The translations under genes and the position numbers were made by a program. 39,708 nt of DNA from assembly GCA_024709365.1 (NCBI GenBank), contig JANJWV010000053.1, positions 1 to 39,708 on the forward strand, given 5' to 3'. The notes under the pieces are model-generated. The model was not told where the DNA came from. It was given only the letters and a program-made list of their open reading frames with translations, and did not search any database. Below are positions 1 through 39,708 of this stretch, in pieces (within the stretch, counting starts at the first letter, position 1; the number at the start of each line of letters is the position of its first letter). This stretch comes from Desulfomicrobium sp. Its GTDB lineage: Bacteria > Desulfobacterota > Desulfovibrionia > Desulfovibrionales > Desulfomicrobiaceae.

Positions 1-38
1 CGCCGATAACAGGGGTTCAAATCCCCTTGGGGACGCCA
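1..38 (+). tRNA. tRNA-Glu, 3' part only
   Basis: The window opens inside a tRNA. Visible are a T-arm with 5-bp stem AGGGG/CCCCT around the loop TTCAAAT, the 3' acceptor strand TGGGGAC, discriminator G at 35 and an encoded CCA at 36-38. The 5' acceptor strand would have to be GTCCCCA. Together with the preceding CGCCGATAAC (end of anticodon stem plus variable loop) this closely matches bacterial tRNA-Glu. The anticodon lies outside the window, so the identity rests on this resemblance. Confidence 0.85.
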
Positions 39-92
39 AACGACCATAACGGGTTCATCCCGCCCCCCCGGAGGTTCCGGGAAATACACTCC

Positions 93-123
93 AAGCCCCT
101 GGCGAAAGCCCGGGGCTTTTTTT
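93..123 (+). terminator. Rho-independent terminator after tRNA-Glu
   Basis: A 7-bp stem AAGCCCC (93-99) pairs with GGGGCTT (112-118) and runs into a T tract at 117-123. It ends the tRNA transcript on the plus strand. The minus strand has no T tract after the hairpin, so it is not an obvious terminator for the kinase gene that ends at 174. Confidence 0.8.
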
Positions 124-173
124 GCATCCCGGCCAGCCGGAACCCGTACGCGGCAGGACCTTTGCCCCCTCTC

Positions 174-3100
174 TCACCCCGCTTCCTGCCGGCCACGCCG
201 ATCAGCGACCGCACCAGGCTGTGCGCCTGCAATACTCCTCCACCCGGCCAGCGCCTCGCCCATCACGTGCAGGAGGCCCTCGATCTTCACGGGCTTGGCC
301 GCGTATCCGTCCATCCCGGCGGCCAGGAACTTCTCCCTGTCTCCGTCCATGGCGTAGGCCGTCAGGGCGACGATGGGGACGTCCTTCTTCGGGCCGAGAA
401 CTGCGGATTCGCGGATGAGGCGGGTCGCTTCGATTCCGTTCATGACGGGCATCTGGATGTCCATGAGGACGCAGTCGATGTCGTTTGCGGCCAGCAGTTC
501 AAGAGCCTGCCTGCCGTTTTCGGCCGGCAGCACCGTGTGGCCGGACTTTTCCAGCAACTTCCGGGTGGTGAGACGGTTGGAGGCGTCGTCCTCGACGAGG
601 AGTACGCGCAGGCTGTCGCCTCTCCCCGGGCGGGATGTTTCGGCTGCGACTGATGAAACCCCTTGTATTGTGAAAGGCAGGGTCACATGCACGCTCGTGC
701 CTTTGCCGGGGGCGCTCTCGATGGTGACGGTTCCGTCCATGAGTTCGACCAGCCTTTGGACGATGGACAGGCCCAGCCCTGCGCCCTGGTAATTGCGCGT
801 AAAGGAGTTCTCGACCTGCCTGAACGGCTCGAAAATGTCGCGCAGCCTGTCCTCGGCGATGCCGATGCCCGTGTCCGTGACGCGAAAATGCACGCGACAG
901 GCATTGTCCGCCCTGCCGGAAAGCGTCGTGACGTTCAAGGCGACCGTGCCGCGCTCCGTGAATTTGATGGCGTTGCCCACCAGATTGAAGAGTACCTGGC
1001 GCACCCGCATTTCATCTCCGACCAGGACTTCGGGCACGCCCGGGGCAAGGGTGCACTCCAGGGTCACGCCCTTCTTTCTGGCCGTGACGGTAAAAAGTCC
1101 GGACACGGAATCAAGGACGTCCTGAACCCTGAAGGGCGCCTTGCGAATCTCCATCCTGCCCGCCTCCACCCTGGAGAGGTCGAGGATGTCCGACAGGAGC
1201 CTGGTCAGGCGGTTGCCCGCCTCCGTGGCCATATGGATGTAGCTGGCCTGTTCGGCGTCGAGAGGCGTGGTCTCCATGAGCTGGAGCATGCCCATGACCC
1301 CGTTGATGGGGGTGCGTATCTCGTGGCTCATGTTGGCCAGAAATTCGCTTTTCGCCTGGTTGGCGGCCTCCGCCTGCGTCTTTGCATGCAGCAGGGCTTC
1401 CTCAACCCGTTTTTGTTCCGTGATGTCCCGAAACTCCGTAACCCGGACATTTCTCCCCTTGTATGGGATGTTGCGCGCTTCGAGGCGGACTGGGTATTCT
1501 TCCCCGTTCTTGCGGACGCCTGTCGCCTCATAGGGACTTTCGTCCCCGGACAGGATCTTGCTCATGACCAGGTCGCGCGATTTCTCGGACAGGAGCATGA
1601 GGCCGTCCATTCCGATCAGTTCATCCGTGGAGTATCCGGTGATGTCGGAAAGTCCCTGATTGCAGTCCAGGATGACGCCCTTGTCGTGAATGGTGATGCC
1701 GCCGAAAGAGGCGTTGTGCAGGACCTTGAAGCGTTCCTCGCTTTCGCGGAGTTCCCCTGTCCTCATTTTGACCTGCCGGCGCAGCGTCCACGACCAGAGG
1801 AAGAATCCGAGCAGCAGGAGGAGCAGCGGCACGAGAACCATGGCGAGTTTGCGCAGGATGGTGACAAACGACGGGGTTGGCGCCTCATACACGCCCATCC
1901 ATTTTTCGTAGAGGCGGCGGTACTCGCCGGAATCCTTGAGAACCCGCAGCCCCTCGCCGAACTGCGCCAGAAGCGCCGCATGCCCGTTGGGCACGGCATA
2001 GCAGTAATCCAGCGAAAGAAACGAATGCTGGCTCAGCTGCAAATTCGTCCAGCCGCGCGCCTTGATGATGTGCAGGGCGATGACGCGGGGGACCAGGGCG
2101 CAGTCGTGCATCCCCTCGGCCAGTTCCCGCAGCATGTCCTCCTGGGTCTCCACGACGGACACCCGGGACCCCAGGCCCTGTTCCAAGAGATATTCGTGGC
2201 TGACGTCCCCTTTCTGGACGGCGACGTCCCTGCCTTTGAGATCGTCGAGTGAAGCCGGGGGATCGATTTCGCCCCGCCGCACCACGACGACGTAATTGTT
2301 CACCGAGTGCGGCTGGGTGAAGTCGAATTTTCGGTCCCGCTCCGCAGAATAGAACATGCCCTGAACCGCGTCGATTTCGCCCCGCTCCAGATCGTGCAGC
2401 ACCCCGGTCCAGGGCCCGAGACGGATTTCGACGTCAAGCCCCATCTCCTTGGCGATCATCCGGGTGAGCTCGACATTGAAACCGGCCGGGTTTCCGTATT
2501 CGTCCAGATACTCGAACGGCGGGTAGCGATGATCGCCGCCCACGACGATGCGGCGGTCCTTCGGCAGCTCCAGGGCGGCGAACCACCGGGAGTGAAGACG
2601 GCGATAGGTCCCGTCGGCGATGACGATGGCCAGCCCTTCGTTCAGCAGGGCCAGCATGCGGCTGTCGCCTTTTTTCACGGCGAAGCAGAAGTCCTGGCGA
2701 AAGTCCTCGATGGGCTTGTCGACGATCCGCAGGTTCGCGAGTCCGGTTTGCGGGATGAGGCGCAGCGCCACAAGCCGCTGCACGACCACGGCGTCGTGGC
2801 GCCCCTGGGACAATTCGTTCAGGGCCTGCTCAAAGGTGGGGGTGGTGTGGATCAGGATGCCGCGGTCTTCCCGACGCAGGAACTCCTCGGCGTTGTCGCC
2901 CTGCATGACGGCCACGCGACGTCCCCGGAGATCGGCCAGGCTCTTGATATCCTCCGTCCCGGAACGCACCACGATGGCCCCGTGCAGGGTCATGTAGGGC
3001 ACCGTGAAATCGAAGAACTCTTCGCGCTCGGGCGTGCGGCCGACCAGGGGCAGGGCCTGCACCTCTCCCTTTTCCAGCCAGCCTTTGACCTCGGCCCAGG

Positions 3101-3392
3101 GTCCTGTCCGGAAGGTGACGCCACGGCCCATGGCGGCCAGGGCGGCACGCAGAAGTTCCACGGAAAAGCCGTCGGCGCGGCCCGTGTCGTCAACAACGGA
3201 AAAAGGCGGGTAATCGATCTCCGCGGCCGAGACCACGGACGAAGAAGGTTCGGATGCGACGGCAATGAGCGGCGCGTGAAGGATCAAGACGAGCAGCAGG
3301 AGCGCGAACAATGGAGCGGCGTGTCGCCGCCGTCGGACATGAATGTCCGAACGGGTCGAGTCGTTGGCCACAAAAAGAATTCGATCGCTCAT
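174..3392 (-). CDS. Hybrid sensor histidine kinase with two periplasmic SBP_bac_3 domains, PAS, HisKA, HATPase and REC
   Basis: Membrane hybrid kinase of 1072 residues. An N-terminal hydrophobic segment (about 25-47) precedes two tandem family-3 solute-binding domains (about 55-273 and 281-505), which probably bind an amino acid or similar polar ligand in the periplasm as in BvgS-type sensors. A transmembrane helix lies near 515-535 and a PAS domain near 555-675. The HisKA box is [11 protein letters not shown] with phospho-acceptor His690, followed by the ATPase domain ([18 protein letters not shown]) and a C-terminal receiver with Asp978 in [11 protein letters not shown] chose the ATG at 3392, preceded by AAGGTG; a longer reading to 3782 adds low-complexity sequence without family similarity. 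No dedicated output gene is adjacent. It lies divergent to a second hybrid kinase with a very similar core. Ligand unknown. Confidence 0.93.
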
Positions 3393-3811
3393 TGTTTCCG
3401 GAACACCTTGGGATATCGGCCACTGAAGTCTGACGCCCTTGTGGACGAATTTGATCAAAATCTCAAGGCATGCGCACAAATTGGTTCGAATCCTCCGGCG
3501 GTTGACGCATAAAGCCGGGCTGATGGGCGTACTACGGACCACCTGAACCTGAAATCGCGTGGACCGGCAGGCCTTTTTGGGAGCATCTCCGCGGATGTCC
3601 GGACAAGGACCAGCCAATTCCGACAGAGCGACGCGGCGCGCGCTGCTGCAGGGCTCAATCCTCTGGCGCAGTTGTGCCCGGTAATGTATGGCATGAGTCA
3701 CGCGCGGACGCCGCGGACGTTCCGCGCAGCCGGCGCCGGCCTGGCGGCGCCGAACAGGCACCACCGCCCCAGCCCGCACCACATTCCGACAGTCACGCCG
3801 GGAGTACCATC
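3393..3811. other. Divergent intergenic region between the two hybrid kinases
   Basis: About 420 bases without a credible gene, so it must hold both divergent promoters. A perfect 10-bp palindrome TTTGATCAAA lies at 3450-3459, about 60 bases upstream of the minus-strand kinase start, and could be an operator. TTGACG near 3504 is a possible -35 element facing right, but no good -10 follows. Open frames crossing this region are extensions of the flanking genes and show no domain. Confidence 0.4.
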
Positions 3812-6820
<3,009 letters not shown>

Positions 6821-6829
6821 GCCTGCCGA

Positions 6830-7501
6830 TCACGCATCTCCGGCCACCAACCCGTCGGCCATGCGCACCACCCTGTCGGCGCGGCGGGCGTAGGACTCGT
6901 CGTGGGTGACCATGACGATGGACAGGCCGTCCCGCTTCAGGTCCGTCAGCAGCGACATGACGGACTCCCCGGTGGTCTTGTCCAGGTTGCCGGTGGGCTC
7001 GTCGGCGAAGAGGATCTTCGAGTCCTTGACCAGGGCGCGGGCGATGGCCACCCGCTGCTGCTCCCCGCCGGACAGGTGCCCCGGCAGCTTGCCGCCCTTG
7101 CCCGCCAGCCCCACCCGCTCCAGGCAGTCCTCGGCCCTGGCCCGCTCCCGGCTCCCCACCCGTCCCAGGCCCGTCATGAAGGGCAGCAGCACGTTCTCGC
7201 GAGCCGTCAGGTACGGCAGCAGGTAATGGAACTGGAAGACCACGGCGAAGTCGCGGTTGCGCAGCCTGTTCAGACGCTCGGGCGAGAAGGCTGTCACGTT
7301 CTCGCCTCCATAGAGGACCTCGCCTCCGTCCGGCGCCAGGAGGGTGGAGAGGACGTTCAGAAACGTCGTCTTGCCGGAACCCGAGCGCCCGACGATGCTG
7401 ACGAACTCCCCTGCCCCGACGGTCAGGCTGACGCCGCGCAGAGCCGGGGTGGCGACCCCTTCGGAGGTGAAGGTCTTGGTGATGTCTTTGGCTTCAAGCA
7501 T
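6830..7501 (-). CDS. ABC transporter ATPase, LolD/MacB/FtsE type
   Basis: Cytoplasmic ATPase of 223 residues, the usual length for this class. It has Walker [11 protein letters not shown]-loop VVFQFHYLL, signature [15 protein letters not shown], Walker [13 protein letters not shown] and the H-loop VTHD. The GGEQQR signature and PTGNLD are typical of the LolD/MacB/FtsE group, whose permeases work mechanically on lipoproteins, peptides or metals rather than importing through a binding protein. It is the last gene of a three-gene minus-strand operon, 8 bases after the permease stop, and so powers that permease. Start ATG at 7501. Confidence 0.93.
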
Positions 7502-7509
7502 TGAGTGCC

Positions 7510-8673
7510 TCACAGGGAGATGAGCGCCGTGGACGGCTCGATGGAGGCGGCCTTCCACGACGGGAAGAAGGCGGCCAGGACGGAAACGCCGACGATGAGG
7601 GCGCAGGTCAGCAGAAGGTGCCCGGCGTGCATGGCCGCCTCGGCTTCCTGGGCCATGCCCAGGAGGTCCAGGACCTTGACGCTCAGGAAGAAGCCGCCGA
7701 AATACCCGACGACCCCTGCCGCCAGGCCGATGAGCGCCGCCTCGAAGCAGAACACGCCGAAGATCCCGGAACGGGAAAAGCCCAGGGAGCGCAGCAGCCC
7801 TATCTCGCGGATCCGCTCGTTGACCGAGGAGAGCATGGTCGCGCCGACCATGCAGCAGGCGATGAAGAGGATGACCAGGCTGACGGTCAGGATGAGGTGC
7901 TCGACGAAATGGACCGAGTACATGCGCTGCTTGACGATGGACTGCATGGCCTGGATCTCCGTGTCGGGGAGCTTCTCCTCCAGCTGGCGCACGATGTCCT
8001 CGATGGGGCAGCCCGCGCACAGGGCGGCCACTTCCACGAAACTGACCTTGTCCTCCTGCCCGAAGGCCGCCTGGGCGAAACCCAGGTCCGCGAAGATGAC
8101 GGAATCGTCGTCGCTGCCCGTGGGGTCCAGGACCCCGGAAACCACCGCCGGCCGCCCGGCAAGATCGAACCCGTCCCCGACCTTCAGGCCGAGCCGGGCC
8201 GCGGCCTTGGAGCCGGCCAGCACGCCGTTCTCCGCGGCCGGGAAATCGCCCTGCATGGACCAGTAGCCCTTGAGAACCTTCTCGCGCTCGAAGCGCACCC
8301 CGACCACCCCCACGGCCACATCGCCGACCCTGGCCATGGACACGAGCTTGGGCGCCACGACGCTGATGCGGTCGCGGTAACCGATGGACAGGATGCGCTC
8401 CTCCACGTCGGCCTCGCGCAGGTCCGTCATGCCCATGAGCATGTCGCCCAGGGAGAACCCGCCGTAGCTCACGGTCAGCTTCTCGCTCCTGGGCGTGACC
8501 AGGATGTTGGCGCCGAAGGCCGTCAGCTTCTTTTCGAGGGAATGGCCCACTTCCCGCGAGACGTAGTTGAGGGAGACGATAGCCACCACGCTCAGGGTGA
8601 AGACCGTGAACAGAAGCGACGTCTTGAGCCACTTCTTGCGCATGGTCCGCAGGGGGATGGTCAGGATGTTCAC
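7510..8673 (-). CDS. MacB/FtsX-like ABC permease
   Basis: Inner-membrane permease of 387 residues. One N-terminal TM helix (about 14-34, after RKKWLK) is followed by a large extracytoplasmic MacB-type periplasmic domain. Three C-terminal TM helices follow, the first beginning LILTVSLVILFIACC; the NERIREIGLLRSLG loop and FFPSWKAASIEPSTAL end are typical of FtsX/MacB permeases. The GTG start (8671-8673) overlaps the upstream stop as GTGA, implying translational coupling. It carries a Cys pair, CAGC, in the periplasmic domain. In the related Campylobacter P19/Ftr1 and E. coli FetMP neighbourhoods such permeases accompany iron transport; here only one permease is present, so a homodimer is likely. 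Substrate unproven. Confidence 0.88.
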   Translation of the reverse strand: MNILTIPLRTMRKKWLKTSLLFTVFTLSVVAIVSLNYVSREVGHSLEKKLTAFGANILVTPRSEKLTVSYGGFSLGDMLMGMTDLREADVEERILSIGYRDRISVVAPKLVSMARVGDVAVGVVGVRFEREKVLKGYWSMQGDFPAAENGVLAGSKAAARLGLKVGDGFDLAGRPAVVSGVLDPTGSDDDSVIFADLGFAQAAFGQEDKVSFVEVAALCAGCPIEDIVRQLEEKLPDTEIQAMQSIVKQRMYSVHFVEHLILTVSLVILFIACCMVGATMLSSVNERIREIGLLRSLGFSRSGIFGVFCFEAALIGLAAGVVGYFGGFFLSVKVLDLLGMAQEAEAAMHAGHLLLTCALIVGVSVLAAFFPSWKAASIEPSTALISL

Positions 8674-9119
8674 TTGAAGAACCCTGTCCCCTCGGCCAGA
8701 TCGGCCACGGAGATGACCACGTCGCCGCCCTCGACCCGGTGCGTCAGGGGCGCCGGGTTGCAGCCGCCCTTGACGTCGCCGATGCGGGAGGCATGGAAGC
8801 GCATGCCGCAATTGTTGCAGATCATGAACTCCTTGTCCTGGGTGTAGCCCTTCTTGGCGTGGTAGCAGACGTCGCAGGCGTCGAAGGCCGCCCGCAGCCG
8901 GTCGCCGCTCCGGATCAGGAAGAACTTCAGCTCCGCCTCGTCTCCCGCGAAGCGGAAATGATGAGCCTTGCCGTCGGACACCTCGGATGCCGGGATCCTG
9001 ACGAAGCCGTTCTCGGCCTGCACGGCCTCGGGCCCGGAAAACATATCGAGAAAGGCGAAGGCCTGGGACGCGGCCAGAGACATCAGGACAGCGAGAAACG
9101 CAGCTTGAACGATTTTCAT
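8670..9119 (-). CDS. DUF2318-type Cys-rich periplasmic protein
   Basis: Exported protein of 149 residues. The signal peptide is about residues 1-22 (hydrophobic core AAFLAVLMSLAAS, cleavage near QAFA). The mature part carries CDVCYHAKKGY, then CNNCGMRFHA, then a single Cys in GGCNPAP, the pattern of DUF2318, thought to bind metal or an Fe-S centre. Its family typically sits beside iron-permease/P19 and MacB-like ABC genes, and here it is the first gene of such an ABC operon. I chose ATG 9119 because GGGGG lies about 8 bases upstream; the ATG two codons earlier is too close to it. Family assignment is from motif memory and role is inferred. Confidence 0.82.
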   Translation of the reverse strand: MKIVQAAFLAVLMSLAASQAFAFLDMFSGPEAVQAENGFVRIPASEVSDGKAHHFRFAGDEAELKFFLIRSGDRLRAAFDACDVCYHAKKGYTQDKEFMICNNCGMRFHASRIGDVKGGCNPAPLTHRVEGGDVVISVADLAEGTGFFK

Positions 9120-9244
9120 GAACATCCCCCAAAAAATTCGTATTGATGTGGTCGGAAATTGAAAGCACGAAACATACCAACAAAAAATCGAATTATTCCA
9201 GGGGATGGACGAGAGAAAATGCAGGATTTGGCACATGCGCGCAC

Positions 9245-9276
9245 ATCTGCATCAGCCATTTTGCACATGTGCAGAT
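9245..9276. promoter_or_regulatory. Palindromic element upstream of the DUF2318/ABC operon
   Basis: A perfect 12-bp palindrome TGCACATGTGCA lies at 9262-9273. It sits inside a wider inverted repeat, ATCTGCA (9245-9251) against TGCAGAT (9270-9276), and GCACAT also recurs at 9233 and 9241. It is about 145 bases upstream of the DUF2318 gene, so it may be an operator for that operon. No regulator family can be named from the sequence. Confidence 0.35.
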
Positions 9277-9316
9277 CCGGCGAGGCACGAGCGCAGGCAG
9301 GCCCGCTCGGAGCGGG

Positions 9317-9343
9317 AAAGCCCGGAGGCGTGGGCCTCCGGGC
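9317..9343 (-). terminator. Rho-independent terminator of the ketopantoate reductase-like gene
   Basis: A 10-bp perfect stem, GCCCGGAGGC (9320-9329) with GCCTCCGGGC (9334-9343) and a 4-base loop, lies just past the stop codon at 9368 of the minus-strand gene. On that strand it is followed by only a short TTT, so termination may be modest. Confidence 0.6.
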
Positions 9344-9367
9344 GGACAGTCAGGGTGAAGAGCGAAT

Positions 9368-10300
9368 TCAGGCCGAGCGCAGGCGCTCATCGAGGAAGAC
9401 GAGCTGCCTGTAGATGGTCCGCACCGCTGGCAGATCCACGCCATGCTCGGCTGCGGTCCGCAGGGGCTCGCCGTAGATGGCCTCGGCCTCCAGGGGCCGG
9501 CGGTTCTCGGCGTCGAGCATCATGCTCGGCTTGTAGGGAGCCATCCTGTCCGTGGAATCGAGGATGTCGTCGATGAAGGATTCGGGGATGTCGCGGCCCA
9601 TGGACAGAGCGCCGGCCCGGACTTCGGCCATGAGTTCGCGGGTCAGCAGGCGCGTGGCCGGACAGCTGACGACGAGGTCCGTGGTGGCGCCGAGCAGGGC
9701 GCAGGGTCCGTTGAAGGCGATATTCCAGAACAGCTTGCGCCAGCGGGCCAGGATCAGGTCGTCGCATTTCTCCACGGGGATTCCCGCTCCCTCGAAAAGC
9801 GAGGCGGCCCGCTCCAGTTCGGGCGTGACCCCGGCGGGCCGGTCGCCGGAGAGGTAGTGGCCCATGGTGACCTTGCCGTAATCGAGATGCGCGACGTGGC
9901 CGGGCCCGACCTTGTTGCAGCACACGAAGCACAGGCAGCCGAGCACCGCGACGCCCAGACCCAGACGGTCGATGGTCCGCTCTCCGTTCAGACCGTTCTG
10001 CATCAGCACCACGACGCTCCCCGGGCCGCAGACCGGGGGCAGGAGCTTTTCCAGCAGATGGTTGGTGGTCGTCTTGGTGGCCACCAGGACGACGTCGCAG
10101 CGCGGCATGTCCTCGACGCGTCCGTAGGCGTTGACCTGCGGGAAGAACATGTCGCCGCGCACGGAGTCCACGCGCAGGCCGTTCTCCAGGACATGCCCGT
10201 AGTCGGAGCGGAAAAGGAAATGGACCTCATGCCCGGCCTGCAGCAGCCGGGCCCCGTAGTAGGCGCCGATGGCGCCGGAACCGATGACGGCGATTTTCAT
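9368..10300 (-). CDS. 2-dehydropantoate 2-reductase (ketopantoate reductase) family
   Basis: Cytoplasmic NADPH-dependent oxidoreductase of 310 residues, expected to reduce 2-dehydropantoate to pantoate in the pantothenate/CoA pathway. The N-terminal Rossmann motif is IGSGAIGAYYG (Gly7, Gly9, Gly12), followed by ATKTTT and LMQNGLNGE, which are typical of the family. The C-terminal ApbA domain begins near RWRKLFWNIAFNGPCALLGA and contains the family's catalytic Lys. The start is MKIAVIG at 10300; earlier in-frame codons lack similarity. It is monocistronic, with a terminator at 9317-9343. ApbA/PanE paralogues with other 2-oxoacid substrates are common, so the panE symbol is not assigned. Confidence 0.85.
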   Translation of the reverse strand: MKIAVIGSGAIGAYYGARLLQAGHEVHFLFRSDYGHVLENGLRVDSVRGDMFFPQVNAYGRVEDMPRCDVVLVATKTTTNHLLEKLLPPVCGPGSVVVLMQNGLNGERTIDRLGLGVAVLGCLCFVCCNKVGPGHVAHLDYGKVTMGHYLSGDRPAGVTPELERAASLFEGAGIPVEKCDDLILARWRKLFWNIAFNGPCALLGATTDLVVSCPATRLLTRELMAEVRAGALSMGRDIPESFIDDILDSTDRMAPYKPSMMLDAENRRPLEAEAIYGEPLRTAAEHGVDLPAVRTIYRQLVFLDERLRSA

Positions 10301-10497
10301 GGATGCATCCTTGCAGTCGTTTCGTGACGTCGGGCCTTGCGGACCGGCCCGGAGGGCCTCGCCCTTCCGGGAGGGGGTTACGTCTCGCACGGGCGGCGCC
10401 CTGTCAAGAACGTCCCCCCTCGCCCGGTCCGCCCATTTCCCCTTGAACCGGCACCGCCTCCCGCGCTATTCGTCCCTGCACGAAACAAGGAGCATGC

Positions 10498-10962
10498 ATG
10501 GACACCGCCGCATACAGAGCCCAGATCAACGCCTTCGAAACTCTCATGACCGTCAGCGCGGACCTGGCCGACATCCGCCTGGCCGAGGACAAGTGGACCC
10601 TCAAGGAGATGGTCGCCCATCTCGTGGATTCCGCGTCCAACAACCACCAGCGCTTCGTGCGCCTGCAGCTCGAACCAGTCCTCGTCTTCCCCAAGTACGA
10701 CGCCGAGCAGTGGAGGGGCGTGACCAGCATCGGCCCCTTCGACTACGCCGACATCCTGACCCTGTGGAAAAGCTACAACCTGCTCCTGCTGCATCTCATC
10801 GAAGGCGTGAACCCGGCCGCCCTGAACCATGTCTGGCGGAGGGAGGATGGAGACATCTCCCTGGAAGCCCTGATCCGCGATTATTTCGTGCATATGGAGC
10901 TGCACCGGAAGCTGTTCGCAGAGCGTTCCGCGGAGCTCGAGGCCGCGGCAGGGAAGGCGTGA
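10498..10962 (+). CDS. DinB-superfamily (YfiT/DinB-like) protein
   Basis: Small four-helix-bundle protein of 154 residues. It shows the DinB-fold pattern: AHLVDSASN near the end of the second helix (His41) and a late VHMELHRKLF with His132 and His136, which would make the usual three-His metal site. Such proteins are thiol-dependent transferases or uncharacterised hydrolases; nothing here decides which. The ATG at 10498 follows AAGGAG. Its TGA overlaps the GTG start of the next gene (GTGA), so the two are probably translated together. Confidence 0.8.
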   Translation: MDTAAYRAQINAFETLMTVSADLADIRLAEDKWTLKEMVAHLVDSASNNHQRFVRLQLEPVLVFPKYDAEQWRGVTSIGPFDYADILTLWKSYNLLLLHLIEGVNPAALNHVWRREDGDISLEALIRDYFVHMELHRKLFAERSAELEAAAGKA

Positions 10963-11672
10963 GCCACGCCACACGGGGAAAAACCCCGGACCGCACGACG
11001 GAAAGGACTGCGCAGAGCCACAACCTGGTCCTCATCCTCGGCACCGACGCCTCGGGCAAGGATCACGTGGCCCGGCTGGTGCTGGCGCATCTGCAGAAGG
11101 CCGGCGTATTCTTGGAGAAGCGGCGCGGCTGGCTCTCGGCGCCTGCCTGCGCGGCCGACTCCTCGGAGCACAAGGGCCCCGCCCGCCTGTTCGCCGAACG
11201 TCTCTTCCTGCGCATCTACCCCCTGATCGCCTGGGCGCTGCCAACGGCGCTGACCCTGTGCATCCTGGCGGACGTCCTGATCTACCGGCTCCTGCGCCGC
11301 AGGCCGGTCATGCTCGTCAGCCACACGGCCCTGCGTCTGCTGGCCTTCCACATGGGGCACGACGACGCCTTCCGCATGCCCGCCCACCTCGGGAAAGCCC
11401 TGGCGACGCTGCGGGGGCAGGGGCTGCAGACCCTGTTCGTGACCACGGAGCGCGACGTCCGCCTCGGGCGCATCCACGACCGCATCCGGCGGGACAAGGT
11501 CGACCATTTCGACCTCTACATGGCCAGGCGCCCGCGCCACGGGGAACGCGTCACGGACGCCCTGGAGCGCATCGCCGTGGAGCACCTCCAGGCCCGCACG
11601 ATCCGCAACGACGCCCATGGGGACGAACACATCGCCGCCGCCCTGGACGAAATCTGGCCCGCCGGCCGCTGA
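10959..11672 (+). CDS. P-loop kinase-like protein (thymidylate-kinase-like) with GKD P-loop
   Basis: Protein of 237 residues starting at a GTG that overlaps the previous stop. After a short polar leader comes LILGTDASGKDHVARL, a Walker A-like loop in which Asp35 replaces the usual Ser/Thr after GK. A central hydrophobic stretch (LIAWALPTALTLCILADVLIYRLL, about 90-113) could be a buried helix or membrane-associated segment. Then come a Walker B-like FVTTERD and an Arg-rich lid region (DRIRRDKVDHFDLYMARRPRH). The overall layout resembles thymidylate-kinase-like P-loop proteins, but the substrate is unknown. Coupling to the DinB-like gene suggests a shared process. A longer upstream frame exists but overlaps the DinB gene and was rejected. 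Confidence 0.6.
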   Translation: MSHATRGKTPDRTTERTAQSHNLVLILGTDASGKDHVARLVLAHLQKAGVFLEKRRGWLSAPACAADSSEHKGPARLFAERLFLRIYPLIAWALPTALTLCILADVLIYRLLRRRPVMLVSHTALRLLAFHMGHDDAFRMPAHLGKALATLRGQGLQTLFVTTERDVRLGRIHDRIRRDKVDHFDLYMARRPRHGERVTDALERIAVEHLQARTIRNDAHGDEHIAAALDEIWPAGR

Positions 11673-11778
11673 TGCCTCTAAGCTCGACAACCCGCCTGAC
11701 CGCCACATCCACCCTTCAATCTCCATTCATGACGCCATGTTGCAACTGCTCCGCCGCATCTTTCCGCCGCTGCGCGCA

Positions 11779-11807
11779 TTGACGAAACGATCGATTTTCG
11801 TTTTTAG
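11779..11807 (+). promoter_or_regulatory. Candidate promoter with overlapping inverted repeat for the ABC importer
   Basis: TTGACG (11779-11784) is a 5/6 match to a sigma-70 -35 box; a weak -10 such as TTTTAG follows after 17 bases. The spacer holds a perfect inverted repeat, AAACGA (11785-11790) and TCGTTT (11798-11803), 7 bases apart, which would place a repressor between the two boxes. A strong ribosome site CGGAGGAAA follows just before the ATG at 11829. Confidence 0.4.
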
Positions 11808-11828
11808 TTTGCGCCGGAGGAAACACCA

Positions 11829-12785
11829 ATGCACAAACTACTCATCGCTCTCTGCCTGGCCCTGACCGCCACCTGCTCCTTTGCCGCCGACACGCCCGTG
11901 ACCGTGGCCCACGCCACCTGGGTCGGCTACGGCCCCCTGCACATCGCCAAGGAACTCGGCTACTTCAAGGAACAGGGCCTCGACGTGAACCTGACCATCA
12001 TCGAGGACGAGTCGCAGTACGCGGCCGCCCTGGCTTCGGGCAACATCGACGGCCTGGGCAACGTCATCGACCGCGAGGTCATCCACTTCGCCAAGGGCAC
12101 CCCCGAAACCGTCATCTTCGCCATGGACGAGTCCACGGGCGGCGACGGCGTGGTCGCCGCGGGCGACATCAAGGCCGTGGCCGAACTCAAGGGCAGGACA
12201 GTGGCCCTGGACAAGTCGTCCACCTCGTACTTCTTCTTCCTGTCCATCCTGGAAAAGAACGGCGTGAAGGAGGACGAGGTGAACATCCAGGAGATGGGCG
12301 CGTCCGACGCCGGCGCGGCCTTCGTGGCCGGCAAGGTCGACGCCGCCGTGACCTGGGAGCCCTGGCTGACCAACGCGGGCCAGCGCGAGGGCGGCCATGT
12401 CCTGATGTCCAGCCGCGAGATGCCGGGGACCATCGTCGACGTCTTCGTCATGAACGACAATTTCATGGCCAAGCACCCCGAGGCCCCGGCCAAGATGGCC
12501 AGAGCCTGGTTCAAGGCCATCGAATGGTACAAGGCCAACCCGGCCAAGGGCGACGAGATCATGGCCAAGGCCTTCGGCCTGTCCGCCGCGGAAGTGGCCG
12601 ACATGGCCAAGGGCGTGACCTTCAAGGGCACGGCCGAGAACCTGGCTTTCGTCAAGCCGGGCCAGGGCCTCTACGCGGTGGCCGACCGGGCCATCCGCTT
12701 CTGGAAGGAGAAGGGCATCATCGAGAAGGACGTCACGGCGGCCGATTTCGTGACGGACAAGTTCGTCGTCGAAGGCGCCAAGTAG
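11829..12785 (+). CDS. ABC transporter substrate-binding protein, NitT/TauT (SsuA/NMT1-like) family
   Basis: Periplasmic binding protein of 318 residues. A clear signal peptide (LLIALCLALTATCSFAAD, cleavage near residue 20) precedes a type-2 binding-protein fold. It has VGYGPLHIAKELGYFKEQGLDV, typical of the NMT1/SsuA/TauA group, VALDKSSTSYFFFLSILEKNG in lobe 2 and AAVTWEPWL, also common in nitrate, sulfonate and taurine binders. It is first in an operon with a permease and an ATPase. Ligand specificity within the family (sulfonates, taurine, nitrate, thiamine precursors, aromatic acids) cannot be read from sequence. An AGGAGG-like site (GGAGGAA) precedes the start. Confidence 0.9.
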   Translation: MHKLLIALCLALTATCSFAADTPVTVAHATWVGYGPLHIAKELGYFKEQGLDVNLTIIEDESQYAAALASGNIDGLGNVIDREVIHFAKGTPETVIFAMDESTGGDGVVAAGDIKAVAELKGRTVALDKSSTSYFFFLSILEKNGVKEDEVNIQEMGASDAGAAFVAGKVDAAVTWEPWLTNAGQREGGHVLMSSREMPGTIVDVFVMNDNFMAKHPEAPAKMARAWFKAIEWYKANPAKGDEIMAKAFGLSAAEVADMAKGVTFKGTAENLAFVKPGQGLYAVADRAIRFWKEKGIIEKDVTAADFVTDKFVVEGAK

Positions 12786-13568
12786 GTGTCGACGCACCCC
12801 AAGGCCAGTCCCGCACACCGTGCGGGACTGGCGCTCCTTTCCTTCGCCGCGGTGCTGGCGGCCTGGTCCGCGGCCTCCTACGGCGGGCTGGTCAAGGACC
12901 TCTTCCTGCCCAAGCCCCACAGCGTGCTGCTGGCCTTCGCCGACATGCACCGCGACGGCATCCTGCTGTCCTACACCTGGGACAGCGTGTACCGCGTCAT
13001 GGTCGGGTGGTCCCTGGCCGTGGCCGCGGCCGTGCCGCTTGGCCTCTTCATCGCCACGTCGCGGCGCGGAGCGGCCGTGTGCGCGCCGCTCATCGAGTTC
13101 GCCCGCTACCTGCCGGTGGTGGCCCTGGTGCCGCTGACGCTCCTGTACTTCGGCATCGGCGACGGCCAGAAATTCGCCATCATCTTCCTGGGCACCTTCT
13201 TCCAGCTCGCGCTCATGGTCGCCGACAGCGTGGCCGCCGTGCCCCGCGACCTGGGCCGGGCCGCCGCCACCCTGGGCGCGAGCCGGGCTCAGATCTACCG
13301 CATGGTCCTGCTGCCCGGCGCCCTGCCGGGCATCATGGACGACCTGCGCATCACCGTGGGCTGGGCCTGGACCTACCTCGTGGTGGCCGAACTGGTGGCC
13401 GCCAACTCGGGGCTGGGGTACATGATCCTGCGCGCCCAGCGTTTCCTGGCCATCGACCGCATCTTCGCCGGACTGGTCCTCATCGGCCTCCTGGGCCTGG
13501 CCACGGACTGGCTGTTCAAGACCGCCACGCGGCTGTGCGTGCCGTGGAGCGAGAAGGTGGACGCATGA
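12786..13568 (+). CDS. ABC transporter permease, NitT/TauT (SsuC/TauC-like) family
   Basis: Inner-membrane permease of 260 residues with about six TM helices. The first runs LALLSFAAVLAAWSAASYGG. The cytoplasmic coupling loop DLGRAAATLGASRAQIYRMVLLPGALPGI is the EAA motif of binding-protein-dependent importers, and PVVALVPLTLLYFGIG and WAWTYLVVAELVAANSGLG are signature stretches of the SsuC/TauC/NrtB group. The GTG start comes directly after the preceding TAG, and the 3' end overlaps the ATPase start as ATGA, so the three genes are one operon. It forms the channel for the upstream binding protein. Confidence 0.92.
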   Translation: MSTHPKASPAHRAGLALLSFAAVLAAWSAASYGGLVKDLFLPKPHSVLLAFADMHRDGILLSYTWDSVYRVMVGWSLAVAAAVPLGLFIATSRRGAAVCAPLIEFARYLPVVALVPLTLLYFGIGDGQKFAIIFLGTFFQLALMVADSVAAVPRDLGRAAATLGASRAQIYRMVLLPGALPGIMDDLRITVGWAWTYLVVAELVAANSGLGYMILRAQRFLAIDRIFAGLVLIGLLGLATDWLFKTATRLCVPWSEKVDA

Positions 13569-14332
13569 GCGCGCTGCTGGAGATCAGGGACCTGCGCAAG
13601 GATTTCTCCGGGGCGGCCGGCCCCGTCACGGCTCTCGAAGGGATCGACCTCGACGTGGCCGAGGGGGAGCTGGCCGTCATCGTCGGGCCGTCGGGGTGCG
13701 GCAAATCGACGCTGCTGAACATCGTGGCCGGCCTCGAACACGGCACGGGCGGGGAGGCCCGCATCGACGGGCGCCCCATCACCGGGCCGGGCGCGGACAG
13801 GGGCATGGTCTTCCAATCCTACACGCTGTTCCCCTGGCTGTCCGTGCGCGAGAACGTGGAGTTCGGCCTGCGCATCAAGGGCGTGCCCAAGGACGAGCGG
13901 GCCGAAACCGCGAGGCGGTATCTCGGGCTGGTGGGCCTGGCCGACTTCGAGAACGCCCTGCCCAAAGAGCTGTCCGGGGGCATGAAGCAGCGCGTGGCCA
14001 TCGCCCGCGTGCTGGCCAACCAGCCGCGCATGCTGCTCATGGACGAGCCCTTCGGGGCCCTGGACGCCCAGACCCGCCTCGTGCTGCAGGAACTGCTGCT
14101 CGGGATCCGCGCCCAGGAACGCAGCACGGTCCTTTTCATCACCCACGACATCGACGAGGCCATCCTGCTGGCCGACAACGTCTACGTCATGTCGCGCCGG
14201 CCGGGACGCCTCAAGGCGCGCATCCCCGTGGACATCCCGCGGCCGCGCGACCACCGGGTCACGGTCAGCGCCGATTTCGCTGCCGTCAAGGCGCGCATCA
14301 TGGAGCTGCTCTGGGAGGAGATCACGGCCTGA
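13565..14332 (+). CDS. ABC transporter ATPase, NitT/TauT (SsuB/TauB-like) family
   Basis: Cytoplasmic ATPase of 255 residues that energises the importer. It has Walker A GPSGCGKST (41-49), Q-loop GMVFQSYTLFPWLSVREN, signature LSGGMKQRVAIARVLA, Walker B MLLMDEPFGALDAQTR and H-loop ITHDIDEAILLAD. The C-terminal stretch after SRRPGRLKARIPVDIPRPRDH is typical of the SsuB/TauB/NrtD subgroup. The ATG at 13565 overlaps the permease stop. Confidence 0.93.
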   Translation: MSALLEIRDLRKDFSGAAGPVTALEGIDLDVAEGELAVIVGPSGCGKSTLLNIVAGLEHGTGGEARIDGRPITGPGADRGMVFQSYTLFPWLSVRENVEFGLRIKGVPKDERAETARRYLGLVGLADFENALPKELSGGMKQRVAIARVLANQPRMLLMDEPFGALDAQTRLVLQELLLGIRAQERSTVLFITHDIDEAILLADNVYVMSRRPGRLKARIPVDIPRPRDHRVTVSADFAAVKARIMELLWEEITA

Positions 14333-14427
14333 CGACCCTGCAACCGCGCAAACCGAAACATCTGCGCGCCGTTGCGGTTCGAGGGAGAGACCCTGCGGTT
14401 CAGGGTGCGATCTTTGGGAGGTGATAC

Positions 14428-15342
14428 ATGGACGTTCTGCAGACCATCACACCGATTTTTCTCCTGATCCTGACCGGCTTCGTGCTGCGCAGGGCCTCCT
14501 TCCCGAGCCTGGAGTTCTGGCCCCAGGCCGAACGCCTGACCTACTACGTGCTCTTCCCGGCCCTGCTCATCGACAAGCTGACCTCCATGCACGCTGGGCA
14601 GCACCCCCTGCTGGCCATGGCCGCCTGCCTGGTCGCCGCCATATGCCTGGTCGCCGCAGCGCTCATGGCCGTCCGGCCCCGGCTGCAGAGCGACGGGCCG
14701 GCCTTCACCTCCATTTTCCAGGGGGCCATCCGGCCCAACACCTACGTCGGCCTTTCGGCCGCGGGTGGCCTGTTCGGCGACGAGGGGCTGTCCCTCTCCG
14801 CCGTGGCCCTGATGGCCGTCATCCCCACCGTCAACGTGCTCTGCGTGCTGGTTCTGACCCGCCACGGTCGGGACACGCGGGCGCGCGGCCTGCGCGACAC
14901 GGTGGTGCAGCTCGGGCGCAACCCGCTCATCCTGGCCTGTGCCGCGGGCTTCGCCCTGAACGGGGCGGATGTCACGTTGCCCGCCATGCTGCAGGAAGGG
15001 CTGCACATCCTCGGCAGCGCCTCCCTGCCCCTGGGTCTGCTGGCCGTGGGCGCGGGGCTGTCCTTCTCCGCCGCACTGGACGGATGGAGGGACGTCATCG
15101 CCAGCTCGCTCTTCAAGCTGCTGGCCCTGCCCCTGCTGGCCTTCGCCGCAGGCAGGGCCCTGGGCCTTTCCGGAACGCCGCTCGGCGTCTGCCTGATCTT
15201 CACCGCGGTCCCGGTCTCGGTCTCGTCCTACATCCTGGCCCGGGTCCTGGGCGGCGACCACGACCGCATGGCCGCCATCATCACCGTGCAGACCATGCTG
15301 GCCATCGTCTCCATGCCGCTGCTGCTAGGCCTTCTGCTCTGA
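14428..15342 (+). CDS. AEC-family transporter (auxin efflux carrier-like permease)
   Basis: Inner-membrane carrier of 304 residues with about ten hydrophobic helices in two five-helix repeats. MDVLQTITPIFLLILTGFVL at the start, TYYVLFPALLIDKL, GAIRPNTYVGLS and SASLPLGLLAVGAGLSF are recognisable AEC features. Family members export or import organic acids such as malate or malonate, or amino-acid analogues; the substrate here is not evident. GGGAGGTG lies just upstream of the ATG. It is separated from the ABC importer by 95 bases and ends at a bidirectional terminator, so it may be read from its own promoter or through from the importer. Confidence 0.88.
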   Translation: MDVLQTITPIFLLILTGFVLRRASFPSLEFWPQAERLTYYVLFPALLIDKLTSMHAGQHPLLAMAACLVAAICLVAAALMAVRPRLQSDGPAFTSIFQGAIRPNTYVGLSAAGGLFGDEGLSLSAVALMAVIPTVNVLCVLVLTRHGRDTRARGLRDTVVQLGRNPLILACAAGFALNGADVTLPAMLQEGLHILGSASLPLGLLAVGAGLSFSAALDGWRDVIASSLFKLLALPLLAFAAGRALGLSGTPLGVCLIFTAVPVSVSSYILARVLGGDHDRMAAIITVQTMLAIVSMPLLLGLLL

Positions 15343-15381
15343 GATCTGCCCAGTCTCCGGAACAACCGTCTCCCCGAAAAA

Positions 15382-15421
15382 TAAAACGCGGGAACCCGAC
15401 AATCCGTCGGGCTCCCGCTTT
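15382..15421. terminator. Bidirectional terminator between the AEC carrier and iorB
   Basis: Stem GCGGGA (15388-15393)/TCCCGC (15413-15418), one A-C mismatch, then CCCGAC (15395-15400)/GTCGGG (15406-15411), with a 5-base loop. TTT follows on plus and TTTTATTTTT on minus, so it serves both convergent genes and is stronger for the minus-strand iorAB transcript. Confidence 0.85.
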
Positions 15422-15453
15422 CAGCCGAATCCGATCTTTTTCGCGCGGCGATG

Positions 15454-16026
15454 TTATCCCGCTGCCCTGAACAGCCCCAGGTTCGCCTCCAGGGCCGCGC
15501 CCTTGAGCAGGTCGTCCATGGCCCGTTCGTAATGCTCTCCCTCCACTCCGGGGATAAGGCCCAGCCTGTTCACGGCCGCGAGCACGGCGACGTTCTGCAT
15601 GCGCGGGTCTTCGATGTCCGGGCGCGTCACGGCATGAACCGTGATGGAGCGGGTGGCCGCCGCCCGGGCGACATCCTCCGCGCTCACCTCGGCGGCCGTT
15701 CCGAGGCGCACGGGCAGGGGCTGCAGCACGGTGTCGTAGTAGGCCAGGGTCCCGCCGTCGCGCAGGGCCGTCTGCATGGCGCGCAAGGCCTCGTGGCGCT
15801 CCAGCCCGATGGCCAGGTCCGCCTCCCCGGCGGGGATGAGGGGGCTGTGGGCCGATGCGCCCAGGCGGATCTGGGACACGACGATGCCGCCTCGCTGGGC
15901 CAGCCCGTGGGTGTCGACGGCCTTGGCCGCGTGGCCGGCGTGGTCCGCGGCGCGCAGGATGATCTCGCTCAAGAGGCCGATGCCCTGCCCGCCGACGCCG
16001 CTAAGATAGATATTGAATATGTTCAT
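15454..16026 (-). CDS. iorB: Indolepyruvate:ferredoxin oxidoreductase, beta subunit
   Basis: Gamma-domain subunit of 190 residues that pairs with IorA to oxidatively decarboxylate aryl-pyruvates (from Trp, Phe, Tyr transamination) to acyl-CoA, reducing ferredoxin. The N terminus MNIFNIYLSGVGGQGIGLLSEIIL carries the GVGGQG motif of 2-oxoacid:acceptor oxidoreductase gamma domains, and the following THGLAQRGGIVVSQIRLG is characteristic of IorB. A good AAGGAG site precedes ATG 16026, 10 bases after the iorA stop, so it is the second gene of the operon. It appears intact although iorA carries an in-frame stop. Confidence 0.92.
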   Translation of the reverse strand: MNIFNIYLSGVGGQGIGLLSEIILRAADHAGHAAKAVDTHGLAQRGGIVVSQIRLGASAHSPLIPAGEADLAIGLERHEALRAMQTALRDGGTLAYYDTVLQPLPVRLGTAAEVSAEDVARAAATRSITVHAVTRPDIEDPRMQNVAVLAAVNRLGLIPGVEGEHYERAMDDLLKGAALEANLGLFRAAG

Positions 16027-16036
16027 GAGGCGCTCC

Positions 16037-17899
16037 TTACCGGATGATGGCCTTGCTGGGACAGGTCTGCATGCACGAGCCGTCGCCGATGCACAGCTCC
16101 GGGTTCACGGTCACGCTGCCGTCTGCGGCGAGGGTGAAGCTCGGGCAGGCGAAGTCCTGCACGCAGACGTGGGCGCGGGTGCAGAGATCCTGGTCGATGG
16201 TCACGTGACGGTCCACGTAGCCGCTCTTGCGGCGCTGGTTGCGGGTGAAGAGCAGCATGCACGGGTGGCGGGCGATGACCACGCTGAAGGCGTCCACGTC
16301 CAGGGCCTGGCGCATGAGGTCCGGCAGCTCGGCCTGCTTGTAGGTGTCGGTCTCGAAGATGTGCCTGACCCCGAGCCCTTCGAGGAGCTGCCGCACCGGG
16401 ATGGCGTCGGTCGGCTCGTTGAAGTTGCGCCCGGACCCGGCGTGGTCCTGGTGTCCGGTCATGGCCGTGGTGCCGTTCTCCATGAGCACCAGGGTCAGGT
16501 TGTGCCGGTTGAAGAGCGCGTTGACGATGCCCGGCAGCCCGGCGTGGTAGAAGGTCGAGTCGCCCAGGAAGGCCACGACCTTGCGCGTATCGTTGAGGAG
16601 GGTCAGGCCCGCACCCATGCTCGTGGACGCGCCCATGCACAGGAGCACTTCCCCCATGCGGTACGGCTCCATGAAGCCCAGGGTGTGGCAGCCGATGTCG
16701 GCCACGGTGATGGTCCCTTCGGGCAGGGCCTTCTTTATGGCGTGAAAGGCGCTGCGATGGCCGCAGCCGGGGCACATCTGGGCCGGACGTGCGGGCACGG
16801 GAGCCAGGGGCTCGACCGCCGCCTTGCGGGCCGGGACCATGTCGGGCCAGGTGCGGTGCAGGATGTCCCGGACCTTGTCCGCCGTGTACTCGCCGACCCA
16901 GTCCTCGTCGTCGGCCTTGCCGATGACCCGGGCGGCCAGGCCCCGGTCATAGGCCAGGGCCTTGATGTCCTTCTCCAGGGTGTCGTCCAGTTCCTCCAGC
17001 ACCTTCACCTCGGCGTGGCTCTGCAGAAAGTCGGCGATGACGCGCGAGGGCATGGGGTACGGCATGGCCAGCTTGAGCACATCGGGCCTGTCAGGCAGCC
17101 CTTCCAGGGCGTCGGCCACGGACAGGGCGACCATGCCCGAAAGGATGACGCCGCGCGGGCTCCCGTGGCCCGTGACCGTGTGCAGACCGCGCTCGTCCAC
17201 CCAGCGCTCGGCCTTGCGGAGGTTCTCCAGGGCCGTGCGCTTCTTGGGGAAGACGGCAGCCGTGAGGGGGATGTACGGGCCGTTGGCCGCATCGAAGCGC
17301 GGGTTGTTCTCGAAGGTTTGCGGCTCCCAACCGGCGAAGGCGACCTTTTCCTTGGCGTGGCAGACGTGGGTCGTCAGGCGCAGGATGACCGGGCGGCACA
17401 GGCTGCGGGCCAGCGCCGCCGCCTCCTTGTAGTAGGCGTAGACCTCGGCCGGGTTGGCAGGCTCCAGCAGCGGCGTGTAGCTCATGGCCGCGTAGTGCCG
17501 GTTGTCCTGCTCGTTCTGGGAGGAGTTGGCGCCTGGGTCGTCGCCCAGGACCACGACCATGCCGCCGATGAGGTTCAGGAGCGACAGCTGCACGAAGGCG
17601 TCCGCAGCCACGTTCAGGCCCACGCTCTTGAAGAAGACCGTCGACAGGTACCCGTTCAGGGACGCACCCAGGGCGACCTCCGTGGCCACCTGCTCGTTGG
17701 TCTAGAATTCGAAATAACACGGCCGCTTCTCCGGCGCGATGGACTGAATCGCCGTGGCGATCTCCGGCGTCGGGGAACCGGGATAGGACGTGACCACGCG
17801 CGTCCCGGCCTCGACCATGGCCCTTACCAGGGCCGTGTTGCCCATGACGATCTCCGAAAACGGCGTCCGGGTCAGGAGCATTTCACCCATGTACTTCAT
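16037..17899 (-). pseudogene. iorA: Indolepyruvate:ferredoxin oxidoreductase, alpha subunit, with in-frame amber codon
   Basis: The reading frame from ATG 17899 (after GAGGAAG) gives 65 residues ending PCYFEF, hits TAG at 17702-17704, then continues in the same frame as TNEQVATEVALGASLNG for about 550 residues. The two parts are one IorA: N-terminal pyrimidine-binding domain (GNTALVRAMVEAG, SYPGSPTPEI), a central domain, then the TPP-binding domain (CPGCGHRSAF, GDSTFYHAG, ENGTTAMTG) and a C-terminal ferredoxin-like tail. Nothing is shifted; a single base change in a Ser codon (TCG to TAG) would explain it. A shorter product could start at GTG 17689 but would lack the SYPGSP region. The tail's cysteines are also unusual: CTRAHVCVQDFACP and CIGDGSCMQTCP each lack the second Cys of a CxxCxxC motif. 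Confidence 0.85.
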
Positions 17900-18007
17900 A
17901 TGCTTCCTCGCTGTAGGGAGGTTTCGGACCCCCGAAAACGGAAATCCTGACATTCATACCGCCTACCCCACACGGAAGCGGGAGGCAATGACCATACGGA
18001 GGAAACC

Positions 18008-18370
18008 ATGTCCGACCTGACCTTCACCAAGATCGAACAGAGCATCAAGGACCGCAAGCGCCTGCACCTGACGTTCCTCAAGAACGTCAAGACCTACGCC
18101 CCGTTCCTGGAACTGGAGGAAAAGGCCTTCGCAGACGGCGCCCTGGACCGCAAGACCAAGGAACTCATGGCTCTGTCCATCTCCATCGTCACCAAGTGCG
18201 AGCCGTGCATGGAATGGCACCTGGACCAGGCCATGCAGCACGGCGCCACGGACCAGGAGATCTACGAGACCATCGACGTGGCCATAGAAATGGGCGGCGG
18301 CCAGGCCGGGGCCTACGCACGGTTCGTGCTCAAGGCCATGGAGTATTTCAAGGGGAAGCGGGAGGAGTGA
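18008..18370 (+). CDS. AhpD-like carboxymuconolactone decarboxylase family protein
   Basis: Small helical protein of 120 residues. The single CMD domain contains KELMALSISIVTKCEPCMEWH, with the redox Cys pair Cys64-x-x-Cys67 and His71, the alkylhydroperoxidase-D-like active site. It probably acts as a thiol-disulfide or peroxide-reducing protein in the cytoplasm, usually as a trimer or hexamer. GGAGGAAACC lies directly before the ATG. It is divergent from iorA with 108 bases between them and appears monocistronic. The exact substrate is not evident. Confidence 0.88.
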   Translation: MSDLTFTKIEQSIKDRKRLHLTFLKNVKTYAPFLELEEKAFADGALDRKTKELMALSISIVTKCEPCMEWHLDQAMQHGATDQEIYETIDVAIEMGGGQAGAYARFVLKAMEYFKGKREE

Positions 18371-18522
18371 CTGGCCAGACCGTCTGTATCCGGCCTCCCA
18401 AGATTTCTGCACCGGAAAGGAGACAACCGTCGACTTTCTTCAGCCTCATGAAAACCTGATGCGTAATAATACAATTATCTTAATTTATTCAATTTAAATC
18501 ACAATCTTTGCTTTTAAACTGG

Positions 18523-18580
18523 TAATTGGACGGACATAAACTGACAATTGGACGAGATAAAATTTGCAATTGGACGGACG
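18523..18580 (+). repeat. Three direct repeats of AATTGGACG at exact 22-bp spacing
   Basis: AATTGGACGGA at 18524, AATTGGACGAG at 18546 and AATTGGACGGA at 18568 recur at an exact 22-base period, two DNA turns, ending 12 bases before the ATPase start at 18592. Upstream (18440-18522) the DNA turns markedly AT-rich. The repeats could be a regulator's iterated binding site or the end of an old mobile element; no transposase is present. Confidence 0.8.
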
Positions 18581-18591
18581 ACAATCTACAT

Positions 18592-19857
18592 ATGGACGCC
18601 ATGGAATCGACAGACCTCTATCCGCGCTTCATCCGCCCCCGCCTGCTGGAGGCACTCGCCGATGCTCCGGTCGTGCTGATCCATGGCCCCCGTCAGTGCG
18701 GCAAGACGACGCTGGCCCGACAGGCGGGCGAGGATGCAAGCTTTGCCTATCTGAGCTTTGACGACGACGTGCAACGCGCCGCCGCGCAGAGCGATCCTGT
18801 GGGCTATGTCGCCGATCTTCCGGAGCGGGTGATCCTGGACGAAATACAGCGCGTGCCGGAACTGTTCACGGCGCTGAAGGCGGCCGTGGACGCCCGGCGG
18901 GAGGCCGGCCGTTTCATCCTGACCGGCTCGGCCAACGTGCTCCTGATTCCCCGCCTGGCGGATTCGCTGGCCGGAAGGATGGAGATACTCAGACTCCACC
19001 CCCTGGCCCAGGCGGAACTCTCCGGGAAGAACCCGGAACTCCTGCCCGCGTTGCTGCAAGGACGCTTCAAGGCAGGCGTCACAGGCAGGCGTCTGGGCCG
19101 GGATCTGGCCGAACGCGTGGCCGCCGGAGGCTATCCGCCCGCCTTGAAGCGAGCTGCGGCCAAACGCAGAGCCGTCTGGTACCGCGATTACGCCGAAACC
19201 CTGGTCCAGCGGGACATCCGCGATCTGGCCCGCATCAGCCAAATGGATGCCCTGCCCCGCCTGCTGACACTGGCGGCCGGGCAGACGGCCCGTCTGCTGA
19301 ACGTGTCGGACCTGGCCACGCCCTTCCAGGTCAGCCGCAGCACGATCCGCGAATACGTGACCTTGCTGTCGCGGATTTTCCTCCTGGAAGAACTGCCTCC
19401 CTGGCACAGCAACCGTCTCAGCCGGCTCATCAAGACCCCAAAGCTGCACCTCGGAGACACGGGCCTGGCCTGCGCCCTGCTCGGCCTGGACGCCGACGCC
19501 CTCTGGAACGACCGCGCCGTGTTCGGCCAGATTCTGGAAACCTTCGTTTATCAGGAACTGAGGCGCCAGTCAGGCTGGCTGGATGACGCGGTTTCGTTCA
19601 GCCATTTCCGGGACAAGGACAAGACGGAAGTGGATATCGTGCTGGAATGCGGAGGACGGATCGCGGGGGTCGAGGTGAAGGCGTCATCGACCGTGACCGC
19701 CAACGATTTCAAGGGGCTGCGCAAACTCCAACAGGCCGGGGAAAACCGTTTTGCAGCCGGGATCGTGATGTACGACGGCGAGGCCGTCGTTCCCTTCGGG
19801 AATCAGCTGTATGCCGTGCCGATATGTAGCCTGTGGGAGGCTGCGAGACCATCATAG
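18592..19857 (+). CDS. AAA ATPase with C-terminal DUF4143 (archaeal-ATPase-like family), first copy
   Basis: Cytoplasmic protein of 421 residues. Walker A is GPRQCGKTT (32-40) and Walker B is RVILDEIQR (Asp93-Glu94), with sensor ILTGSANVLL. A winged-helix-like segment (LNVSDLATPFQVSRSTIREYVTLL) links to a C-terminal DUF4143 domain with the nuclease-like TEVDIVLECGGRIAGVEVKAS (D...ExK). Such ATPases are abundant, mobile and of uncertain role; some occur with toxin-like or defence genes. ATG 18592 or 18601 is likely; a TTG at 18526 would run the coding sequence through the repeats and was rejected. The next gene is the AT-rich PIN-like gene on the same strand, 74 bases on. The gene itself is GC-rich like the chromosome. 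Confidence 0.88.
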   Translation: MDAMESTDLYPRFIRPRLLEALADAPVVLIHGPRQCGKTTLARQAGEDASFAYLSFDDDVQRAAAQSDPVGYVADLPERVILDEIQRVPELFTALKAAVDARREAGRFILTGSANVLLIPRLADSLAGRMEILRLHPLAQAELSGKNPELLPALLQGRFKAGVTGRRLGRDLAERVAAGGYPPALKRAAAKRRAVWYRDYAETLVQRDIRDLARISQMDALPRLLTLAAGQTARLLNVSDLATPFQVSRSTIREYVTLLSRIFLLEELPPWHSNRLSRLIKTPKLHLGDTGLACALLGLDADALWNDRAVFGQILETFVYQELRRQSGWLDDAVSFSHFRDKDKTEVDIVLECGGRIAGVEVKASSTVTANDFKGLRKLQQAGENRFAAGIVMYDGEAVVPFGNQLYAVPICSLWEAARPS

Positions 19858-19931
19858 AGAAGAGTTGCAGTTTATCCGAAAACCATTTGCTCCAACAAAC
19901 TGAATCATTCTCAGGGACAAGAGGAATCTAG

Positions 19932-20957
19932 ATGACGCCTTCGATTAAGATAAACAAATCACCGATCCCAATCTTATGGATCGATACATCCATTATTCTT
20001 AATATAACATTGTTACGCCTTGGAAGAAAACTTGATTCTATCCAAAAAATACGAATTGAAAATTTATATAAAGCAATTAAGAAAGCTACCAGTGAAGGAA
20101 AGTTAATCTGCCCACTAGCGGATCAAGACGAAGAAATCTGGATTGAAAGGAAGGAATGTCTTAAAACCATCCATGAATTATCCCTTGGAATCAGCACAGA
20201 TTCGACACTGGCTGTGCAAGAAAAACTATTTGAACTTTTTGCTGAATCCTATATCACCCAAAAAAAACTTATTGAAATAGATTATTCCATTTTATTTCAT
20301 AATGACATCGTACAACAAGCCAAGCAAGTATTATCTAGCCCGTTCTATATAACGACAAATCCTCCACTCGTCGGAGGACCAGAAAAGACTAAATCCAGAA
20401 AAGAAAAAATGCTCAAATATCTCAACAAAATAAGAGAAGAAAACGTCGCCAATAAAGTTTCGTTTGAAACACAAAAAGAGGCTGAGTTCATGGCTGAATT
20501 TAATATCATCAAAACTATCATCACTGCCCCTCAAACATTTGCCGATTTGGAACTGGATGCACAAGATTACTTTTGGAACTATATAAATGCCATTGAAAAA
20601 TTGTCATCCTGGCGTGATATTGTTTTGAAGCATGACAAAAGTGACACATCAATTCTCAATTTCTACACGTCGAGCTATTATCGCCAGATACCAAACATAA
20701 AAATTCGCGTTGAGTTCTTCTCAAAGCTAATGACTGATAAACAACCAATCCGTTCAGGAGATATGAAAGATGTTGAACACATTTCCTCAATGCTGCCTTT
20801 CGTTGATATCCTTATTACTGACAAGCAACGCAAAGCTCAGCTTCACAAATTAAAATTTAACGAAGAGTATAAAACAAAAATTTTCTATGTTGGTGACTCC
20901 GAAAAAATCGAGGAGTTCTTTGGTTCACTGCAAAATATAAAACACTACAATTTATAA
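19932..20957 (+). CDS. Probable PIN-like domain protein, strongly AT-rich
   Basis: Protein of 341 residues of unknown function. I see PIN-like hallmarks: an N-terminal beta strand ending in WIDTSIIL (Asp18), an acidic cluster PLADQDEEIW (64-68), and a C-terminal GDMKDVEHISSMLPFVDILITD with Asp280, Asp292 and Asp297, like the DxxH...TxD core of PIN nucleases. Between them lies a long helical insert. If the fold is right it would be a metal-dependent RNase or DNase. The gene is far more AT-rich than its neighbours, with Lys/Ile/Asn-rich codons, which points to recent transfer. AGAGGA lies 7 bases before the ATG. It is sandwiched between two DUF4143 ATPases and is convergent with the second. Confidence 0.62.
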   Translation: MTPSIKINKSPIPILWIDTSIILNITLLRLGRKLDSIQKIRIENLYKAIKKATSEGKLICPLADQDEEIWIERKECLKTIHELSLGISTDSTLAVQEKLFELFAESYITQKKLIEIDYSILFHNDIVQQAKQVLSSPFYITTNPPLVGGPEKTKSRKEKMLKYLNKIREENVANKVSFETQKEAEFMAEFNIIKTIITAPQTFADLELDAQDYFWNYINAIEKLSSWRDIVLKHDKSDTSILNFYTSSYYRQIPNIKIRVEFFSKLMTDKQPIRSGDMKDVEHISSMLPFVDILITDKQRKAQLHKLKFNEEYKTKIFYVGDSEKIEEFFGSLQNIKHYNL

Positions 20958-20975
20958 ATGTAGCCTGATATTCGC

Positions 20976-22154
20976 TCAACTCGCCCACCGCCCTGCCGGA
21001 ACACTGAAAAACTCCTCCAGTGGAATCCCCGGCCCGCCGACCATGAGCGTTTTCGCTTCCGGGTATTTGGCCCGGAACCGCTCAAGTCCTTTTGCATCCC
21101 CTGTCCCGCCGCTCTTCACCTCAATGGCCCAGATGTCCTTGCCCCGCTCGACGACGAAATCGACTTCGTATTTGCCGTCGCGCCAGTAAGTCACCCCGTA
21201 CTCCATGGAGCCGAGGCCGTTGCACAGGTGCGCGCCTACGGCGTTTTCGACCAGGCGGCCCCACCATACCGGGTCCGAGGCGGCCTGCTCTAAGCTGCGC
21301 AGGCCCAGGGAGCTTACCAGGGCGTTGTTCCAGAGCACCAGCTTGGGGCTGCTGCCGCGCTTGCGCTGCGTGCCACGGGAAAAGAGTTCGAGTCCGCTGA
21401 GCAGGAAGGCCCCTTCCAGCAGGCGCAGGTAGTGGGCCAGGGTTGTGGTGTTGCCGGCGTCCTGAAGCTGGCCCAGCATCTTTGTGTAGGAGACGATCTG
21501 GGCCGGGAGGGTAGCGGCCAGGGCAAAGAGATGGCGCAGCAGCACGGGCTTGCCGACCCTGGCCATCTGGTAGACGTCACGGGCCAGGACGGTCTCGATG
21601 AGGGAATCGACTATATAGCGCTTCCACAGACTTTCATCGTGGACAAAAGCCGCGCCCCCCGGATAGCCCCCGAAAAAAATCCACTGCTCCAGGGTCCAGC
21701 CGAAGGCCTCCCGGCACTCGGCGAAGCTCCAATGCGGGCAGCGGTGCAGGAGAAAGCGCCCGGCCAGGCTTTCCGTCAGCCCGTCCTGCATGAGCAGGGC
21801 CGAGGAGCCAAGCAGCAGCACACGAATATCCTTGGCAAAATCCCGGCCATCCCACAGCAGCTTGACGCTTTCGCTCCAGCCCGAAACCTTCTGCACCTCA
21901 TCGAGCACCAACAGCACCGGACCGTCAGAGGCCCGCATCAGGGCGCGCCGCCACTGGGTCTCGATCCAAGCGCCGTCCAGAGGCGTTGGGCTGTCGGCCG
22001 TGGCCACGATTGCCGAAAACCCGAGGCTGTCGGCCAACTGCCTGGCAATGGTGGTCTTGCCGACCTGACGCGGCCCGACAAGGACATGCATGACCGGCGA
22101 CGGCGATTGCAGGATCCGTTGCAGGTCGGAAAAGAGGGATCGTTGATATGTCAT
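20976..22154 (-). CDS. AAA ATPase with C-terminal DUF4143 (archaeal-ATPase-like family), second copy
   Basis: Protein of 392 residues of the same broad family as the ATPase at 18592 but only distantly similar in sequence. Walker A is GPRQVGKTT (27-35), Walker B VLLVLDEVQK, sensor VLLLGSSALLM. The C-terminal DUF4143 domain carries YEVDFVVERGKDIWAIEVKSG, again a D...ExK pattern of the restriction-endonuclease-like fold. It reads towards the PIN-like gene and ends 18 bases from its stop, with no hairpin terminator visible. The start at 22154 has only a weak ribosome site (GGACG), and its promoter region holds two palindromes (22198-22234), so it is probably tightly controlled. Two such ATPases around a nuclease-like gene is the notable context; function unknown. 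Confidence 0.88.
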   Translation of the reverse strand: MTYQRSLFSDLQRILQSPSPVMHVLVGPRQVGKTTIARQLADSLGFSAIVATADSPTPLDGAWIETQWRRALMRASDGPVLLVLDEVQKVSGWSESVKLLWDGRDFAKDIRVLLLGSSALLMQDGLTESLAGRFLLHRCPHWSFAECREAFGWTLEQWIFFGGYPGGAAFVHDESLWKRYIVDSLIETVLARDVYQMARVGKPVLLRHLFALAATLPAQIVSYTKMLGQLQDAGNTTTLAHYLRLLEGAFLLSGLELFSRGTQRKRGSSPKLVLWNNALVSSLGLRSLEQAASDPVWWGRLVENAVGAHLCNGLGSMEYGVTYWRDGKYEVDFVVERGKDIWAIEVKSGGTGDAKGLERFRAKYPEAKTLMVGGPGIPLEEFFSVPAGRWAS

Positions 22155-22175
22155 AATCGTCCGATATCAAGATAA

Positions 22176-22203
22176 AAAATATGAATCAATCATTTTTACT
22201 CAA
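22176..22203 (-). promoter_or_regulatory. Candidate promoter of the second DUF4143 ATPase
   Basis: On the minus strand TTGAGT (22203-22198) and TATTTT (22181-22176) are 16 bases apart, a plausible sigma-70 promoter about 20 bases upstream of the ATG at 22154. Its -35 lies inside the first CTCAAT palindrome, so a protein bound there would block RNA polymerase. Confidence 0.45.
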
Positions 22204-22234
22204 TCAATTGAGCAAAAATACTCAATCATTGAGT
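22198..22234. promoter_or_regulatory. Two tandem CTCAAT/ATTGAG palindromes (operator-like)
   Basis: Palindrome 1 is CTCAAT (22199-22204), CA, ATTGAG (22207-22212). Palindrome 2 is ACTCAAT (22220-22226), C, ATTGAGT (22228-22234). Their centres are about 21.5 bases apart, so both face the same side of the helix, and each is flanked by AAAAA/TTTTT. This is typical of a dimeric regulator binding cooperatively upstream of the ATPase gene. No regulator gene is adjacent. Confidence 0.65.
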
Positions 22235-22660
22235 AAAAATACTATTCCGACCGTTATCCTTAACCTGGCTTCTGAAATCTGGCTTGATTCTGGAACAATT
22301 CCAGGCTGATATCCTGCAGATTGAAAAGAGAACCGTTTCTTTGCCGATGCGGTTGTGAATGTGAATTCGCCTGGAATGATCTCAGGGTAGTGCCTGCTCG
22401 GAGACAACCTTCTTCTGCATACGCTGCTCCCTGACACAGGTGACCGCGAACGGTGTGACGCTGCCATCTCCCCGCCTGCTGCGGATATTACTCTACCCAG
22501 ACTCACGTTGCCGCCGCGTCAGGATTGCATTATTCAACTGCGAATATACTCATTGGAAATATGAGACGGTTCGGTATTCGAAATCTGGAACCGGATTTTG
22601 CGGGACATGCGGATTTCCGTGACCCCGGATTTCATCGTATGGGCCAGTTGAGGACGCGAC
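22235..22660. other. Gene-free stretch between the ATPase island and the glycolipid-binding gene
   Basis: About 425 bases without a credible coding frame. A perfect inverted repeat CTGGAA-CAA-TTCCAG lies at 22290-22304. Otherwise I see no RNA gene, terminator or mobile-element end. Open frames here are short, lack ribosome sites and show no domain. It may be the scar of the island's right border. Confidence 0.35.
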
Positions 22661-23215
22661 ATGGTAACAGACAAGATCCTCTGGAGACGCCTGGACGCCC
22701 CCGGCCACGACGCCTGCCGTCTGGTTGAGCGAGGCGGTGCCTGGCGCGTGGAGGGTGCCACCGCCTTCCAGCACCACGGTGTCCCTGCTTTTCTGGCCTA
22801 TGAAGTCGACTGCGATGGTGAGTGGCGAACGCAGGAAGGTGCGGTGCGCGGCTGGATAGGTGAACGTGCACTCGATTTCCGGGTCGCACTGGCGCACGAT
22901 GGAACATGGATGCTCAACGGCTTGGTCGTGCCCAACCTGGACGGGTGCATCGACCTGGATCTCGGGTTCACCCCGGCCACGAACCTGCTTCAACTCCGGC
23001 GTGTGGCACTTCAGATCGGCCAGGCCGCGGATGTATCTGTCGCCTGGCTCGACGTGGCTGCCGGCACTCTTGACAGGCTGCAACAGCGTTACGAGCGGCG
23101 CACCGCCGAAGCGTACTGGTACGAGGCGCCACGCTTCCACTACTTCGCCCTGCTCCGGGTCAACGATGTCGGCTTCGTGAAGGAATATCCGGACCTGTGG
23201 GAAGCGGAGCCGTAA
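22661..23215 (+). CDS. Putative glycolipid-binding domain protein (DUF1089-like)
   Basis: Protein of 184 residues that appears to be a single domain of the family annotated as putative glycolipid-binding (formerly DUF1089). Recognisable are the paired AYEVDCDGEWRTQEGAVRG and the C-terminal RVNDVGFVKEYPDLWEAEP, the family's usual ending. No signal peptide or TM segment is present, so it is probably cytoplasmic. The family name comes from a structural resemblance; no reaction is known. GAGGA lies 8 bases before the ATG at 22661. It is monocistronic and stands just outside the accessory island. Confidence 0.75.
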   Translation: MVTDKILWRRLDAPGHDACRLVERGGAWRVEGATAFQHHGVPAFLAYEVDCDGEWRTQEGAVRGWIGERALDFRVALAHDGTWMLNGLVVPNLDGCIDLDLGFTPATNLLQLRRVALQIGQAADVSVAWLDVAAGTLDRLQQRYERRTAEAYWYEAPRFHYFALLRVNDVGFVKEYPDLWEAEP

Positions 23216-23511
23216 TCGACACGCGCCGCTTGACGCAGCGGCAACGCTGCCCTGGTGACAGTTCTCCCCGTCCAGGCTCCGGCCGAATTTGCCCTTGGGT
23301 TTGCGCAGCTCCTTGCCACGCCGGCGCAGTTCTCCAGAAAGGCCCGCAGCGAAAGAGCCCCTACACGCTTCAGGCCTTCCAGACCGTGGCGTATAACGCC
23401 TTCTCCCGTGATCTTCCTCCAAGACGTCCGCCTCCGTTACGCTTCAAACAAAAACGCGGATGCCCGTCGCCGGACAACCGCGTTTTCAAATTGTTATTGT
23501 GATTCGAAGGC
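23216..23511. other. Intergenic stretch with a GCAA-loop hairpin
   Basis: Nearly 300 bases without a credible gene. A hairpin GCAGCG-GCAA-CGCTGC (23235-23250), 6 bp with a GNRA-type tetraloop, stands just past the stop of the glycolipid-binding gene but has no T tract. The right end holds the terminator at 23446-23486. Short frames on both strands show no domain. Confidence 0.35.
23446..23486. terminator. Terminator of the polyamine operon
   Basis: A 9-bp perfect stem AAAACGCGG (23451-23459) with CCGCGTTTT (23478-23486). On the minus strand it continues into TTTTTGTTTG, so it should end the speA-to-decarboxylase transcript efficiently. On plus it ends in TTTT and may also stop the glycolipid-binding gene's transcript. 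Confidence 0.85.
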
Positions 23512-24680
23512 TCAGGACAACCGGCCCTTGAAATCCTCGTAGCCGAAGCTCCGCACCACGCGCATGGAGCCGTCCTCGGGTTCGAAGACCGCGATGCCGG
23601 GCAACTGGATGCCGTTGAAGGTGTTGGTCTTGACCATGGAGTAGTGGGCCATGTCCGTGAAGACCAGGCGGTCGCCGGGGACAAGTGGACGGTCGAAGGA
23701 GTACTCGCCGGCCACGTCGCCGGCCAGACAGGACAGGCCGCCCAAGCGGCAGGTCCAGGGCTTTTCGCCCGGCAGGCCCGAGCCCACGATGTGCGGGCGG
23801 TACGGCATTTCCAGCACGTCGGGCATGTGTGCCGGGACAGAGGCGTCCATGATCACGATGGGCATGTCGGCCTCGGTCACGTCGAGGACGGTCGAGACCA
23901 GGTAGCCCGTGTTCAGGGCCACGGCCTCGCCGGGTTCCAGGTAGACCTGCACGCCGTGACGCTGTTTGAAGTCGTTTATGAGCCGGCACAGCAGGTCCAC
24001 GTCGTAGTCGGGGCGGGTGATATGATGGCCGCCGCCGAAGTTGACGTACTGCATGCGCGAAAAGAAATCCCCGAAGCCCTTTTCGGCGGCCGCGATGGTC
24101 CGCTCCAGGCAGTCGGCGTTCTGTTCGCACAGGTTGTGCCAGTGCAGGCCCGTGACCCCTTCGAGCAGGTCGGGCCGGAAGTCCTTGCGCCGGATGCCCA
24201 GGCGCGAGCCCGGTGAGCACGGGTCGTAGATGGGCACCGCGCCCTCGGAGTGCTCGGGGTTGATGCGCACGCCGAGTTCGATCTCCCGGCCTAGCCGCTT
24301 GGCCTCTTCGTCGATCAGGCCCCGGAAGGCCTCCAGCTGGCGGAAGGAGTTGAAGACGATGTGGTCGGCCGTGGTGCACAGGTCGAAGATGTCGGCCTGG
24401 GAGTAGCCGGCCGCGAAGGCGTGCACCTCGCGGCCGAACTCCTCGCGGCCGAGCCTGGCCTCGTGCGGCGAACTGGCGCAGACGCCGTCGAGCACCTGCC
24501 GCAGGACCGGGAAGACGCTCCACATGGCGAAGCCCTTGAGCGCCAGCAGGATCTTGCAGCCCGTGCGTTCCTTGACCCCGGCCAGGACGTCCAGGTTGCG
24601 CCGAATGAGCCCCAGGTCGACCACGAAGGACGGCGTGGCGACCTGGCGCGTGTCGAAGCGGTACGCGGTGCGCCCGTCCA

Positions 24681-24681
<1 letters not shown>
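23512..24681 (-). CDS. nspC: Carboxynorspermidine/carboxyspermidine decarboxylase
   Basis: PLP enzyme of 389 residues of the alanine-racemase-fold decarboxylases. It removes the carboxyl of carboxy(nor)spermidine to yield (nor)spermidine. The N-terminal barrel has KILLALKGFAMW with the PLP Lys49, then ASSPHEARLG, GVRINPEHS, GLHWHNLCEQ and FGGGHHITRPDYD, and YLEPGEAVALNTG for phosphate and substrate binding, all typical of NspC. Its ATG shares one base with the upstream dehydrogenase stop (TGATG), so the two are coupled. An older decarboxylase name may refer to carboxyspermidine as the real substrate, which fits a spermidine producer. If agmatine instead of putrescine enters the pathway the substrate would be carboxyaminopropylagmatine. 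Confidence 0.92.
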
Positions 24682-25871
<1,190 letters not shown>

Positions 25872-25903
25872 GGCGATCCTCCTTCAATAAGGCATGGTTC
25901 GAA

Positions 25904-27871
25904 TTACACGCCGGCCGTGGGGCCGCTCGCGCACACATCGGGATTGTCGCAATCCCGGCCCTCGTTCAGATAGGTGTAGCCGCGCAGGCCGCGCTCGTAG
26001 GCGCGCATGATCATGAAGCGCTCCTGGGGGCTGATCTTGCCCTCGCGGACGCCCTGCTCGGCCACCTTGCGGAAGTTCTCCAGGACCTGTTTGGGCTCGA
26101 ACTCGACGTAGGACAGCACGTCGGCCACGCTGTCTCCCTCGAGTTCGCGGATGAAATCGTAGGTCCCGTCCTCGTTGATGCGCACGCTGACGACGTTGGT
26201 GTCGCCGAAGAGGTTGTGCAGGTCGCCCAGGGTCTCCTGGTAGGCGCCGACCAGGAACGCGCCCAAATGGTAGGGCTCGCACGGTTTGACCGAGTGCAGC
26301 TCCAGCACGCGCTTGACGCCGTGGATGTCGATGAAGCTGTCGAGCTTGCCGTCGCTGTCGCAGGTGATGTCGGCCAGGATGGCCTGCTCCGTGGGCAGCT
26401 CGTCCAGCCGGTGCACGGGCATGATCGGGAAGAGGTGGCCGATGGCCCATGCGTCGGGCAGGGACTGGAACACGCTCATGTTGCAGTAGTAGATGCTGGC
26501 CAGGGCCAGGTCCACGTCCTTCAGGGCCGACGGCGGGTTCTTCATCTCGGGCAGCTTCTCGGCGATGGCGCGGATGACGGCCCAGAAGATGGTGTCGGAC
26601 AGGGCGCGCTGGCGCAGGCTGCACTGGCCCAGGCGGAAGAGCTGCCGGATCTGGTCGCGGTAGTAGATGGCGTCGTTGTAGCACTCCTGCAGGTTCTTCA
26701 GGGATAGGGAGTTGTAGACCTCAAGCAGGTTGTGCACGGCCTCGGGGTCGTCCTCGTCCAGGGTCTTGGGCACGGGACGGTTCTCCAGGAGGCTGACGTC
26801 CAGCACGTTGAAGAGCAGCACCGAGTAGTAGGCCACGGTGGCGCGGCCGGACTCGGTGATGATGTGCGGGTGGGGCAGGTCGTGCTCGTCCACCGTGGCC
26901 ATGACGGACTCGACGATGTCCGTGCAGTACTCTTCCAGGGTGTAGTTGCGGCTGCTGGCGTAGTTGGTGTGGGAGCCGTCGTAGTCCACGGCCAGGCCGC
27001 CGCCGAGGTCCAAAAAGCCCATGGCGCAGCCTTCCTTGGCCAGCTCGGCGTACATGCGCGCTGCCTCGTGCACGGCGGTGCGGATGTCCCGGATGTTGGG
27101 GATCTGCGAGCCCAGATGGAAATGGAGCAGCTGCACGCAATCGAGCATGTCGCGGGAGCGCATGAGGTCCAGCACGTCCACGACCTCGGCCGTGGACAGG
27201 CCGAAGATGGACAGGTCGCCGGCCGACTCGGCCCAGTGGCCGCCGGCCTGGGTCGAGACCTTGATGCGCACGCCGATGCGCGGCTTGATGCCGAGGATCC
27301 TGGCGCGGTCGAGGATGAGGGGCAGCTCGCTCGGCATTTCCAGGACCAGGAAGCACAGGAACCCCATCTTGCCGGCATAGAGGGCCAGGTCGATGTAGTC
27401 CTGGTCCTTGTAGCCGTTGCAGACGAGGCACGCCTTGGGGTTCTTCAGGAAGGACAGGGCCGCGATGAGCTCGGCCTTGCTGCCGACCTCGTAGCCGTGG
27501 TTGTAGCGGTCGCCGACCTTGGATATCTCCTCGAAGACCTGCTGCTGCTGGTTGACCTTCACGGGATACACGCCGCGGAACTCGCCGCCGTACTGCAGGT
27601 CCTTGATGGCCTTGGCGAAGGAGTCGTGCAGCAGGGAAATCTGGGCGTCGAGGAGGTTCTCGATGCGCAGCAGCACCGGCAGCCCCAGGCCGCGTTCCTG
27701 CAGGCCGCTGATGATGGACGGGATGGGGACGCAGACGTCCTTGCCCGGGAACGGCGTGATGCCCATCTTTCCGTCGGGCGTGATCCTGAAATAGCCGCCA
27801 CCCCAGTTGTCCACGCCGTAAAGCTCCGAAGAGCGCTCAACCGTCCATTTTTCAAGAGTCCGAGATCGCAT
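25904..27871 (-). CDS. speA: Biosynthetic arginine decarboxylase
   Basis: PLP-dependent decarboxylase of 655 residues, close to E. coli SpeA length (about 658), converting arginine to agmatine and CO2. It has GVYPVKVNQQQ with the PLP Lys105, YEVGSKAEL, HFHLGSQIPNI, DLGGGLAVDYDGS, the ESGRATVAYY motif and late DITCDSDGKLDSF, where the family's catalytic Cys lies. GGAGGA precedes the ATG. It is the first gene of the polyamine operon and is divergent from the manganese exporter gene. There is no agmatinase, agmatine deiminase or carbamoylputrescine hydrolase beside it in this window. Confidence 0.95.
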   Translation of the reverse strand: MRSRTLEKWTVERSSELYGVDNWGGGYFRITPDGKMGITPFPGKDVCVPIPSIISGLQERGLGLPVLLRIENLLDAQISLLHDSFAKAIKDLQYGGEFRGVYPVKVNQQQQVFEEISKVGDRYNHGYEVGSKAELIAALSFLKNPKACLVCNGYKDQDYIDLALYAGKMGFLCFLVLEMPSELPLILDRARILGIKPRIGVRIKVSTQAGGHWAESAGDLSIFGLSTAEVVDVLDLMRSRDMLDCVQLLHFHLGSQIPNIRDIRTAVHEAARMYAELAKEGCAMGFLDLGGGLAVDYDGSHTNYASSRNYTLEEYCTDIVESVMATVDEHDLPHPHIITESGRATVAYYSVLLFNVLDVSLLENRPVPKTLDEDDPEAVHNLLEVYNSLSLKNLQECYNDAIYYRDQIRQLFRLGQCSLRQRALSDTIFWAVIRAIAEKLPEMKNPPSALKDVDLALASIYYCNMSVFQSLPDAWAIGHLFPIMPVHRLDELPTEQAILADITCDSDGKLDSFIDIHGVKRVLELHSVKPCEPYHLGAFLVGAYQETLGDLHNLFGDTNVVSVRINEDGTYDFIRELEGDSVADVLSYVEFEPKQVLENFRKVAEQGVREGKISPQERFMIMRAYERGLRGYTYLNEGRDCDNPDVCASGPTAGV

Positions 27872-27931
27872 CGATGTCCTCCGCCTTCATACCATAGAAT
27901 ATGCAGGCCACGGCGAGAACCTGGCCAGCGC

Positions 27932-27952
27932 ACCCCTCTAAACGCGAGGGGT
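27932..27952. promoter_or_regulatory. Inverted repeat in the speA/mntP divergent region
   Basis: ACCCCTC (27932-27938) and GAGGGGT (27946-27952) form a perfect 7-bp inverted repeat around a 7-base loop, about 60 bases upstream of speA. It may be an RNA hairpin in the speA leader or a DNA operator. No T tract follows. I did not find a yybP-ykoY-type manganese riboswitch in this gap. Confidence 0.35.
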
Positions 27953-28074
27953 CCCGTCGTCAATAAAACTTGTACGGACCGGCGACCTCCGCCGGGAACC
28001 CGCAAAAAGGTCCTGGCCTTGGGCGCGGGCCTGGGCTATCTGCCTTGTGCCTACTTCATACTCCGGAGATCCGC

Positions 28075-28635
28075 ATGTCTTTTCTCGAACTGATGGCCGT
28101 GGCCGTGGCCCTGGCCATGGATGCCTTCGCCGTGGCCATCGCGGCCGGCGTGGCCCTCAAGGTCGTAACCCGCCGCCAGACCTTGCGCCTGGCCTGGCAC
28201 TTCGGCCTGTTCCAGGCCGCCATGCCCGTCATCGGCTGGTTCGGGGGCCTGCTGGTGCGCGACTACTTCCTGCGCTTCGGGCACTGGATCGCCTTCGCCC
28301 TGCTCCTCTATATCGGAGGACACATGCTCTGGGAAGGTCTGCACCACGACGAGGACGACGTCTGCCAGGACCCCACGGTGGGGTCCCGGCTCATCATGCT
28401 CTCCGTGGCCACGAGCATCGACGCCCTGGCCGTGGGCTTCACCCTGGCCATGCTCGCCGTGCCCATCTGGTTCCCGGCGGCCGTCATCGGCGTGGTGGCC
28501 CTGTGCTTCACCGCCGCCGGCCTGCACCTGGGCATGCTGCTCGGCTGCCAGACCCGCCTCGGACAGCGCGCGGAAGTGCTCGGCGGCGTCGTGCTCCTGG
28601 GCATCGGCGTGAAAATACTGTGGCAGGCGCTTTGA
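28075..28635 (+). CDS. mntP: MntP-like manganese efflux pump
   Basis: Inner-membrane protein of 186 residues, the expected length for MntP (about 188), which exports Mn2+. Six TM helices are arranged as two three-helix repeats with the paired acidic motifs MDAFAVAIAAG and TSIDALAVGF, plus GGHMLWEGL in the middle. The start is MSFLELMAVAVALAMDAF at 28075 after CCGGAG; an upstream in-frame stretch to 27970 was rejected. It is divergent from speA and ends before the inverted 9-nt repeat array. Regulation by Mn is likely from the family but no Mn element is visible. Confidence 0.92.
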   Translation: MSFLELMAVAVALAMDAFAVAIAAGVALKVVTRRQTLRLAWHFGLFQAAMPVIGWFGGLLVRDYFLRFGHWIAFALLLYIGGHMLWEGLHHDEDDVCQDPTVGSRLIMLSVATSIDALAVGFTLAMLAVPIWFPAAVIGVVALCFTAAGLHLGMLLGCQTRLGQRAEVLGGVVLLGIGVKILWQAL

Positions 28636-28657
28636 TAAAATGGGAATCACGGGATTT

Positions 28658-28736
28658 ATAGGACTTATGGGACCTATAGGACCTATGTAATAGGCATCTT
28701 CAACACATTCGTCCCATACGTCCCATTCGTCCTATT
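28658..28736. repeat. Inverted pair of 9-nt tandem repeats (ATRGGACYT x3 / CGTCCYATW x3)
   Basis: The left arm is ATAGGACTT, ATGGGACCT, ATAGGACCT (28658-28684) then ATG. The right arm is CGTCCCATA, CGTCCCATT, CGTCCTATT (28710-28736) and is an imperfect reverse complement of it, so the whole can fold into a long hairpin with a loop of about 25 bases. On the plus strand a T tract follows (28734-28738), giving a possible terminator for mntP. The right arm overlaps the stop of the convergent gene at 28732. Confidence 0.8.
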
Positions 28737-29325
28737 TTTTCCTGCAGTCCTCGAAGTCCTTCCTGATCTCGCCCAGTTCACGCCTGTAGCCCTCGGCGTC
28801 TCCGTAGTCCACGAAGCGGTCGTAGCGCGAGTGGGTGCTCTTCGGCAAACGCGAGTGCCGGATGGGGCACCAGTACTGCTCGGTGCGGCCGGCGATCTCG
28901 CGCAGGTAGGCCATGAGGCCGTTGAAGTAGCCGCAGTAGATGCAGTTGCACTTTTCCACCCAGTTCAGATACTTGAGCCTGTGCCGGTCCAGCACGATGT
29001 AGTCGCTGCGCCTGACCAGCGGGATGCCGTAAACCGGGAAGCAGATCACCTGATACAGCATGACGAACACATCCAGGAACATCGCCGGGATGAGCGCGAA
29101 CCAGATGATCGGAATGGTCAGGACCTTGAACACGCCGGACTCGTAGGCGTAGGCCGTCCAGCGCGTGACCAGGGCGCGGTGCGCCTCCTGCACCTCGCGG
29201 CTGAAGCGCACCTTCTTCTTTTCCACCGTGTAGCGGAACTCCTCCTGCTTGGCGGCCAGTTCCTGACGCAGCTGCTGCTCCAGTTCGTCCATTCTGGAGC
29301 GAATTTCCCTGAACGTGTCTCTCAT
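28732..29325 (-). CDS. Conserved Cys-containing membrane protein, unknown function
   Basis: Protein of 197 residues not assigned to a named family. It starts with an amphipathic, charged coiled-coil-like helix (MDELEQQLRQELAAKQEEF and following, about 10-45). Two hydrophobic segments follow near 66-105 (VLTIPIIWFALIPAMFLDVF and LYQVICFPVYGIPLV). A C-terminal soluble part has EKCNCIYCGYFNG and a later YWCPI, four Cys that could bind a metal. I chose ATG 29325, 5 bases after AAGGAG. It ends inside the inverted repeat. It is divergent from the aldehyde oxidoreductase gene; no functional link can be shown. Confidence 0.75.
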   Translation of the reverse strand: MRDTFREIRSRMDELEQQLRQELAAKQEEFRYTVEKKKVRFSREVQEAHRALVTRWTAYAYESGVFKVLTIPIIWFALIPAMFLDVFVMLYQVICFPVYGIPLVRRSDYIVLDRHRLKYLNWVEKCNCIYCGYFNGLMAYLREIAGRTEQYWCPIRHSRLPKSTHSRYDRFVDYGDAEGYRRELGEIRKDFEDCRKK

Positions 29326-29479
29326 CACATCTCCTTTTTGGTGTGCAGACAGGTCTATACGCTCCGGCCCATCCCCACAACCCGCGAAGCGGAGCCGTCA
29401 AACCTCCCGTCCATCTAGGCAGGGCGCCTGCACTCTGGTATGGTTGCATCGCCGCCAACTTTTTTCCCAGGAGGCCCGC

Positions 29480-31423
29480 ATGAACGGCTGGACCGGAAGG
29501 ACCATCGACATCGACCTGACCGCCATGACGGTGCGCACGCCCCCCCTCGACCGGGACCTGGCCGTCTCCTTTCTCGGGGGCCGGGGCCTCAACTCCAAGA
29601 TTCTCTTCGACCGCGTTCCCCCAGGGATCGATCCCCTCGCCCCGGAAAACGTGTACTGCATCGCCCCCGGCCCCCTGTCCGGGACGATCCTGGGCATGAC
29701 CAGCCGCATGGAGGTCTCCACCCTCTCGCCCTATTCGGGCATCCTTGGCGACGGCAACGCCGGCGAGCGTTTCGCCTCGGTCATGAAACGCGCCCGGGCG
29801 GACCAGATCATCATCACTGGCCGGGCCGCTTTCCCCCGCTACCTGCTGGTCACGCCGGACTCGGCCGAGCTTCTCGACGCCCGCGACCTCTGGGGCAAGG
29901 ACACCTGGCAGACCACGGACCTGCTCCTGGCCAGGCACGGGTCGAAGGCCTCGGTGGCCTGCATCGGCCAGGCCGGGGAAAACCTGGTGCGCTTCGCCTC
30001 GACCATCGTCGACAAGTACGCCTCGGCCGCCCGGGGCAGCGGCGCGGTCCTGGGCTCCAAGAATCTCAAGGCCGTGGTGGTCCTGGGCGACCACCGCGTG
30101 ACCCTGGCCGACCCCGAGACGTTCAAGGAACTGGCAAGGCTCGACAGGGAATACTTCGCCAAGGACGAATTCCAGCGCAACGTGGCCAGCCGCTACGGCT
30201 CGCATCACGGCGTGGTCAACTGGCGGCCGGGTTTTCGAAACTACAAAAAATATCTGGAGCCGGGAGAGATTCCGCAGCAGCTGCGCCCCGAAGCGTGGAA
30301 AGAGTTCGAGATCGGCCGCACGGGCTGCGGCAACTGTCCCGTGCGCTGCAAGAACGTCTACGAGATCCCCTCGGGCGCGAGAAAGGGCGAGCACGGCGAG
30401 GCCCTGGAATACGAGTCCATCTTCTGCATGGGCACCAACTGCGGCGTCGTCGACCCCGTGGCCATCATGGAGATGAGCAACCTCGGCGACATCTACGGGC
30501 TCGACGTCATTCCCCTCGGCAACGCCATGGCCCTGGCCAAGGACCTCTTCGCCCGCGGCATCCTGACCCGGGAGTCGACGGGCGGCCTGGACCTGTCCTG
30601 GGACAACGTCGCCGACCAGGTGGAACTCGTGCACCTCACGGCCCTGCGCGAGGGCTTCGGCAACCTCCTGGCCGAGGGCATGCTGTCCATGGCCAAACTC
30701 ATCGGGCCCGAGGCCCTGCCCTACTGCTACCACGTCAAGGGCCTGAGCCGCGGTCCCTACCCGGCCGGCCTCTTCGCCCTGGCCCACGCCACCTCCACCC
30801 GCGGTGCCGACCACCTGCGCGGACGCAGCTGGGCCTACGGCGAGAACGACCCCGCCCTCTACCCCAGGCTGCAGGCCTCGGGCGCCATGCACGCCGACAT
30901 GGACGACCCGGTCCAGGCCATCATCCTGTCCGAACGGGTCTGCACCCTGGCCGACAGCGTGGGCCGCTGCAAGGGCGCGGTCAACTCCTGGGCCAACGCC
31001 CTGCCCCTGGCCTGGAAGGAGCCCCTTTTCGGCGGCCTGGCCCGGCTGCTGACGGCCGCCACGGGCGAACCGTTCGACGAGGACGCGCTCATCCGCGCCG
31101 CGGACCGCATCTACACCCTGGAGAAAGCCTTCAACGTGCGCCAGGGCATCACGCGGGTCCACGATGCCATACCCCTCAACCCCGACCTGTTCAGCCCCGA
31201 GGACATGGAGCGGGAAAAGGCCAGGCACAACGCCATGCTGGACCGCTACTACGCCCTCCTGGGCCAGGACCCCGCCACGGGCGTCCCCACCCGGGAACGC
31301 ATGGAGGAACTGGGGCTGGCTTCCGAAGCGGCCAGGCTGCACGGGGAAGGACCCTATCCCGAGTGGACGGGCCCGAGGCTCTGGCCGCAGGACAGCTACC
31401 CCCGCGGAGGACAGCGGGCCTGA
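29480..31423 (+). CDS. Tungsten-type aldehyde:ferredoxin oxidoreductase
   Basis: Enzyme of 647 residues oxidising aldehydes to carboxylic acids with ferredoxin as acceptor, using a tungstopterin and a [4Fe-4S] cluster. The N-terminal domain has the family's GGRGLNSKILFD and APGPLSGT motifs. The cluster ligands are Cys283, Cys286 and Cys290 (GCGNCPVRC) with Cys497 (SVGRCKGA), and GNAMALAKDLFARG and HATSTRGADHLRG are family stretches. AGGAGG precedes the ATG. It fits the ferredoxin-based amino-acid catabolism suggested by iorAB, since acyl aldehydes can arise from 2-oxoacid metabolism. No dedicated ferredoxin gene or electron partner is in the window. Confidence 0.92.
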   Translation: MNGWTGRTIDIDLTAMTVRTPPLDRDLAVSFLGGRGLNSKILFDRVPPGIDPLAPENVYCIAPGPLSGTILGMTSRMEVSTLSPYSGILGDGNAGERFASVMKRARADQIIITGRAAFPRYLLVTPDSAELLDARDLWGKDTWQTTDLLLARHGSKASVACIGQAGENLVRFASTIVDKYASAARGSGAVLGSKNLKAVVVLGDHRVTLADPETFKELARLDREYFAKDEFQRNVASRYGSHHGVVNWRPGFRNYKKYLEPGEIPQQLRPEAWKEFEIGRTGCGNCPVRCKNVYEIPSGARKGEHGEALEYESIFCMGTNCGVVDPVAIMEMSNLGDIYGLDVIPLGNAMALAKDLFARGILTRESTGGLDLSWDNVADQVELVHLTALREGFGNLLAEGMLSMAKLIGPEALPYCYHVKGLSRGPYPAGLFALAHATSTRGADHLRGRSWAYGENDPALYPRLQASGAMHADMDDPVQAIILSERVCTLADSVGRCKGAVNSWANALPLAWKEPLFGGLARLLTAATGEPFDEDALIRAADRIYTLEKAFNVRQGITRVHDAIPLNPDLFSPEDMEREKARHNAMLDRYYALLGQDPATGVPTRERMEELGLASEAARLHGEGPYPEWTGPRLWPQDSYPRGGQRA

Positions 31424-31555
31424 TTGTCCTCTGCGGCGCAGCACATTCCCCAAGGGTTTGAAAAAGAACCAATTCTTGCGTCGATGCGGGGGATGGTGTT
31501 ACACGCTGACAAGACCGGCTGATCCGCAACGCATTCCGAACACGGGACGGGGTTC

Positions 31556-34500
31556 ATGCGACTTCTCTGCACCATTCTGCTCCTGCTGGCCCTGACCGGC
31601 ACGGCATCTGCGGCCCAGTCGCTGAACCTGACCGTCGAGGAGCGCGCCTGGCTCGCCAGGAACAGGGACAACCTGGTCCTGTCCTACGACCGGACCTTCC
31701 CGCCCATCGAATTCGAATCCCCCGACGGAGCGTTCTCCGGGCTGAGTTCCGACCTCATCGCCCACATCGAGGAACGCCTCGGCATTACCTTCCGCAAGCA
31801 GGCCCTTCCCTGGGAGGACGTCCTGAAAGGCCTCCGGGACGGGGACACGGCCCTGGCGCCGGCCATGATGCAGACGCCGCAGCGGGCCGCATTCGTCCTG
31901 TTCACCCCGCCCTACGCGAGCCTCCCCCTGGTCATCGTCACCTCGGGAAACATGGCCAGGTCCCTCAGCATGAACAATCTCGACGGACTGCGCGTGGCGG
32001 TCGTGCGCGGCTATGCTTCGGGCGACATCGTGCGATCCTCGAATTTCGGCCGCTACAAGGTCTTCGAGGTCGACAACATTCCGGAGGGGCTGCGCGACGT
32101 CGCCTTCGGCGCCGTGGACGCCTTCGTGGAAAGCCTGGCCGTCGTCACGTGGCACATCCAGAAGCAGGGCCTCTCCAACCTCAAGGTCGCCGGCGACATC
32201 GGCCTGAACCAGGACCTGTCCATCGGGATCAGCCGCAGATATCCCCTCCTGGCCAGCTCCATATCCAAGGTGCTCGATTCGCTGGACGAAAAGCAAAAGC
32301 AGGCCATGACGGAGCGCTGGATCAGGCTCCCGTCGAATTTCATGGACCCGGTGACGCGCAGGGTCCTGTCCTTCGCGGCCCTCACCGCCCTGGTCACGGT
32401 CCTCGTGCTGGCGGGACTGGCCTGGATCCTGAGCCGCAAGCTGCGCAGGAAGGTGTCCGAACTGCAGAGCGCCGAAACGGCCCTCCTGGATCAGGTCGGC
32501 CGTTTCCGTTTGGCCATGGAAGCCACCCAGGCAGGGTACTGGGAGCACTTCCCGGCCGAGGAGCGGGAGGAGCACAGCCCCGAGTGGTACACCATGCTCG
32601 GCTACCCGGCGCGGCAGACGTCAGGATCCCTGGACAGCTGGCGCAACCTGGTGCACCCCAGCGACAGGAACGACGCCTCGGACGCCTTTTCGGCCTACAT
32701 CCGGGACGGCGGGCGGGGCATGTACGAGGCCGAATACCGCCTGCGCGCCCAGGACGGCTCCTGGCGCTGGATTCTGGCCAAGGGCCGGACCGTGGCCTGG
32801 GACGAACTGGGCCGCCCCAAGCGCATCATCGGCCTGAACATCGACATCGAGAGGACCCGTCAGGCCCAGGCGGAAATGGAGAGGTTCCAGGCCCTGAACA
32901 AGGCCCTGCTGGAGCAGACCACGCAGTTCATCGGCCTGCTGAACCTGCAGGGCCGTCTCCTCTCGGCCAACAGAAGCGCCCTCGAATGGGTCGGAGCCGA
33001 AGCCGAGAAGGTGATCGGCAAGCCTTTCTGGGAGGGGCCGTGGTGGCCGGACAGCGGGGAGGCGGAAGCCCTGCTCCGCCAAACCATCGAACGCGTCCGC
33101 GACGGCGAGACGATCCGCCGCGAGATCACGCACGTCGATGCCGCCGGGCGGGAAGCCTTCTTCGACTTCACGGCGTCACCCTTCAGGGACGAAAACGGCA
33201 GGGTCGTCAACATCATCGTCGAAGCCAGGGACATCACCGAACTCAAACGCAAGCAGCAGGCCATCGAGGAAAGCGAGCGGCGCTTCAGAACCATCTTCGA
33301 GAGTTCGCCGTATTCCATCGTCATCAACCGCCTCTCCGACGGCCGGTACATGGACGCCAACACCGTTTTTCTCGAACGGCTGAACATCAGGCGCGAGGAA
33401 CTGCTCAAGCTCTCGCCCGAGGAAATCGGCAGCTTCCCCGAGGGGCACAGGAAGGAGATCATGCTCGCCGTCGGCGCCAGGCAGACCCTGCACAACCTGG
33501 AGACGACGACCGTGCGGCCTGACGGCAGGACCATTCACCTGCTCTACTCCGGCGGCTTCATCACCCTGGGCGGCGAGGACTGCGTCCTGTCCATGACCGT
33601 GGACATCACCGAACTCAAGGAGGCCCAGGAGGCCCTGCGGCGCTCGGAGGAAATGTTCTCGCGCCTCTTCCACCTCTCGCCCGACATCATCACCCTGGCC
33701 CGGTTCAGCGACGGCCGCCTGCTGGAGGTCAACGAGGCCTTCTGCGCCCTAACCGGGTTCAGTCGTGAGGAAGCCCTTGGGCGCAGCACCCTGGACATCG
33801 GCCTTTTCGCCGTTCCAGGACGACGCGCGGAATTCGTCGAAATCCTCGCGCGGGACGGACAGGTCGACAACTTCGAGTTCGACATGCGTCACCGCGAAGG
33901 ACACATCCTGCACGTCTCCGTGTCGGCCAGGGTCGTGCCCGTGGCCGACACGCACTGCATCCTGGCCATCTCCCGCGACATCACCCACCTGCGGGCCATG
34001 CAGGAGACCATGGTCCAGTCCGAGAAGATGCTGTCCCTGGGCGGCATCGCGGCAGGCATCGCCCACGAGATCAACAACCCCCTGGGCATCGTCCTGCAGG
34101 CGGTGCAGACCATCGCCCTGCGCACCCGCTCCGACTTCCCGAAAAACATCGAAGCGGCGGCCAGGATCGGGGTGGACATCAAACAGGTCGAGCGCTACCT
34201 GACGGAGCGCAAGATCGACGTCTTCATCCGCGACATCCAGGGCGCGGCCGTGCGCGCCGCCGAGATCATCCGCCACATGCTCGACTTCAGCCGGCGCAGC
34301 GAGTCCAGGCGCTCGGTCTGCGACGTCGCGGCCGTCGTCGAAAACGCACTGCGCCTGGCTTCCAGCGACTACGATCTGAAGAAGAACTACGATTTCAAGT
34401 CCATCGAGATCGTCAAGGACATCCCGGCGGATCTGCCCGGCTGCGAATGCACGGAGACGGAGATCGAGCAGGTGCTCCTGAACCTGCTGCGCAACGCGGC

Positions 34501-34825
34501 CCAGGCCATGGCCGAGGCCGAGCCCCCCACCCGGGCGCCGCGCATTGCCATCCGGGCCCGAGTCGAGGGGCAAGGCCTCCGGATCGACATCGCCGACAAC
34601 GGGCCGGGCATCCCCCCCGAGCACCGCAAGCGCATCTTCGAGCCCTTCTTCACGACCAAGGCTTCGGGCGCGGGCACGGGTCTCGGGCTGTCCGTGTCGT
34701 ACTTCATCATCACCAAGGGTCACGGCGGGCGAATGCGCGTCTCCTGCCCGCCCGAGGGGGGCACCGTCTTCACCCTGGAACTGCCCTGCCTGGCCCGCTC
34801 CGAAGAAGCCGCCGCGGGGTCCTAG
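31556..34825 (+). CDS. Sensor histidine kinase with periplasmic SBP_bac_3 domain and four PAS domains
   Basis: Membrane kinase of 1089 residues. Signal-like N terminus (MRLLCTILLLLALTGTASAA), one family-3 solute-binding domain (about 30-255) and a TM helix (271-293) come first. Four PAS/PAC modules follow (about 310-440, 440-560, 565-690, 690-815). Then come a HisKA domain with AHEINNPLGIVLQAV (His837) and an ATPase domain (LLNLLRNAAQAM, DNGPGIPPEHRKRIFEPFF, GTGLGLSVS). There is no receiver domain, unlike the two hybrid kinases at the left end. The nearest receiver is the HD-GYP response regulator 77 bases downstream on the same strand, a probable partner. An amino-acid-like ligand is plausible from the sensor family, but unproven. 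Confidence 0.93.
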   Translation: MRLLCTILLLLALTGTASAAQSLNLTVEERAWLARNRDNLVLSYDRTFPPIEFESPDGAFSGLSSDLIAHIEERLGITFRKQALPWEDVLKGLRDGDTALAPAMMQTPQRAAFVLFTPPYASLPLVIVTSGNMARSLSMNNLDGLRVAVVRGYASGDIVRSSNFGRYKVFEVDNIPEGLRDVAFGAVDAFVESLAVVTWHIQKQGLSNLKVAGDIGLNQDLSIGISRRYPLLASSISKVLDSLDEKQKQAMTERWIRLPSNFMDPVTRRVLSFAALTALVTVLVLAGLAWILSRKLRRKVSELQSAETALLDQVGRFRLAMEATQAGYWEHFPAEEREEHSPEWYTMLGYPARQTSGSLDSWRNLVHPSDRNDASDAFSAYIRDGGRGMYEAEYRLRAQDGSWRWILAKGRTVAWDELGRPKRIIGLNIDIERTRQAQAEMERFQALNKALLEQTTQFIGLLNLQGRLLSANRSALEWVGAEAEKVIGKPFWEGPWWPDSGEAEALLRQTIERVRDGETIRREITHVDAAGREAFFDFTASPFRDENGRVVNIIVEARDITELKRKQQAIEESERRFRTIFESSPYSIVINRLSDGRYMDANTVFLERLNIRREELLKLSPEEIGSFPEGHRKEIMLAVGARQTLHNLETTTVRPDGRTIHLLYSGGFITLGGEDCVLSMTVDITELKEAQEALRRSEEMFSRLFHLSPDIITLARFSDGRLLEVNEAFCALTGFSREEALGRSTLDIGLFAVPGRRAEFVEILARDGQVDNFEFDMRHREGHILHVSVSARVVPVADTHCILAISRDITHLRAMQETMVQSEKMLSLGGIAAGIAHEINNPLGIVLQAVQTIALRTRSDFPKNIEAAARIGVDIKQVERYLTERKIDVFIRDIQGAAVRAAEIIRHMLDFSRRSESRRSVCDVAAVVENALRLASSDYDLKKNYDFKSIEIVKDIPADLPGCECTETEIEQVLLNLLRNAAQAMAEAEPPTRAPRIAIRARVEGQGLRIDIADNGPGIPPEHRKRIFEPFFTTKASGAGTGLGLSVSYFIITKGHGGRMRVSCPPEGGTVFTLELPCLARSEEAAAGS

Positions 34826-34902
34826 ACGAGGAGACTACATTCAACGTATCGGGTCACGAACATGTATGACATTTTCCGTATGCCGTATAAGTGGGAATGC
34901 GT

Positions 34903-35991
34903 ATGAACATCCTGGTCATCGATGACGAAGAAGGCCTGCGCCGCTCCCTGTGCGCCTACCTTGAGGACCTGGGGTACGATGCCCTGGACGCAGGCAACGG
35001 TCTCGAAGGCCTCAAGGTCATGCGTTCGCACATGCCCGATCTGGCCGCGGTCATCGTGGACCTGAACATGCCGGTCCTCGACGGCTACGGGTTCCTGCGC
35101 CAGGCCAGGGAAGAGGCCCCGGAACTGCCCATCGTCGTACTCTCCGGCGTCGGCGTGGTCGACGACGCCCTGCAGGCCGTGCGGCTCGGGGCCTGGGATT
35201 TTCTGACCAAACCCCTGCACAATTTCAGCATCCTGGAGCATACCCTGAACAAGGTCATGGAAAAGGCCAGGCTCATCAGGGAAAACAGGGAGTACCAGAC
35301 CAATCTCGAGGAACTCGTGCGGCAGCGCACGGCCGAGCTTGAACGGACCCGCAGGCAGATCATGCACCGCCTGAGCCGGGCGGCAGAGTACAAGGACAAC
35401 GAGACCGGACACCACGTCATCCGCGTCGGCGAGATAGCCGCGGTCCTGGCCGAAGCCCTGGGACTCGACACGGAGAGCTGCGACAACCTGCGCGACTGCG
35501 CGCCCCTGCACGACATCGGCAAGATCGGGGTGCCCGACGAAGTGCTGCTCAAGCCGGGCAAGCTCGACCCCGATGAATGGAAGGTCATGCAGCAGCACTG
35601 CATATTCGGCTGCGAAATACTGGGCCCCCTGACGAGCAAGGAGGAGGCCCACGCCAGCTGCGAGAACTGGGCGGTCAAGGGACCGGAAGGCAACGAGCTC
35701 CTCGACCTGGCCCGCATGCTGGCCCTGCTGCACCATGAACGCTGGGACGGCACCGGCTACCCGTTCGGCCTGACCGGGGAGGCCATCCCCCTGGAGGCGC
35801 GCATCGTGGCCGTGGTCGACACCTACGACGCCCTGGCCAGCGAACGGCCCTACAAGAAAGCCTTTCCCGAGGAAAAATGCCTGGCGATCATCAGGGAGAG
35901 CTCGGGCTCCCATTTCGACCCGCAGGTGGTCGAAGCGTTTTTCAGGAACACCGAACGCATCAGGTCCATCCGCTCCAAATGGAACGACTAG
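34903..35991 (+). CDS. Response regulator with REC and HD-GYP domains
   Basis: Cytoplasmic response regulator of 362 residues. The N-terminal receiver has Asp53 (VIVDLNMPVLDG), acidic pair DDEE near the start and Lys in FLTKPLHN. A linker helix (about 118-150) leads to an HD-GYP domain with HDIGKIGVPDEVL and HHERWDGTGYP, the two motifs of active cyclic-di-GMP phosphodiesterases. It probably hydrolyses c-di-GMP when phosphorylated by the upstream kinase. MNILVID at 34903 is chosen because GTGGGA sits at a normal distance; GTG 34891 and ATG 34897 are alternatives. It is 25 bases before the FIST gene. Confidence 0.93.
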   Translation: MNILVIDDEEGLRRSLCAYLEDLGYDALDAGNGLEGLKVMRSHMPDLAAVIVDLNMPVLDGYGFLRQAREEAPELPIVVLSGVGVVDDALQAVRLGAWDFLTKPLHNFSILEHTLNKVMEKARLIRENREYQTNLEELVRQRTAELERTRRQIMHRLSRAAEYKDNETGHHVIRVGEIAAVLAEALGLDTESCDNLRDCAPLHDIGKIGVPDEVLLKPGKLDPDEWKVMQQHCIFGCEILGPLTSKEEAHASCENWAVKGPEGNELLDLARMLALLHHERWDGTGYPFGLTGEAIPLEARIVAVVDTYDALASERPYKKAFPEEKCLAIIRESSGSHFDPQVVEAFFRNTERIRSIRSKWND

Positions 35992-36016
35992 GACTCGTGC
36001 AACCCGGACGAACGCC

Positions 36017-37153
36017 ATGAAGATCAACCAATTCCACATGAGCAATTCCGGGGGCTGGATCACATGCCCCGTGAGCGAGGCGCACCCGAAGAGGCCCCTC
36101 GCCCTTGTCTTCTGGTCCGACACGGACGAACGGGGTGTCCGCGACGCGGCGCGGACGCTGCGCGAATCATGCGGAGGACCGGTCATCGTGGGCTGTTCCG
36201 CGGGCGGCGTCATCCAGGGTGGGCAGCTCCTCGAAAACGCCCTGAGCGCCACCATCGTCGCATTCGAGCACACCCGCTTCGAAACCGTCACGGCCATGGC
36301 CGCCGATCATCCCGACAACCACGCACTCGGTCGCCATCTCGGCGCCGCCCTGGACCACGAGGGCCTGGCCCATGTCTTCGTCCTGTCCGACGGCCTGTCC
36401 ATCAACGGATGCGCCCTCTCTGCCGGGCTGGCGGAGGCGCTGCCGCCCCACGTCGGCGTGACCGGCGGGCTGGCGGGCGACGGGGAGCGCTTCGAGCGCA
36501 CGACCCTGCTGCACGGCTGCGACATCTTTTCGGACGGCGTCATCTGCATCGGGTTCTACGGCGACAGGCTTCGCGTGGGCCAGGGCACGCGCGGCGGCTG
36601 GGTGCCTTTCGGGCCCGAGAGGCTCATCACGGCCTCGCACGACAACGTCCTGCTGGAGATCGACGGCGAGTCGGCCCTGGATCTCTATGAACGCTACCTC
36701 GGCAAGCACGCCAAGAACCTCCCGGCCAGCGGGCACCTCTTTCCGCTGAACCTGCGCGAGGCAGGCAGTTCCGTCTGGGTGGTCCGCACCATCCTGGGGC
36801 TCGATCGGGAGCGCAAGGCCCTCTTCTTCGGCGGCGACGTCCCGCTGGGCAGCACGGTGCGCCTCATGCGCGGCAGCATCGACAACCTGCTCGACGGCGC
36901 CGAGGAGGCCGGAAAGATGGCCCGTGCGGGCGACGGCGATGCCCTGGCGATCCTGGTCAGCTGCGTCGGGCGCAAGATGCTCCTCAAGCAGTTCACGGAG
37001 GAGGAGATCGAGGCGGTGGCCGAGGCCCTGGGCCCCGAGGCGACCCTGACGGGCTTTTACTCCTACGGCGAAATCGCCCGCGGGGTCGAGGGAGAACCCT
37101 GCTGCCTGCACAACCAGACCATGATGGTCACCGTCCTCCAGGAGATCCGCTGA
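36017..37153 (+). CDS. FIST-domain (FIST_N/FIST_C) sensory protein
   Basis: Soluble protein of 378 residues covering FIST_N (about 30-225) and FIST_C (about 230-365) with no other domain. VIVGCSAGGVIQGGQLLENA, GVTGGLAGDGERF, LFGGDVPLGSTVRLM-like FFGGDVPLGSTVRLMRGS and GFYSYGEIARG are typical of the family. FIST domains are thought to sense small ligands, perhaps amino acids, and usually sit beside or within kinase, chemotaxis and cyclic-di-GMP proteins. Here it stands between a c-di-GMP phosphodiesterase regulator and a cyclase gene that begins one base after its stop. That placement suggests it feeds a signal into one of them. Confidence 0.9.
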   Translation: MKINQFHMSNSGGWITCPVSEAHPKRPLALVFWSDTDERGVRDAARTLRESCGGPVIVGCSAGGVIQGGQLLENALSATIVAFEHTRFETVTAMAADHPDNHALGRHLGAALDHEGLAHVFVLSDGLSINGCALSAGLAEALPPHVGVTGGLAGDGERFERTTLLHGCDIFSDGVICIGFYGDRLRVGQGTRGGWVPFGPERLITASHDNVLLEIDGESALDLYERYLGKHAKNLPASGHLFPLNLREAGSSVWVVRTILGLDRERKALFFGGDVPLGSTVRLMRGSIDNLLDGAEEAGKMARAGDGDALAILVSCVGRKMLLKQFTEEEIEAVAEALGPEATLTGFYSYGEIARGVEGEPCCLHNQTMMVTVLQEIR

Positions 37154-37154
37154 C

Positions 37155-39708
37155 ATGCACCGTCTCCTCCAGCGACAGCTCAAGCGGGCCCGGCTGAACG
37201 AGGCAGAGATGCCCGCGGACATCGGGGCCTTCGTGCGTCTCGTGGACGAAGCCTACGGCCATTTCGACGACGAACGGGAGATACTCGACAGGTCCCTCGA
37301 GATCAGCTCCGCTGAGCTCGTGCAGCGCAACGCCCTCATGCGCGCCGTGTTCATGGCCCTGCCGGACGTCTTCCTGTGGGTCACCCGCGACGGCGTGATC
37401 AAGGACTGTCGGGGCGGCCTGTGGCCTCTTTTCGGCCTGGAACGGGTCGCCCTGTTCAAAAGGAAAGTGACCGAGATTCCCCAAATGGCCGACGCGGACG
37501 CGTTCTCCAGGGCGTTGCGCACGATGGAGCGCACATCGCTCCACCAGACCGAGTACACCCTGCAGTCAGGCGGCCGCACCCGGTATTACGAGGCCCGCTT
37601 CGCCAACCTCGAACGCGACATCATCCTCATCCTCATCCGCGAGATTTCCGACCGCGTCCTGGCCGAAGAGGCCCTGCGCGGCGCGCAGCAGCGCCTGGAC
37701 CACATCATCGAGTTCCTGCCCGACCCCACCCTGGTGGTCGATGCGGAGCACCGCGTCATCGCCTGGAACAGAGCCATCGAGACCATGACGGGCCTGCCCA
37801 AGGAGCAGATTCTCGGCAAGTCCGAGTACGCGTACGCAACCCCCTTCTACGGACGGCCCCGCCCCATCCTCCTGGACTTCATCGGCAAGGACCCCAGCCG
37901 GGACTATCCCATGTACCGGCACGAAGGGAGCACGGCCGAGGGATTGGCCACGGAAGTCCATGTTCCGGGGCTGTATGGCGGCAGGGGGGCCTTCGTCTGG
38001 GCCAAGGCCACTCCCCTCCTCGACCGCGAGGGGAACATCGTCGGCGCCATCCAGACCATCCGCGACATCACCGAGCGCAAGAGGACGGAACTGACCACGC
38101 AGGTCCTGTACCTGATCTCCACCGCAGCCAGCACGCCCATGGCCGACGAAGAGCTCTTCGCCCGCGTTTTCGGCATCCTTTCCGAGCATCTCGGAGCAAG
38201 GGTCATGTACGTGTCGTTGCTGGTGGAGAACGGGGCCGTGCAGACCTACCCCTTTTTCCAGCACCAGAGCCAGGCCAGGCCCGACACCCTCAGGATTCTC
38301 TCGGGCCTCGCCGCCGAGGCCAGACAGTCGTCCGAGGGCCGCCTGACCACCATCCCCGACGAAGAGAATGAAGAGGTTCCCGGGCTCATCCGCTGGTTCG
38401 CAGCCCCGCTGCGCTACGGCGAGCAGGTCCTGGGCTCCGTGGTCGTCCAGATCGTCGAGGACAATCTCCGTTTCGCCTGCCAGGATTCGCCGGTGCTTGC
38501 CTCGGTGTCCGACCATCTGGCCATGGCCATCTCCCGCAACGCCACGGAAAAGGCCCTGCGCGAAAGCGAAAAGAAGCACCGGTCCATCTTCGAGAATGCC
38601 ACCGAGGGCATCTTCCAGATCTCCCTGGACCACGACCTGCTGAGCGCGAACCCGGCCATGGCGCGGATCTTCGGGCACGACAGCGTCGAGGAGCTCATGG
38701 CCCGCGCCCAAGGGTTCCTCCGGCAGGCCCTGAGCTCGGACGACCGCGTCCGGCTGCTCAGCCAGGTCCTGCAGCAGGACACGGTGCAGAATTTCGAGGT
38801 GGGCACCGAAAAGGCCGACGGAAGCCGGATCTGGGTTTCCCTGAACATCCGGACAGTCAGACGCCGCGACGGGTCCATCATGCATCTGGAGGGTTCGGTG
38901 CACGACATTTCCATGCGCAAGGAGGCGGAGCGCAGGCTGGACATCCAGAAGAGCCTCTTCAGGCAGCTCTTCGACAACTCTCCCCAAGGCATCCTGCTCC
39001 TGGGCAAGGACGGCGCTCCCATGGACCTGAACCCGAGCTTCACCAGCCTCTTCGGGTTCACCCGGGACGACCTCCACTCGCTCTTCGAGGTCCTGCTGCC
39101 TCCCGACAGCCTGGAAGAGAGTTTCACCTTTCTCTCGGCGGTCCTGGGCGGCACGCCCGTCAACACCGAAACCGCGCGCAGGACCAAGGACGGCCGCACC
39201 ATCCCCGTGTCCATGCTCGGCTACCCCTACGTCCTGGACGGGGCCATCTCAGGGGCCTTCTTCATCTTCGGCGACATTTCCGAGCGCAAGCGATACGAGG
39301 CGCAGCTGACCCAGCAGGCGCTGCGCGACAACCTGACGGAGCTGCCCAACCGCATCCTCTTCCTGGAGCGCCTGAACCGGGCCATGACGCGCCAGCGCCG
39401 CAACCCGGACTACCGTTTCGCCGTGCTCATGATCGACCTGGACAGCTTCAAGCGGGTCAACGACACCCTGGGCCACCAGGCCGGCGACCACCTGTTGCAG
39501 GAGGTGGCCAAGCGCCTGTCGGCCTGCCTGCGCAGCATGGATACCGTGGCCCGCATGGGCGGCGACGAGTTCGCGGTGCTGCTCGAAGACTTCCAGAGCA
39601 ACCAGGAGGCCATCGGCATCACCCGCCGCCTGCTGCAGGCCATCCGGCAGCCCATGAACATCCAGGACCACGAGATCCAGGTCAGCGCCTCGGTCGGCGT
39701 CGTCCTCC
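37155..39708 (+). CDS. PAS/GAF/PAS/PAS-GGDEF diguanylate cyclase, 3' end cut by the window
   Basis: Open frame of at least 851 codons, start ATG 37155 one base after the FIST stop. No TM segments, so probably cytosolic. An N-terminal PAS-like segment (about 60-165) and a second PAS (about 172-310, DITERKR) precede a GAF domain (about 325-465). Two further PAS modules (about 470-590 and 595-715, ending DISERKRYEAQL) lead to GGDEF. It starts with LRDNLTELPNR and has MGGDEF (802-806) and RSMD, an I-site-like RxxD five residues upstream, so product inhibition is likely. It is expected to synthesise c-di-GMP. The window ends inside GGDEF, so a following EAL domain cannot be excluded. Confidence 0.92.
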   Translation, partial: MHRLLQRQLKRARLNEAEMPADIGAFVRLVDEAYGHFDDEREILDRSLEISSAELVQRNALMRAVFMALPDVFLWVTRDGVIKDCRGGLWPLFGLERVALFKRKVTEIPQMADADAFSRALRTMERTSLHQTEYTLQSGGRTRYYEARFANLERDIILILIREISDRVLAEEALRGAQQRLDHIIEFLPDPTLVVDAEHRVIAWNRAIETMTGLPKEQILGKSEYAYATPFYGRPRPILLDFIGKDPSRDYPMYRHEGSTAEGLATEVHVPGLYGGRGAFVWAKATPLLDREGNIVGAIQTIRDITERKRTELTTQVLYLISTAASTPMADEELFARVFGILSEHLGARVMYVSLLVENGAVQTYPFFQHQSQARPDTLRILSGLAAEARQSSEGRLTTIPDEENEEVPGLIRWFAAPLRYGEQVLGSVVVQIVEDNLRFACQDSPVLASVSDHLAMAISRNATEKALRESEKKHRSIFENATEGIFQISLDHDLLSANPAMARIFGHDSVEELMARAQGFLRQALSSDDRVRLLSQVLQQDTVQNFEVGTEKADGSRIWVSLNIRTVRRRDGSIMHLEGSVHDISMRKEAERRLDIQKSLFRQLFDNSPQGILLLGKDGAPMDLNPSFTSLFGFTRDDLHSLFEVLLPPDSLEESFTFLSAVLGGTPVNTETARRTKDGRTIPVSMLGYPYVLDGAISGAFFIFGDISERKRYEAQLTQQALRDNLTELPNRILFLERLNRAMTRQRRNPDYRFAVLMIDLDSFKRVNDTLGHQAGDHLLQEVAKRLSACLRSMDTVARMGGDEFAVLLEDFQSNQEAIGITRRLLQAIRQPMNIQDHEIQVSASVGVVL

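Follow-up and report, generated by a model that had tools for sequence, protein, structure and literature searches.

IorA is recognised by a thiamine diphosphate (TPP)-binding part and a C-terminal 4Fe-4S domain, and is defined operationally by the TIGR03336 profile, which has a curated cut-off of 650.9 bits. Activation of thiamine diphosphate in the superfamily falls to the glutamate of a MEDEI-type motif. (The errors of sequencing instruments may also be pertinent to the gene described here. In four-colour Illumina chemistry, A and C share one laser channel and G and T another. Confusion of A with C and of G with T, in either direction, is prominent among Illumina substitution errors (PMC4381044).)

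The window analyzed here is one whole contig of 39,708 bases from a 3.65 Mb Desulfomicrobium draft genome in 239 contigs. It carries an IorA/IorB-like gene pair with one interruption:

16037..17899, minus strand: iorA-like gene with POR_N, TPP_enzyme_C and Fer4 domains; its sole interruption is a TAG codon
17702..17704, minus strand: the in-frame TAG, codon 66 counted from ATG 17899 and codon 84 counted from 17953
15454..16026, minus strand: intact iorB-like gene with a POR domain; it follows iorA at a distance of 10 bases

The iorA-like gene starts at ATG 17899, with GAGGA upstream, and its minus-strand frame is closed by a TAA at 16037. An alternative in-frame ATG at 17953 is absent from the closest complete relative, which has ATA at that place. 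Sixty-five codons lie between ATG 17899 and the TAG. The minus-strand reading ...RPCYFEF-TAG-TNEQVATEVALGAS... is confirmed, with the TAG at 17704-17702, and past this codon the iorA frame stays open to 16037 through POR_N, TPP_enzyme_C and Fer4; the preliminary description was thus right in stating that an in-frame amber codon splits the gene. When joined across the stop, the frame contains PF01855, PF02775 and PF00037, that is, the TPP-binding part and C-terminal 4Fe-4S domain of IorA, and matches the TIGR03336 profile end to end at 519 bits, below the curated cut-off. (The portion after the stop scores 462.8 bits alone.) With this sub-cut-off score, the gene falls in a divergent IorA-like subfamily of uncertain substrate. 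Of the earlier identification as iorA, the IorA-like character stands. The predicted function of the pair is probably that of an accessory thiamine-diphosphate 2-keto-acid:ferredoxin oxidoreductase. Residue 9 of iorB (window position ~16000) is Ser before GVGGQG here and Cys in four compared congeners. An intact and distant 833-aa IorA-IorB fusion is encoded elsewhere in the same genome (G000:C86).

Close orthologues of the iorA-like gene (88-96% identity) are found in five of the 15 other members of the genus that were examined (G013, G008, in which it is partial, G015, G003 and G007). The pair is patchily distributed, being present in 6 of 16 genomes of the genus. IorA sequences of other genera in the order are mostly 33-39% identical; outside the genus, identity reaches 73% with the closest homologue found. 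The IorA/IorB-like pair belongs to a divergent subfamily, and horizontal transfer may have spread it. (Homologues of 52-73% identity occur in metagenome-assembled genomes and isolates labelled Desulfobacterales, Synergistales, Spirochaetes and others.)

The gene content of the window varies within the genus at another place as well. Segment 19858-23511 represents ~3.4 kb of extra DNA relative to G008, in which the corresponding flanks lie ~260 bp apart, and its counterpart is also shorter in G015 and G007. The segment includes:

19932-20957: gene of 341 amino acids with no Pfam match
20976-22154: AAA_14/DUF4143 ATPase gene, ~26% identical to the adjoining DUF4143 ATPase at 18526-19857

The amber codon of iorA takes the place of a serine. 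Ser is found at this position in all five same-genus orthologues, none of which has an internal stop (TCG being the codon of G013 and G008, and TCA that of G003), and in 107 of 108 aligned homologues, with Cys in the remaining one. A conserved in-frame TAG was sought among the aligned homologues, and none has a stop there. The codon of G013 is TCG and there is no indel at the site, which bears out the proposal that one base (TCG to TAG) suffices and that no frameshift is needed. Comparison of the codon in sister strains had been suggested as a check; it favors a sense codon, and no examined relative ends IorA at this place. (TGA codons in G003 and G007 lie upstream of the conserved start and are irrelevant to integrity of the gene.) As to the sequence of the contig at large, the tetranucleotide CTAG is strongly avoided, with 9 sites versus ~131 expected from base composition; one of these nine is made by the amber codon.

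The stop is accompanied by two further private transversions, at 17692 and 17718, which the preliminary description missed, its observation being correct with regard to the stop and incomplete with regard to its surroundings. These three changes define a short segment:

17692..17718, minus strand: patch of 27 bases holding three nonsynonymous transversions that are private to the window, probable clustered base-call errors

In terms of the plus strand, the changes are T>G at 17692 (K88Q), G>T at 17703 (S84stop) and A>C at 17718 (F79C), so that one companion is 11 bases and the other 15 bases from the stop change, on opposite sides of it; at each of the three positions, all five congeners have another base than the window. 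K88, which is Gln in the window, is Lys in 109 of 109 aligned homologues; column F79 is occupied by F, Y, L, M or I in homologues and never by the Cys of the window. Outside the patch, no window-private deviation is found at columns that are at least 90% conserved among 85 close homologues. (One other listed departure from conserved columns, L568, is common to sister genomes and hence not private.) The clustering of three of the eight private changes within ten codons is, taken alone, modestly improbable (P = about 0.03).

A like patch occurs elsewhere in the assembly, in one case. A comparison with the sister genome G013 covered the window plus 40 other stretches of this genome, picked via shared tRNA genes and other anchors, and amounted to roughly 280 gene models and 109k codons. 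In that set, iorA and rmlB are the only long and evidently real genes in which a substitution at the first or second codon position has made a stop. The reverse case, a first- or second-position stop in G013 with the frame open here, was not seen in the roughly 280 gene models. The second affected gene is:

G000:C234:7992-9056 (L218): rmlB (dTDP-glucose 4,6-dehydratase), with a TAA stop and an altered neighbouring residue in a conserved motif

The motif reads SNNYGP(Y/F)QFPEKL in 14 congeners and SNNYGPVQFP-stop-KL here; the Glu that is lost to the stop is invariant in the 14, and 12 nt separate the T>G change from the G>T change. The broken rmlB is the only close copy in the genome, and 14 other species of the genus have the gene in intact form. 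Its stop is probably another sequence error. In rpoC a third patch was suspected at first, but the variation there is ordinary: outgroups mostly share the residues of this genome and the region is variable. Of the other stop-gain calls, most are third-position changes (TGG>TGA or TAC>TAG) within ORFs that are short or poorly supported; judged by their pattern, these look like antisense shadow frames (a few calls, e.g. in L274 and L285, may be of another kind).

The explanation that we prefer, at a probability of roughly three in four, is that the TAG arose by clustered base-call errors in the 239-contig draft and is not in the DNA of the organism. On this account three bases within the 27-base patch would be wrong; the true gene would encode a normal IorA-like α subunit, and this restored subunit would pair with the intact IorB-like subunit. 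All five changes over the iorA and rmlB patches are of the A<->C or G<->T kind, which is the ground for taking the patches as base-call or consensus errors; the change of TCG or GAA into a nonsense codon can only be an A/C or G/T exchange, so that the spectrum is informed by the three companion changes only. A genome-wide surplus of paired A/C-G/T nonsynonymous changes in low-divergence genes was looked for and not found (9 seen versus 17.8 expected), which implies that patches of the iorA and rmlB type are rare. What follows is mainly a caution: the draft probably holds local base errors through which intact genes (iorA, rmlB) come to resemble pseudogenes.

That a dispensable iorAB-like operon really did acquire a nonsense mutation, very recently, and that IorB is made in the absence of a working IorA, is an unlikely alternative. 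Such a loss would be tolerated on account of the accessory nature of the cluster and of the intact fused IorA-IorB that is encoded elsewhere. Consistent with this account, a close orthologue exists in just five of the 15 other species examined, the 833-aa fusion is intact, and a single base change is enough. On the other hand, it requires that conserved sites were hit three times within 27 bases and nowhere else, and that the only close rmlB independently took two hits as well. In addition, iorA is without general decay. A decaying pseudogene is expected to gather changes along its whole length. With the patch removed, dN/dS of iorA versus its sisters is about 0.12-0.21, in the same range as for intact pairs, and by this measure purifying selection acts on the remainder of the gene. 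Signs of relaxed selection or further lesions in iorA were not found beyond the one stop, a state in which a very recent lesion would look alike. A local sequence error is more likely than the earlier suggestion of an operon making IorB without full IorA. Were the TAG real, an accessory oxidoreductase would recently have been lost, which is nothing out of the ordinary.

Functional recoding would allow a working α subunit to be made in spite of the stop, either by UAG readthrough (with a suppressor or pyrrolysyl tRNA) or by restart at a GTG codon shortly downstream:

17687..17689, minus strand: GTG suggested as a restart codon; it encodes V89, a start here would leave E87 out, and the upstream sequence shows no strong ribosome-binding site

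Full conservation of the downstream frame is in keeping with recoding, yet neither route to rescue envisaged in the preliminary description has support, and recoding is very improbable. In the case of readthrough, pylS matches reach ~20 bits versus a cut-off of 178 bits (similarly weak matches arise in genomes such as E. coli and represent background), a CUA anticodon is present in none of the 51 tRNAs found in a draft whose tRNA set looks incomplete, and no homologue shares the stop. In the case of restart at GTG 17689, the product would lack E87, the residue that aligns with the Glu of the MEDEI motif of 2-oxoglutarate synthase α (8ys5). That the TAG is real and usefully read through by an unrecognised suppressor, with IorA still made, is equally hard to credit. 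(tRNA-Ile (GAT) and tRNA-Ala (TGC) are not seen among the 51 tRNA genes, which suggests that the draft lacks rRNA operon regions.)

Cloning or vector contamination, with the adjoining XbaI and EcoRI sites (both within TCTAGAATTC) marking a polylinker join, was worth excluding, as had been advised, but its likelihood is next to nil: the EcoRI site is native, with GAATTC at the same place in G013 (GAATTCTCG), the XbaI site arises solely from the changed base, both flanks are collinear with G013 at ~94% with no indel there, and the 22-mer spanning the stop is found once in the genome.

Clustered base-call error remains the preferred reading, and it can be set against the described Illumina errors (PMC4381044): all five patch changes conform to the A/C and G/T spectrum, bearing in mind that the platform of this genome may not be Illumina, whereas the difference lies in there being just two patches in roughly 109k codons. 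The gene itself, compared with IorA as defined by TIGR03336, differs in its sub-cut-off score (519 versus 650.9 bits) and is the same in its full-length profile match, its layout of POR_N, TPP_enzyme_C and 4Fe-4S domains, and its adjoining iorB-like gene.
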